This document shows positions 1 to 53,358 of a stretch of 53,358 bases of DNA, in pieces; position 1 is the first letter of the stretch; each line of letters opens with the position of its first letter. Position numbers and translations under genes: made by a program. A model generated the notes under the pieces. That model saw only the letters and a list, made by a program, of their open reading frames with translations, had not been told where the DNA came from and ran no database searches. The stretch is from Eubacterium sp. Its GTDB lineage: Bacteria > Bacillota > Clostridia > Peptostreptococcales > Anaerovoracaceae. The stretch is taken from NCBI GenBank assembly GCA_021769965.1, contig JAETRU010000020.1:1-53358 (forward strand), in the 5' to 3' direction.

Positions 1-145
1 TTAGTTTCGTGTTGCCTTTTTAAATCTAAATGAAATATTTTCACGTTATGAAGTACTCATGAAGAGAAAGAAGCTGCCGCTCCAGTCGATTTTTGATCAA
101 ACTGTGCGACAGCTCCTTCTTTTCCTGCTGTGTACCGAGAATACA

Positions 146-189
146 ACAGCCCGGCAGTCTGCAGAAGATACTGCAGACCGCCGGGCTGT
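146..189 (-). terminator. Hairpin terminator of the pflB-pflA operon
   Basis: A 19-bp stem with one mismatch (arms 146-164 and 171-189) around the 6-nt loop AAGATA lies 22 bp past the pflA stop. On the minus strand it is followed only by a short T-poor tract (TTGTATT), so termination is inferred mainly from the stem and its position. I see no gene in bases 1-145. Confidence 0.7.
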
Positions 190-211
190 AAAGTAAAGAT
201 GTAAGATGATT

Positions 212-925
212 TTACGCAGTTTTGATCGTAAGGTCGCTGAGATGCTGCAGCTTATCCCGGTTCATCGGGGCAAGACCCTTCAGCTTATAATCGATTCCCA
301 GCTTCTCATACTTGTTTTCAGCCATGTTATGATATCCGAGGAGTTCTACCTTGCGAATGGTCTTAATGCTGCTTAAAAACGCGTTAAGAGCCTTGATATA
401 GTCCTCGTTATCGTTGAATCCGGGCACAATGACCTGTCTGACCCAGATAGGCTTTTCCAGACGGTTGATCACTTCTATGAGCTTGAACAGCGGTCCCTGT
501 TCTCTGCCGGTCAGTTCGTGAAACCGCTCAGGATCGATGTGCTTGATATCCAGCAGCACCATATCTGCAGCCGCGATGGCCGCCTCTGAATCCTCGTCAA
601 AGTAAGTTCCGCTGGTATCGATAGCGCTGCCGATCCCCTCTGCCTTCAGGGCCTTGATCGCCTCCAGAAGGAATTTTCCCTGAAGCAGCGGCTCGCCGCC
701 GGAGAAAGTCACGCCGCCGTCGTTGCCGTAGTACGGAATGCCTCTCTTTGCCCGATGAACGATCTCCTCAATGTCGACTTCTCTTCCGCCGCACGGATTC
801 CATGTATCCGGATTGTGGCAGTAAGCGCATCTTGCAGGGCATCCCTGCAGGAAGAAAACGGTTCTGATGCCGGGGCCGTCAACGGCCCCGAATGTCTCGA
901 TAGAATGTAATCTGCCTTTCATCAT
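212..925 (-). CDS. pflA: Pyruvate formate-lyase activating enzyme (radical SAM)
   Basis: Radical-SAM glycyl-radical activase, 237 aa, which installs the glycyl radical on pyruvate formate-lyase in the cytoplasm. The N-terminus has the iron-sulfur motif CPARCAYC (CxxxCxxC), preceded by DGPGIRTVFF and followed by the SAM-binding GGEPL; all are family hallmarks at the usual length. It starts 35 bp after the stop of pflB, on the same strand and in the classic pflB-pflA order, and ends just before a strong hairpin. It is therefore expected to be co-transcribed with its substrate enzyme. The start is supported by the usual MKGRLHSIETFG beginning. Identification is secure. Confidence 0.95.
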   Translation of the reverse strand: MMKGRLHSIETFGAVDGPGIRTVFFLQGCPARCAYCHNPDTWNPCGGREVDIEEIVHRAKRGIPYYGNDGGVTFSGGEPLLQGKFLLEAIKALKAEGIGSAIDTSGTYFDEDSEAAIAAADMVLLDIKHIDPERFHELTGREQGPLFKLIEVINRLEKPIWVRQVIVPGFNDNEDYIKALNAFLSSIKTIRKVELLGYHNMAENKYEKLGIDYKLKGLAPMNRDKLQHLSDLTIKTA

Positions 926-960
926 TTCATCTGTCTCCTAATTTACAGCTGCGATAGTTT

Positions 961-3192
961 TTACAGACCTTCGTGGAAGGTTCTCGCGATAACTTCCTTC
1001 TGGTGAGCCTTGGACAGCGCGTTGAATCTTACGGCATATCCGGAAACTCTGATCGTCAGTGAAGGATATTTATCTGGATTTTCATAAGCGTCTACCAGAA
1101 CTTCTCTGTTCAGTACGTTTACGTTCAGGTGATGTGCACCCTGACCGAAATAACCGGAGAGCAGTTTGACCAGAGTATCCTTTCTGCTTTCCTTGTCCTT
1201 GCCCAGAGAATCCGGTGTGATACTGAATGTGTTGGAAATTCCGTCCTGACAGGTGTTCCAGTCGATCTTCGCAACAGAGTTTAAGGAAGCGACTGCTCCG
1301 CTGTTGTCTCTGCAGTGCATCGGGTTTGCGCCAGGTGCGAACGGAGTACCGGCTCTTCTGCCGTCAGGCGTATTGCCGGTCTTCTTTCCGTACATTACGT
1401 TGGATGTAATAGTCAGAACAGACAGTGTAGTAACAGCGTTTCTGTATGCAGGCTGCTTTCTCAGTTCCTGAATGGACTTCTCGGAAATAGCCACTGCCAG
1501 CTGGTCAACTCTGTCATCGTCATTACCATACTTAGGGAAATCGCCTTCTGTTCTGTAGTCAACGATAACGCCGTTCTCGTCTTTGATCGGATATACCTTA
1601 GCATATTTGATCGCGGACAGGGAATCAGCAGCTACAGAGAAACCTGCAACACCGAATGCCATCAGTCTCTTAACCTCGGAATTCAGGAACGCCATCTGGG
1701 ATCTCTCATAGTCATACTTGTCATGCATGAAGTGAATGATGTTCATGATCCTTGCATAAACGCTCATGAGCCATTCCAGATAAATGTTGTATCTTCTCCA
1801 TACTTCGTCGAAGTCCAGAGGACCGTCTCCCATTGGTTCCATCTGAGGTCCGATGTGCTCGCCGGTTCTTTCATCAATACCGCCGTTGATAGCCAGCAGC
1901 AGGCACTTTGCCAGGTTGCATCTAGCGCCGAAGAACTGCATCTGCTCACCCATCTGAATAGCGGATACGCAGCACGCAATGGAGTAGTCCTCGCCGTAAG
2001 CCGGTCTCATCTTGTCATCGTTCTCGTACTGGATGGAGTCTGTATCGATGGAAACCTGAGCGCAGAATCTCTTGAACGGTTCAGGCAGATCCTTGGACCA
2101 GAGAACAGTCAGGTTTGGTTCCGGTGCAGGTCCCAGGTTGTACAGTGTGTTCAGATATCTGTAAGTCATCTTGGTGACTCTGTGTCTTCCGTCAGCGCCA
2201 ACGCCGCCAAGTCCTTCTGTGATCCACATCGGATCTCCGCCGAACAGTTCATTGTATTCATTGGTTCTCAGGTGTCTTGCAACTCTCAGCTTCAGGATAA
2301 AGTCATCAACAAATTCCTGAACCTGTTCTTCTGTATATTTACCGGAAGCCAGGTCTCTTTCAGCATAAATATCAATGAAGGTAGCAGTTCTGCCGATGGA
2401 CATAGCCGCGCCGTTTTCTTCTTTGATGCCTGCCAGATAAGCGAAATAAGTCCACTGGATCGCTTCTTTTACGTCAGTAGCCGGTTTGGAGATATCGTAG
2501 CCGTATTTTTCAGCCATTTTCTTGATCTCCTTCAGCGCTGCGATCTGGTTCCAGATCTCTTCAGCCAGTCTTACGTTTTCTTCATTCATGATAGGTCTTG
2601 AAGCGATTTCGTCATGGTCGATCTGCTTTGCTTCGATCAGTCTGTCGATACCGTACAGCGCGCATCTTCTGTAGTCGCCGATGATTCTTCCGCGGCCGTA
2701 CGCGTCAGGAAGACCTGTGATATAGCCCAGATGTCTTGCTTTTCTCATTTCAGGAGAATATGCCTTGAAAACACCGTCGTTATGGGAAGTAACATAATTG
2801 AACATGAATTCAATTTCTTCAGGCAGCTTTTCGCCGTATTCCGCTACTTCTTCTCTTACCATTTTGATTCCGCCGAACGGGCAGATACCTCTCTTCAGAG
2901 GTTCGTCAGTCTGCAGACCTACGATCAGATCCTTACCCTCGATGATGTAACCCGGATCAAATGCGTTGATTCTCATGATCCTGCTTGCGTCCACCTTCAG
3001 AGTGCCGCCTGCTTTTCTTTCTTCCACTAACAGAGCCTTTACTTTGTCATTACATTCTGTTGTTCTGGCAGTAGGTCCAGCCAGAAAGCTTTCGTCTCCG
3101 TCATACGGAGTGTAGTTTAAGTTGATAAAGTTATCAACATTGATTGTTGTTTCCCATGCTCCAGTCTTGAAGCCTTCCCATGCGTTGTTCAT
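961..3192 (-). CDS. pflB: Formate C-acetyltransferase (pyruvate formate-lyase)
   Basis: Glycyl-radical enzyme converting pyruvate and CoA to acetyl-CoA and formate, central to anaerobic fermentation. 743 aa from the start chosen here. The active-site cysteine pair lies in SIACCVSAI and the glycyl-radical loop RVSGYAVRF is near the C-terminus. I place the start at 3192 ([11 protein letters not shown]) because GAGGAG lies just upstream and this is the normal PFL N-terminus; the frame stays open to 3342, but the extra 50 residues are unlike the family and would fall in the leader. A promoter and two dyads lie upstream. pflA follows directly. Confidence 0.96.
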
Positions 3193-3244
3193 TGGTCTTC
3201 TCCTCTCAAATAGATAATGCGTTTGTTGAACTTGTATTTTTATT

Positions 3245-3264
3245 GTATCCTGTATACAAGATAC
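3245..3264. promoter_or_regulatory. 20-bp near-perfect palindrome in the pflB leader
   Basis: GTATCCTGTATACAAGATAC reads the same on both strands except for one base pair per arm, with the core TGTATACA. It sits between the predicted pflB promoter and start codon. This is typical of a dimeric repressor site; TGTATACA cores are known for several GntR-type regulators, but the regulator here is not identifiable. Confidence 0.45.
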
Positions 3265-3333
3265 CTGAAAAAATTTAGCTACACTGCAAAAGCCTATTTC
3301 TCTCATCCACAGGTAACTTCTTTTCTTGCATAC

Positions 3334-3372
3334 ATAATACAACAGGAGAGGTCATTTCGTCAACACCTCTCC
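3334..3372 (-). promoter_or_regulatory. pflB promoter overlapped by an 8-bp perfect dyad
   Basis: On the minus strand TTGACG-N18-TATTAT (-35 at 3358-3363, -10 at 3334-3339) lies about 140 bp before pflB. A perfect inverted repeat, GGAGAGGT-N12-ACCTCTCC (3345-3372), covers the -35 and most of the spacer and is a likely operator. The 403-bp gap 3193-3595 holds this promoter, the palindrome at 3245 and the upstream region of the divergent permease gene. Confidence 0.55.
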
Positions 3373-3595
3373 GAAAAATTTTTTGTTCTTTTTTGTAAAC
3401 ACCCGATACCCCTCAATCCCTGTCATTCCAAGTAAATTCTGATAATTTTACCTGTCTGTCAGCGGCGTTTTCGCACCGCCTCCGCCAGAGTTTTTTTCTC
3501 CCTGCGGCAGGCAGGGATCGTTGACATTTTTCACAGCGTCTTTCTGTTTCATCAATATTTCTTTTCACTTTCTATCATACTAATTTCAGGAGGTT

Positions 3596-4555
3596 ATGAC
3601 AACTATGTTAAAAGCGGTAATCATAATTTTTATTCTGGGCGCGATCATCCTGCTGCGCCACGGACTGATCCCTCTGGCAATCGGGATCGCAGTGGCGGCG
3701 GTTCTGGATCCTTACGTGGACTGGCTGGCGGAAAAGCTTGCAGGCAGACGGCTGGCGGCAGTGTTTCTGGCTTATGTCACAGTACTGGCCGCATCGGTGC
3801 TGATCATCCTCGGTTTTGCCGATCTGATCGCCGGCCGCATCACATCCGGTTCTCTGAAGGACGCCATGGACACGCTGAAAGACTATTATCTGGAATACAG
3901 CGGCGTGCTTTCAGACCGTTTTGGCATCTCACTGAAGGTCCCTGACCTGGGCCGCCTGCTGCAGAGTTTCGGCGGCGGCGCGGCAAAGCTGTTCATCGGC
4001 ATGATAGCCGGAGCCTATCTGCTGCTGGACAAAGACTACTTTCTCCGGCTTGGGAACAAGACCATGCATCTGTTTCTGAATCAGAAGACTCATGGCATCG
4101 TCCGGGAACTTCTGCTGGAATCCGGTCAGGTCATAGCAGACTTTCTCCGCGGCGTCTTCATTGACTCCGTCATCGTCGCTTTCCTTTCTTCCCTGATCCT
4201 GTCGCTTCTGCAGGTAGATTTTTCCGTCTTTATCGGCTGCTTCGCGGGTATCGCCAATGTGATTCCCTACTTCGGACCGATACTGGGCATGGTTCCTGCG
4301 GCAGCCTCGGCCTTCCTGTCGGGCGGTCTGTCAAAAGCGCTTATGGCTGCCCTGGCCCTCTTCGCGGTCCAGCAGATCGAATCCAGCTTCATATACCCGA
4401 AGATCATCGGAAAATCCACAGGACTTCACCCGCTCTTTGTTCTGGCTTCTGTATCAGCTGCCGGTTCCGCAGGCGGCGTTCCGGCCATGATCCTTGCCGT
4501 TCCGGCAGCGGGCATCGTCAAGGTGCTGCTCTGCAAATGGGCGGAGGCCCAGTAG
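3596..4555 (+). CDS. AI-2E / PerM family membrane permease
   Basis: Integral membrane protein of 319 aa from the AI-2 exporter-like (PF01594, YdiK/PerM) superfamily. It has two N-terminal hydrophobic segments, a soluble stretch around residues 85-120, then several membrane segments with family-like glycine/proline motifs (IANVIPYFGPILG, and LHPLFVLASV near the C-terminus). The substrate is not predictable; family members include sporulation and Na+/H+ exchange proteins as well as AI-2 exporters. An in-frame ATG at 3605 is a plausible start too, since GGAGG is only 2 nt from the first ATG. It ends in TAG and shares a bidirectional terminator with the convergent CoA-transferase gene. Confidence 0.85.
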   Translation: MTTMLKAVIIIFILGAIILLRHGLIPLAIGIAVAAVLDPYVDWLAEKLAGRRLAAVFLAYVTVLAASVLIILGFADLIAGRITSGSLKDAMDTLKDYYLEYSGVLSDRFGISLKVPDLGRLLQSFGGGAAKLFIGMIAGAYLLLDKDYFLRLGNKTMHLFLNQKTHGIVRELLLESGQVIADFLRGVFIDSVIVAFLSSLILSLLQVDFSVFIGCFAGIANVIPYFGPILGMVPAAASAFLSGGLSKALMAALALFAVQQIESSFIYPKIIGKSTGLHPLFVLASVSAAGSAGGVPAMILAVPAAGIVKVLLCKWAEAQ

Positions 4556-4565
4556 ACAAAAAAAC

Positions 4566-4609
4566 AAAACAGCTCATGGAAAGCTGAAATGTGATCCATA
4601 AGCTGTTTT
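4566..4609. terminator. Bidirectional terminator
   Basis: Arms AAAACAGCTcATGGA and TCCATaAGCTGTTTT form a long stem flanked by A- and T-runs on both sides. It lies between two convergent genes and probably serves both. Confidence 0.8.
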
Positions 4610-4638
4610 GCATATGTGGGATATTATGATACTGTGCG

Positions 4639-5976
4639 TTATCTCTTGTTGCTTCTTCTCCAGATCCTCTGCTCTTCAGCAGCTTTGATCAGGTCTTCAC
4701 GGAAGTCAGGATGCGCGATGTTGATGATGGCTTCTGCTCTCTGCCAGGTTGCTTTGCCCGGCAGTACTGCTACACCGAATTCAGTTACCATGTAAGGTGC
4801 CTGTGTTCTCGGCGTAGTGATCACATCGCCCTGAGTAAACTTTCCGAAGATGTTGGAGTGACGGTTGCCCTGCTTGTCCACACGGCTTGAAGGGAATGCC
4901 AGGAATGCTTTACCATTCGGGTTCTCCAGACCGCCTGTTACGAAGTCCAGCTGTCCGCCGGTACCGCTGATATGACGGGTTCCTGCTGTTTCGGAGCAGA
5001 CCTGTCCATACAGATCCATGGAAATACAGCTGTTGATGGAAACAAACTTCTCATGCTGTCTCAGAGTAGCCGGATCGTTTACATACGCCATCGGCGCAGA
5101 TACGATCATCTGGTTCTCGTTTAAGAAATCGTACAGTTCTCTGGAGCCGCTGCAGATGGAGAATACACCTTTACCCTTGTCGATATTCTTTCTTCTGTCG
5201 GTCATCTTGCCGGACTGATATAACTTCAGATATCCGTTGGACATCAGTTCTGTATGCATACCCAGATCCTTCAGGTCGGATTCCGCGATCAGCATGCCCA
5301 GGCAGTCAGGCATACCGCCGATACCCAGCTGCAGCGTAATGCCGTCTTCCAGATACGGGAAGATGTGTTCCGCGATCTGTCTGTCGATATCAGAAGCCTT
5401 GCCTACCGGTGTGGTGGCGATCTTCGCGTCAGACTCTACCACATAGTCAACCTGAGAAATGTGGATATGGTCTGTGCATTTACCATAGATCTTCGGCATG
5501 TCCGGATTAACTTCCAGAATAATAGTCTTTGCCGCTTCCAGCATTTCCGGCTGGCAGCAGTTGTTCAGGCCAAAGTTGAAGTTGCCGTATTCGTCCATCG
5601 GCGCTACGGTGATCATTGCAACGTCTACAGGAGCAAATCCCTTGCTGTAGTATCTGCCGCAGTGTCTGAACAGCATCGGATTGTAATAAGCTCTTCCCTG
5701 ATCGCAGTATTTACGATCAAGTCCGGAAGTATGCCACAGGTTATAAGTGAAGGATTCCTGTTCCGGATCCTGCTCTACGACCTGAACAGGCTTCAAACTG
5801 ATCGCATGTCTGATCTTTACATCCTTCAGTTCGCCCTTTCTTCCTGCCAGCGCTCTGTCCAGCAGTTCCGGGAAAGCACAGGTCTGCGCATAGTCAACCC
5901 AGTCGCCGTCTTTAACTACCTTGACAGCTTCTTCCGGGGTGCGTAATTTTTCCTTATACTCCTTTAAATAGTCCAT
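4639..5976 (-). CDS. Acetyl-CoA hydrolase/transferase family CoA-transferase (butyryl- or 4-hydroxybutyrate-CoA:acetate type)
   Basis: Cytoplasmic family I CoA-transferase of 445 aa, the usual length for butyryl-CoA:acetate and 4-hydroxybutyrate CoA-transferases. It shows the acetyl-CoA hydrolase/transferase signature: LQLGIGGMPD in the CoA-binding N-terminal domain, then GQVCSETAGTRHISGTGGQ, which contains the candidate catalytic Glu, and GGLENPNGKAF. In a fermenter it would move CoA from an acyl-CoA to acetate, releasing butyrate or a similar acid. The exact substrate cannot be set from sequence alone. It is preceded by a 151-bp gap with TATAAT and no convincing -35, and follows dapH on the same strand. 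Confidence 0.88.
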   Translation of the reverse strand: MDYLKEYKEKLRTPEEAVKVVKDGDWVDYAQTCAFPELLDRALAGRKGELKDVKIRHAISLKPVQVVEQDPEQESFTYNLWHTSGLDRKYCDQGRAYYNPMLFRHCGRYYSKGFAPVDVAMITVAPMDEYGNFNFGLNNCCQPEMLEAAKTIILEVNPDMPKIYGKCTDHIHISQVDYVVESDAKIATTPVGKASDIDRQIAEHIFPYLEDGITLQLGIGGMPDCLGMLIAESDLKDLGMHTELMSNGYLKLYQSGKMTDRRKNIDKGKGVFSICSGSRELYDFLNENQMIVSAPMAYVNDPATLRQHEKFVSINSCISMDLYGQVCSETAGTRHISGTGGQLDFVTGGLENPNGKAFLAFPSSRVDKQGNRHSNIFGKFTQGDVITTPRTQAPYMVTEFGVAVLPGKATWQRAEAIINIAHPDFREDLIKAAEEQRIWRRSNKR

Positions 5977-6127
5977 CTTTCTAAACTCATTCCTTTCCTC
6001 GTTCTGTTAAAATTCTAACAATTCTATTGATTATATTATACAACAAATTTACGAAAAAGCCTAGCCCTAAATTTCAATTTTAAGTTTTTTTTTCTAACAA
6101 AAAGTTTGATACTCAGATTTTCCCCGC

Positions 6128-6829
6128 CTACAGCTTTCTCAGAGCATTGACGATATCCGTCTTCTTTTTTGTGCCCTGATCTTTCTTTTTGATCACCCGG
6201 GCCGGCGTTCCCGCTGCCACACAGCCGGCAGGCACATCCTCCACTACGACAGATCCTGCCGCAACCACAGCGTTCTTTCCAATATGCACCCCTTCCAGGA
6301 TCACAGCATTGGCGCCTATCATGACGTTGTCCTCCACCATAACCGGCGCCGCGCTGGCCGGTTCGATGACTCCTGCCAGAACTGCTCCGGCGCCGATGTG
6401 GCACCTTTCACCGACGATGGCCCTGCCGCCCAGAATGACTCCCATGTCGATCATGGTCCCTTCGCCGATGACAGCTCCGATGTTGATCACCGCGCCCATC
6501 ATGATAACAGCGTTTCTGCCGATCTCCACCTGCTCCCGGATAATCGCCCCCGGTTCGATACGGGCGGGAATGTCCTTCAGATCCAGCAGCGGAACAGCGC
6601 TGTTGCGGCAGTTGTTTTCCACCACCAGCTGATCGATCCTGTCGGCCGCGTCTTCCAGCACGGGCCGGATATCCTTCCAGTCCCCGAATACGATCTCGTC
6701 TCCGGCGCCGAAGCAAAGACAGCCGGGGAAAGTCAGGGAAGGCGCGCCCTGCTTTCTCCGCAGATACACCTTCACCGGCGTCTTTTTCTCCGACTGACTG
6801 ATATATCTTATGATCTCTTCTGCGTTCAT
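6128..6829 (-). CDS. dapH: 2,3,4,5-tetrahydropyridine-2,6-dicarboxylate N-acetyltransferase
   Basis: Acetyltransferase of the lysine/diaminopimelate pathway (acetylase branch), 233 aa. The N-terminal ~80 residues match the DapH-specific domain ([11 protein letters not shown]...). The C-terminal part is a left-handed beta-helix built from isoleucine/valine-rich hexapeptide repeats (residues ~90-215), ending in the usual AAGTPARVI. It supplies diaminopimelate for peptidoglycan and lysine. No other lysine-pathway gene is nearby, so it looks monocistronic or weakly linked to the CoA-transferase gene. It ends with TAG. Confidence 0.93.
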
Positions 6830-6930
6830 CTTGTCTCCCCTCTTATCTCTTCAAATGATAAACTGCTTTAAACTCTCTCTAATAGACTATGCGCCGAAGC
6901 TGCGTAAAATCCGTCTCAATATAGGGATAC

Positions 6931-6945
6931 CGCGGGAAGCCCGCG
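6931..6945. repeat. Short GC-rich hairpin
   Basis: CGCGGG-AAG-CCCGCG is a perfect 6-bp stem with a 3-nt loop in the dapH upstream region. The 396-bp gap 6830-7225 also holds a longer symmetric hairpin at 6961 and the terminator at 7176; I see no gene in it. Confidence 0.4.
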
Positions 6946-6960
6946 TGTTTTCCCGTTACG

Positions 6961-6996
6961 ATAAAAGCGGACGCCTTTTAAAACGTCCGCTTTTAT
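6961..6996. terminator. Symmetric 13-bp hairpin, possible bidirectional terminator
   Basis: ATAAAAGCGGACG and CGTCCGCTTTTAT are perfectly complementary around a 10-nt loop, and the stem itself ends in TTTTAT in both directions. It lies upstream of dapH and downstream of the response-regulator gene, about 180 bp past that gene's own terminator. Confidence 0.55.
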
Positions 6997-7175
6997 TCTA
7001 TCCATATGTCCTACAAAACCCTTTAAGCTTCTTTTCGTGTTTTACCTTCGACCTGATGTTTCCGCGCAGGAAGATCCTGCAGCGCCGGACAAAGCGATGA
7101 CCACAATAGTAACCCAAGTAGATTTATCCTGATAATATATTAACAAGCCCACTCAAAAAAACTCACAAAAACTCG

Positions 7176-7214
7176 AAAAAAAACAAGGGAATTTTCCGAA
7201 TATTCCCCTGTTGC
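7176..7214 (-). terminator. Terminator of the EamA / two-component operon
   Basis: On the minus strand an 11-bp stem (AACAGGGGAAT paired with ATTCCCTTGTT, one G-U) is followed by eight T residues, directly after the response-regulator stop. Confidence 0.85.
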
Positions 7215-7225
7215 AGTTGATTTTC

Positions 7226-8065
7226 TCATTTTAATGATTTTCGATAGAGCAGCAATCCTTCAATGAACTTGGAGATGTTGACCCGGCCGCCGCCGCTGCT
7301 CCGTCCTTTGATATATTCCATTTCATCTTTAATATTCTTAAAATCGAAGACGTAATTCGCATAGATCTGAAACACTTCGTTGCCGTAATCATCGATGCCC
7401 AGATTCGCCACGTTGGTCAAACCTTTTTTGATGACTCTGCGTATGCGCTGCTCCAGATTTTTAGGAGTCTCCCCCTTCTCCTCAGCGACTTTCAGCAAGA
7501 TATCCTTGCTGTATTCACCGCCGCTGTCTATGAGATACCGGCATACGGACAGAATATCCGCCGTTCCACGCTCGCCCAGCATGCCCAGAAGACCGAGGAA
7601 TACGTTGATCTCGCGCAGATCATCCTCCTGCGGCGGATCCTGCAGTTTTTTCTCCTCTTCAGCGAAGATGCCCCGAATATTGCTGACGATACTGTTCATT
7701 CTGATCTTCTCCGACACGTTTTTCAATACTTTCTCCACCTCGATAACGTTGATGGGCTTGTTGATGAAAAACTCCACGCCTGCGCTGTAAGCCTGCTCGA
7801 CCATAGCCTTATCCGAAACTTTGGAAATCATAACAAAGCTGGTTTCCTCCAGAAGTTCTCTAACCTGCCGTACCAAAGTGATACCGTCTATTTTGCTCAT
7901 CAGCAGATCGCACAGCACGATATCCGGCCGCAAGGCGATGATCTCATTTATCGCTTTCTCCGGATCCGTGCTGTAACCTGCGGTCTCTCCAATATTTCTG
8001 CTTTCAAGAATATTTTCCAGCGTCTTTACCACGCCGATCTCGTCATCAATAATGTAGTACCTCAT
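7226..8065 (-). CDS. Response regulator with C-terminal YcbB/GlnL-type domain
   Basis: Two-component response regulator of about 279 aa. Residues ~1-120 are a receiver domain (YYIIDDE acidic pocket, phospho-acceptor Asp in DIVLCDLLMSKIDG, conserved Lys in FINKPIN). The C-terminal half resembles the YcbB domain of Bacillus GlnL, which acts on glutamine-utilisation genes. I choose the ATG at 8065 (MRYYIIDDE) because GAGGAGG lies 6 nt upstream; the frame extends to 8080. The start overlaps the 3' end of the kinase gene by 20 bp, so translation is probably coupled. Targets here are unknown; the EamA permease of the same operon is one candidate. Confidence 0.85.
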   Translation of the reverse strand: MRYYIIDDEIGVVKTLENILESRNIGETAGYSTDPEKAINEIIALRPDIVLCDLLMSKIDGITLVRQVRELLEETSFVMISKVSDKAMVEQAYSAGVEFFINKPINVIEVEKVLKNVSEKIRMNSIVSNIRGIFAEEEKKLQDPPQEDDLREINVFLGLLGMLGERGTADILSVCRYLIDSGGEYSKDILLKVAEEKGETPKNLEQRIRRVIKKGLTNVANLGIDDYGNEVFQIYANYVFDFKNIKDEMEYIKGRSSGGGRVNISKFIEGLLLYRKSLK

Positions 8066-9344
8066 CTGCATCCTCCTCAAATACTGTCTTTGGCATAGTC
8101 AGGGTAAACAGAGTATATTCTCCCACCAGACTCTCCACTGCAACACTGCCCTGAAAACAGTTCTCCACATAATCTTTTACCAGCGGCAGACCGATACCCC
8201 GCTGTATATTCCCTGTCTTCTGGTCAAACTTGGTGGAATATCCGTCATAAAAGATCGTTTCCAGACAATCCGCGCGTATTCCCTGTCCGTTGTCCCTGAC
8301 CAGAATCAGATAGTTCTTCTCATCATCTTTGACAGTTACCGACACTCTGCCTTCGTGCGGCGCGATGGCCTCCGCTCCGTTGAGGATCAGGTTCCGGATC
8401 ACGGACATCATCTTAAAACACTCTCTGACCAGAAAATCTGTCCGCACCTTCACCGTGATATCTACATGGTAGCCTCTTCGATTAAATACACTCTGCAGAT
8501 TCCCTTTCTCTATGGCGATGATCTCCCGGATACTCAGGTCCCCCTCTTTCCTCTGCTCCACAAAGGTATCCTTCAGCGCGTCTATGATTCCCAGATAATC
8601 TCCTTTGACCTCATGGGCGTTCTTAGATATATCGAGGGCGCTGGCCTTCAGCTCCGCGGGCACCTCCAGCCCATCCATAGCTTTGTACAGCTGGAAGGCC
8701 TGCTTCATCAGTTCTTCGATCTCCGCCGCGTTTTTATCCATAACGTAAAGCTCATTCTCAAAGATAGATTCCTGTACGATGAGCCGCCTGTACTCCCTGT
8801 CATGCTCCTCTCTGATCAAAATGTTGGAATAGGCCTCCATAGCCAGCAGGATCGTCTGGATCAGCACAGTCCTGCACAGGGCGATCAAAAACAGGCAGAC
8901 GATATTCTTCGGCGTCAGCAGATTCATCTCATGAATAATGCTGCGCACTCCCAGTTCCATCACATTAGACAGAAAATCGCAGGCCAGCACCACATAAGGA
9001 AAGTTCCGTATGCTTTTCGGCGCCCGTATGACATAGCGATAGATCAGCGGATACAGGATGCTGTAAGAGAAAAAAAAGGTCATATCCGGAATGACCAGCG
9101 CCGCGGTATCTGACAGCACGCCTCCTTCCAGTACCTGAATCAGCAGGCGGACCAAAGGCGAAAAGATACCGGAACAGAAAGCTACATAAGAAGGCGACAG
9201 ATCCTCATAACAATAAATGAAGATGGTCATGACCGGAACAGACAGGGCGACAATGAAGCCGTCAGTCAGAAAGCTGAAGCTGATCTGCGCTGACAGGGAT
9301 ACAAATGTCGCGATATAAATGGTCTTTTTGATCTTCTGCATCAT
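8046..9344 (-). CDS. Sensor histidine kinase (GlnK/YcbA-like), membrane-bound
   Basis: 432-aa kinase. Residues ~10-190 hold several hydrophobic segments, consistent with a multi-span sensor. The C-terminal ~200 residues contain the ATPase domain, with the N-box LILNGAEAI and the G-boxes DNGQGI and GIGLPLV. The phosphotransfer region follows VKGDYLGIIDALKD and is not a textbook H-box, as is usual for the SpoOB/GlnK-like class. It lies between an EamA permease and its cognate response regulator with almost no spacing (4 bp upstream, 20-bp overlap downstream). The signal is unknown; Bacillus relatives respond to glutamine. Confidence 0.85.
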   Translation of the reverse strand: MMQKIKKTIYIATFVSLSAQISFSFLTDGFIVALSVPVMTIFIYCYEDLSPSYVAFCSGIFSPLVRLLIQVLEGGVLSDTAALVIPDMTFFFSYSILYPLIYRYVIRAPKSIRNFPYVVLACDFLSNVMELGVRSIIHEMNLLTPKNIVCLFLIALCRTVLIQTILLAMEAYSNILIREEHDREYRRLIVQESIFENELYVMDKNAAEIEELMKQAFQLYKAMDGLEVPAELKASALDISKNAHEVKGDYLGIIDALKDTFVEQRKEGDLSIREIIAIEKGNLQSVFNRRGYHVDITVKVRTDFLVRECFKMMSVIRNLILNGAEAIAPHEGRVSVTVKDDEKNYLILVRDNGQGIRADCLETIFYDGYSTKFDQKTGNIQRGIGLPLVKDYVENCFQGSVAVESLVGEYTLFTLTMPKTVFEEDADEVLHY

Positions 9345-9348
9345 ATCA

Positions 9349-10287
9349 TCACCCGGCCTCCCGGTTTACAATATATACCCCCGTGCAGACCAGAGCCAGC
9401 GCTGACAGAGTCTGCAGGACCGGCATATCCGTACTCTCACCGAGAAAGACCGCGGAAAGAACCACACCAAAGACCGGCGTCATGAAACTGTATACGGTAA
9501 CTCTGGATACAGGGTTACACTTCAGAAGCAGTCCCCAGGCGGAATAAGCCACCGCGGAGATCATGGCCATGTACAGCATCAGAATCAGAGATGCCGGTCC
9601 GCCGGCCTGAAGCTTTCCGCCGGCTGCCAGCGCGATGACGATCATGACAATACCGCCCGTCAGAAACTGATATCCGCTGATGACGACGGGATCCTCCCGC
9701 TGAGAGTAAATTTTGATCAGCACAGATGATATGGCGTACGCCACGCAGGCGATCAGAAGAAAGCCTTCCCCGTCAAAGCGGATGCCGCCGCTAAGACCTT
9801 CTCCGGTCAGATTGACCAGAACCACGCCAAGAAAACCGATCACGCAGCCTATGGCTTTTACCTGCGTAAACCGTTCCTGATGAAAGGCAAAGCTGGCAAT
9901 AAGGATCGCAATAAACACGTTGGCCGCTTCAATAATAGAGCCTTTCACTCCTGTGGTATGGGCCAGTCCCATGTAAAAAAACAGATACTGCAGCACCGTC
10001 TGAAAGGCGCTTACCTTTCCGATCATGATCCAGGAACTCTTCTTTGGGATCAGAAGCTGCTTCTTGGCCAGACTGTAGATCAGAATGACCAGGATCCCCG
10101 CCAGCGTAAACCGCACGCCGGCAAACAGAATCTGCGACGCCGTATCCGCGGCGTCGATCTGAAACATTTCATATCCGATCTTGATGCATGGAAAAGCGCT
10201 TCCCCATAAAAGACAGCAAACCATGGCCAGAAAGCAGACGGCCACAGTTCGCTGAAGAAAATGATGATTGTTATTGTTTTGCTTCAT
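9349..10287 (-). CDS. EamA family (DMT) transporter
   Basis: Drug/metabolite-type permease of 312 aa with about ten hydrophobic helices arranged as two EamA repeats. The first repeat has LLWGSAFPCIKIG near the N-terminus and the second starts near ISSVLIKIYSQREDP. Members export amino acids or small metabolites; the substrate is not predictable. It is the first gene of a three-gene minus-strand unit, with a histidine kinase 4 bp downstream. This arrangement suggests that the permease supplies or responds to the signal of the two-component pair. Confidence 0.85.
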   Translation of the reverse strand: MKQNNNNHHFLQRTVAVCFLAMVCCLLWGSAFPCIKIGYEMFQIDAADTASQILFAGVRFTLAGILVILIYSLAKKQLLIPKKSSWIMIGKVSAFQTVLQYLFFYMGLAHTTGVKGSIIEAANVFIAILIASFAFHQERFTQVKAIGCVIGFLGVVLVNLTGEGLSGGIRFDGEGFLLIACVAYAISSVLIKIYSQREDPVVISGYQFLTGGIVMIVIALAAGGKLQAGGPASLILMLYMAMISAVAYSAWGLLLKCNPVSRVTVYSFMTPVFGVVLSAVFLGESTDMPVLQTLSALALVCTGVYIVNREAG

Positions 10288-10377
10288 GAATATTATTCCT
10301 CTTTGGTCGTGATATCTACTACCTTTATCTTACTCCCAAAGAAAGAATAATTCAACGGGTAATTCCAAAATCTGAAA

Positions 10378-13300
10378 TTACAGGGCCGTGTATTCCAGCT
10401 TGACGCCCTGCTGCTTCTGAGCTGCCGCTTTAGCGAAAGCCCATGCTGTATCCATGCAGGTCAGCACCGGCAGTCCGTGTTCGATGGCCTGACGGCGGAT
10501 CGGGAAGGTATCAGCGCCGATCTTGTTAACAGCCTTCGGCGTATTGATAACGATCTTGATCTTTTCTCCGATGAGAGGTATCACGTCGCCGTAATCAATG
10601 ACCTCCGCCGGGATACCGTGCTCCTGCAGGAACGCGGCCGTGCCCTCGGAGGCACAGATGTCAAAGCCCAGACCTGCATACGTTCTGATGATCTCCGCGC
10701 TCTGCGCCGCCTTGTCATGGTCCTTCAGGGAAACAAAGACGCCTCCTGCTTCAGGGATCTCCATGCCCGCGCCCAGAAAGCCCTTGTAGATGGCCTTATC
10801 CAGCTCCGGATCGATGCCCAGTACCTCGCCGGTAGATTTCATCTCCGGTCCCACCGCCACGTCTACGTCAGTCAGCTTGGCGTCGGAGAATACAGGAACC
10901 TTGACAGCGTAATTCGGCTGCTTTTCATAAAGATCTGTTCCATATCCCAGGTCGGCCAGTTTCTTTCCCGTCATTACCGCTACAGCCAGCCGTACCATCG
11001 GTACTTTTGTCACTTTGCTCAGGATCGGAACAGTACGCGACGCTCTCGGATTCACTTCGATGACGTAGATCCTGCTGCCGTCCCACGCGTACTGGATGTT
11101 GACCAGTCCGACGATGTGCAGCGCCCGGCAGATCCGCTTTGTTGCCGAGAGCAGTTCCGAAATGACTTCCTCCGGCAGACTGTAGGCAGGATAGACCGTG
11201 CAGCTGTCGCCGGAATGGACGCCGGTCCGTTCGATGTGCTCCATGATGCCGGGGATCAGCACGTCCTCCCCGTCTGCCACAGCGTCCACCTCGATCTCCT
11301 TGCCCTCTATGTATTTATCGATGAGGACCGGATGCTCATGGGACAGTTTGACGGCTTCTTTGAGATATTTCAGCAGCTCCTCGTCAGAATAGACCACCTG
11401 CATGGCGCGGCCGCCGATAACAAAGGACGGACGGACCACCAGCGGATAACCCAGCCGTTCTACTGCCTCAAAAGCTTCTTCTCTGGTCCTGACAGCGCAG
11501 CCCTTTGGCGCTGCGATATCCAGCAGATCCAGAAGATTCGCGAACTTTTCTCTATCCTCCGCCAGATCGATATACTTGTTCTGGGTGCCCAGGATTTTGA
11601 TGCTGCGGGCAGCCAGACGGGAAGCCAGATTCAGAGAAGTCTGACCGCCGAACTGCAGGATAACTCCCTCCGGCCGCTCCTGTTTGATCACGTTCATCAC
11701 GTCATCTGTATGCAGCGGCTCAAAGTACAGCTTATCCGCCGTATCGAAGTCCGTGCTGACGGTCTCCGGATTATTATTTATGATGATAGACTCGTAGCCC
11801 AGTTCTTTCAGCGCCCAGACGCCCTGTACACAGCAGTAGTCAAATTCAATGCCCTGGCCGATCCTGATCGGGCCGGATCCGACCACCAGGATCTTCTCAT
11901 GATGGCTCTTCACGCTCTCATTCTCACCGCCGTAGCTGGAATAGTAATACGGCGTAACAGCGTCAAACTCGCCGGCGCAGGTATCTACCACCTTATATAC
12001 AGGATAAATATCGTGGTACAGACGGATATCCTGCAGTACCTCCCTGCCGATGCCGGTCAGAGACAGGATCTCATCGTCGGTAAAGCCCCTCTGCTCCGCC
12101 TCCCGGATCAGCTCTGCCGTGACCCCTGTGCCGTCGGGAGCCGCTGCGGCTTTCAGCGTCTTTTCCATGTGAACGATACCCCGGATCTTTGTCAGGAACC
12201 AGCGGTCGATCTTTGTCAAAGCGAAGATCTCCTCTATATCGGCAAGACTGCGCCGGAAGGCTTCGGCAATACAGAAGATCCGCTCATCATCACAGCTGCC
12301 CAGCTTTTCCATAAGACGGCGGTCGTCAAGGCCGGTCACATAGGGGATCCGCAGCCCGCTGCCTTCCACCTCCAGAGAGGCGATGGCCTTCAGAAGAGCG
12401 CTCTCAAAATTCCTGTCGATGGCCATGATCTCACCGGTTGCCTTCATCTGGGTACCCAACTTTCTGGAAGCCGTGCGGAACTTGTTAAACGGCCACTTCG
12501 GGAATTTGACCACGCAGTAGTCCAGTGCCGGCTCAAAGCAGGCGCTGGAGCCCTCCGTCACATAGTTTTTCAGTTCGTCCAGGCTGTAGCCGATGGCGAT
12601 CTTTGCCGCGATCTTAGCGATAGGATATCCTGCCGCCTTAGACGCCAGGGCGGAAGACCTGCTCACCCGCGGATTTACCTCGATGACGATATATTCGTCC
12701 CTGTCCGGATTCAGCGCGAACTGGACATTGCAGCCGCCTTCTATCTCAAGACTCCTGATAATAGCAAGAGACGCGTCACGAAGCATCTGATACTGGCTGT
12801 CTGTCAGCGTCTGCGTCGGCGCTACTACAATGCTGTCGCCGGTATGCACGCCCACCGGATCCAGATTTTCCATGCTGCAGATGATGATGCAGTTATCCTT
12901 GCCGTCACGGATGACCTCGTACTCGACTTCTTTCCAGCCTGCTACGGATTTTTCCAGCAGGATCTGTCCGATGGCGCTCTTCTCCACGCCCAGCCGGCAG
13001 AAATGCTCCAGCTCTTCATCGTTGTGAGCGATGCCGCCTCCTGTGCCGCCCAGCGTATAGGCAGGACGAATGATCACAGGATATCCGATTTTTTCCGCGA
13101 AATTTCTACATTCTTCCAGTGTCGTGGCTATAACACTCGGCGGAACAGGCTGACCGATCTCCTCCATCAGAGACTTGAACGCTTCCCGGTCCTCCGCTTT
13201 ACGGATGCTGTCTTTGTTGACTCCAAGCAGTCTGGCTCCATATTTTTCAAAGACGCCTTTTTCGTCCAGGGCCATGGCCAGATTCAGGCCGGTCTGGCCG

Positions 13301-13572
13301 CCGAAGCCTGCCAGTACCCCTTCCGGACGCTCTTTGGCAAGGATCTGCTCTACGGCGTCCTCCGTGATCGGCTCCAGATAGATCCTGTCGGCGATACCCT
13401 GATCCGTCATGATCGTAGCCGGATTGCTGTTGATCAGAATGGTCTCGATGCCTTCCTCACAGATAGCCTTGCAGGCCTGGGTCCCGGCGTAGTCAAACTC
13501 AGCGGCCTGCCCGATCACGATAGGACCGGATCCGATGATCAAAACCTTTTTCAGTGTAAAATCCTTTGGCAT
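10378..13572 (-). CDS. carB: Carbamoyl-phosphate synthase large chain
   Basis: 1064-aa synthetase subunit making carbamoyl phosphate from bicarbonate, ammonia from CarA, and 2 ATP, for arginine and pyrimidine synthesis. Two homologous ATP-grasp halves are visible, with LIIGSGPIVIGQAAEFDY near residue 10 and VVGSGPIRIGQGIEFDY in the middle. Conserved EVNPRVSRSSALASKA and EVNPRASRTVP segments lie in the two halves. A C-terminal allosteric (MGS-like) domain contains INTPKAVNKIGADTFPIRRQA. Length is normal. Its ATG overlaps the carA stop (TAATG), so the two are translationally coupled. Confidence 0.97.
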   Translation of the reverse strand: MPKDFTLKKVLIIGSGPIVIGQAAEFDYAGTQACKAICEEGIETILINSNPATIMTDQGIADRIYLEPITEDAVEQILAKERPEGVLAGFGGQTGLNLAMALDEKGVFEKYGARLLGVNKDSIRKAEDREAFKSLMEEIGQPVPPSVIATTLEECRNFAEKIGYPVIIRPAYTLGGTGGGIAHNDEELEHFCRLGVEKSAIGQILLEKSVAGWKEVEYEVIRDGKDNCIIICSMENLDPVGVHTGDSIVVAPTQTLTDSQYQMLRDASLAIIRSLEIEGGCNVQFALNPDRDEYIVIEVNPRVSRSSALASKAAGYPIAKIAAKIAIGYSLDELKNYVTEGSSACFEPALDYCVVKFPKWPFNKFRTASRKLGTQMKATGEIMAIDRNFESALLKAIASLEVEGSGLRIPYVTGLDDRRLMEKLGSCDDERIFCIAEAFRRSLADIEEIFALTKIDRWFLTKIRGIVHMEKTLKAAAAPDGTGVTAELIREAEQRGFTDDEILSLTGIGREVLQDIRLYHDIYPVYKVVDTCAGEFDAVTPYYYSSYGGENESVKSHHEKILVVGSGPIRIGQGIEFDYCCVQGVWALKELGYESIIINNNPETVSTDFDTADKLYFEPLHTDDVMNVIKQERPEGVILQFGGQTSLNLASRLAARSIKILGTQNKYIDLAEDREKFANLLDLLDIAAPKGCAVRTREEAFEAVERLGYPLVVRPSFVIGGRAMQVVYSDEELLKYLKEAVKLSHEHPVLIDKYIEGKEIEVDAVADGEDVLIPGIMEHIERTGVHSGDSCTVYPAYSLPEEVISELLSATKRICRALHIVGLVNIQYAWDGSRIYVIEVNPRASRTVPILSKVTKVPMVRLAVAVMTGKKLADLGYGTDLYEKQPNYAVKVPVFSDAKLTDVDVAVGPEMKSTGEVLGIDPELDKAIYKGFLGAGMEIPEAGGVFVSLKDHDKAAQSAEIIRTYAGLGFDICASEGTAAFLQEHGIPAEVIDYGDVIPLIGEKIKIVINTPKAVNKIGADTFPIRRQAIEHGLPVLTCMDTAWAFAKAAAQKQQGVKLEYTAL

Positions 13573-14672
13573 TACAGTTTTCCCCCTTTCATCAGATCGA
13601 TAAATTTATCAAAGAGATACCCGGTATCGTTAGGTCCCGGACTGGATTCCGGATGAAACTGCACGGAGAATACCGGCTTTGACAGATGGGCCATTCCCTC
13701 AACGCTGCCGTCGTTGAGATTCAGATGGGTCACCTCCAGACCTTTGAGCACAATGCTCTCCGGCTGGACCGCATAGCCGTGGTTCTGGCTGGTTATATAG
13801 CTGCGGCCGGTGTTCTTATCGAATACCCCGTGATTGCAGCCCCGGTGGCCGTACTTCATCTTATACGTACTGCCGCCGCATGCCAGAGCGATCAGCTGAT
13901 GACCCATACAGATCCCGAAGACAGGCATCTGTCCCGGCCCGTAATTGCTGTTGGTGATCAGCTTCTCCACCACCGTGATCGCCTCCTCCGCCGCCGCGGG
14001 ATCCCCCGGCCCGTTGGTCAGAAATACCCCGTCCGGCTTTGCCGCCAGGATCGTCTTCGCCTTTGTTCCGTACGGGTAGATGGTCAGATCACACCCTCTG
14101 GCCGCAAGCTCCGCGAGAATGCTCTCTTTGACGCCCAGATCCAGCACGGCTACATGCAGACTGTTTTCCGGCTTTTTCCGCTCCATCACCGCGCTGACTC
14201 CCGCAGACTTCATCTGGTCTGAACAAAGGGTCTCAGCCTGAGCTATTTTTTTCACGGCATCCAGTGACAGGTTTTCCGTGGTGATAACGCACTTCTGGCA
14301 GCCAGACCTGCGCAGTCTCCGCGTGATCTCACGGGTATCCACACCGTATACCCCCGGCACATTCTGTTCTACCAGCCACTGGTCGATGGTCTTTTCCGAC
14401 CGCCAGTTGCTGGGCGCAAAGCACACGTCCTGGGCGACGGCGCCGAATGCGTGGATACGCTCTGACTCGTAATCTGTGCTGTTAACGCCGTAATTCCCCA
14501 GCAGGGGATAAGTAAATGTAATAATCTGCTGACTGTAGGACGGATCCGTCAGGGTCTTCTGGTAACCGGTCATGGCGGTATTGAAGACCAGTTCCCCTAC
14601 TCTGGTCGTCTCCGCGCCGAAACCCTTTCCTTTATATACGGTACCGTCCTCTAAATAAATGAGTCCTTTCAT
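13572..14672 (-). CDS. carA: Carbamoyl-phosphate synthase small chain (glutamine amidotransferase)
   Basis: Glutaminase subunit of about 366 aa that feeds ammonia to CarB. The class I amidotransferase triad is present: Cys in VFGICMGHQ, and His and Glu in VQFHPESSPG. I place the start at 14672 (MKGLIYLEDG), 6 nt after GAGGAGG; an upstream in-frame ATG at 14696 lies close to the predicted transcription start and lacks a site. Its promoter is back to back with that of argG, which suggests shared arginine control. There is only a ~30-nt leader, so no room for a pyrimidine attenuator. Confidence 0.96.
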   Translation of the reverse strand: MKGLIYLEDGTVYKGKGFGAETTRVGELVFNTAMTGYQKTLTDPSYSQQIITFTYPLLGNYGVNSTDYESERIHAFGAVAQDVCFAPSNWRSEKTIDQWLVEQNVPGVYGVDTREITRRLRRSGCQKCVITTENLSLDAVKKIAQAETLCSDQMKSAGVSAVMERKKPENSLHVAVLDLGVKESILAELAARGCDLTIYPYGTKAKTILAAKPDGVFLTNGPGDPAAAEEAITVVEKLITNSNYGPGQMPVFGICMGHQLIALACGGSTYKMKYGHRGCNHGVFDKNTGRSYITSQNHGYAVQPESIVLKGLEVTHLNLNDGSVEGMAHLSKPVFSVQFHPESSPGPNDTGYLFDKFIDLMKGGKL

Positions 14673-14709
14673 GGATGCCTCCTCTTCTGGTTTCATGTTC
14701 TAAACAATG

Positions 14710-14738
14710 AGTATACTACCAGAATTATAAACATGCAA
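14710..14738 (-). promoter_or_regulatory. carA promoter
   Basis: TTGCAT-N17-TATACT on the minus strand (-10 at 14710-14715, -35 at 14733-14738). The predicted start point is ~14703, giving a ~30-nt leader before carA. Confidence 0.65.
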
Positions 14739-14788
14739 GAGTTTATTTATATTTTTTCATTTTTTGTTATTTTTATTTAATTACCCCC

Positions 14789-14817
14789 TTGATTTCGTCA
14801 CTCAGTTGTGCTATAGT
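14789..14817 (+). promoter_or_regulatory. argG promoter
   Basis: TTGATT-N17-TATAGT on the plus strand (14789-14794 and 14812-14817), followed by a ~55-nt leader to argG. Confidence 0.65.
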
Positions 14818-14836
14818 ACCTATATTGTTTGATTTT

Positions 14837-14864
14837 TATTCACGATTTTAAATATTTATGAATT
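14837..14864 (+). promoter_or_regulatory. Possible ArgR box in the argG leader
   Basis: TATTCA (14837-14842) and TATGAATT (14857-14864) are inverted half-sites resembling ARG-box halves (TGAATA/TATTCA). They sit just after the predicted argG start point, a repressing position. Spacing is not canonical, so this is tentative. Confidence 0.3.
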
Positions 14865-14879
14865 GCAGGAGGAAAAGAC

Positions 14880-16148
14880 ATGGAAAAAGAAAAAATCGTT
14901 CTGGCCTACTCAGGCGGCCTGGACACATCGATCATTATCGCCTGGTTAAAAGAAAACTATAACTGCGAAGTCATCGCCGTATGCTGTGACACCGGACAGA
15001 AGGAGGACTTCGACGCGATCGAAAAAAAAGCCTACGCCACCGGCGCAGACAAGGCGTATATCCTGAACATTCAGGAAGAATTTATCACAGACTACATCTA
15101 TCCGACCCTGAAAGCAGACGCCGTCTATGAAAACGACTATCTGCTGGGCACCTCCATGGCAAGACCTCTGCAGGCAAAGAAAATCGTAGAGATCGCGGAA
15201 AAAGAAGGCGCTTTCACCATCTGTCACGGCTGCACCGGCAAGGGCAACGATCAGGTACGTTTCGAATCCACGATCCACGCCCTGAATCCGGCGATCAAGA
15301 TCATAGCACCTTGGCGTATCTGGGATCTGAAATCCCGTGAAGAATGCATCGAATACGCAAAAGCGCACAACATTCCGATCAACCAGACGGTGGAAAAGAT
15401 CTACTCCAGAGATGAAAACATCTGGCATATCAGCCACGAGGGCGGCAACCTGGAAAATCCGTGGAATGAGCACAAGCCGGATATCCATGTGCTCTCTATT
15501 CCTCCTGAGGATGCGCCAGATCACCCTACCTACGTGGATATCGACTTTGAACAGGGCGTTCCCGTCGCTGTCGACGGCGAGAAGCTGCCTCCGGTAGAAC
15601 TGCTGCGCAAGCTGAACAAACTGGGCAGCGAAAACGGCATCGGCACCATCGACATCATAGAAAACCGTCTGGTCGGCATGAAGTCCAGAGGCGTTTATGA
15701 AACTCCGGGCGGAACCATTTTGTTCGCAGCTCACAAGGATCTGGAAAAACTGATCTTAGACCGTGACACTCTGCAGTACAGAAACATCGTGTCCCAGAAG
15801 TTCGCGCAGCTGGTATACGACGGCCTGTGGTTCACGCCGCTTCGGGCAGCCATCTCTGCTTTCGTAGACGAAACGCAGAAGCAGGTCACCGGAACAGTTA
15901 AGATGAAGCTGTATAAAGGCACCGCATGGCCGGTCGCCAGCAAATCCCCGTACTCCCTGTACAATGAAGAATTTGCGACATTCAGCGCTGACGAGGTCTA
16001 CGACCAGTCCGACGCCGAGGGTTTCATCAACCTGTTCTCTCTGCCTCTGAAGATCAGAGCGATCCAGAAGCAGAACATGGAAGGTATCCCAGAAGCTCAG
16101 AAGGCTCTGCCAAAGCAGGTCTTCAAGGGCGGATCCTTTGTGGAATAA
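14880..16148 (+). CDS. argG: Argininosuccinate synthase
   Basis: 422-aa cytoplasmic enzyme joining citrulline and aspartate with ATP to argininosuccinate. The N-terminal P-loop AYSGGLDTS of the N-type ATP pyrophosphatase family is clear, as are the family segments [15 protein letters not shown] and [11 protein letters not shown]. The start is set by AGGAGG 7 nt upstream. argH is not adjacent. The gene is divergent from carAB and convergent with the arginine deiminase genes, so citrulline supply and citrulline use meet in one locus. It ends at a strong bidirectional terminator. Confidence 0.97.
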
Positions 16149-16159
16149 CATACTTACGC

Positions 16160-16197
16160 AAAAAGCCCTGCGCCGGATTCCCGGACAGGGCTTTTTT
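16160..16197. terminator. Bidirectional terminator between argG and arcC
   Basis: AAAAAGCCCTG pairs with CAGGGCTTTTTT around a CCGG-containing loop. It is A/T-flanked on both sides, between convergent genes. Confidence 0.88.
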
Positions 16198-16214
16198 GTC
16201 ACTATATTTTATCT

Positions 16215-17159
16215 TTATGCAAAGGTGATCACTGTACCAGTCTTGCCTTCTAATGCGTCGATCGCTTTATCCAGAGAAGTGATGATAGCCTTCTTGTCCG
16301 GATATGCTCTTACGAACTTCATAGCAGCCTCAACTTTCGGCAGCATGCTTCCTGGAGCGAACTGGCCTTCGCCGATGTATTTCACCGCGTCTTCCAGATT
16401 CAGCTTGTCCAGATCTCTCTGATCCGGCTTGTTGAAGTTTACCGCAACCTTTTCTACTTCTGTCAGGATCATCAGAACATCTGCTTCAACCTGCTCAGCC
16501 AGCAGCTCTGCAGCAAAGTCCTTATCGATAACAGCAGCAACGCCTTCCATGGAACCGTCAGCGTTCTCAACTACAGGAATGCCGCCGCCTCCGCAGGAGA
16601 TAACGATGGAGGAATCCCACAGTCTCTTTACTGCGTCGATCTCAACGATCTTTCTAGGCAGCGGGGAAGCAACAACTCTTCTGAAGCCTCTGCCTGCGTC
16701 TTCCTTCATGGTATATCCTTTTTCAGCTTCCATAGCTTTCGCTTCTTCTTCGCTGTAGAAAGGTCCGATCGGCTTGGTCGGATTCTGGAAAGCCTTGTCA
16801 CTCTTTTCAACGACCATCTGCGTCGCAACAGTCAGAACAGGAATATTTCTGCCCTTCTTGCTCAGCGCATATTTCAGCGCCTGCTGCAGATGATAACCGA
16901 TGTAGCCCTGGGACATAGCGCCGCAAACGTCAAACGGCATAGCCGGAGTAACGTCCTTTGCTGTCTCAGAAGCCAGCAGGATTCTGCCGACCTGCGGACC
17001 GTTTCCGTGAACCAGACCGATCTCGTAGCCTTTGCAGCTGATGTCAGCAATATATTCACAAGTCTTTTTGACAACTTTTAACTGCGCTTCCGCGGTAGCT
17101 TCGCTCTTGCCGGACTGCAGAGCGTTGCCGCCTAAAGCGATAACAATTTTTTCTGCCAT
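16215..17159 (-). CDS. arcC: Carbamate kinase
   Basis: 314-aa enzyme of the arginine deiminase pathway that makes ATP from carbamoyl phosphate. The N-terminus MAEKIVIALGGNALQ, the internal VHGNGPQVG, and ISCGGGGIPVV with VIDKDFAAELLA are family hallmarks. The start at 17159 is supported by AGGAG 10 nt upstream; the open frame continues to 17333, but that extension runs through the structured intergenic element and is not protein-like. It is third in the order arcB-arcA-arcC and separated from arcA by a 182-bp gap holding one copy of the repeated element. Confidence 0.96.
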   Translation of the reverse strand: MAEKIVIALGGNALQSGKSEATAEAQLKVVKKTCEYIADISCKGYEIGLVHGNGPQVGRILLASETAKDVTPAMPFDVCGAMSQGYIGYHLQQALKYALSKKGRNIPVLTVATQMVVEKSDKAFQNPTKPIGPFYSEEEAKAMEAEKGYTMKEDAGRGFRRVVASPLPRKIVEIDAVKRLWDSSIVISCGGGGIPVVENADGSMEGVAAVIDKDFAAELLAEQVEADVLMILTEVEKVAVNFNKPDQRDLDKLNLEDAVKYIGEGQFAPGSMLPKVEAAMKFVRAYPDKKAIITSLDKAIDALEGKTGTVITFA

Positions 17160-17215
17160 TGGTGTAATTCTCCTATAATCAAATTTATTGTTCCTGTAAT
17201 GCATGCCGTCATGCG

Positions 17216-17337
17216 AATGCGCAGGAAAATTTTCACAGTACACAGACAGCCTGAATGAGGGTGAGGGCGCGTACTCGAAGTACGTAACCGAACCCGAATA
17301 AAAGGCTGGCGAAGTAATGCGGAAATTTAACAAGCAT
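17216..17337 (-). repeat. Structured ~122-bp intergenic element, copy 1 (arcA-arcC)
   Basis: The plus strand begins AATGCGCAGGA, has a central GCGTACTCGAAGTACGT hairpin and ends ACAAGCAT. It folds into one long imperfect hairpin (AAATTT outer pairing, AGCCT/AGGCT, GGG/CCC, CGTACT-TCG-AGTACG tip). It starts 4 nt after the arcA stop. Head, tip and tail are shared with the copy at 18784-18906; the arms differ in sequence yet still pair. Confidence 0.65.
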
Positions 17338-17341
17338 CACC

Positions 17342-18559
17342 TTACAGGTCGTCTCGGTTAACAGGGCAGGACATACATCTCGGGCCGCCTCTGCCTCTGG
17401 AAAGCTCTGCACTTGGGATAGTCAGAACCTTTACACCCTTCTTATCGAGCAGGTCGTTGGTTACGTAGTTTCTCTCATAAGTAACTACAGTTCCCGGTGC
17501 GATGCACAATGTGTTGGAACCGTCGTTCCACTGTTCTCTCTGTGCTGCCATCAGGTCTGTTCCTCCGCAGCGGATCAGTTCTACTGCAGGCAGTCCCAGA
17601 TATTTAGCCAGGATATGATCCAGGGAATCGGTTACCGATTTGAAGTTTGCTTTTCCATCCTTGCCCAGGGTGATCTCAAACAGCTGAAGCGGTCCTTCGA
17701 TCTCAGGGTGGATGGTGAATTTATCATAGTCAACCATGGTAAATACGGTATCCAGATGCATGAACGCACGGCTCTTTGGAATATCGAATACCAGTACTCT
17801 CTTGAAAGTAGACTTGTTCAGCATGTTTTCCGCGAATCTTTCGATAGCGGGAGCTGTCGTTCTCTGGCTCAGACCGATGGCAACAGTCTCGGAATTGAGT
17901 ACCAGAACATCTCCGCCTTCAATGGAGTATTCGTGGTCATAGTCATACCAGAGCTGTGATCCTTCCGGAGCAAAGTCCTTGTTATGCAGGAACATGTACT
18001 TCAGAAGCAGCGCTTCTCTTCTTCTTGTCGCAGTGCTCATATGGTGGATGTTCAGGCCGTTTCCTACACATGCGCCCGGATCTCTGGTGAAGTACAGGTT
18101 CGGCATCGGATCCATATAGAACGGATAGGAAGAGGAAATAAAATCTGCCAGAGATTTGCTCTCAACATTGATCTCATCTCTTCTGACACCGGCGATCAGC
18201 TTAGCGACCATTGCTTTTTCTTCCATGTTGATCAGGTAGTCATAGACAGCTTCTCTGACGCCCTGAGAATTGAGATGGCTCTCATCTAAGAATTTGTTCA
18301 GGAACTCTGCCTTGACAGCAGGATCCTTCAATGCTTTTGCAGTTTCGTCTACGTAGTAGATAACTTCTACGCCGTTCTCTCTGAGAACTTCTGCAAATCT
18401 GTCATGCTCCTGCTGTGCAACCTTCAGGAAAGGAATGTCGTCAAACAACAGTCTTTCGAAGTTATCAGGAACCAGACCTTCGACCTCTTCACCGATTCTG
18501 TGAAGAAGTACTCTGTTTAATTTACCTATTTCAGAATAATTATGGATTCCAGGATGCAT
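17342..18559 (-). CDS. arcA: Arginine deiminase
   Basis: 405-aa enzyme hydrolysing arginine to citrulline and ammonia, the first step of the ATP-yielding deiminase pathway. It has the guanidino-group-modifying fold signatures: FTRDPGACVGNGL, EGGDVLVLN, and the C-terminal RGRGGPRCMSCPVNRDDL, which contains the nucleophilic cysteine. The start at 18559 (MHPGIHNYSEIGKL) follows GGAG. A GC-rich hairpin ends about 12 nt before this ribosome-binding site. It is flanked on both sides by copies of the 122-bp intergenic element. Confidence 0.97.
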   Translation of the reverse strand: MHPGIHNYSEIGKLNRVLLHRIGEEVEGLVPDNFERLLFDDIPFLKVAQQEHDRFAEVLRENGVEVIYYVDETAKALKDPAVKAEFLNKFLDESHLNSQGVREAVYDYLINMEEKAMVAKLIAGVRRDEINVESKSLADFISSSYPFYMDPMPNLYFTRDPGACVGNGLNIHHMSTATRRREALLLKYMFLHNKDFAPEGSQLWYDYDHEYSIEGGDVLVLNSETVAIGLSQRTTAPAIERFAENMLNKSTFKRVLVFDIPKSRAFMHLDTVFTMVDYDKFTIHPEIEGPLQLFEITLGKDGKANFKSVTDSLDHILAKYLGLPAVELIRCGGTDLMAAQREQWNDGSNTLCIAPGTVVTYERNYVTNDLLDKKGVKVLTIPSAELSRGRGGPRCMSCPVNRDDL

Positions 18560-18582
18560 AATTGATCTCCTTTTCTTTTCCC

Positions 18583-18600
18583 GCGGGCCGGATGCCCGCG
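18583..18600 (-). promoter_or_regulatory. GC hairpin just upstream of the arcA ribosome-binding site
   Basis: CGCGGGC and GCCCGCG form a 7-bp stem with a 4-5-nt loop, ending shortly before GGAG of arcA. Without a following T-run it looks more like an mRNA processing or stabilising structure than a terminator. Confidence 0.4.
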
Positions 18601-18721
18601 CTGTATGCGGAATACTCCGCCTTGTTTCAAGTTTTTGAAAACACCGCCGCCCGGCCCGGCCGGGCGACGGCAAAATCATGGGTTACATAACTGAAAACTC
18701 AGTTTATCGTGGGCGGCAGCC

Positions 18722-18794
18722 CAGTCAATGCGCAAGACTGCATGCTGAAAAAAATGTTCGAATCATTTTTCAGTGCAAACGTCAATGCGCAGGA
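18722..18794. repeat. Short direct repeat GTCAATGCGCA flanking a hairpin
   Basis: GTCAATGCGCAAGACT (from ~18724) and GTCAATGCGCAGGACT (from 18781) are near-identical direct repeats. Between them CTGAAAAA and TTTTTCAG form a hairpin. The second repeat is the head of the 122-bp element. The rest of the 346-bp gap 18560-18905 holds a GC-rich palindrome near 18650 and no gene. Confidence 0.45.
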
Positions 18795-18906
18795 CTTTTC
18801 GTTCACAGCAAGGAAGCAAGCTGTCGAAGCGCGGAGCGTACTTAAAGGTACGTGAGCACTGCAGAGCAGCGCAGCTGACACCGCTGTGGGCGAAAAGGAC
18901 AAGCAT
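18784..18906 (-). repeat. Structured ~122-bp intergenic element, copy 2 (arcB-arcA)
   Basis: It begins AATGCGCAGGA, has GCGTACTTAAAGGTACGT at the tip and ends ACAAGCAT, the last base falling in the arcB stop codon. The outer stem is CTTTTCG...ACAGC with GCTGT...CGAAAAG. Same orientation, same length and same position (right after a stop codon) as copy 1. Confidence 0.65.
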
Positions 18907-19901
18907 TAAGCGATTGTAGCAACAATAACAGCTTTGATCGTATGCATTCTGTTCTCTGCTTCGTCAAATACAACGGAGTTCTTGCTTCTGAATACTTCGT
19001 CGGTGACTTCGCGGATGTCGTAACCAGCTTCCTTCTGAGTCTTTGCCATCTTTGTTTCAAAGTCATGGAAGGAAGGCAGGCAGTGCATGAACAGGCAGTC
19101 AGGATTTTCGGTTGCTGCCATTAATTCTTCTGTTACCTTGAACGGAGTCAGAAGTCTTACTCTTTCAGGAATTTCTGCTTCTTCGCCCATGGAAGCCCAT
19201 ACGTCAGCATAGATAACGTCTGCGCCCTTCAGGCAAGCCGGATCGGAGGATACTTCGATAGTTGCGCCGGTTTCCTTTGCAACTTCCTGTACCTTCGCGA
19301 TAACATCCTGATTCAGTTCTGCTTTCAGTTCGTCCGGTCCATAAGCGACGTAGTGCATGCCCATCTTTGCGCAGCCGTACATCCATGCGTAGGACATGTT
19401 GTTTCTGATGTCGCCGCTGAATACTACCTTAACTCTGTTGAGAGGTTTTGCGCAGTGTTCTTCGATCGTCAGAAGGTCAGCCAGGATCTGAGTCGGATGG
19501 TCAACGTCAGTCAGACCGTTCCATACAGGTACGCCTGCATATTTCGCAAGACCTTCAACAACTTCCTGATCGAATCCTCTGTATTCGATACCATCGTAGA
19601 ATCTGCCTAATACTTTTGCAGTGTCTTCCATGGTTTCTTTCTTGCCCATCTGGGAAGAACCGGAATCCAGGAAAGTAACGCCAGCGCCTTCATCCATTGC
19701 TGCAACTTCAAAAGCGCATCTGGTTCTTGTAGAAGTCTTCTCAAACAGCAGAACGATGTTCTTGCCCTTCAGGATCTGATTGCAGATGCCTGCTCTTTTC
19801 TTGGCCTTTAAATCATGAGCCAGGTCAAGCATATATCTGATTTCTTCTGGTGTGAAATCCATGAGTGTTAAAAAGCTTCTTCCTTTTAAGTTTACTGCCA
19901 T
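18906..19901 (-). CDS. arcB: Ornithine carbamoyltransferase
   Basis: 331-aa trimeric transferase interconverting ornithine plus carbamoyl phosphate and citrulline plus phosphate. The carbamoyl-phosphate motif is FEKTSTRTRCAFE; DHPTQ and the ornithine-binding HCLPSFHD are also present. As first gene of arcB-arcA-arcC it is most likely the catabolic enzyme, but no separate argF is visible and carAB and argG are adjacent, so it may serve both directions. Upstream on the minus strand is TTGACA without a good -10 at 17 bp. Confidence 0.95.
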   Translation of the reverse strand: MAVNLKGRSFLTLMDFTPEEIRYMLDLAHDLKAKKRAGICNQILKGKNIVLLFEKTSTRTRCAFEVAAMDEGAGVTFLDSGSSQMGKKETMEDTAKVLGRFYDGIEYRGFDQEVVEGLAKYAGVPVWNGLTDVDHPTQILADLLTIEEHCAKPLNRVKVVFSGDIRNNMSYAWMYGCAKMGMHYVAYGPDELKAELNQDVIAKVQEVAKETGATIEVSSDPACLKGADVIYADVWASMGEEAEIPERVRLLTPFKVTEELMAATENPDCLFMHCLPSFHDFETKMAKTQKEAGYDIREVTDEVFRSKNSVVFDEAENRMHTIKAVIVATIA

Positions 19902-20001
19902 TGGTATAATCTCCTTTTCATTTTGTTAAAAATCGTTCATTAAGATAGTTTAACTCTCTTTACTGAAATGATACTATATTTGTCAAAAAATTAAAGTACC
20001 A

Positions 20002-20023
20002 GTACTCTCTTTTTTGAGAGTAC
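20002..20023 (-). terminator. Hairpin downstream of the mttB operon
   Basis: GTACTCTC and GAGAGTAC form a perfect 8-bp stem with a T/A-only loop. It lies 34 bp past the stop of the second methyltransferase gene; an AT-rich stretch with TTTTTTG follows some 15 nt later on the minus strand. Confidence 0.5.
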
Positions 20024-20056
20024 CAGTATGTGCTAAATTCATGTAAAAATATCAAA

Positions 20057-21439
20057 TCAAAGCCCTGCATCCGCCTCTGCGCAGATCGCGTCGATTTCTC
20101 TCTGCACTGCGTCAGGCAGCGGATCCACCATCGGTCCTTCCAGGATCTCCCGCACCCGGCGGTTTGCGATCTCTATGCTGTCACGCTTCTCATAAGTCGC
20201 CGCGCGAAGGGTTGCAGGAAACATCTTTGAATAGTACATCTCGTCAGGATTTCTGAAATTCTTAACAGAGGATTTATGGGCCAGGTACGTGCCTCCCGGT
20301 CCTTCCGCCATGATCTCTTCCGTCAGGTCAGTATCCTTTCCGATGCGGATTCCTTTTGAAATACGCAGACACCGCTTCGCGATCTCATCCTCGGTGAGAA
20401 TCATTTCCAGACTGACTGCCATGCCGTTGTCGGTGGTGCCTATCCCGTCGATCAGATCCGCACGGCCCAGATAAGTCGGCATGGTCTCAAAACTGCCGCC
20501 GCCTGTCACAGCGCAAGGCAGTCCGTAATACCGCGCCATCTCCGTGCCCCCAAGGCTGACCAGAGCCGCCTCTCCGCTTTTTACATATTCTCCGGTAATA
20601 GGATCCGCCATGCCGGACGCCACGCCGTAGATCATCGGCCATCCCGGATGAATCGTCTGAAACAGCACCAGCGCAGAAAGCACTTCCGCGTTGATCTGGC
20701 AGATCGTTGAAAAAATAGATGCAGGGGACGTGAGTCCGATCATCGGCATCGGATAAATATTGACTGGAATTTCATAATCAGCCAGAGCCAGATACGCTTC
20801 CAGCATATTTTTATCCTGTGTCAGCGGTGAAACCGGGCAGTACAGCACTGACGCGATCTTTCTGCGGATGACTTCCTCTTTGCTTCCGAGGATCGTCTCC
20901 AGGATCCGCCCCGCGAACGCCGCTTCATAAGGGCTGCTCAGCTCAAACTGCACATGCTTGGACGTACCTGACAGAATCGCTGCCATTTCGTGAAGACAGT
21001 GAGTCGGTTCCGGCACATCCGCGGCACTGCACCCGGTCCAGCAGGCGATGCCCGTTTCCGCATGCTGGAAGATCCTTCCGACATTCACTACATCGCTTTT
21101 CAACGATTCACGGCGCTGCCTGGTGTACGGGTCATAAATATTCGTCGTGATGCCGCTCATCAGATGGCGGCTTTCTTTTGCCGGCAGGCTGAAATCATAT
21201 GCCGGATTCCGCGCGCCGAGGGTAAACTCTTTCGGTGCCAGAGATAGTGCACGTGACACCATTTCTTCATCAAAATACACGATCTGCTTTTCCTCACAGA
21301 CCTTTGCGCCTGCGTTCTTTAACGCCTCAAAAGCCTTCCGGCTCTTGATCCACACACCGGTGCTTTCCAGGATCTCCATGGTGCGCTGATGAACCAGCTT
21401 CTTTTCTTCCTCCGTAAAAACTTTGATCTCTATCTGCAT
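20057..21439 (-). CDS. MttB-family trimethylamine methyltransferase homologue without pyrrolysine
   Basis: 460-aa member of the MttB superfamily (PF06253). It aligns along its length with the upstream mttB (HLMSGITTNIYD, VSPLTQDKN, GLTSPASIFS, NGMAVSLEMI). At the position of the amber codon it reads through in sense codons near AVTGGGSFETMP. Such non-Pyl homologues include glycine betaine and other quaternary-amine methyltransferases (MtgB, MtpB) that pass a methyl group to a corrinoid protein, so the substrate is probably a quaternary amine. Its ATG overlaps the mttB 3' end by 10 nt with GAGGAGG inside mttB, so it is coupled to mttB. No corrinoid protein gene is adjacent. Confidence 0.85.
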   Translation of the reverse strand: MQIEIKVFTEEEKKLVHQRTMEILESTGVWIKSRKAFEALKNAGAKVCEEKQIVYFDEEMVSRALSLAPKEFTLGARNPAYDFSLPAKESRHLMSGITTNIYDPYTRQRRESLKSDVVNVGRIFQHAETGIACWTGCSAADVPEPTHCLHEMAAILSGTSKHVQFELSSPYEAAFAGRILETILGSKEEVIRRKIASVLYCPVSPLTQDKNMLEAYLALADYEIPVNIYPMPMIGLTSPASIFSTICQINAEVLSALVLFQTIHPGWPMIYGVASGMADPITGEYVKSGEAALVSLGGTEMARYYGLPCAVTGGGSFETMPTYLGRADLIDGIGTTDNGMAVSLEMILTEDEIAKRCLRISKGIRIGKDTDLTEEIMAEGPGGTYLAHKSSVKNFRNPDEMYYSKMFPATLRAATYEKRDSIEIANRRVREILEGPMVDPLPDAVQREIDAICAEADAGL

Positions 21440-22884
21440 AGCAATGCCTCCTCACGCGCAATAATATCCCGGATCTTCTTCTGTACTTCATCAGAAAGCG
21501 GCGCCGCGAAATGCTCTGCCAGAATGCGTCTTGCCTCTTCTCTTGCTCTCTGCGGCATATCCTTTGCTCCGTCCTTTTCCCATGCCTCACGCATACGGCG
21601 GTCGATCAGCTTCGCGTCGGAGATCTCTCCGCGCATATGCGCAAGAGTATGCTTCTGGCTCAGGTAATTTCCAGCCGGTCCTACGGCTTTGATTACATCC
21701 AGCGCCAGCGCATCCTTATCGACTTCCACCGGTTTTTCTGTCCGTTTAAACATACGTACAAATTCCGCGTCCATCAGGAACTGTTCAAAACTGACCGCCA
21801 TGCCCATGTCGATCATGCCCAGTCCGTAGATCAGGTCGGTTCCTGCCAGAACAGGCATCAGCCCGGTCAGGGTCTTTTCATGGCCGATCTGCACGTCCAT
21901 CACCTTGCTGTCCGCCTAAGTACCACCCACCTTGGTAACGATATCGTAGTAATCGCCAAACTGTGCCACCATGGCTCCAAACATGCCGTGCTCCGGCGCG
22001 CCCACCGGCGATGTCGCGCGGCGCATATCCATCACTGTCGTCGAGCTGCCGTAGATCACCGGATTTCCCGGATGTACAAGCTGCGCCAAGGTAATACCTG
22101 CCAGAATTTCCGCATTGGTCACCACAAAGGTTCCCGCAAGGGTCGCAGGCGTCGTTCCGCCGGTCAGACCCATGGACAGAATACTGATCGGAAGCCCTGC
22201 CTTTGCGGTTTCTATGATCACCTCTGACGCGCCTGCGTGAATTTCCAGCGGACTGTTCGGGCACATGCAGAGGGTGAAAAACGGCCTCTCTCGCAGCTTT
22301 TCCTCACTGCCGGCAATGGCAATGCCCATCTCTATGATCGCCCGGGCATTATGCCCGTTTTCCGCGTCCAGAATGGCGTGTTTGGTAGTATTCTTAAAAA
22401 TCGCTTCCGCTTCATAAAAATCTTTCAGCTTGCCCGGCGCGTCCTGAGCGGCAACCGCCGTAGTAAACGCGTTGATCTCCGGAATCGCGTCGACAAACCT
22501 GGCGAAATCCTCCAGATCCTTTGTGGTCGTATCCCGGATCTCCCCGGTTTCCAGTTCATACATTTGCAGCCCCGTACCAAAGCTGGTATAGGAAACCGTG
22601 CCGTCACCCAGCACAAAATCATCCTTCGGATCTCTGCCGCACATGGTGAAACTGCCCGGCGCCTGCTCGATCGCCCATTCCACAAGCTCCCGCGGAAACC
22701 GCACCATATCGGTTTCCCAGTCTACCGTGCAGCCAGCCTTTTCGTAGATTTCTTTTGCTTCTTTTCCAAAAATGCGCACCCCGTAGTCTGCCATCAGTTC
22801 CATGGTCGCATTATGAATTTCTATCACGCCTTCATCGCGCAAAATGTGATAGCCTCGCTTTTCTTTGCTCATCTGAAATGCCAT
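21430..22884 (-). CDS. mttB: Trimethylamine methyltransferase with in-frame amber codon (predicted pyrrolysine 323)
   Basis: Two open segments in the same frame (22884-21919 and 21915-21430) are separated only by TAG at 21916-21918. Together they encode about 484 aa, the length of MttB. The context DIVTKVGGT-[UAG]-ADSKVMDVQ matches the place where archaeal and bacterial MttB carry pyrrolysine, and family similarity continues on both sides (GLMPVLAGTDLIYGLGMIDMGMAVS after it). MttB moves a methyl group from trimethylamine to a corrinoid protein. I choose the start at 22884 (MAFQMSKEKR) because AGGAG lies upstream and the sigma-54 start point is ~22910; the ATG at 22932 lies inside the promoter. 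The gene ends in a second TAG. No pyl genes or tRNA-Pyl are in this window. Confidence 0.9.
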
Positions 22885-22920
22885 CGCACATATCTCCTTT
22901 CTGTCTATGCCATATATAAA

Positions 22921-22937
22921 AGCAATATTCATGCCAA
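22921..22937 (-). promoter_or_regulatory. Sigma-54 promoter of mttB
   Basis: The minus strand reads TTGGCATGAATATTGCT, matching YTGGCACG-N4-TTGCW with one change (TGGCAT for TGGCAC) and exact GG/GC spacing. The predicted start point is ~22910, 26 nt before the chosen mttB start. A sigma-54 activator gene diverges from the same region. Confidence 0.8.
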
Positions 22938-22986
22938 ATATGCACCTGCAGATTCCGCGGAAAATGCCCGTTCTTCGCCTTCCCGA

Positions 22987-23093
22987 TTCTCAAATTGTTC
23001 TCAATTTCTCAATAAAATTCACTATACTCTAGGCATATATTCGTTGTAAAATATGTATATATCAATATTTTCTCATATTCGCATTGATTCTCA
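22987..23093. promoter_or_regulatory. TTCTCA(A) repeats, likely activator-binding region
   Basis: TTCTCAA occurs at 22987, 22998 and 23006, and TTCTCA again at 23070 and 23088. The first three lie ~50-70 bp upstream of the sigma-54 promoter and overlap the -35 region in front of TATACT (23023-23028), the probable -10 of the activator gene. This fits an upstream activating and autoregulatory site. Confidence 0.45.
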
Positions 23094-23154
23094 CGTTGTA
23101 AACTGCGACGGCAGCACCGATTTTCACATACCAAAAATCAGAGGAGGGATTACG

Positions 23155-24969
23155 ATGAGTGATTTAACAGATATCAAAAAAGAAGTCCAGCAATTCGCGG
23201 AGGTCATATCCGAAGCCCTCCATGTAGAAAGCGAGATCATCGACGAAAATTACGAAGTAGTCGGCAATACCAGTTTTGTATTTCAAGGTGACAGAAACGA
23301 CTGGAGCGACAGCAACTCCAAGATCTGCCGCCACGTATTTGAAACCATGCGTCCTCTGGTCCTCTCCGATCCCGGAAAAAACCAGCTCTGCAGTGACTGC
23401 ATCGAGAAAGACAGCTGTTTTTATAAAGCCGGCCTATACTATCCGATCCTTCTGGAAGGTCAGTGCCGGGGCGTCATCAGCCTTGCCGCCTTCACCGAAG
23501 AGCAAAAGCAGAGCCTCCTTGAAAACAGCTATTCCTTCATGCGCTTTACCAGCAAAATGGCTGAAATACTGGCATCAAAGATACATGAAAAAGTCATGCA
23601 GCAAAATCTGATGCGTGCCAATGAGTTTCTCCAGACCACACTCAGCGCTGTTCACGAGGGCATTATAGCCTGTGATGCGAACGGAATCGTCACCTGTTTT
23701 AACGATACCGCACAGCACCTGCTGGGCATTCCGAAAAAACAGATCCTCGGCACACCGCTGGCAGACGCTTTGCCCGACGCTGCTCTGCTGACAGCGCTTG
23801 CTCAAAAGAAAAATCTGGTGGAACATCACGTCCAATATCCCGCTAAAGGAGGAGAGCCTCTGCACCTGATCAGCAACGTCAGCCTGATTCGGCAGGGAGG
23901 CGCGATTCTCGGCGGCGTTGAATCGTTCAATACCGATGCGTCTTTGTTCCGTATTGCTCAAAAGCTCCTAGGCAATGATGACGCTGCTTCTTTTTCCGCA
24001 ATTATCGGAGAAAGCAGCGTCATGCAGGCTGTCAAAGCACAGGCCGCCGCCGTAGCAAAAAGCCCTTCTACCGTGCTCATCACCGGTGAAAGCGGCACAG
24101 GCAAAGAGCTGTTTGCCCGCGCGATGCACAGTGTCAGTCTCAGAAATGACGCGCCATTTCTTGCCGTAAACTGCGGCGCTATTCCCGACACACTTCTGGA
24201 AAGTGAACTGTTCGGCTATGAAGCCGGCAGTTTTACCGGAGCAAACAGCAGCGGAAAACCCGGCCTCTTTGAGATCGCCCGCGGCGGCACCGTATTTCTC
24301 GATGAGATCGGCGATATGCCGCCTGCGCTGCAGGTCAAGCTGCTGCGCGTTCTGCAGGAAAAAACGATCACCCGCATCGGTTCCGCAAAAGAGATCCCGG
24401 TAGATGTACGCATTATCGCGGCTACGAACAGAAATCTGACCGAAAAGATCGCCGACGGCAGCTTCAGGGAGGACCTGTATTACAGACTAAATGTCATTCC
24501 TTTGCAGATTCCGCCTCTGCGCAGCCGCACAGAGGACATTCCGCTGCTGGTCGATCACCTGAGCCGCAAATACGCCCTTATTTTAGGCAGAAAGATCGAC
24601 AGTATCACAGAAGACGCGCTGCAGCTGCTCCTTCACTATCCGTGGCGCGGAAATGTACGCGAGCTGGAAAACGCCATTGAATACGCGATCAATTACACAT
24701 TTACCGGCTCTTCCATCACGGTTTCCGCACTGCCCCCATGGCTCCGTACAAACGATCAGCCACAAAATCCGGACTTAAACGCAGGTGTTTCTGGAAGCGC
24801 AGAAGACGTACCGCGGCAGCTGCGCCCGCAGGAAATCATAGAAAAGCAGAGACTTTCCGAATATCTGGCAGAAAAAGGGCGCTCTCTCAACGCAAAAAAA
24901 GAAATTGCCGCCAGTCTTCATATCAGTCTGGCGACACTCTATCGCAAAATCAAAAAATATCAGTTATAA
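23155..24969 (+). CDS. Sigma-54-dependent transcriptional activator (sensor, PAS, AAA+, Fis HTH)
   Basis: 604-aa enhancer-binding protein. Residues ~1-145 form a sensory domain with a cysteine cluster (C58, C79, C82, C88, C104), resembling the PocR-like ligand domains. A PAS domain follows (~155-265), then the AAA+ domain with Walker A GESGTGKE (311-318), the sigma-54 contact loop GSFTGA (358-363) and Walker B FLDEIGD. The last ~45 residues are a Fis-type helix-turn-helix. The start at 23155 has GGAGGG upstream. It diverges from mttB and its sigma-54 promoter, so it is very likely the local activator sensing a methylamine or its metabolite. Its 3' end overlaps the convergent mocR-type gene by 6 bp. 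Confidence 0.92.
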
Positions 24970-26436
24970 GCCGCTGGGGTCAGCCGCAAGATCGGTGATG
25001 ATATCAATGAGATTTTCCATTCCCAGGCGGATCCGCGCTTCCGTCTCAAAGGAATAATTCAGGCGTATATAGTTTCTGCCGCCGTTTTTATTGGGATAAA
25101 AAATATCACCCGGCACAATGGAAATCCCCCGCTGCGCGCATACCGCCGCGACTTCCTTGCCGTCAACCCCCTCAGGGAGCCGGCACCACACATATACGCC
25201 GCCCCTCGGCTTTTCATAAGTAAGACCCAGAGGCACCAGCCGGTCCAGAAACGTACACATCAGATCCCTCTTCTGCCGGTTCAGATGCGTGATACGTTTC
25301 GCGTTCTCATAAAACTTTCCGCTGGTAATGTACTTGGCAAGCAGCTTCTGGGTGATCCAGTCCAGCTTCATGATACGTATCGAAACCAGATAGCTGAGAC
25401 TTTTGATCAGCTTTTCCGGCGCTACCACAAATGCCATAGAAAGGCCCGGAATAAAGGTCAGAGAAAAAGAGTAAATGTAAATCACGTTCTCACTTCTGTC
25501 CATCGCTTTCAGCGTCGGCAGGGTAACGTCCTGAAAGGAAAGCTCTGACGCGGCGTCTTCCTCTATGATGGGAAGCCTGTACCGGTTGGAAATCTCCAGA
25601 AGCTTTCTTCTGCGTTCCACCGACAGAATATTTCCCGTAGGATCATGATAGCTGGAATTCACATAAATAAATTTAGGCTTATGGGTTTCAACCAGCGCTT
25701 CCAGATGATCGCAGACAATGCCGTCCTCATCGACCGGTACAGTGACCGCTCTGCACCCTGCCAGCTTAATGATGCGGTACACATCAGGAGACACCGGTTC
25801 CTCCACAATGACCCGGTCTCCCTCTTTCAGCATAGCCGTCACGATAAAATCCAGTGCCTGATTGGTTTCTGACAAAATCTGCACCTGATTGATGCCCGCC
25901 TTGATGCCCTTTGTCCGTAAATAAGAAATAATCCTCTGACGCAGCTCCAGATCTCCCTGATAAGGCGTTAAGAAGGAGGATTTTCCTCCCTGCTCATTGA
26001 GGATCGCCGCAAAGTCAGCCGCGAGATCTGCCTCTTCATACACTGCCGGCGGAAGACCTGTTGCAAAAGATATATTATTGGCGTCGGTGGACCTTTGAAA
26101 AATATCGTCAAAAGTACGCTCCATATCCTGATACTCGTCCTTAATCACCGCGCTCCAGTTGACCTTTCTGCGCACGTCCGGCTCGCAAAACTCTCCGCTT
26201 TTATAGCATACTCTGTAGCCTACGCCCCGCACAGACTCCACCAGTTCCTCGTCCTTCAGGGCGGCGTAGGCTTTGATGATCGTGTTTCTGTGTACACCCA
26301 GCATCTGCGCAAACGCCCGCTCCGACGGCAGCACAGATCCGTCAGGCATCTGCCCGCTGAGTATCTTCTCCTTCAGCTGATCTGCGATCTGCCAGTAGAT
26401 CGGCGTTCTCGTGTGCTTGTCAATGTGAATATTCAT
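24964..26436 (-). CDS. MocR/PdxR-type regulator (GntR HTH fused to aminotransferase domain)
   Basis: 490-aa transcription factor. The N-terminal ~75 residues are a GntR winged helix ([35 protein letters not shown]). The rest is a fold-type I aminotransferase domain that should bind pyridoxal phosphate. Proteins of this class sense PLP or amino acids. Its ATG overlaps the stop of the upstream RNA methyltransferase gene (ATGA), so the two form an operon. There are no pdx or gab genes nearby, and the target is unknown. Confidence 0.9.
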
Positions 26437-27569
26437 TGCGCATCCGCCTTCTTCCCGTGGAACTGATAGTAGCAGACTTCCAGTCTTCCGTTATACAGCT
26501 TGCGTCTTCTGTCCGCAGGTCTTCCCATGACTTTTTCTTCCACCGTCTTGTCCGTGGTGATCAGAAAGAGAGACCATGTCGGGTTCTCACTGAAAAAGCT
26601 GCGGTATTTTCTATAGATATTCTCGATCTGCTGCGCCTCTCCGATCCTCTCGCCGTAAGGCGGATTGGTGATGATGATGCCTCCGGCCTCTCTTGCCTCC
26701 AGCTTCTGCATATTCATCCGCTTGAACACGATGCAGTCATCGACTCCGGCCTCAATGGCATTCTCCTGAGCGGCTTCGATGGCCTTCGGATCCACATCAA
26801 AGGCAAAGATATGCAGATCGGCGTCGTAATCCACGGCCTCAAAGGCTTTCCGGCGTTCTTCTTTCCATATCTCCTGCGGTATCAGATCCCAGCCTTCTGC
26901 GGCAAAGCTTCTGTTCAGTCCCGGCGCGATGTTTCGTCCGATCATGGCTGCCTCAATGGGGATGGTCCCGCTGCCGCAGCACGGGTCGATCAAAAGGCGT
27001 CCGGCCCGCCAGAATGACAGCTGCACCATAGCGGCGGCCAGAGTCTCTTTGATCGGCGCGGCTACATCGCAGACTCTGTAGCCCCGCTTATGCAGCCCCG
27101 GTCCGCTGGTGTCCACGGTCAAAGTCACATTATCCTTCAGCAGAGTGACTTTGATAGTGTATTCCGCCCCGATCTCCTCAAAGTGATCCACATAGTAATA
27201 CTCACGCAGCCGCTCCACTACAGCCTTTTTTACGATGCTCTGGCATGCCGGAACGCTGTGCAGCTTTGATTTTACTGAGGTTCCCGTGACGGTGAATTTC
27301 CCGTCAATGGGGATCAGCTCTTCCCAGGCAAGACCTCTGGTCTGCTGAAACAGCTCTTCAAACTCTGCTGCCTTAAATTCAGCCATTTTCAGAAGCACCC
27401 GATCTGCGCTGCGAAGCCACAGATTGCTTCTGACGATAGCCCGCTCATCGCCCATGTAAGTGATCTTTCCGTCTTCAGATTTAATGATTTTATATCCCAG
27501 ATTCTGTATTTCGCGTTTGACAACTGCTTCCAGGCCAAAGGTCGCAGTCGCGATCAGTTCTAATTTCAT
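26433..27569 (-). CDS. Class I SAM-dependent RNA methyltransferase, RlmL/YpsC-like (THUMP domain)
   Basis: 378 aa. The N-terminal ~165 residues contain a ferredoxin-like/THUMP RNA-binding region. The C-terminal part is a Rossmann methyltransferase of the UPF0020 family, with the SAM motif DPCCGSGTIPIEAA and the catalytic NPPYGER typical of N2-guanine methylation. The likely substrate is 23S rRNA (G2445-type), though tRNA relatives exist. It lacks the C-terminal RlmK half found in E. coli RlmL, as is normal in Firmicutes. It has its own promoter and is followed by the MocR-type gene with an ATGA overlap. Confidence 0.9.
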   Translation of the reverse strand: MKLELIATATFGLEAVVKREIQNLGYKIIKSEDGKITYMGDERAIVRSNLWLRSADRVLLKMAEFKAAEFEELFQQTRGLAWEELIPIDGKFTVTGTSVKSKLHSVPACQSIVKKAVVERLREYYYVDHFEEIGAEYTIKVTLLKDNVTLTVDTSGPGLHKRGYRVCDVAAPIKETLAAAMVQLSFWRAGRLLIDPCCGSGTIPIEAAMIGRNIAPGLNRSFAAEGWDLIPQEIWKEERRKAFEAVDYDADLHIFAFDVDPKAIEAAQENAIEAGVDDCIVFKRMNMQKLEAREAGGIIITNPPYGERIGEAQQIENIYRKYRSFFSENPTWSLFLITTDKTVEEKVMGRPADRRRKLYNGRLEVCYYQFHGKKADAQ

Positions 27570-27635
27570 TTCCTATGTGTACTCCCGTCTTTTATTCTTT
27601 TGTCTGATCAGGCAGACTCGCAGTTTCTATCTTTT

Positions 27636-27664
27636 ATGATACCCGTTTTTTGAGATAGTGTAAA
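27636..27664 (-). promoter_or_regulatory. Promoter of the RNA methyltransferase / MocR operon
   Basis: TTTACA-N17-TATCAT on the minus strand (-35 at 27659-27664, -10 at 27636-27641). Confidence 0.55.
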
Positions 27665-27715
27665 GAAATTCTTGCAGCCGCTGCGCGATAAAACTTACGA
27701 AAGATCACAGATGAC

Positions 27716-27760
27716 AAAAGCGGCCCGCCATCACTATACTAAAGTAACGGGAGCCGCCTT
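27716..27760 (-). terminator. Terminator of the small unknown gene
   Basis: On the minus strand GGCGGCTCCCG pairs with CGGGCCGC, then TTTTGT. It lies ~110 bp past the small gene's stop. The 302-bp gap 27570-27871 otherwise holds only the upstream region of the methyltransferase gene. Confidence 0.65.
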
Positions 27761-27871
27761 CGACTTATTATGGGTCTTATGTATTCACTGGACGTTCTGC
27801 TTTACCTCTGTCCGTTCCGCCATGGTCGGGCAGACCGCTTTATACCGCAGTTTATATGACGGCCTGACGAT

Positions 27872-28120
27872 CTAGACAGCTCTGTTTTCTGACGCCGGAT
27901 CTGATCTCCTGAACCAGTCCGGCTGCAGCAGCTGCGACAGCTTCCGGTTTTCTCCGCAAATAACGCTGTCGATCTCTCCGGCAGAAAAATCCATTTTCTT
28001 CCGCAGACTGTAATCCCGCATCCGCATCCTGATGATCGCGTCTTTAACTTGTCCATCAAAAGGGGCGGCAAAATTCATTGCCCTGTAATAAGCGGTCCTC
28101 AACTGTTTCTGTTTTTCCAT
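27872..28120 (-). CDS. Small protein of unknown function, 82 aa
   Basis: I do not recognise this protein. It is charged and basic, with aromatic residues near the start (AYYRAMNFAAPF), no signal peptide or membrane segment, and one cysteine. GGAGG sits 8 nt before the ATG and a hairpin terminator follows, so it is probably real. It diverges from a LysR regulator across 152 bp, the usual arrangement of a LysR target, so it may be controlled by it. It ends with TAG. Confidence 0.55.
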   Translation of the reverse strand: MEKQKQLRTAYYRAMNFAAPFDGQVKDAIIRMRMRDYSLRKKMDFSAGEIDSVICGENRKLSQLLQPDWFRRSDPASENRAV

Positions 28121-28199
28121 CTTTTACACCTCCAGAAATTCACCATCATTTTTTTGATATCCGGACGTCCCTGTTTATGGTTTCAGCATAGCATAACTC

Positions 28200-28246
28200 T
28201 TGACATTAGTAAAACGAATAAATATAATGAGTGTATCAGTTTTACT
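28200..28246 (+). promoter_or_regulatory. Consensus promoter of the LysR gene with flanking dyad
   Basis: TTGACA-N17-TATAAT (28200-28205, 28223-28228), a perfect consensus. The inverted repeat AGTAAAAC (28208-28215) / GTTTTACT (28239-28246) brackets the -10, as expected for an autoregulatory LysR site. Confidence 0.7.
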
Positions 28247-28272
28247 TATGTTTCAGATATCAGGAGGTTATT

Positions 28273-29205
28273 ATGCTCTCTCGTTACGGAATTTTCTGCC
28301 GTGCTGCAGAAAACGGCAGTTTCACTCGTACTGCGGAAGAGATCGGTTATACGCAAAGCGCCGTAAGCCAGTCTGTCAAGTCACTGGAGCAGGAATTGGA
28401 TACCGCCCTATTTCACAGAAAAAAAGACGGCCTGACTCTGACAGCAGACGGACAGCAGTATTATCCCTACATTCAGGCAGTCTATGCAGCTGAGCAGGCC
28501 CTGCTGCGAAAGCACACTGAAATGCAGGGTTTGGAACACAACGTTATACGCATCGGCTGTTTTGCCAGCGTCAGCCGGGTCATACTCCCCGCCCTGATGA
28601 AAAAATTCAAAGACCGTTACCCTCAGGCAGAGTTTCTTCTGCAGCAGGGAAACAGTGAGACGATCCCCGAATGGATCGCCAGCGGCGCGGTTGATTTCGG
28701 ATTTATCAACACCTCGTGGATCTGCGGAGATTCACGCCAGAGCGGCAGCGCTGCCGCGGCTTCATCGGAAAGCCTGCAGCTGATGCCTTTGTTTCGCGAT
28801 GAAATTCAGGCTATCCTGCCGAAAGCACACCCTTTGACGGCAGAGAAAGAGGTCTCGCTGGCACAGCTTGCGGAATACCCCTTTCTCATGCTAAACGAGG
28901 GTTCCTACGATTCTATGGAGCATTTTTTTCACGAACAAAATCTGTCTCCCAAAATCGAATACAACCTTTCTGATGATTACACAATTCTGAGCATGGTCAG
29001 TGAAGGATTCGGTATTTCCGCCATCTATCATCTGTTTCTCTCCGGCGTCGGCATCAGTACGGATCTGGCGGTCCGCCCCATAGCTGAGCATCCCAGCCGC
29101 ACCCTGGCGATCTGCTTCAGCAACTGGAAAACCATGCCGAAGGCTGCCCGTACATTTGTGAGATTTATTGAAAAAAACATTGGCGAGATCGCTGATGCGC
29201 TTTAG
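28273..29205 (+). CDS. LysR-family transcriptional regulator
   Basis: 310-aa LysR-type regulator. Residues ~1-60 are the winged helix-turn-helix (FCRAAENGSFTRTAEEIGYTQSAVSQSVKSLE); residues ~90-300 are a periplasmic-binding-like effector domain. The start at 28273 (MLSRYG) has GGAGG 6 nt upstream; the frame is open from 28231 without a site. It is preceded by a consensus promoter within an 8-bp dyad and diverges from a small unknown gene. The effector is unknown. It ends with TAG. Confidence 0.92.
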   Translation: MLSRYGIFCRAAENGSFTRTAEEIGYTQSAVSQSVKSLEQELDTALFHRKKDGLTLTADGQQYYPYIQAVYAAEQALLRKHTEMQGLEHNVIRIGCFASVSRVILPALMKKFKDRYPQAEFLLQQGNSETIPEWIASGAVDFGFINTSWICGDSRQSGSAAAASSESLQLMPLFRDEIQAILPKAHPLTAEKEVSLAQLAEYPFLMLNEGSYDSMEHFFHEQNLSPKIEYNLSDDYTILSMVSEGFGISAIYHLFLSGVGISTDLAVRPIAEHPSRTLAICFSNWKTMPKAARTFVRFIEKNIGEIADAL

Positions 29206-29276
29206 GATGGATCAAAGCGCGAACTTTTTCAAGGGACTTTTTCAACAACATAAAACTTTTTCTTAAATGCAGAAAG

Positions 29277-29328
29277 CTCCGCAGACATTTCCCAGTTAAA
29301 TTATGATGGGAATATCTGCGGAGTTTGT
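29277..29328 (+). terminator. Terminator after the LysR gene
   Basis: CTCCGCAGAcATTtCCCA pairs with TGGGAATaTCTGCGGAG, followed by TTTG. Confidence 0.65.
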
Positions 29329-29350
29329 AATCAGATTCTTATTATACTGC

Positions 29351-29430
29351 ACGTTCCTTGCCGGCTAAAGCCGGGAACGTCAGCATAAGGTCTGCCTAGC
29401 CACTCGCGATTTCGCTCGCGGGGCAGAACC
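29351..29430 (-). repeat. Two adjacent GC-rich hairpins downstream of mreB
   Basis: ACGTTCC...GGAACGT encloses CCGGC-TAAA-GCCGG (29351-29380), and GGTCTGCC...GGCAGAACC encloses CGCGA-TTTCGC-TCGCG (29388-29430). Neither is followed by a T-run. They could be an unusual terminator, or a repeat or RNA structure at the mreB 3' end. Confidence 0.45.
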
Positions 29431-29431
29431 A

Positions 29432-30448
29432 TTATAGATACGGAGCTCTCCGGTTGAGAGAGTTGCCTTCTAAGGATTCCAGCTCGTTCAGGGCTTTGCC
29501 GGTTCCAATGGCAACACAGGAAGTAGGATCTTCCGCGATGCGCACTTTGATGCCGGTCCGCTCTTCGATACGGCGGTCGATGCCATAAAGCAGCGCGCCC
29601 CCGCCGGTGATCACAATACCGGAGTTACTGATATCAGCTGCCAGTTCCGGCGGAGTCTGTTCCAAAACGCTGTGAACAGCCTCGCAGATCGTATGCAGCG
29701 GCTCTTCCAGAGCCTCCATGATCTCTTCCGAGCTGACCTCTACAGTTTTCGGCAGACCGGTCACCAGATCGCGGCCTCTGCACTCCATAGTCATGTTTTC
29801 TTCCCGCGGATAGGCCGTTCCGATCGTCTTTTTGATCTCCTCGCCGGTACGCTCGCCGATATACAGCTTGTGAACTTTTCTCATGTATTTGATAATGGCG
29901 TCATCAAATTTATCCCCTGCCATCTTGACGGAAGTGCTAGCAACGATACCGCCCAGAGAGATCACTGCAATATCGGTCGTACCTCCGCCGATATCGATAA
30001 CCATAACGCCGTCGGGCTGTGCAATGTCGATACCCGCGCCGATAGCCGCAGCAACCGGTTCTTCCATCAGGTAAACATCTTTGCCTCCAGCCTGCGTCGC
30101 CGCTTCTCTAACAGCTCTCTTTTCGACCTCTGTCACGCCGCTCGGCACGCAGACCATGATTCTAGGCTTAAAAAATCTGCCGCTGCCGCAAGCCTTGCGG
30201 ATGAAATACTTCAACATCCTCTCCGTAATATCATAATCAGAAATAACGCCGTCCCGCAGAGGCCGGACCGCAATAATATTAGCAGGCGTTCTGCCGAGCA
30301 TCTGTCTCGCTTCTTCACCAACTGCCAGAATATCATCCGTATCCTTGTTGAGCGCCACAACAGAAGGCTCGTTTAGAACAATTCCTTTATTCTTTATATA
30401 CACTAAGACATTTGCTGTCCCCAAATCGATTCCTACTTCACTTGCCAT
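29432..30448 (-). CDS. mreB: Rod-shape determining protein, MreB/Mbl actin homologue
   Basis: 338-aa bacterial actin that guides sidewall peptidoglycan synthesis beneath the membrane. Actin-fold motifs are clear: phosphate-1 VGIDLGTANVLVY, VPSGVTEVEKRAV, phosphate-2 VIDIGGGTTDIAVI and adenosine motif IVITGGGALLYG. There is no mreC/mreD next to it, so it is a stand-alone copy and may be the Mbl or MreBH type rather than the operon MreB. A promoter lies ~120 bp upstream. Confidence 0.93.
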   Translation of the reverse strand: MASEVGIDLGTANVLVYIKNKGIVLNEPSVVALNKDTDDILAVGEEARQMLGRTPANIIAVRPLRDGVISDYDITERMLKYFIRKACGSGRFFKPRIMVCVPSGVTEVEKRAVREAATQAGGKDVYLMEEPVAAAIGAGIDIAQPDGVMVIDIGGGTTDIAVISLGGIVASTSVKMAGDKFDDAIIKYMRKVHKLYIGERTGEEIKKTIGTAYPREENMTMECRGRDLVTGLPKTVEVSSEEIMEALEEPLHTICEAVHSVLEQTPPELAADISNSGIVITGGGALLYGIDRRIEERTGIKVRIAEDPTSCVAIGTGKALNELESLEGNSLNRRAPYL

Positions 30449-30564
30449 TTACTTACTCCTTTTCTCTAAAAATAATATACCCGTCTCATTCCTTCATAAC
30501 ATATATCATTTACATTTACTGAAACAATATTCAAGGATTTCCTACGCTCAGTTTCTTTACAATA

Positions 30565-30593
30565 ATTATATACAATTTCCAGTCTGATTTCAA
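30565..30593 (-). promoter_or_regulatory. mreB promoter
   Basis: TTGAAA-N17-TATAAT on the minus strand (-35 at 30588-30593, -10 at 30565-30570), leaving a ~110-nt leader. The 341-bp gap 30449-30789 holds this promoter and the terminator at 30693. Confidence 0.6.
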
Positions 30594-30692
30594 TGTAAAA
30601 GCTGTGAAAGCGCAGGGTTTTTTGCCATTTTTTACGGGCATTTAAATCAAGTTTTTAAATTAATGCTGAATCTAAAAGGAATATTCGGCAAG

Positions 30693-30726
30693 AAAAATCC
30701 TGGATCACCGCGTTATGTGGCGATCC
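30693..30726 (-). terminator. Terminator of the dehydrogenase/aldolase operon
   Basis: On the minus strand GGATCGCCAC and GCGGTGATCC form a 10-bp stem with one mismatch and one G-T pair, followed by AGGATTTTTC, past the iron alcohol dehydrogenase stop. Confidence 0.65.
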
Positions 30727-30789
30727 TGGATCCCTAAATTTTTATTAGATTATTGAGGTAGTTCGAAAGAAACTTACAAATACATTAAA

Positions 30790-31947
30790 TTAGATATAAT
30801 TATCATACATCCGGCCAATCAATTTCTCCATGACCGGAATGTCGATTGGTTTCAGGGCGCAGCTGACAAACCAGTTTTTCTCTATAGCACCCTTTGCACA
30901 GGCCATAGCCTGCTCTTTTGTAATACCCTGCTCTTGCATAGAGCGGATACCGACAGACCGCATCAAACTGCGAATCTTTTCGGCGCCCAGTCTGCCAGCC
31001 TCCTCACCTGTCATCTCATCAGTCACTTCCAGACCCAGTGCAGCGGCGATTTTTTTCACTTTGTCTGGGATAAGATCCGATGCATAGGTGACAACCTCCG
31101 GAAGCGTTAAAGCACAGGCAACCCCATGGGATATATGGAACTGCAAACCCATCTCATGTGCTGCGGCATGGCCAAAATGAACGCTGGCATCATTAAACGC
31201 CATGCCTGCTAAATTACTTGCAAGACTCAAATTCGTCCGAGCTTCTATGTTGCAGCCGTCTTCACAGGCTGCCTCCAGATTGGAGGCGATCAGTTCAACA
31301 GCAGCCAGAGACAGGATATCTGCCTTTGGATTTCCGCAGTTCGTGGTATAACTTTCGATGGCATGAGACATAGCATCAAGACCTGTTGCTGCGGTTATCT
31401 GCGGCGGCACAGTTAGAGTCAGTTCAGGGTCAACGATAGCCAGCGTGCCGGCTTTGAGTACAGTTTCCTTTCCCTGGGTTTCTTCATCATGAAGGACGGA
31501 CATGATGGTAACTTCCGAACCGGTTCCTGCTGCAGTAGGAATCAGAATTAAAGATGTTTTCACAATCTGATGTTGATTCTTCTGCATATAGTATAAATTG
31601 ATTGGAAGAGGATTGTCCGTCAAGACCGCCACAGCCTTTGCTGTGTCTAAGCTGCTGCCTCCACCGATACCGATAACCACGTCTGCCCCGGCATCTTTTG
31701 CTTTCTGTCCCGCAGCATTGACCGAGTCTACCGGTGCATCAGGCAGAACGCCATCAAAAGTCTCTACAGCGAGTCCACTCTCTTTCAGGATCCCAAGGAT
31801 CCTATCGGCGATACCGCAGGCTTTAACACCTGCATCAAAGATACAGAAGGCTTTCGTACCGCCCAGTTCTTTCACCCTATCAGGCAATTGACCGATAGCG
31901 CCTGCCCCGAAGAGAACGGGGCAAAGCTGTTGATATGTGCTGATCAT
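30790..31947 (-). CDS. Iron-containing alcohol dehydrogenase
   Basis: 385-aa group III (Fe-ADH) enzyme. The NAD-binding GGGSSLDTAKAVAVL, the TAGTGSEVT segment and the metal-ligand histidines (HAIESY, HFGHAAAHEMGLQFHISHG) are all present. Relatives reduce lactaldehyde, glycolaldehyde or longer aldehydes. It is the last gene of a four-gene operon with an MDR dehydrogenase, an HpcH/HpaI aldolase and a GntP permease, so it probably reduces the aldehyde released by the aldolase. AGGAG precedes the ATG. Confidence 0.9.
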   Translation of the reverse strand: MISTYQQLCPVLFGAGAIGQLPDRVKELGGTKAFCIFDAGVKACGIADRILGILKESGLAVETFDGVLPDAPVDSVNAAGQKAKDAGADVVIGIGGGSSLDTAKAVAVLTDNPLPINLYYMQKNQHQIVKTSLILIPTAAGTGSEVTIMSVLHDEETQGKETVLKAGTLAIVDPELTLTVPPQITAATGLDAMSHAIESYTTNCGNPKADILSLAAVELIASNLEAACEDGCNIEARTNLSLASNLAGMAFNDASVHFGHAAAHEMGLQFHISHGVACALTLPEVVTYASDLIPDKVKKIAAALGLEVTDEMTGEEAGRLGAEKIRSLMRSVGIRSMQEQGITKEQAMACAKGAIEKNWFVSCALKPIDIPVMEKLIGRMYDNYI

Positions 31948-31980
31948 AGTGCAAACTCCTAGTCTTTATAACGCTCTATC

Positions 31981-33318
31981 CTATGCTAATCCGGGAAAAA
32001 GCATAAACAAGCCTGTTGTGATAAATGTACATACCAAAGGGATCAATACCGTGGTAACAAAGCAATAGATATACCCTTCTCTCATGCTGACTCCAGCTGC
32101 TCCCATAGAGATTATGGCCGCTCCGCAGTAAGGCATAGATTCAAAGGTCGTTGTCGCAATGACGGCTGTGCGATGCAGCGCTGTTGCAGACAGCGTTCCT
32201 GATTCAATGGCAGGTAGATATGCCGGCAGCCCCAGCTGCAGCGCCGCCGGAGGCGATGTCGTGAAGAGTACAAAGATCACTACGCCGATCGTTGCCACCA
32301 GCAAAGGGTTTCCTTCAATCCCTATAAATATTTTCATGACCTTCTGAAATGCCTCTGTCTGCTGCACAACACCTGCAAATCCCATCAGTGACGAAACCTG
32401 GAAAAATACTGTCGTTCCATTGGTAACCCCCTCATTCAGCATATCAAAGATGCCTTTGATGCTTGGATTTGATAAGCAGCTTGACAGCAAGATTACAGCC
32501 AATGCAATACCAGCAGTTAAACAAATGGTAATATTCAGATTAAATACTGCGTATGTCAGGAATACAACCAGCAGCGGGAGCAATGTGATCCAGAAGTTTG
32601 GCCGTTTTCTCTCCGCCTCCTCTTCAACAGTTCTTTTTTCATCTATCTCCGTGAATATCTCTCCTTTTTCCACAGATCGAACGATCACGCGATACATGAA
32701 AATTATCCCCAATACAACCATCAAAAGGGCAGATACTAAACCCGGCACCAATCCAGCCGTAGAAGTTGTCCCCAAAATGCCTGATGCAGTAAGGTTGCCA
32801 ATGCTCGGAGACCCCGGGGCTGCCATAGCAGCAGAGGCACCTGAAGACATCATCATCGCAGGGATAAATTTTCTTGGAATATTTGCAGCGCGAGCGATAG
32901 AGAAAGCAATTGGAATCGTTGACAAAACCACTACGATACCAGAAACACCTGTCCATGTCAAAAGCAGCCCCACCAGATTCACCGCAATCAAACTCATTAA
33001 AATCACTTTGTTTTGCGAAACATCTTTCCCTGAAGTCAACTTGCCAAGGACAAACTCACCGACCGCTTCCGCCGCGCCAGTACGTTCATACACTTTGCCA
33101 AACATCGCGCCAAGAATTGCAAATGCAAATCCTACAGTCATCCAGTTTGCAATGGAGCCAAGATAGACCCCGAGGAATGTATCCAAGGCTGGAAGTCCGT
33201 TGGTCAATATTACCAAAACCGCACATATAGGAGCCGCATAAATATTTGACATTCCTTTAAACACCAATATAATCAACAGGAGCATTCCTGCAATGATACC
33301 TACCAGACCTATACTCAT
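31981..33318 (-). CDS. GntP-family (gluconate/carboxylate) permease
   Basis: 445-aa membrane protein with about 12 hydrophobic helices, resembling the GntP/gluconate:H+ symporter family and related carboxylate permeases (TSPPAALQLGLPAYL, MMMSSGASAAMAAPGSPSIGN). It should import a hydroxy-acid or sugar acid. It lies between the aldolase and the iron alcohol dehydrogenase genes, so its substrate is presumably what the operon degrades. It ends with TAG. Confidence 0.83.
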   Translation of the reverse strand: MSIGLVGIIAGMLLLIILVFKGMSNIYAAPICAVLVILTNGLPALDTFLGVYLGSIANWMTVGFAFAILGAMFGKVYERTGAAEAVGEFVLGKLTSGKDVSQNKVILMSLIAVNLVGLLLTWTGVSGIVVVLSTIPIAFSIARAANIPRKFIPAMMMSSGASAAMAAPGSPSIGNLTASGILGTTSTAGLVPGLVSALLMVVLGIIFMYRVIVRSVEKGEIFTEIDEKRTVEEEAERKRPNFWITLLPLLVVFLTYAVFNLNITICLTAGIALAVILLSSCLSNPSIKGIFDMLNEGVTNGTTVFFQVSSLMGFAGVVQQTEAFQKVMKIFIGIEGNPLLVATIGVVIFVLFTTSPPAALQLGLPAYLPAIESGTLSATALHRTAVIATTTFESMPYCGAAIISMGAAGVSMREGYIYCFVTTVLIPLVCTFITTGLFMLFPGLA

Positions 33319-33354
33319 TTCTGTTTCCTCATCTTTCTATTAAGTCTCAGGTTC

Positions 33355-34176
33355 CTATTTCTCTCCTCTGGCCTTCTTCACTACATCTTCTGCAACCTCT
33401 GCAAACCAAGCATTGTCGGGGAAAGTAAGGATCATATTTGTTCCCTCTTCTGCCAACTGCTTCATCTGCTCCACATCTGGTCCCGGCCAAATCATATTCT
33501 GCTGGATCAAACCACGTTCCTTCGCCGCCTTCTGAATAACCGGTACGTATTTGCCGAGAATTTCTTTGGAATTGTCTGCTTCGCCAGCTCTCAGCAGTGA
33601 GAAACTCAGGTCTCCCATTCCAAATCCGATTCCATCTCTTCCCGGCTGCAGCTCATCAAGAATCTCTTCCCAGTTTTCCAGAGCACAGAGATCCTCAAAC
33701 AAAACGATAGTACAGAAGTTATCGTTGATCCACTGACGATATTCCACATAATTGTCCAGGCCAAAATTACTGTGACGAACAGCCGGGCACATGCCTAATT
33801 CTCCGCCGCCCTTTGGTCCTCCCGTCGGGTTAAAATGACAATATGCAACTGCATTTCTCGCATCCTCACCATTTTTAATATGCGGAACAACAACTCCTTT
33901 GCCGCCAATCTCTACACAGGAACGAATCAGCATTGGGTCATTCTTTCCCACACGGAAAATCGGCGTAAGTTCATTGGCCTCACAAGCCCGCACTAGATCC
34001 GCCATATTGGAAAAGTCCACACGAGTATGTTCCATATCAATCATAATATAATCATACCCGGCCTGCCCATACATGTCCATCATAATCGGATAATGCAGAT
34101 AACATTGCACCCCCAGCGCAGCTTCTCCTGCGCGAATTCTTGTCAAAACGTTGTTTTCTCTTGTTTTATATGACAT
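33355..34176 (-). CDS. HpcH/HpaI family aldolase
   Basis: 273-aa class II (metal-dependent) pyruvate aldolase. It shows the family order IDMEHTRVDF, FRVGKNDPMLIRSCVEIGGKGVVVPHI, LFEDLCALENWEEIL and DGIGFGMGDLSFSL. Members cleave 4-hydroxy-2-keto acids to pyruvate plus an aldehyde; relatives include HpaI and keto-deoxy-rhamnonate/glucarate aldolases. It is second in its operon after a zinc-type dehydrogenase. The substrate cannot be named. It ends with TAG. Confidence 0.88.
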   Translation of the reverse strand: MSYKTRENNVLTRIRAGEAALGVQCYLHYPIMMDMYGQAGYDYIMIDMEHTRVDFSNMADLVRACEANELTPIFRVGKNDPMLIRSCVEIGGKGVVVPHIKNGEDARNAVAYCHFNPTGGPKGGGELGMCPAVRHSNFGLDNYVEYRQWINDNFCTIVLFEDLCALENWEEILDELQPGRDGIGFGMGDLSFSLLRAGEADNSKEILGKYVPVIQKAAKERGLIQQNMIWPGPDVEQMKQLAEEGTNMILTFPDNAWFAEVAEDVVKKARGEK

Positions 34177-34202
34177 TTTCTTACCTCCTTAGTCCTCAGT
34201 CA

Positions 34203-35318
34203 TTAACGTTCACGGCAGTCGATCGCCGCCTTCAAATCCTCTCCGTGCAGCATGCGTTTAAAGGCATCATTGAGATGTTCCAGAGGATATTTTCTCGAAA
34301 TAATCTCGCCAAACGGATAACGATTCTTATAGGCTTCGATGAATTTCAAGGCTTTCACAAAGTGCCTGATATCAGCTGAACCACTTCCGAAAATACATGC
34401 GTTCTTATTCATGATATCATTCGGAATAATTTCGACACTGCGTCGGGAAGTCTGACCCATGATCAAATACTTGCCTTCCTTTGCCAGGTAATCAATGCCC
34501 TCATTGATTGCCGGCGGATAACCACTGCATTCGATTACTACTTCTGCGCCAATTCCATTGGTCATCTCTCTGACCTTATTGGCCCTCTCGTGAGAATCCT
34601 GGATATCGTTTAAGCTGATCGTATCTGTTGCTCCCCACTTTTTCGCGAATTCCAGTCTGGAGGCCACACCATCAACTGCGATGATTTTTGCCGCCCCCGT
34701 CTGCGCTGCCATAACGACAGAATAAAGCCCCACAGGTCCCACGCCCTGCACAACGACAGTTCCACCAGTTGGAACGCCTCCGTACTTCATAATTTTGTCA
34801 AACCCGTTAACAACAGTACGGAATGCGCAGCCAACGCCTAATGCTTCTTCATCCGTCACGGAATCGGGAATTCTCACCACATCAGTTCCTTTTGTAACCA
34901 GTTCATATTCAGCAAAGCCGCCTCTCAGAGCCTTCGGCGGCGCGAAGCCATAACCTTTGCTGTGCGCACACATATAAGGCTGCTGCAGAATTTTACAGTA
35001 ATAGCATTCTCCACAAAACTGGTGCGCCCACAGAATTCTGTCCCCAACTTTCAGAGGGGTACCTGTAACGTCTTTATCAACACCCTTCAGCTCTACGATC
35101 TTGCCAATCGTCTCATGGCCCTGAATCATCGGTTCAGGCGGCTTGATCGCCAGATCGCCTAGGTTTTGATGCACATCCGTTCCACAAATGCCCGCCAGCT
35201 GCACCTTTACCAGGATATCTCCATCCTTTACTTTCGGGATCTTCACTTCCTCCATTACATCAGCTTCGCCATACTTTTTTAAAATCATTGCTTTACAGCT
35301 TATCGGGGTAGTTGCCAT
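34203..35318 (-). CDS. Zinc-dependent MDR-family alcohol/polyol dehydrogenase
   Basis: 371-aa medium-chain dehydrogenase. Zinc-binding features are present: GICGTDVHQNLG for the catalytic site, GHETIGKI, and the structural-zinc segment CGECYYCKILQQPYMC. The NAD motif is VQGVGPVGLYSV. Relatives include threonine and sorbitol dehydrogenases. I use the ATG at 35318 with AGGAGG 8 nt upstream; the frame could begin at a TTG at 35324. It is first in the operon, behind a consensus promoter and the TACGTA operator array, and diverges from the GntR regulator. It probably oxidises the imported hydroxy compound. Confidence 0.88.
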   Translation of the reverse strand: MATTPISCKAMILKKYGEADVMEEVKIPKVKDGDILVKVQLAGICGTDVHQNLGDLAIKPPEPMIQGHETIGKIVELKGVDKDVTGTPLKVGDRILWAHQFCGECYYCKILQQPYMCAHSKGYGFAPPKALRGGFAEYELVTKGTDVVRIPDSVTDEEALGVGCAFRTVVNGFDKIMKYGGVPTGGTVVVQGVGPVGLYSVVMAAQTGAAKIIAVDGVASRLEFAKKWGATDTISLNDIQDSHERANKVREMTNGIGAEVVIECSGYPPAINEGIDYLAKEGKYLIMGQTSRRSVEIIPNDIMNKNACIFGSGSADIRHFVKALKFIEAYKNRYPFGEIISRKYPLEHLNDAFKRMLHGEDLKAAIDCRER

Positions 35319-35389
35319 TTTCAATTCCTCCTCATTGCATTTTGCCAGACGCTTAACCGGTATTGCATCCGCATCCTCTCTAGATATTT

Positions 35390-35420
35390 CGTACTACGTA
35401 CTACGTACTACGTACTACGT
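35390..35420 (-). promoter_or_regulatory. CGTACTA tandem array, operator of the dehydrogenase operon
   Basis: Four exact 7-bp units (CGTACTA) plus CGT, giving three palindromic TACGTA sites exactly 7 bp apart. The array lies just downstream of the -10 of the operon promoter, a repressing position. The same TACGTA pair with 7-bp spacing is found at the GntR promoter. Confidence 0.7.
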
Positions 35421-35424
35421 TTTG

Positions 35425-35453
35425 AATATAGCACAAGATGCTTCCCGTGTCAA
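35425..35453 (-). promoter_or_regulatory. Promoter of the dehydrogenase/aldolase operon
   Basis: TTGACA-N17-TATATT on the minus strand (-35 at 35448-35453, -10 at 35425-35430). Confidence 0.75.
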
Positions 35454-35513
35454 TGATTTTTTAGAAAATTTAAAAATCCGTTTTCTGACGTTTTCTGAAC
35501 TCCTGAAATATCC

Positions 35514-35542
35514 TTGACAAAGCAAAATCAATTCAATATAAT
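35514..35542 (+). promoter_or_regulatory. Promoter of the GntR regulator gene
   Basis: TTGACA-N17-TATAAT (35514-35519, 35537-35542), a perfect consensus, followed by an operator. Confidence 0.75.
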
Positions 35543-35554
35543 TTTATAAGATAG

Positions 35555-35567
35555 TACGTAATACGTA
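35555..35567 (+). promoter_or_regulatory. GntR operator TACGTA-A-TACGTA
   Basis: A perfect inverted repeat around one central base, starting ~6 bp after the predicted start point and inside a longer AAGATA...TATCTT context. The 7-bp spacing matches the array upstream of the divergent operon, which suggests one regulator for both. Confidence 0.65.
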
Positions 35568-35590
35568 TCTTAAGAGAGGTGGTTTGGATC

Positions 35591-36289
35591 ATGAAAAGAA
35601 ATCCTTTATTCATAGAAGTTGCAAATCAATTGACACAATTAATCCAGGAAAAATATCCTCCTGGATCGAAAATTCCAATTGAACCTGAGTTAATGCAAAT
35701 GTTCGGTGTCAGCAGAACCACAATACGTTCTGCCATCAGTTCACTTTGTTCCAAAAATATTTTAGAGATCCGCCGCGGTGCAGGTACCTTTGTTACGCAA
35801 TCCCCTGGATTAGCCTCCGATGCCCTCGGCATCCAATTTCTAGATCCAGAAATCGTTTCTAAGGATATTGGCGAGATGTCAAGATTGGTTCAGCCAGCAG
35901 CAGCCGCGATGGGAGCTGCCCGTATAACGGACGCAGACAAGGAGCAGTTAAAGGCAGCGTTATCTGACCTCGAAGAGGGTTGGAAGCTCTACCAACACAA
36001 TATGATCAGCTATGCTGAGTTGAGAAAGCGAGACTCTCGGTTTCATTCTGCAGTCATCAACTCCAGCCACAATTATATTATGGAACGACTAGATACCGTG
36101 TTCATTGAATTTACCAAGAAAACCAGAGAGCAGGACAATATTGATATTATCACCGATAGCCTGGAGCTCCATCCAAAAATACTGGACGCTATCATCAGCG
36201 GAAACGCTGAAAAAGCTTCGAGGCTTATGGCCGAGCACATGGATAATATCCGTAATATACTAGATCCGAATTTCAGCGATAACAGTTAG
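35591..36289 (+). CDS. GntR-family (FadR/FCD-type) transcriptional regulator
   Basis: 232-aa regulator. Residues ~1-70 are the GntR winged helix (ELMQMFGVSRTTIRSAISSL, RRGAGTFV). The C-terminal helical FCD domain contains the metal/ligand histidines (FHSAVINSSHN, MAEHMDNI). FadR-subfamily proteins of this kind usually bind sugar-acid or hydroxy-acid intermediates. The start at 35591 (MKRNPLF) is preceded by GAGAGGTGG; GTG at 35579 overlaps that site. It diverges from the dehydrogenase/aldolase/GntP operon and is very likely its repressor. It ends with TAG. Confidence 0.92.
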   Translation: MKRNPLFIEVANQLTQLIQEKYPPGSKIPIEPELMQMFGVSRTTIRSAISSLCSKNILEIRRGAGTFVTQSPGLASDALGIQFLDPEIVSKDIGEMSRLVQPAAAAMGAARITDADKEQLKAALSDLEEGWKLYQHNMISYAELRKRDSRFHSAVINSSHNYIMERLDTVFIEFTKKTREQDNIDIITDSLELHPKILDAIISGNAEKASRLMAEHMDNIRNILDPNFSDNS

Positions 36290-36337
36290 ACATGCATTTG
36301 TCCATGATTGAAATGCGAAATCGGCGCTACTTTTCCC

Positions 36338-36366
36338 TTGACCCTATTACAGCAAAGGACTAAAAT
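36338..36366 (+). promoter_or_regulatory. Promoter of the leucine-rich-repeat protein gene
   Basis: TTGACC-N17-TAAAAT (36338-36343, 36361-36366), ~45 bp before the start codon. Confidence 0.5.
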
Positions 36367-36411
36367 ATTACCATCAAAACCAATTGACCAAAACCTGAAT
36401 GGAAGAACGTT

Positions 36412-37683
36412 ATGAAAAGAACAAAGAAATTGCTCAGCGTCCTGCTGATCTGCATGGTCGCTATCATGGCATTCCCTGCCGTCTCCTACGGCGCGACCAA
36501 AGTCAACAGCGCCGACGGCAACTGGACGATCCTGGCCGACTACAACAAAGACACCTGCACCGTTATCGCATACAACGGTTCTGACGCCAATCTGGTCATT
36601 CCGTCAAAGATTGACGGCCTGAAAGTGACCGAGCTGTACTTCGGCTACCAGGTTGGAAGTCCTGATTCCAACAGATGTGCGAACCGCAATGCCATCGTCA
36701 CTATCCAGATTCCAAATACCGTAACATCCATAAAATATGCCAGCTTTGCCAATCTGCCTAACCTGAAGAGCGTGAAAATCCCGACTTCCGTCAAGACCTT
36801 TGGAACCGACCTCTTTGCAGGATGCACCTCTTTGGAAAGCTTTACGATTCCGGCAGCCATGAAGGAGCTCCCCAACGGAATCTTCGGCGGCTGCACCTCC
36901 CTTTCCAAGGTAACAATCCATTCCAAGGTGACCGCTCTCAAAGACAGCGCCTTTGCCGGCTGCACCTCCCTGAAATCAGTCAAATTGCCTTCCGGGCTGA
37001 AGACAATCGGCTACAACTGCTTCGGTACATACTACACGGACAAATGCGGCCTTGAAAGCATCTCCATCCCAAATACAGTGACCTCCATGGGTTACTACAC
37101 CTTTTCCAACTGCGAAAACCTGACCTCCGTCAAGCTTTCCACCGGCTGCAAGCTGATTCCGATGAGGGCATTCATCGACTGCACCAGCCTGAGGACCATC
37201 ACCATCCCTTCCGCCTATACGGAGATCAGCCACCAGGCTTTTGAAGGCTGTACCAACCTGACCACCGTGGTATGCAGAAGCGATCTGGATATTGCCAGTC
37301 TCTACACGGCCATTGAGCCAACGGCAATTCTGACGATCTACTCGCCGTCATCGGCTGCCAAGGTCAAAAGCTACTGCAAGAGCAAAGGCATCCGCTGGAA
37401 ATCCCTGAACCCTCCGGCCTGGGTCAGCAAAAAGCGCACGACTTCTGCCGCGACCCTGAAATGGAAAGCTGTCAGCGGCGCGACAGGCTACAAGGTTTAT
37501 AAAAAAACCGGCACCGGTTCCTACAAATTAGTAAAGACCACTACAGGTACCAGCTACAAAGCCACCGGCCTGAAGAAAGGAACCACCTATCGGTTCTACG
37601 TGACCACTCTGAAGAAAGATGCCCTCGGACAGACCATTGAGAGCAAAAGTTCCACCGTTTACAAGACTTATCTGAAGAAATAA
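36412..37683 (+). CDS. Secreted BspA-like leucine-rich-repeat protein with fibronectin type III domain
   Basis: 423-aa exported protein. A signal peptide is clear (MKRTKKLLSVLLICMVAIMA..., cleavage probably after SYG-A near residue 28). Residues ~60-310 are LRR_5/BspA repeats with recurring (F)xxCTSLxxVxIPxxVT units (TFGTDLFAGCTSL, IFGGCTSLSKVTIH, AFAGCTSLKSVKLP). Residues ~335-423 look like a fibronectin type III domain (TLKWKAVSGATGYKVYKKTG). No LPXTG anchor or transmembrane tail is visible, so it is probably released or non-covalently held. BspA proteins mediate adhesion or host contact. A strong terminator follows. Confidence 0.88.
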   Translation: MKRTKKLLSVLLICMVAIMAFPAVSYGATKVNSADGNWTILADYNKDTCTVIAYNGSDANLVIPSKIDGLKVTELYFGYQVGSPDSNRCANRNAIVTIQIPNTVTSIKYASFANLPNLKSVKIPTSVKTFGTDLFAGCTSLESFTIPAAMKELPNGIFGGCTSLSKVTIHSKVTALKDSAFAGCTSLKSVKLPSGLKTIGYNCFGTYYTDKCGLESISIPNTVTSMGYYTFSNCENLTSVKLSTGCKLIPMRAFIDCTSLRTITIPSAYTEISHQAFEGCTNLTTVVCRSDLDIASLYTAIEPTAILTIYSPSSAAKVKSYCKSKGIRWKSLNPPAWVSKKRTTSAATLKWKAVSGATGYKVYKKTGTGSYKLVKTTTGTSYKATGLKKGTTYRFYVTTLKKDALGQTIESKSSTVYKTYLKK

Positions 37684-37697
37684 GCTCATAAAAATAC

Positions 37698-37753
37698 AAA
37701 CCGCTTCGATGCAGGATCAGTTTCCACTGACTTTCCTGCCGAAGCGGTTTTTT
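37698..37753 (+). terminator. Terminator of the leucine-rich-repeat protein gene
   Basis: AAACCGCTTCG pairs with CGAAGCGGTTTTTT, with an inner GCAGGA/TCCTGC stem. Confidence 0.88.
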
Positions 37754-37815
37754 AATCACACACTTTATCAATTCAGCTAAGAGTTTCTCATTGGCCCGGC
37801 TGAAAAGCCATGGAT

Positions 37816-38172
37816 TTGAGCAAAATGTCTTAAATCGACCTGATTTGCTCAAATCGGTCCAGCCCAGAAGCTATAAACTTGAGCAAAATGCCTAAAATCG
37901 ACCCGATTTGCTCAAGTCGGCCATCCCCAGAAGCCATGAACTTGAGCAAAATGCCTAAAATCGACCCGATTTGCTCAAGTCGGCCATCCCCAGAAGCCGT
38001 GAACTTGAGCAAAATGCCTAAAATCGACCCGATTTGCTCAAGTCGACCATCCCCAGAAGTCATAGACTTGAGCAAAATGCCTAAAATCGACCCGATTTGC
38101 TCAAGTCAGCCATCCCCAGAAGCCATAAACTTGAGCAAAATGCCTAAAATCGACCCGATTTGCTCAAGTCGG
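37816..38172. repeat. Palindromic tandem array 1: six units at a 63-bp period
   Basis: Units start at 37816, 37879, 37942, 38005, 38068 and 38131, exactly 63 bp apart. Each has a 37-bp palindromic part (TTGAGCAAA-N19-TTTGCTCAA) and a 26-bp spacer. Units 2-6 are nearly identical in both parts; unit 1 is more diverged, and a decayed spacer precedes it. The array fills the 544-bp gap between the LRR gene terminator and the Na/Pi cotransporter stop. Because spacers repeat, it is not a CRISPR. Both strands are open through the array since 63 is a multiple of 3. Confidence 0.95.
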
Positions 38173-38227
38173 CCCAGATTGGCCGAACCAATTCTCAGCC
38201 AATCCTCAGCCAATCCCCAAACTGCCG

Positions 38228-39970
38228 TTACACCGCGTACTTATCTCTATACTCGGCATACATCTTCCGAAATCCGGGATTGTCCATGGTCTTCAGTTTG
38301 TCCAGATACTCGTGGGTATCAAATGATGCCTTCGATAATTCGATCATCGCCACAGCAATATTGGAACAGTGATCGGATACCCTTGCGTAATTGGTCATGA
38401 TATCAGAAAGGATAAAACCCTGCTGGATCGTGCAGACCCCCGCCTGCAGTCTGCTGATATGATTCAGTTTGATCGTCTCGCTCAGCTCATCGATGACCTG
38501 CTCCAGCGGCTCTACGCAGCGCGCCAGATCCAGATCTGCTTCATCAAAAGCCTTAACAGCTGTATCCAGAATTTCCCGAAGCGCTCTGGTAGCCGTCCTG
38601 ATCTCGCGCATCCCCTCCGGCGATAAGGTTATTTTTTTCTCGTGGATCTCTCTGGCCGCGTCAACAATATTGACAGCATGATCACTGATCCGCTCAAAAT
38701 CCCCGATCGTATGGAGCAGCTTTGATATCTGCTTACTGTCAGAGTCAGACAGATCATAGCCTGACAGTTTTACCAGATAAGATCCCAGTCTGTCCTCATA
38801 AATGTCTGCCTCGCTTTCCAGTCTGGCTACATCTCCGGCCCTTTTTTCATCATAAGCAAAGAGGAGATCCATCGCCTCCATCATGGCGTTCTTCGCCACG
38901 TAAGCCATCTCCGTAGTGATATGATTGCACTCTGATAACGCGATGGACGGCGTGTTCAGCAGCCTTTCGTCCAGGAAAGCGACCTCCTTCTCCGGCTCAG
39001 TTTTCACACTGCGTTCAGCTATCCTTACCAGATGGCCTGAGAACGGCAGCAGAAGAACTGTAGTCGTAATATTAAAGATACTGTGAGAAATCGCGATGCC
39101 TGCCGGCCCGGCCGCCTCCTCAAGAAACGGCAGTTCCACCAGATAATGGAGCACAAAATACGCCGCCATACATATGATCGTACCGATGATATTGAAAGAG
39201 ATATGGATCACCGCTACTCTCTTGGCGTTTCGGCTTACACCGATGCTGGAGATCAGCGCTGTAACACAAGTTCCGATGTTCTGCCCCATGATGATAGGGA
39301 TCGCCATGCCATAAGAAATGCTCCCCGTCAGAGACAGCGCCTGCAGAATGCCCACCGAAGCGGATGAACTCTGAATCACAGCCGTCAGCGCCATGCCCGT
39401 GACGATTCCCAGCAAAGGGTTGGTGAACGCCGTCAGCATCGCCGCAAACTCCGGCATGTCCGCAAGAGGGCTCACCGCGTCGCTCATAAAATTCATGCCG
39501 TACATCAGGATCGCAAACCCGATCATGATGCTGCCGATGTCTCTCTTCCTGCTGTTTTTCGCAGTCATCATCAAAAGGATTCCGGCCAGCGCTAATATAG
39601 GAGAAAAAGATTCCGGCTTTAAAAGCTTTATCCATACGTTATCACTTTCGATTCCCACCAGGCTGAGGATCCACGCAGTGACAGTTGTACCGATGTTGGA
39701 CCCCATAATCACGCCTACCGTGCTGGAAAGCTGCATAATTCCCGAGTTTACAAGCCCGACCAGCATAACAGTCACCGCTGATGAGCTCTGAATGACCGCC
39801 GTGATCCCGATACCTAAAAATAAACTCTTTACAGGATTAGAGGTCATTTTCTTTAAGATCCCCTCTAATTTACCTCCCGCCAATTTCTCTAATCCTGCTG
39901 ACATCAGATTCATGCCATAGAGAAACAAAGCAAGTCCGCCAAACAGACTGATAAATGAAAATATATCCAT
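38228..39970 (-). CDS. Na/Pi cotransporter family protein with PhoU-like C-terminus
   Basis: 580-aa membrane protein. Residues ~1-310 hold two inverted Na/Pi-cotransporter repeats with paired QSSSA motifs (AVIQSSSAVTVMLVG and AVIQSSSASVGILQ). The C-terminal ~230 residues are a helical PhoU-type domain. It imports phosphate with sodium or acts as a phosphate-linked regulator. It lies directly after a Pho-type response regulator and kinase on the same strand, with a PHO box at the head of the unit, which supports a role in phosphate uptake. Confidence 0.92.
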   Translation of the reverse strand: MDIFSFISLFGGLALFLYGMNLMSAGLEKLAGGKLEGILKKMTSNPVKSLFLGIGITAVIQSSSAVTVMLVGLVNSGIMQLSSTVGVIMGSNIGTTVTAWILSLVGIESDNVWIKLLKPESFSPILALAGILLMMTAKNSRKRDIGSIMIGFAILMYGMNFMSDAVSPLADMPEFAAMLTAFTNPLLGIVTGMALTAVIQSSSASVGILQALSLTGSISYGMAIPIIMGQNIGTCVTALISSIGVSRNAKRVAVIHISFNIIGTIICMAAYFVLHYLVELPFLEEAAGPAGIAISHSIFNITTTVLLLPFSGHLVRIAERSVKTEPEKEVAFLDERLLNTPSIALSECNHITTEMAYVAKNAMMEAMDLLFAYDEKRAGDVARLESEADIYEDRLGSYLVKLSGYDLSDSDSKQISKLLHTIGDFERISDHAVNIVDAAREIHEKKITLSPEGMREIRTATRALREILDTAVKAFDEADLDLARCVEPLEQVIDELSETIKLNHISRLQAGVCTIQQGFILSDIMTNYARVSDHCSNIAVAMIELSKASFDTHEYLDKLKTMDNPGFRKMYAEYRDKYAV

Positions 39971-40007
39971 GTACTGATTTCCTCTCCTATCTCAATGTCT
40001 ATTATGT

Positions 40008-41357
40008 TTAAAAAATGATCGTAATATGTGTGCCTTCACCCAGACGGCTTTCCAGTCTGATGTCAGCCCCGTGGTAAGCCGCTCCGTGTTTGACAATGGA
40101 CAGTCCCAGGCCTGTACCGCCGATCTCCTTGGAATGGCTTTTGTTCACCCGGTAGAACCTCTCAAAGACCCGATCCAGATCCTCCTGCGGGATGCCGATC
40201 CCGGTATCAGACACTCTGACAGCAGGGCGGCCCTCTTCCTCATAGACCGTTACCGTGACGCTGCCGTTCTCCTGATTGTATTTGATGCCGTTGTCGCAGA
40301 GGTTATAGATGATCTCCTCCACGATCTGATCTACCACTTCCACATACAGATGACTGCCCTCAAGCTTCAGGGTGACGTGCTTTTTTTCCGCTGCCTGTTC
40401 CAGCGTGTAGAGTACATCCTGACACAGCAGATACAGATCTATCCGCTCCTTCTTTGCCGCGATCTGCTTTTCATCCAGCTGTGACAATTTGATAATATCC
40501 TCCACCAGAGTGATCAGCCGCTGTGCCTCATCATAGATCCGGCCCGCAAACCGCGGAATATCCTCTGTCTTAACGATGCCGTTTTTGATGATCTCGGCAA
40601 ATCCGCTGATAGATGTCAGCGGCGTCTTCAGTTCATGAGACACGTTGGCAGTAAACTCCTTCCGGAATTCTGCCTCGCGTGTCTTCTCATCCACATCAGT
40701 CTGCAGACGGCTGATCCGGCTGTTCAAAGCCAGATTCTGCTCCGCGATCCTGTTGACCAGAGGACGGACTTCCTCATAAGTCTCCGCCGCCTCCGGATCA
40801 TCCAGATCGATCTGATTCAGCGGATCCACGATCCGCTTGGAGATCCGCGCCGCCAGCAGAATCGAAACGAAAACCGCCATGAGCAGAATGATCAGAATCG
40901 GCTGTATCATGCTGAGTACCAGTGTAAAAATGCTGAACTGGACCTGAGATACTCTGAGCACGCTTCCGTCAGAAAGACGGACAGCGCTGTACATGGTCTT
41001 CTCAGCCAGTGTCTTGGAATACCTCGTATCCTCGCCATAGCCTGTCCGCTCAGCCTCCGCCACCTCAGGTCTGTCTGCGTGATTTTCCATTTTTTTCTCA
41101 CTGACAGAAGAGTCGTATTTTACGGTTCCGTCAGCGTCGATCCATGTGATACGATGATTTTCCTCCAGTTTCAGGCTTTTCAGATAGTCCAGCCCGCTGA
41201 TCTCCACAGCCCGGGCCACGATGTTCGCCTCGTTTTTCAGTTCCCTGACATACTCGCCGTTGTACTGCAGATACAGCGCTCCCATGATCAGAATCAGGCA
41301 GGCCAGCCACACTAAGATCGCTACCTGAAAGATCCCCTTAAAAATCCTGTTTTTCAT
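40008..41357 (-). CDS. phoR: Phosphate-type sensor histidine kinase (PhoR-like)
   Basis: 449-aa membrane kinase. A transmembrane helix at ~8-28, an extracytoplasmic region, and a second helix at ~145-168 are followed by a linker, the H-box FTANVSHELKTPLTSI with the phospho-accepting His, and the HATPase domain (N-box EIIYNLCDNGIKYN, DTGIGIP, GGTGLGLSIVKH). Overall layout matches Firmicute PhoR. It overlaps the response regulator gene by 20 bp and precedes the Na/Pi cotransporter. The phosphate role is inferred from neighbours and the PHO box. Confidence 0.85.
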   Translation of the reverse strand: MKNRIFKGIFQVAILVWLACLILIMGALYLQYNGEYVRELKNEANIVARAVEISGLDYLKSLKLEENHRITWIDADGTVKYDSSVSEKKMENHADRPEVAEAERTGYGEDTRYSKTLAEKTMYSAVRLSDGSVLRVSQVQFSIFTLVLSMIQPILIILLMAVFVSILLAARISKRIVDPLNQIDLDDPEAAETYEEVRPLVNRIAEQNLALNSRISRLQTDVDEKTREAEFRKEFTANVSHELKTPLTSISGFAEIIKNGIVKTEDIPRFAGRIYDEAQRLITLVEDIIKLSQLDEKQIAAKKERIDLYLLCQDVLYTLEQAAEKKHVTLKLEGSHLYVEVVDQIVEEIIYNLCDNGIKYNQENGSVTVTVYEEEGRPAVRVSDTGIGIPQEDLDRVFERFYRVNKSHSKEIGGTGLGLSIVKHGAAYHGADIRLESRLGEGTHITIIF

Positions 41358-42030
41358 CTGCGTCCTCTCCTATTTTGTATCCGATACCTCTGACCGTTTC
41401 GATGAGTCTGCCGCAGTCTCCCAGCTTCTGGCGCAGAGACCGGATATGAACATCCACGGTCCTGCTCTCTCCATCAAAGGCATAGCCCCAGATTCTTGTC
41501 AGGATCTGATCTCTGGTAAATACGATGCCCTGATTTTCAGCCAGAAGAGACAGCATCTCAAATTCCTTCAGGGTCAGCGAAACCTCTTGTCCATCTACTT
41601 TGACCATGTGCTTTGACGGTGAAAGAAACAGCTTTCCGATGCGGCAGTCCTTCTCGCTGTCTACCGCCGCGGCCCGGCGTAGCAGCGCTTTGACCCTTGC
41701 GATCAGTTCCATCATGCCGAAAGGCTTTGGCACGTAATCATCAGCGCCATAGTCCAGACCGATGACCTTGTCGTACTCACTGCCCTTTGCCGTCAGCATC
41801 ATGATGGGTATTTTTGATGTCTGGGCCGACATGCGCAGCCGCTTCAGAATAGACAGCCCGTCCTCTTCAGGCAGCATGATATCCAGCAGGATCAGCCGCG
41901 GCGTTTCCTCCGCCATAGCCGCCCAGAACAGCGACGGCCGCTCAAAGCCTTTTGCCTCATAACCTGCATTATTCAATGTATACAGCACCAGTTCCCGAAT
42001 GCTGTTGTCGTCTTCCACGAAATATATCAT
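41338..42030 (-). CDS. phoP: OmpR/PhoB-family response regulator
   Basis: 230-aa regulator. A receiver domain lies at residues 1-~120 (phospho-Asp in LILLDIMLPEEDG, Lys in VPKPFG), and a winged-helix trans_reg_C domain at ~130-225 (LTLKEFEMLSLL, RIWGYAFDGESRTVDVHI). It is first in a unit with a PhoR-like kinase (20-bp overlap) and a Na/Pi cotransporter. Two TTAACA hexamers 11 bp apart upstream form a PHO box, so it is probably autoregulated under phosphate limitation. Confidence 0.87.
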   Translation of the reverse strand: MIYFVEDDNSIRELVLYTLNNAGYEAKGFERPSLFWAAMAEETPRLILLDIMLPEEDGLSILKRLRMSAQTSKIPIMMLTAKGSEYDKVIGLDYGADDYVPKPFGMMELIARVKALLRRAAAVDSEKDCRIGKLFLSPSKHMVKVDGQEVSLTLKEFEMLSLLAENQGIVFTRDQILTRIWGYAFDGESRTVDVHIRSLRQKLGDCGRLIETVRGIGYKIGEDADEKQDF

Positions 42031-42056
42031 CTTTGCTTCTCCTTTATCTAAAGTCT

Positions 42057-42106
42057 ACTATATTACGACATGAAAAGCCAGAATTTAAATGTTAAATCTA
42101 TGTTAA
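42057..42106 (-). promoter_or_regulatory. PHO box and -10 of the phoP-phoR-Na/Pi operon
   Basis: On the minus strand TTAACA-N5-TTAACA (42101-42106 and 42090-42095, 11-bp step) matches the PhoP-box direct repeat of Bacillus. TATAGT at 42057-42062 is the likely -10, with no good -35, as expected of an activated promoter. Confidence 0.7.
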
Positions 42107-42154
42107 GTTTTCCCGTCTGCGCCCTGTTTATCCGGCATCCTGCATGCTGACAGC

Positions 42155-42193
42155 AAAAAATGCCGAGACAGCTTTGACACGCCCCGGCATTCT
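42155..42193 (-). terminator. Terminator of spoIIID
   Basis: On the minus strand AATGCCG pairs with CGGCATT, followed by TTTTT. Confidence 0.75.
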
Positions 42194-42205
42194 TTGTTCC
42201 TGACT

Positions 42206-42466
42206 CTATTGTTTCTCTTTTTCGTGATGATATTTCTCTCTGGTCGCAAGGCCTCCGCGGATATGGCGTTCCGCCTTGTTCACGTCCAGAACGTTCTTTA
42301 CTTCTGCGGCGAGGGAAGGACTGATCTCCTGCAGTCTTTCTGTCACATCCTTGTGTACCGTGCTTTTGCTGACTTTGAATCTCTTTGCAGCGGCTCTCAC
42401 AGTCGAATTCGTTGAAATGATGTAATCGGCCAGCGCAAGCACTCTCTCCTCTATGTAATCCTTCAT
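42206..42466 (-). CDS. spoIIID: Sporulation transcriptional regulator SpoIIID
   Basis: 86-aa DNA-binding protein of the mother cell. The helix-turn-helix STVRAAAKRFKVSKSTVHKDV and the basic C-terminus match SpoIIID at normal length. It switches mother-cell gene expression after engulfment, so its presence marks an endospore-forming lineage. It is monocistronic, with its own terminator, and ends in TAG. A possible sigma-E promoter lies just upstream. Confidence 0.95.
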   Translation of the reverse strand: MKDYIEERVLALADYIISTNSTVRAAAKRFKVSKSTVHKDVTERLQEISPSLAAEVKNVLDVNKAERHIRGGLATREKYHHEKEKQ

Positions 42467-42501
42467 ATGTTCTTCACCGCTCCTTCAATCAAAGTTATGA
42501 C

Positions 42502-42532
42502 CAATATATGCGGCAAAAGCGGCGGATATGAA
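42502..42532 (-). promoter_or_regulatory. Possible sigma-E promoter of spoIIID
   Basis: On the minus strand TTCATATC, then ~14 nt, then CATATATTG resembles the sigma-E pattern (KMATATT, 14-15, CATACAHT), ~35 bp before the ATG. spoIIID is sigma-E-dependent in Bacillus and Clostridium. Confidence 0.4.
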
Positions 42533-42687
42533 GGATTTGCCGGATTTTTTAAGAGGAGGTACCGGAGCGTCTCTGTCTGCCGGAAGAGCGGCCTGGCAGC
42601 CGCAGGCAAAAATAGAGATAAAGATACGCACGAACTTCCATTATAACTTAATTTTTGAATTTTATTTCATCAAATCTAAATTTTTCC

Positions 42688-42716
42688 TTGCATTTATTTC
42701 CTTTTCAATATATGAT
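42688..42716 (+). promoter_or_regulatory. Promoter of the nuclease-like gene
   Basis: TTGCAT-N17-TATGAT (42688-42693, 42711-42716), 28 bp before the chosen start codon. Confidence 0.5.
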
Positions 42717-42743
42717 GGATATAACAGAAAGGGGAAGGTCACT

Positions 42744-43529
42744 ATGTTTAACACAAGCGATTACGCGGCGTCGGATCTGGCTTATCAGCACAGACTGAAA
42801 GAAATTTATGAACAGGAACTTCAGGCTCTTCCGGAGGGAAGTCTGTCCGTCCACAAAGTGGGCGACAAAGCATATTACTACAGACATCTTAACGGAACTC
42901 GCACGTACATTCCCGTATCAGAAAACGAACTGATCCAGCAGTTACAAAAGAAACGTTTTGTACAGCAGTCTATCAGCAATATCAATCAAAACTGCAAAGC
43001 TCTGACACAGCTCCAAAAAAGTTACCAAAGTATCAATGCTGATGATATCATGAACGCACTGCCCGATACATATCAGGGGTCATCTGCATGGAGCATGATG
43101 CGCACTCCTGCTACAGATCCTGAAAAATGGGCATGCGCAGACTACCGAAAAAACACCGCTTACCCGGAGGAACTGCGGCATCGAACCATCAAAGGAGATC
43201 TGGTCCGTTCAAAGTCAGAGGTGATCATAGCCAATGCGCTTTTCACAAAAGGAATTCCCTATCGCTACGATGAGGTCATAACAATAGGGAACGCAACTGC
43301 TTCTCCGGACTTTCATATTCTCATTCTGCGTACCGGCGAATCCAAATGGTTAGAGCATTTCGGCATGATCCATGATGAGAACTATCGAAAAAACGTCATG
43401 TGGAAAATCGAATCCTACTTAAAAAACGGATTTAAACCCTGGGAGAATATCATCTTTACTTTTGACGACCTGGATGGAAACATCAATGCCCAGCTCATCG
43501 ATACCATTCTGAACACGTTCTGTATGTAA
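42744..43529 (+). CDS. PD-(D/E)XK nuclease-like protein of unknown role
   Basis: 261 aa. The N-terminal ~130 residues are helical and charged, with no recognised domain. The C-terminal half has the spacing of a PD-(D/E)XK fold: Glu in VRSKSEVIIANAL, Asp in SPDFHI, and the acidic residue in WLEHFGMI, followed by a conserved-looking YRKNVMWKIESYL and PWENIIFTFDD. Proteins with this C-terminal block occur in mobile and accessory regions of Clostridia; the role is not established. I place the start at 42744 after AAAGGGGAAGG; the frame is open to 42528 without support. It is directly followed, 32 bp on, by palindromic array 2. It is not certain that it cuts DNA. Confidence 0.6.
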   Translation: MFNTSDYAASDLAYQHRLKEIYEQELQALPEGSLSVHKVGDKAYYYRHLNGTRTYIPVSENELIQQLQKKRFVQQSISNINQNCKALTQLQKSYQSINADDIMNALPDTYQGSSAWSMMRTPATDPEKWACADYRKNTAYPEELRHRTIKGDLVRSKSEVIIANALFTKGIPYRYDEVITIGNATASPDFHILILRTGESKWLEHFGMIHDENYRKNVMWKIESYLKNGFKPWENIIFTFDDLDGNINAQLIDTILNTFCM

Positions 43530-43561
43530 TCCGGCCGCGGCAGTTTTCTGGATCGGGCGAA

Positions 43562-43724
43562 TTGAGCAAATCAGTCCATTTCGGCTCATTTTGCTCAAGT
43601 TATCAGCTGCGCGGCGCGAGCGAATTGAGCAAATCAGTCCATTTCTGCTCGTTTTGCTCAATTTATCAGCTGCGCGGCACGGGCGGATTGAGCAAATCAG
43701 TCCATTTCAGCTCATTTTGCTCAA
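43562..43724. repeat. Palindromic tandem array 2: three units at a 63-bp period
   Basis: Units start at 43562, 43625 and 43688. Each has a 37-bp part with the same ends as array 1 (TTGAGCAAA...TTTGCTCAA) and a 26-bp spacer; the third lacks a following spacer. Read on the minus strand, the 37-bp part aligns with array 1 (TTGAGCAAAATG, AAATnGAC, GATTTGCTCAA), so the arrays are homologous but in opposite orientation. The array lies between the nuclease-like gene and the convergent pyrG. Confidence 0.93.
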
Positions 43725-43775
43725 TTCGATTCTGCCACCCCCTCTAACGCCGCAGCCTGTGACGTGCCAATGCCA

Positions 43776-45368
43776 TCACGACAGACTCGCTTTGATAAAT
43801 TCTCTGAACAGCGGGTGTGCGTTGTTCGGTCTGGACTTAAACTCCGGATGATACTGGACCGCGACGAAGAATTTCCGGTCGGGCAGTTCCACGGCTTCGA
43901 CCAGACGGCCGTCTGGAGAGGTCCCGCTGACGACCATGCCTGCGTCCTCCACTGCCTGACGGTAATCATTGTTGAATTCGTACCGGTGCCTGTGGCGCTC
44001 GTGGATCAAAGGCTTTCCGTAGGCGGCTTCCAGACGGCTGCCCGTTTTGACTGCGCAAGGGTACGCGCCCAGACGCATGGTGCCTCCCTTCGGAATATTA
44101 CCCTGCTGGTCTGCCATAAGGTCGATGATATTATGGGCGCCTTCTGGAGCAAACTCGCCGGAATCGGCATCGGCACATCCCAGCACGTGTCTGGCAAATT
44201 CGATAACAGCAGTCTGCATGCCAAGGCAGATGCCCAGGTAAGGCACGTCATGTTCTCTGGCATATTTTGCCGCCAGGATCTTTCCCTCGATACCCCGGTC
44301 GCCGAAGCCGCCGGGCACGAGAATACCGTCCACATCGCCGAGAATCGCTTCGGCTGTTTCTTCTGTCACGTCCTCTGCTTCGATCCATTTGATGTCCACG
44401 CTGGCATCGTTTTCGTAGCCGCCATGGCGCAAAGCTTCTGCAACAGACAGATATGCGTCGTGGAGCTTCACATATTTTCCCACCAGACCAATGGTCACCT
44501 TTCTGCTGCGGTTTTCAATACGGTCGAGCATCTGGATCCACTCCTGCATCTCGCATGGTCCGGCATTGATACCCAGCTCACGGCAGACGATCCAGCTGAG
44601 ATTGGATTTTTCCAGCATGACTGGCGCCTGATACAGGATCGGCAGCGTCATATTTTCGATGACACAGTCCTTTTTGACGTTGCAGAACAGAGCGATCTTG
44701 TCGATGATGTCCTGATCCACCGGCTCATCCACCCGCATGACGATGATATCGGGTGAGATGCCAAGGGCGCGCAGCTCCTTGACCGAATGCTGCGTCGGCT
44801 TGGATTTGTGCTCGCCGGAGCTTTTGATGTACGGCACTAATGTCACGTGAATGAAGAGGCAGTTCTCTTTCCCGACTTCCAGAGACACCTGCCGGATCGC
44901 TTCGAGGAACGGCTGGCTCTCGATATCGCCTACGGTGCCGCCGATCTCTGTGATGATGACGTCCGCGTCGGAAGACTTGCCTACATTATATATAAAAGAT
45001 TTGATCTCGTTGGTCACATGGGGGATCACCTGTACCGTACTGCCAAGATACTCCCCTTTCCGCTCCTTATTCAGCACATTCCAGTAGACCTTTCCGGTGG
45101 TCAGGTTGCTGAACTTATTCAGATTTTCATCGATAAAGCGTTCATAATGGCCCAGATCCAGATCTGTCTCAGCCCCGTCTTCGGTGACAAAAACTTCGCC
45201 ATGCTGATAAGGACTCATCGTGCCGGGATCAATATTGATATACGGATCCAGCTTCTGGGCTGCCACCTTCAGTCCTCTCGCCTTCAGCAGGCGGCCGAGG
45301 GACGCCGCGGTTATGCCTTTTCCCAGTCCTGAAACTACGCCTCCGGTCACAAAGATATACTTTTTCAT
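43776..45368 (-). CDS. pyrG: CTP synthase
   Basis: 530-aa enzyme converting UTP to CTP with glutamine and ATP. The N-terminal synthetase domain starts [17 protein letters not shown] and includes [21 protein letters not shown]. The C-terminal class I amidotransferase has GICLGMQ with the nucleophilic Cys and [11 protein letters not shown] with His and Glu. The start at 45368 is 8 nt after AGGAG; a GTG at 45377 is in frame but less likely. It is preceded by a ~190-nt leader with a long hairpin and T-run. Confidence 0.97.
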
Positions 45369-45422
45369 ACTATTCACTCCTCTCGCTCTCGTGTTCCGTG
45401 TTAAACTCCGTATTAAAACAAA

Positions 45423-45536
45423 TGCGCAAAAACGAAAAAAAATAAGGAGACCGGCTTTTTAGTGAGAAGGATAGTTGAGATCCCGAAATCCACTAAAACT
45501 CGCCATCTTTTCCTTATTTCTATATGTCTTTGCGCA
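45423..45536 (-). promoter_or_regulatory. Long structured leader of pyrG, attenuator-like
   Basis: Nested complementary pairs: TGCGCAAA/TTTGCGCA (45423, 45529), AAATAAGGA/TCCTTATTT (45440, 45511), TTTTAGTG/CACTAAAA (45457, 45491) and GGAT/ATCC at the tip. In the direction of pyrG transcription the AAATAAGGA stem ends in TCCTTATTTTTTTT, the layout of an intrinsic terminator. It begins ~20 nt after the predicted start point. It also has the outline of a palindromic mobile element. The 368-bp gap 45369-45736 holds this, the pyrG promoter and the upstream region of the aldolase gene. Confidence 0.6.
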
Positions 45537-45563
45537 ATTTTTTAAAAATAATATTACTGAGAC

Positions 45564-45592
45564 ATTATACTTCTTTTTTGCCGCAATGTCCA
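45564..45592 (-). promoter_or_regulatory. pyrG promoter
   Basis: TGGACA-N17-TATAAT on the minus strand (-35 at 45587-45592, -10 at 45564-45569). Confidence 0.55.
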
Positions 45593-45736
45593 GAAGTTTT
45601 TAAAAACGGCCCGCGATAATCCAGAAAAATATTTTTGTTAAATCTATGAAAAACAGATGAAATGCAAGGCAGTTTATTCTATAATATAGATATCTGACAA
45701 ATCATTAGACAGAAGTACACTCAGGAGGACAAAATT

Positions 45737-46765
45737 ATGATATATTTCAGAAGTGATTACAGTCAGGGCGCACATCCCCATATTCTTGACGCTCTGATCC
45801 GCACCAACGAGGAACACACCGACGGATACGCGCTGGATGCCCACAGTGAACACGCCGCCCAAATGATCAAAGATATGATCGGCAGACAGGACTGCGAAGT
45901 TTACATGATGGTCGGCGGCACACCGACCAATATCATCACCACCGCCGCCGCTTTGAAACCATGGGAAGCCGCAGTCGCGCCGAGAACAGCCCACATTTAT
46001 ACCCACGAATGCGGCGCTTTGGAGGCTACCGGCCACAGAGTCATTACGATGGACGGCGTCGACGGCAAGCTGACCCCGGAACTCATTGACAAAGCGTGGC
46101 TGGAATACGAGGATGACCACACTGTCATTCCAAGACTGGCCTATATCTCCCATACTACGGAAACCGGCACTGTTTATACGAAAGCAGAACTGCAGGCGCT
46201 GCGGAAATGCTGCGATGAACACGACATGCTGCTCTATCTGGACGGCGCGAGACTGGGCGCCGGTCTCACCTGCGAAGACACCGATCTTACCATTCGGGAT
46301 ATCGCGCAGCTGACAGACGCTTTCTATATCGGCGGCACCAAAAACGGACTGCTTCTGGGAGAAGCTGTCGTGATTTTCAACGACTATATGAACGATCACT
46401 ACCGCTGGATGATCAAACAGAAAAACGGCATGCTGGCAAAGGGCCGGCTCATCGGCGTTCAGTTCGAAGCTCTGCTGGAAGGCGGCGAGGATAGCGTATT
46501 CTATCAGATCGGCCGCCACGAAAACGCCATGGCGAAGAAGCTGCGGGAAGGCATTGAAGCTGCCGGATACAGCTTTGACGGAAACTCCAGGACCAACCAG
46601 CTGTTCCCGATCCTGCCGGAACCACTGGTCAGAGAACTGGAAAAGGATTTCTTCTTCTACGACTGGGCACCTGCCGAAAACGGCTGCCGCGTGATCCGTC
46701 TGGTCACCTCATGGGGCACCACAGAAGACGATGTAAACGCCTTTATTCAGGCTTTACATAAATAG
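45737..46765 (+). CDS. Low-specificity L-threonine aldolase family enzyme
   Basis: 342-aa PLP-dependent beta-eliminating lyase-type protein (threonine aldolase family, PF01212). The segments GGTPTNIITTAAAL, HECGALEATGH and LYLDGARLGAG (Asp that binds the PLP ring nitrogen) are present, and the Schiff-base Lys is in FYIGGTKNGLLLG. It would split threonine or allo-threonine to glycine and acetaldehyde. AGGAGG lies upstream. TATAAT occurs ~50 bp upstream without a convincing -35. It ends with TAG. Confidence 0.9.
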   Translation: MIYFRSDYSQGAHPHILDALIRTNEEHTDGYALDAHSEHAAQMIKDMIGRQDCEVYMMVGGTPTNIITTAAALKPWEAAVAPRTAHIYTHECGALEATGHRVITMDGVDGKLTPELIDKAWLEYEDDHTVIPRLAYISHTTETGTVYTKAELQALRKCCDEHDMLLYLDGARLGAGLTCEDTDLTIRDIAQLTDAFYIGGTKNGLLLGEAVVIFNDYMNDHYRWMIKQKNGMLAKGRLIGVQFEALLEGGEDSVFYQIGRHENAMAKKLREGIEAAGYSFDGNSRTNQLFPILPEPLVRELEKDFFFYDWAPAENGCRVIRLVTSWGTTEDDVNAFIQALHK

Positions 46766-46860
46766 TACACTTTATTTCTTATGTTGAAACTCCGGCCCTG
46801 CGGCAAAGCGGACAGATCGCTGCTGCCAGGTCGGGGAAGGGATTCTAAAGGAGAAAGAAC

Positions 46861-48825
46861 ATGAAGAAAAGCAGAAAGTTATTGACAGTTCTGCTGGCAT
46901 TCTGCATGGTAGTGGTTATGATGCCGACCATGGCGTTTGCAGCAGAAGCAAAGAGTGGAGACATCGTGATCCTGCATACCAACGATGTCCACTGTGCCGT
47001 AGACAAAAACATCGGCTATGCAGGTCTGGCCGCATATAAAGCGGACAAGCTGAAAGAGACCGACTATGTTACACTGGTCGACGCAGGTGATGCCGTTCAG
47101 GGCGACACCGTAGGCGCTCTGTCCAAAGGCGACTATATCATCGATATGATGAACGCCGTCGGTTACGACATCGCCATTCCGGGCAATCACGAATACGATT
47201 TCGGTATGGATCAGTTCATGAAGCTGGTAGACAAATCAAACGCGAAATACATCAGCGCCAACTTTATGAAAGACAGCAAAACCGTCTTTGATCCATATGT
47301 TATCAAAACCTATGGAGACAAAAAGGTCGCGTTCGTGGGCGTTTCCACACCGGAATCCATCACAAAATCCACCCCGACCTACTTCCAGGATGAGAATGGA
47401 AACTATATCTACAATTTCTGCGCCGGCAACGACGGCAAAGATCTCTATGACGCTGTACAGAAAGCTGTAGACGCAGCAAAAGCAGAGGGCGCAGATTATG
47501 TCATCGCAGTAGCCCATCTGGGCGATGATGCGCAGAGCGCGCCGTACAGATCAGCAGACGTCATCGCGAACACTTCCGGTATCGACGCCATGATCGACGG
47601 ACATTCCCACCACGTTGTGACGGATACTACCGTCAAAGCAAAGGACGGCAAAGAAGTCGTTCTGACCCAGACCGGCACCGGCCTGGAATCGATCGGCGAG
47701 ATCATCATCTCCGCTGACGGCAAAATCACTTCCAGTCTCGTCAAAGATTATACCGCAAAAGACGAAAAAGTCGCCTCTGTGGTAAAAGGGATCAGCGACA
47801 AAATCACCGCTATCACCTCCAAAGTTGTGGGCAAAGCGGAAGTGACGCTGAACGACTACGATGCGGCAGGCAACCGTCTGGTCAGAAATCAGGAAGCTAC
47901 CGTAGCCAACTACTGCGCCGATGCCTACAAAGCAGTTACCGGCGCTGACATCGGCCTGGTTCAGGGCGGCGGCGTCCGTGCGCCGATCAAAGCCGGCGAC
48001 GTCACCTATGGGGATTTAGTAGCGATCAACCCATGGGGTAACTTCCTTGGCGTATACGAAGTCACCGGTCAGCAGATCCTGGACGCGCTGGAACACGGAG
48101 CAAGGAACACCCCGGGCGAAAACGGCGGTTTCCTGCAGGTATCCGGCATGTCCTACGATATTGATACCACCATTCCTTCCACAGTTAAAACCGATGAAAA
48201 CGGTACTTTCGTTGAAATTACGGGAGCAAGAAGAGTAAAGAACGTCAAGGTCGGCGGCGTTGACATTGACCCTGCCAAGACCTACACCGTCGCCAGCACG
48301 CTGTACATTCTCATGGAAGGCGGAGACGGCTACACCATGTTCAAGGATGGCAAGGACGTTACCAAAGGCTCCATCATCGACTCCGACGCTCTGATCCAGT
48401 ACCTGGAAAAAGATCTGAAGGGAACCATTGGCCAGCAGTACGCCAAGACCGAAGGCCGCATAGGTATTATCAAAACCTATAACAGCAAAGACGTTGAAGC
48501 TGCCATCGAGCAGGCAGGCAAAGACGCTGTCAAAGCATACAAGGCAGCCCTCGCCCGCACCACGAAGATCACTTCTGCAAAAGCTGCAGCAAAGACCAAA
48601 AAGATCACTGTAAAGATCAGCGGCAACAGCAAAGCAGACGGCTTCTACTACAGCGTTTACAACACAAAAGGCAAGAAGGTATCCAGCCTGTCCAAGACCG
48701 GCAAGACCTTTACTACCAAAAAGCTGTCCAAAGGCAGCTATACTGTCAAGGTTCGTCCTTACACCACTGTTGTAGGCGAAAAAGTATACGGCAAGACCGT
48801 AACAAAGAAAGTGACTGTGAAATAG
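46861..48825 (+). CDS. Secreted 5'-nucleotidase/UshA-type metallophosphoesterase
   Basis: 654-aa exported enzyme. A signal peptide is clear (MKKSRKLLTVLLAFCMVVVMM..., cleavage after AFA near residue 27). The calcineurin-like domain has ILHTNDVHC, DAGDAVQGD, GNHEYDFG and the metal-binding DGHSHH. A 5'-nucleotidase C-terminal domain follows (QGGGVRAPIKAGDVTYGDL, NPWGNFLGVYEVTGQQILDALE). The last ~90 residues form a lysine-rich beta domain (KITVKISGNSKADGFYYS), probably for cell-surface interaction; no LPXTG is seen. It should hydrolyse extracellular nucleotides to nucleoside and phosphate. No PHO box was found upstream. It ends with TAG. Confidence 0.92.
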   Translation: MKKSRKLLTVLLAFCMVVVMMPTMAFAAEAKSGDIVILHTNDVHCAVDKNIGYAGLAAYKADKLKETDYVTLVDAGDAVQGDTVGALSKGDYIIDMMNAVGYDIAIPGNHEYDFGMDQFMKLVDKSNAKYISANFMKDSKTVFDPYVIKTYGDKKVAFVGVSTPESITKSTPTYFQDENGNYIYNFCAGNDGKDLYDAVQKAVDAAKAEGADYVIAVAHLGDDAQSAPYRSADVIANTSGIDAMIDGHSHHVVTDTTVKAKDGKEVVLTQTGTGLESIGEIIISADGKITSSLVKDYTAKDEKVASVVKGISDKITAITSKVVGKAEVTLNDYDAAGNRLVRNQEATVANYCADAYKAVTGADIGLVQGGGVRAPIKAGDVTYGDLVAINPWGNFLGVYEVTGQQILDALEHGARNTPGENGGFLQVSGMSYDIDTTIPSTVKTDENGTFVEITGARRVKNVKVGGVDIDPAKTYTVASTLYILMEGGDGYTMFKDGKDVTKGSIIDSDALIQYLEKDLKGTIGQQYAKTEGRIGIIKTYNSKDVEAAIEQAGKDAVKAYKAALARTTKITSAKAAAKTKKITVKISGNSKADGFYYSVYNTKGKKVSSLSKTGKTFTTKKLSKGSYTVKVRPYTTVVGEKVYGKTVTKKVTVK

Positions 48826-48847
48826 ATATTCACACATCAAAAACAGC

Positions 48848-48884
48848 AGCAGCGCATACCTCCGCGGTATGCGCTGCTTTTTTA
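48848..48884. terminator. Bidirectional terminator
   Basis: AGCAGCGCATACC and GGTATGCGCTGCT form a perfect 13-bp stem, with T-runs on either strand, between convergent genes. Confidence 0.9.
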
Positions 48885-48893
48885 TATGCCTGC

Positions 48894-49988
48894 TTACTGG
48901 ATCCGGTTTCCATCTTTATCATAGAGATATTTTCCGGAATTTTTGTACTTACCCAGGAGTTTTTCCATCCGTTCATTGGTCCCCAGCTGTTTCTCACGAA
49001 CGCCCTGCTCGTACGGCGTCAGGCTGTGAATATCTTTGATATGCTTTCTCACAGGCTTCGGCACCACGGCGAAATACATCAGCGGCGATACCACAAAGAT
49101 ATCGAAGATCAGCCAGATGACGGCAGCGATGAGACCGGTCATCTCATTGCCGCGGGTCAAAGCCAGGCCTGCGGCAATGCAAAGCCCCAGGACTCCCACA
49201 AAGAAAGGCAGATAAATCTTCTCCAGCTTGCCTATAGCCTTTGTCAGTTCCTCATCAAACCACTGATTTTTCAAATTCCGGAAGATAAATTTAGCTCCAC
49301 GGAACTGAATATTGGCCAGATAGATACAGGCCTTAAAATCATCAAAAGTCGCCTTCTCCGACGGGATCACCGTCGGCCCTATCTCTTCCGGGTGATAGTT
49401 GTAAAAGATCTGTGCCCGGATCAGATGTCCTTCGCCCATGACCGATATATCAAAGATCTCGTCTGCTGTGCCGTTTATCACCAGCTGCTGCCCCGGGCTC
49501 ATCATCACAGTTTCCTCTCCTATGGATACTGCGGCAAAACCCTCGCGGCAGAAAAACGCTGCGGTTTTCCGGTCATACGCGCAGTCTTCATCAAAGGTCA
49601 GATGACAGCTTTCCGGGGTCAGGGAAAGGGCGTCGAGAAACCCTTTGTTCCCTTTGGCGACCATCAGGTTGTAATCCGTGATCTTCCCGAAACTCTTTGT
49701 CCGGTACGCGCCGTCAAAGCGGTCCTGCTCCAGCTCGGAAAGCCGGGCAACGCGCACGTCCTGATGGGCCAGGACCACACTGCCTGAAAGCACCATCAGC
49801 ACTCTGTCAAAATCAGGAAGCTTAGAAAATGTGGATTCCTCCTGCTCACAGGTGGCTGTGCTGAGCCGCCATATAAAACGCCGCTCCAGATAATTGCCGT
49901 CCGCAGGAAAGATCGCCAGCTGCCTGGTCGTGCCGCCGGTCCATTTTGATACAGAAAAATCTTCCTCTTTATATAACTTATATTCCAT
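48894..49988 (-). CDS. HutD/Ves-like cupin domain fused to a membrane domain
   Basis: 364 aa. The N-terminal ~190 residues match the HutD/Ves family (FSVSKWTGGTTRQLAIFP, FIWRLSTATCEQEESTFSKLPDFDRVLMVLSGSV), a double cupin whose role in histidine utilisation is not settled. After a linker, two hydrophobic helices appear (LPFFVGVLGLCIAAGLAL and GLIAAVIWLIFDIFVVSPLMYFAVV), then a charged tail. HutD is normally a soluble ~190-aa protein, so the membrane extension is unusual. No hut genes are nearby. Function unknown; the cupin assignment is firm, the rest descriptive. Confidence 0.8.
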   Translation of the reverse strand: MEYKLYKEEDFSVSKWTGGTTRQLAIFPADGNYLERRFIWRLSTATCEQEESTFSKLPDFDRVLMVLSGSVVLAHQDVRVARLSELEQDRFDGAYRTKSFGKITDYNLMVAKGNKGFLDALSLTPESCHLTFDEDCAYDRKTAAFFCREGFAAVSIGEETVMMSPGQQLVINGTADEIFDISVMGEGHLIRAQIFYNYHPEEIGPTVIPSEKATFDDFKACIYLANIQFRGAKFIFRNLKNQWFDEELTKAIGKLEKIYLPFFVGVLGLCIAAGLALTRGNEMTGLIAAVIWLIFDIFVVSPLMYFAVVPKPVRKHIKDIHSLTPYEQGVREKQLGTNERMEKLLGKYKNSGKYLYDKDGNRIQ

Positions 49989-50018
49989 TGTCTCATCCCG
50001 TTTCTTAGCATTTTCTTA

Positions 50019-50064
50019 ATTATAACCCGGATTCCTTGCTTTCACAACCTTTTTATAGTATAAT
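50019..50064. promoter_or_regulatory. Back-to-back divergent promoters
   Basis: Minus strand TTGTGA-N17-TATAAT (-10 at 50019-50024, -35 at 50042-50047) for the HutD fusion gene. Plus strand TTGCTT-N17-TATAAT (50036-50041, 50059-50064) for the E2-like gene. The two interleave, so transcription may be mutually exclusive. Confidence 0.55.
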
Positions 50065-50097
50065 GGCAGGCAGTAAAAAAGCAAATGGAGAGAAGAA

Positions 50098-50976
50098 ATG
50101 AGCAGATCAGACGGATACAAACTGCGGGGATGCGATCCTTTCTACGAGATCATCCCCCACATCATGTCTCACAGGTATGATGCGACCAACTATATCGATC
50201 TGGAACTGGATTTAGAGGCGATGCAGAGTTACATACGCCGCTGCCGTCAAAAGGGGATCAAAATGGACCATATGAGCGTTATGATAAGCGCGTATCTGCG
50301 GCTGGTATCCCAGAATCCAAATCTGAATCGATTTATATGCAACAAGAAGATATATGCCCGAAATCACTTTTGTGTATGCTTTACGACGCTTAAACCTTCC
50401 GGCGGACAAGGCGAAGAAACCGTCACCAAGGTGTATTTCAATCTGGATGATACTATATTCGAGGTGAATCGGAAAATCAGTGAAGCTATTGAAATAAGCC
50501 GTATTTCCGGCGAAAGCAATTCCGTCGACACACTTCTTCGGAAGGTGATGCGCATACCGTTTCTGGTCGGCGGCACTGTTTCTTTCTTAAAATGGTGGGA
50601 CAGACATTTCGGACTGCCCTTTGCTGTAATAAACGGAAGTCCGTTCCACACTTCCCTGTTTATTACCAATCTGGCGTCCATCCGGCTCCGCCCGGTCTAT
50701 CACCACATCTACGACTTCGGCACCACCGGCATTTTCATCGCTATGGGACAGCCGGAACGAAGGCTGGTCAAGCTGGGTGAGATCGTGGAAGAGCGCAAGG
50801 TAATGCCCGTAAAGGTCTCCTGCGATGAACGCGTGGAATCCGGCTATTACTACGCCCGCTGTTTCAGGGAATTCCAGCGGTACCTGCGCAATCCGGAGCT
50901 TCTGGAAACATCCCCGGAAGAAGTCGTTGCCGATCCGAATCTTCCGATCACAAACCCGAAATTCATCATAAGATAA
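50098..50976 (+). CDS. Stand-alone 2-oxoacid dehydrogenase acyltransferase (E2) homologue, catalytic His replaced
   Basis: 292 aa resembling the catalytic domain of E2 acyltransferases/CAT fold (SHRYDATNYIDLELDLEAM at the start). The C-terminal motif corresponds to the E2 signature DHRxxDG, but here reads SCDERVESG: the catalytic His is Glu and the Asp is Ser. No lipoyl domain, no E1/E3-binding domain, and no dehydrogenase genes nearby. It is likely a repurposed or inactive relative; similar stand-alone proteins occur in Clostridia. It has a good promoter, and a perfect hairpin covers its stop codon. Function unknown. Confidence 0.8.
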   Translation: MSRSDGYKLRGCDPFYEIIPHIMSHRYDATNYIDLELDLEAMQSYIRRCRQKGIKMDHMSVMISAYLRLVSQNPNLNRFICNKKIYARNHFCVCFTTLKPSGGQGEETVTKVYFNLDDTIFEVNRKISEAIEISRISGESNSVDTLLRKVMRIPFLVGGTVSFLKWWDRHFGLPFAVINGSPFHTSLFITNLASIRLRPVYHHIYDFGTTGIFIAMGQPERRLVKLGEIVEERKVMPVKVSCDERVESGYYYARCFREFQRYLRNPELLETSPEEVVADPNLPITNPKFIIR

Positions 50977-50988
50977 GCATCTTATGAT
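50965..50988 (+). repeat. Perfect 10-bp hairpin over the stop codon
   Basis: ATCATAAGAT-AAGC-ATCTTATGAT spans the TAA stop of the E2-like gene. There is no T-run, so it is perhaps an mRNA processing or stabilising structure before the next gene. Confidence 0.4.
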
Positions 50989-51034
50989 AAACATCATATG
51001 ACAATAGCAAGATCACGAAAGGAGAACTCATTCA

Positions 51035-51442
51035 ATGGATAGAAAAGAACTTGCAGTATCGCTGCATGAAAAAGGATTCAACTGCGCGCAGGCCGTTGCC
51101 TGTGCTTTCTGCAATGTTATGGGCTACGACCCGGCAACCGTATTCAAGCTTTCTGAAGCTTTCGGCCGCGGCATGGGAACCTACGGTACCTGCGGCGCGG
51201 TTTCCGGCATGGCCATGGTCATCGGCATGAAGAACTCTGACGGTGAACTGGACGCCCCTGCAACAAAGGAATCCTCCTACGAGTTAATGCATCAGGCCAC
51301 CGAGATGTTCCTCGAAAAGAACAAGTCCATCGTCTGCAGCGAGCTGAGAGGCATGGAAACCGGATGCGTGCTCAGAGAGTGCAACGGCTGCATCGAAGAC
51401 GCCGCAGCCATTCTGGACGAGCTGCTGCTGGGTATTAAATAA
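51035..51442 (+). CDS. C_GCAxxG_C_C family redox protein
   Basis: 135-aa small cysteine-rich protein. It shows FNCAQAVACAFC, then TCGAVSG (the GCAxxG region), and C-terminal cysteines in VCSELRGMETGCVLRECNGC, the pattern of the C_GCAxxG_C_C family (PF09719). Members are found in anaerobes near oxidoreductases and are thought to be redox- or metal-active; no reaction is established. AGGAG precedes the ATG. It lies 58 bp after the E2-like gene and may be co-transcribed. Confidence 0.88.
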   Translation: MDRKELAVSLHEKGFNCAQAVACAFCNVMGYDPATVFKLSEAFGRGMGTYGTCGAVSGMAMVIGMKNSDGELDAPATKESSYELMHQATEMFLEKNKSIVCSELRGMETGCVLRECNGCIEDAAAILDELLLGIK

Positions 51443-51529
51443 GCGTGAAAAAAAGACATGCCGTAATGGCAGTAGCCCATAAGGAAACATTACAAAACTT
51501 ATGACTTACGCCAGGTAAACGGAAAAATA

Positions 51530-51572
51530 AAAAACTCTATGTGATTGAAAAATCTTTCGCATAGAGTTTTTG
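51530..51572 (+). terminator. Terminator after the C_GCAxxG_C_C gene
   Basis: AAAAACTCTATG pairs with CATAGAGTTTTTG, symmetric in A/T flanks. It marks the border to the AT-rich segment. Confidence 0.8.
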
Positions 51573-51610
51573 TTTATTCAAACGTCTATCATGGTATTTG
51601 GATATTAATC

Positions 51611-51699
51611 CTTGTTCTTTAAAAACGCAAATCGTTCCTAATAAATAATAAATTGTTCTTGCTTTATTAAATTTCGTTCTTTACATTTTACATTCGTTC
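51611..51699 (+). repeat. Five phased GTTC repeats upstream of the AAA+ gene
   Basis: GTTC at 51614, 51634, 51655, 51676 and 51696, spaced 20, 21, 21 and 20 bp (about two helical turns), mostly as TCGTTC or TTGTTC in AT-rich sequence. The last two flank and fall inside the promoter, so a DNA-binding protein lined up on one face is likely. Confidence 0.6.
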
Positions 51700-51708
51700 C
51701 AGTATAAT
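51680..51708 (+). promoter_or_regulatory. Promoter of the AAA+/peptidase pair
   Basis: TTTACA-N17-TATAAT (51680-51685, 51703-51708), 17 bp before the ATG, with AGGGGAGG as ribosome-binding site. Confidence 0.65.
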
Positions 51709-51725
51709 AATAGGGGAGGTGCGAA

Positions 51726-52865
51726 ATGAAATATTCAATTGAAATAGGAAAAATCATAGAGGGCTCATTAAAACATGATCAAACCAAAGTTATTAACTAT
51801 ACAAACCAATTGATTTCTAAACTTGAAACAGATGGTGAAACACGAGCAGTCGCTAAATTCAAAAAATTATTGTCGGCACAAACAGAAATGTCTTTGACTG
51901 CCATGGGAAACAACGCAAAGAGTTTATCGATTCCTGTTGATACAGAATCCAGAACTACGCTTGCTGATATTATTTATCCAGATGAGAATAATATCGAGGT
52001 GATATTATCCAAAAGAAATGCTGATAAATTGGACTCATTTATTTTGAGCTATAAAAATGCCGATAAACTAAATGACTTAGGTATAGGGGTATCTAATACG
52101 TTGCTGCTATATGGTCCACCTGGATGCGGAAAAACAAAATGTGCTTATTTAATTGCAAAACAACTAAATCTACCACTGGTTATTGCTCGACTTGATAGCC
52201 TTATCTCATCTTACCTAGGCACAACGGCCAAAAATATTCGTAATTTATTCGAATTTGCTCAAAAAATCCCATGTGTTCTGTTTTTAGATGAATTTGATGC
52301 AATAGCAAAGGCGAGAGACGATAATAATGAATTAGGTGAGCTGAAACGTGTGGTTAATAGTTTATTACAAAATGTGGATTCCATGAGTAAAGATAGTCTG
52401 CTTTTAGCCGCAACAAATCATCAACAACTATTAGATTCTGCAGTATGGAGAAGATTTGATTATAAGTTAGAAATTGAGTTACCTGATAAAGAAGCAATCA
52501 GTAAACTAATATATTTGTTTACCGGTCACATGGGAACTCTTAGCGAAAAAGATGTTACTGAACTTTCAACATTATTTTTTGGACTGAGTGGTGCAGAAAT
52601 TGAGGAGCTGATTACAAAATCAATAAGAAATGCTGTTATTCACAACCACTCTTTTGATAAAAAAAATATTTATGAGGAATATTTTATTCTTCAAAATATA
52701 TTACCTCAAAATTGTAACGACACTCGAAAACTACTTCAAATCAAAGCAAAATATTTAAGGAAATGTAACGAGAAAATATTCAGCCTACAAGTTATTGCTG
52801 ACGTTTTAGGAAGTTCCAAAACAACTATACAAAAAATTATAAAGGAGGCTGATATACATGAGTAA
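51726..52865 (+). CDS. AAA+ ATPase with C-terminal helix-turn-helix, partner of an S8 peptidase
   Basis: 379 aa. A charged helical N-terminus (~1-110) is followed by a classic AAA domain: Walker A GPPGCGKT (130-137), Walker B LFLDEFD (185-191), sensor ATNHQ and arginine-finger region DSAVWRRFD, as in FtsH/proteasome-type AAA proteins but without a protease domain. The last ~30 residues (SLQVIADVLGSSKTTIQKII) look like a helix-turn-helix. The next gene, overlapping by 8 bp, encodes the N-terminus of a subtilisin-type peptidase; such AAA/S8 pairs recur in accessory and defence-rich regions. Base use is more AT-rich than upstream genes, a sign of transfer. Function is not established. Confidence 0.8.
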   Translation: MKYSIEIGKIIEGSLKHDQTKVINYTNQLISKLETDGETRAVAKFKKLLSAQTEMSLTAMGNNAKSLSIPVDTESRTTLADIIYPDENNIEVILSKRNADKLDSFILSYKNADKLNDLGIGVSNTLLLYGPPGCGKTKCAYLIAKQLNLPLVIARLDSLISSYLGTTAKNIRNLFEFAQKIPCVLFLDEFDAIAKARDDNNELGELKRVVNSLLQNVDSMSKDSLLLAATNHQQLLDSAVWRRFDYKLEIELPDKEAISKLIYLFTGHMGTLSEKDVTELSTLFFGLSGAEIEELITKSIRNAVIHNHSFDKKNIYEEYFILQNILPQNCNDTRKLLQIKAKYLRKCNEKIFSLQVIADVLGSSKTTIQKIIKEADIHE

Positions 52866-53244
52866 AAACAATCTACCAATAAAAATAATTCTTCAAAAGA
52901 CAGATGATATCTTTAGTAATTCCGGTGGTGGAAAAACCAAATTTTTCAGTGAGGTAACACCACAATTACAAATAGACATTTCTAATAAATTTGAATCTTT
53001 ATTGGAATATTATAATGATGTTTTTGAAGAAAATGAAAATATTCCCGCTATCGGTAAGGTGATAGTTAAGCCTGAAGCAATTGCCAAGTCACATAAACCG
53101 GATGATTTATGTAGAAACTGTCCTATTATAGGAACTGAAGATTTAAATGAAATCTATATTAAGGTGAAGAAAAAATCTATACAAGAAACGGTTAAATTGG
53201 TTATGAATCCACCGTCAATTAGTGCTAGACTAGAAAGTGGATAG
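52858..53244 (+). pseudogene. N-terminal fragment of an S8 (subtilisin-like) peptidase, truncated by an insertion element
   Basis: 128 aa remain. LPIKIILQK, the GGGKTKFFSEVT segment and VIVKPEAIAKSHKPDDL...CPIIGTEDLNEIYIKV match the N-terminal region of the long S8 peptidases paired with AAA ATPases. The catalytic Asp/His/Ser part is absent: the frame stops in TAG (ARLESG) just before sequence that leads into a transposase gene. AAAGGAGG precedes the ATG inside the AAA gene. Either the rest lies beyond the element outside this window or it is lost. Similarity is by recall, not search. Confidence 0.65.
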
Positions 53245-53358
53245 GAGTTTTGAGAAATTCTTCCGTGTGATATAATATATACATAAAGGAGAATTATCAT
53301 GGGAAGACATTATGACAAACAATTTAAAGAAGACGCTGTCCAGTACCTTCTGGATCAT
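53240..53358 (+). mobile_element. Left part of an IS3-like insertion sequence (runs off the window)
   Basis: Downstream of the truncated peptidase gene the sequence leads into a transposase start codon. The left boundary is uncertain; GGAGTTTTGAGAAATTC at ~53245 may be part of the terminal inverted repeat. The right end lies outside, so the ends and target duplication cannot be checked. Confidence 0.55.
53299..53358 (+). CDS. IS3-family transposase OrfA, 5' fragment
   Basis: Twenty codons remain (MGRHYDKQFKEDAVQYLL...), typical of the helix-turn-helix start of IS3-group OrfA proteins. AAAGGAG precedes the ATG. It is cut by the window end. Confidence 0.75.
   Translation, partial: MGRHYDKQFKEDAVQYLLDH

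Follow-up and report, generated by a model that had tools for sequence, protein, structure and literature searches.

The question raised by this locus is whether two adjacent open reading frames, parted by a single TAG codon, form one trimethylamine (TMA) methyltransferase gene in which UAG is read as pyrrolysine (Pyl), and how a second UAG at the end of the same gene is to be understood. The DNA analysed here (the window, 53,358 nucleotides) makes up contig C69 in an assembly of 2.99 Mb and 82 contigs that is 96.9% complete, and the host is a gut bacterium related to Emergencia. The explanation proposed, to which a probability of roughly 0.93 is given, is that the gene, mttB2, encodes a Pyl-dependent TMA methyltransferase in a sigma-54 operon, with UAG read as Pyl at codon 323 and as a stop at codon 485. 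The features are collected in Table 1; genomes, contigs and loci are denoted by G, C and L numbers.

Table 1. Features of the mttB2-mttN region, with positions in the window
Feature	Position	Strand	Basis
Terminator-like hairpin after mttN	19997..20028	minus	13-pair stem, T-rich tail
mttN (name given here), MttB-superfamily gene without Pyl	20057..21439	minus	PF06253, TIGR02369, alignment, tree
TAG terminator of mttB2, codon 485	21430..21432	minus	frame reading
mttB2, trimethylamine--corrinoid protein Co-methyltransferase	21430..22884	minus	TIGR02369, PF06253, PDB 7xcm/7xcl
Rfam PYLIS_3 (RF02510) match	21819..21918	minus	60.7 bits, gathering 38
In-frame TAG, predicted pyrrolysine, codon 323 of mttB2	21916..21918	minus	alignment to Pyl334
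Sigma-54 (-24/-12) promoter-like motif, TGGCATGAATATTGCT	22921..22936	minus	motif search
Five TGAGAA repeats, likely activator binding sites (predicted)	22987..23093	minus	shuffle test
Divergent PAS/sigma-54-interaction/HTH activator, likely regulator	23155..24969	plus	ORF listed from 23053

The frame of mttB2 opens with an ATG at 22882-22884, closes with the stop at 21430-21432 and comprises 485 codons including the stop, i.e., 484 residues with the predicted Pyl at 323. The plus-strand letters at 21916-21918 are CTA, i.e., TAG on the minus strand. A sequence-only reading of the window had described two MttB segments of one frame separated by this TAG and joined at GGT-UAG-ADSKV, had predicted pyrrolysine at residue 323, and had expected automatic annotation to split the gene. 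At the level of sequence these claims were borne out: the TAG is in frame as codon 323, where the flanking residues read VGGT-O-ADSKVMDVQ; the residue number is correct, the predicted Pyl lying opposite Pyl334 of M. barkeri MttB; and the standard code cuts the frame into two ORFs, 21916..22932 (338 aa, starting at an ATG farther upstream) and 21430..21903 (157 aa, starting at a GTG). Such a split conceals what is probably a route of TMA consumption in a relative of Emergencia timonensis.

When read through, MttB2 scored 617.5 bits against TIGR02369, the family of Pyl TMA-methyltransferases (equivalog cut-off 525), with residues 14-478 covering positions 5-468 of the 469 in the profile, and the assignment of both segments to MttB was thus upheld. 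The match to PF06253 reached 343.8 bits, and those to PDB 7xcm and 7xcl had E values of 6.8e-102 and 4.2e-101. In the alignment to 7xcm, codon 323 falls opposite chain position 334, which is Pyl334 of M. barkeri MttB. Passages of PMC9842639 place Gly110-Thr111, Met249, Pyl334, Tyr364 and Gly372 in the active site of the M. barkeri enzyme or at its rim, and in the alignment these correspond to G103-T104, M238, 323, Y353 and G361 of MttB2. A structure model built from a shallow alignment had a mean pLDDT of 65.1 and was set aside. Judged by these matches, MttB2 is a predicted Pyl-type TMA methyltransferase, with TMA as the likely substrate.

The sequence-only reading had also proposed a search of the genome for pylT, pylS/pylSn and pylBCD, the absence of which would count against Pyl, and the whole set was found on contig C4 (locus L010). 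The tRNA-Pyl there has the anticodon CUA; pylD, pylSc, pylC and pylB are every one over the curated cut-off, and pylSn scored 123.4 bits against TIGR03912 (cut-off 51.15). As far as genes can tell, the organism would therefore be able to make pyrrolysine, as had been supposed. The same contig carries TAG-bearing mtbB and mttB1 genes, both over cut-off, two corrinoid-protein genes (220.9 bits, over the cut-off of 215.3, and 186.0 bits, below it), and a ramA/AcsV-like and an MtaA-like gene, both under their cut-offs. Among the 13 ORFs of this pyl/methylamine cluster, only the ramA-like one terminates in TAG. The genome has five MTTB-family genes, two of them with TAG, and mttB2 is its second Pyl-mttB besides mttB1. 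No match to mtmB was found in the genome at E<=0.001. Neither a corrinoid-protein gene nor a pyl gene was found within the window, and the function of mttB2 would therefore depend on genes of another contig in this 82-contig assembly.

Nine loci came out of a scan of genome contigs, including Emergencia timonensis SN18 (L017, 83%) and two uncultured Emergencia. Across 197 sampled genomes of the family, 31 matches to mttB2 were found in 22 genomes at E<=1e-120, a threshold that favours close kin, and each of the 31 contained exactly one TAG. PylS was over cut-off in 28 of the 197 genomes, among them all 22 with an mttB match; the other six had no mttB match at that threshold. The Pyl TAG occupies codon 323 or 324 (query count) in all 38 gene rows, which were found by protein match, not by TAG, after removal of eight duplicate loci and with rows below 48% identity left out; two of the 38 repeat others over a 120-nt stretch, leaving 36 distinct. 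Between the window and L015, dN/dS of mttB2 was 0.017 before the TAG and 0.021 after it, with dS of 0.81 and 0.90, so purifying selection acts on both sides. Because of the 31/31 TAG-bearing matches, the 38/38 rows and the low dN/dS on both sides, mttB2 with its in-frame TAG is genuine, the product of neither chance nor sequencing error, and the TAG is very probably read as pyrrolysine.

Beyond these close relatives, a survey of the phylum gave a match at E<=1e-90 in 31 of 398 sampled genomes, only some of the candidates being scored, and Pyl-free matches appeared from 39% identity downward, intermixed with TAG-bearing ones. The Pyl column is truly occupied by TAG in 44 of the 73 rows of the MttB alignment; the X at 470-483 in rows L073_1483, L097_1501, L099_1495, L101_2892 and L053_4390 is the terminator and not the Pyl site. 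MttB genes without TAG at the site (L051, L052, L053 and L098) form one group nested inside the Pyl clade of the tree, which suggests that Pyl was lost there, and three of the four adjoin a Pyl-mttB. Four genomes (G243, G263, G282 and G349) have 25-42 first-look MttB candidates each, and the four scored per genome all bear TAG. Two matches, L081 and L086, have one TAG and one TAA inside, with the TAA 159 and 157 codons past the Pyl codon, where other rows have terminators. Genome G193 retains pylS and another Pyl-mttB; its corresponding locus (L069) has kept the neighbour genes, but mttB2 is gone, together with the first half of mttN and most of the activator, so this copy of mttB2 is dispensable. 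Within L069 (G193:C29, 3988-4857), only 92 aa are left of the activator ORF, and mttN has shrunk to a C-terminal ORF of 208 aa.

As the gene ends in TAG as well, UAG probably has two meanings in a single mttB2 message, an amino acid and a stop, termination being predicted at codon 485; readthrough there would append 36 further residues before a TAA. The terminators of the 38 close rows are TAG in 8, TAA in 23 and TGA in 7. Counted among distinct genes, 8 of 36 end in TAG, the eight being untouched by the duplicates, as do 5 of the 25 more distant genes with TAG at the Pyl site; the E. timonensis gene in L017 also ends in TAG. Within the window, TAG terminates 8 of the 34 genes with a family match, mttB2 included, and is therefore not avoided but an ordinary stop here. 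According to passages of PMC3941956, bacteria cope with UAG by regulation and not by codon avoidance, and passages of PMC8211752 describe the escape of other stops from recoding as still unexplained, with no cis element found or required for UAG recoding in E. coli. Regulation alone, however, cannot shield the UAG terminator of a Pyl gene, because such a gene must be translated while Pyl is present. Judged by title and the start of the abstract, none of the matches listed from the open-access literature concerned a Pyl gene ending in UAG. With 13 genes carrying both UAGs (8/36 close, 5/25 other), the question of stop versus Pyl becomes testable in a single native protein.

No general signal that would separate the stop at 485 from the readthrough at 323 was found in codon context, following base or RNA fold. 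The second codon after the Pyl TAG is GAC in 35 of the 36 distinct close genes, although GAC accounts for 47% of use overall. In a ranking of conserved columns by relative codon entropy, which took in 118 columns and also those immediately preceding the TAG, this codon came out lowest. Outside the family it is GAC in 17/25, against 9/25 for a control Asp at codon +7, and the 100-nt region, taken as a whole, is under no stronger constraint than the remainder of the gene (0.84 vs 0.89, p 0.997); a sense-UAG context code with GAC at +2 was therefore ruled out as a general signal. A following G was also rejected as the discriminator, since 3 of the 8 TAG stops in the window have it too and A is the next base after 3 of the 25 distant Pyl codons. 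As for the Rfam PYLIS_3 match, RNAalifold found 0 pairs in the 36 sequences, and the Rfam structure, with 64.2% paired cells, was equalled in 425 of 500 column shuffles. Against slid versions of itself it came out higher in paired cells and in covariation score, though not in pairs changed on both sides (2 vs 3 at +1). A conserved PYLIS fold in this clade was thus unsupported by RNAalifold and by the shuffle comparison, and passages of PMC3639795 state that no common structure was found for mttB. The match is probably conserved coding sequence, an RNA fold in the clade having little support.

The sequence upstream of mttB2 points to control by sigma-54. The -24/-12 motif just upstream of the gene is the sole match in the window, with 0.09 expected. 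The pattern also occurs upstream in L015, L016, L018 and L019; in L016 it overlaps the opening codons of the mtbB ORF in its longest form, and L017 has a near match, read by eye. Between the promoter motif and the divergent activator, TGAGAA occurs five times in 270 nt, which was equalled in 0 of 500 shuffles; three to four copies are also present in L015, L016, L017 and L019, the loci in which the activator too stands beside the operon. The activator has a PF00158 domain (245 bits), a PAS domain and an AAA lid, and it is PrdR-like at 402 bits, below the cut-off of 795. Terminator-like hairpins numbered five in the region, with 3.0 expected. By its sequence, mttB2-mttN is a predicted sigma-54-dependent operon, in which the promoter would be used and the activator would bind the TGAGAA repeats.

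The second gene, mttN, begins within mttB2, its start overlapping the end of that gene by 10 nt, and GAGGAGG at 21447..21453 (minus strand), inside the last mttB2 codons, is presumably a Shine-Dalgarno-like motif for it. It is a member of the MttB superfamily (PF06253, 183.1 bits vs gathering 25) and not of TIGR02369 (306.9 bits, below the cut-off of 525). It has glycine in the Pyl column and lacks the 15 residues that would follow; all 12 mttN rows of an alignment made without the G193 fragment likewise have glycine there and lack 15-16 residues after it. In the tree these 12 rows make up a single clade (100/100), which is placed together with two further Pyl-free genes outside the Pyl clade, a placement that carries a long-branch warning. 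Compared with L015, mttN had a dN/dS of 0.027, indicating purifying selection; its structure model, again from a shallow alignment, had a mean pLDDT of 53.4 and was likewise set aside. The gene was found at E<=1e-100 in 8 of the 197 family genomes (in one, G193, as a fragment), all eight with PylS. It overlaps or adjoins a Pyl-mttB in the window, L015-L019, L021, G140 and G094, with the order mtbB, mttB, mttN in E. timonensis (L017), L016 and L018. In G102 and G177 it lies on a different contig from the Pyl-mttB, so the link is not absolute. In each of the loci concerned, L065 (G102:C54) and L067 (G177:C50), an mttN orthologue (63%) precedes a similar gene, which in L065 is amidohydrolase-like; L065 also holds genes for an M20-type peptidase and an oligopeptide ABC transporter, and no Pyl-mttB was found in the stretches fetched for either locus. 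Elsewhere, L068 (G141:C29, 13-4371) has three tandem Pyl-free MttB-family genes, of which only the first is without the segment after the Pyl column.

Several other explanations have to be weighed against these results. The TAG at codon 323 could be a nonsense mutation or a sequencing error in a decaying second copy, as the genome has another Pyl-mttB beside its pyl genes and G193 lacks part of the locus. This is extremely improbable, given the same-codon TAG in all 38 close rows (36 distinct), a dN/dS of only 0.021 after the TAG at a dS of 0.90, and the pyl genes in the genome. Another possibility concerns the substrate: MttB2 is only 53% identical to the C4 copy, and quaternary amines such as carnitine and gamma-butyrobetaine are substrates of some MttB-superfamily proteins, as described in parts of PMC8604678, so that a quaternary amine might be demethylated instead of TMA. 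The score over the Pyl-TMA equivalog cut-off, the catalytic residues shared with M. barkeri MttB, and the mtbB adjoining the gene in E. timonensis and two relatives make such a role improbable.

The reading of the second UAG and the role of mttN are less settled. If UAG were read as Pyl at both 323 and 485, MttB2 would carry a 37-residue tail (Pyl plus 36) from another frame of mttN; the failure of RNAalifold and of the shuffle comparison to reveal a separating element, and the E. coli report of recoding without a cis element and with the escape of other stops unexplained (PMC8211752, in part), would fit this. It is nevertheless unlikely, as TAG is a normal stop in the window, the gene ends in TAA in L016 and L018, both close relatives, so that the tail is not kept, and the hypothetical tails are unequal (36 residues in the window, 89 in L015 and 36 in L017). 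According to a more far-reaching proposal, UAG is Pyl at 323 and stop at 485 in one translation event, the stop at 485 allows re-initiation at mttN, and MttN is a partner of the Pyl enzyme. The choice between stop and Pyl would then be local and not only a matter of pyl genes being on or off, and re-initiation through the 10-nt overlap, if true, would mean that MttN is made mainly when Pyl is available. The presence of mttN solely in genomes with PylS (8/197) and its repeated overlap or adjacency with Pyl-mttB, in the window, L015-L019, L021, G140 and G094, speak for a partnership, yet taken as a whole this proposal is rather doubtful. We lean towards the reading that MttN is a separate, Pyl-independent methyltransferase sharing the operon by chance, with its gene outside the Pyl clade, on other contigs than Pyl-mttB in G102 and G177, and in G102 among peptidase, amidohydrolase-like and oligopeptide transporter genes.

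The observed gene structure, conservation, complete pyl set and promoter motif are consistent with the following course. Transcription would start at the sigma-54 promoter under the divergent activator. At codon 323, Pyl-tRNA(CUA) would compete with the release factor, possibly in a favourable local context, and the UAG at codon 485, beside the overlapping start of mttN, would mostly terminate. Pyl at residue 323 would bind TMA and present a methyl group to a corrinoid protein whose gene lies in another part of the genome, and the product, dimethylamine, could be demethylated further by the TAG-bearing MtbB of contig C4. The gene mttB2 is an ordinary, well-supported Pyl-mttB of a known kind; its UAG terminator is unusual and its partner gene mttN unexplained.

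Abstracts of several papers mention Emergencia timonensis along with gamma-butyrobetaine and TMA. CutC was considered for the window and rejected, the glycyl-radical gene at 961-3342 being a formate C-acetyltransferase; two further window ORFs, 31981-33318 (445 aa) and 42528-43529 (333 aa), had no Pfam match. The Pyl-mttB of Emergencia is already published: passages of PMC10653893, on MAGICdb, report mttB from Emergencia as well as from a novel genus of Anaerovoracaceae, and mttB2 belongs to the same gene family in the same group of bacteria, its UAG terminator, mttN and operon being unmentioned in those passages. MttN resembles glycine betaine methyltransferase and other Pyl-free proteins of the superfamily (PDB 9yce and 2qne, about 144 bits) and belongs with them in that superfamily; Pyl-free rows outside the mttN clade differ in having residues where all 12 mttN rows lack 15-16, the two PDB entries being outside the alignment that reveals this gap. 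MttB2 is like M. barkeri MttB (7xcl/7xcm) in its full-length match over the equivalog cut-off, its homologous Pyl residue and its conserved active-site residues. It differs in being bacterial, in its UAG terminator at 485, and in its setting, a sigma-54-type operon that contains mttN but no corrinoid gene. A further close parallel is the TMA pathway of Bilophila described in PMC7593587, likewise a gut bacterium with Pyl machinery and a TAG-bearing mttB; for Bilophila that paper reports no mtbB, whereas an mtbB with TAG is present here.
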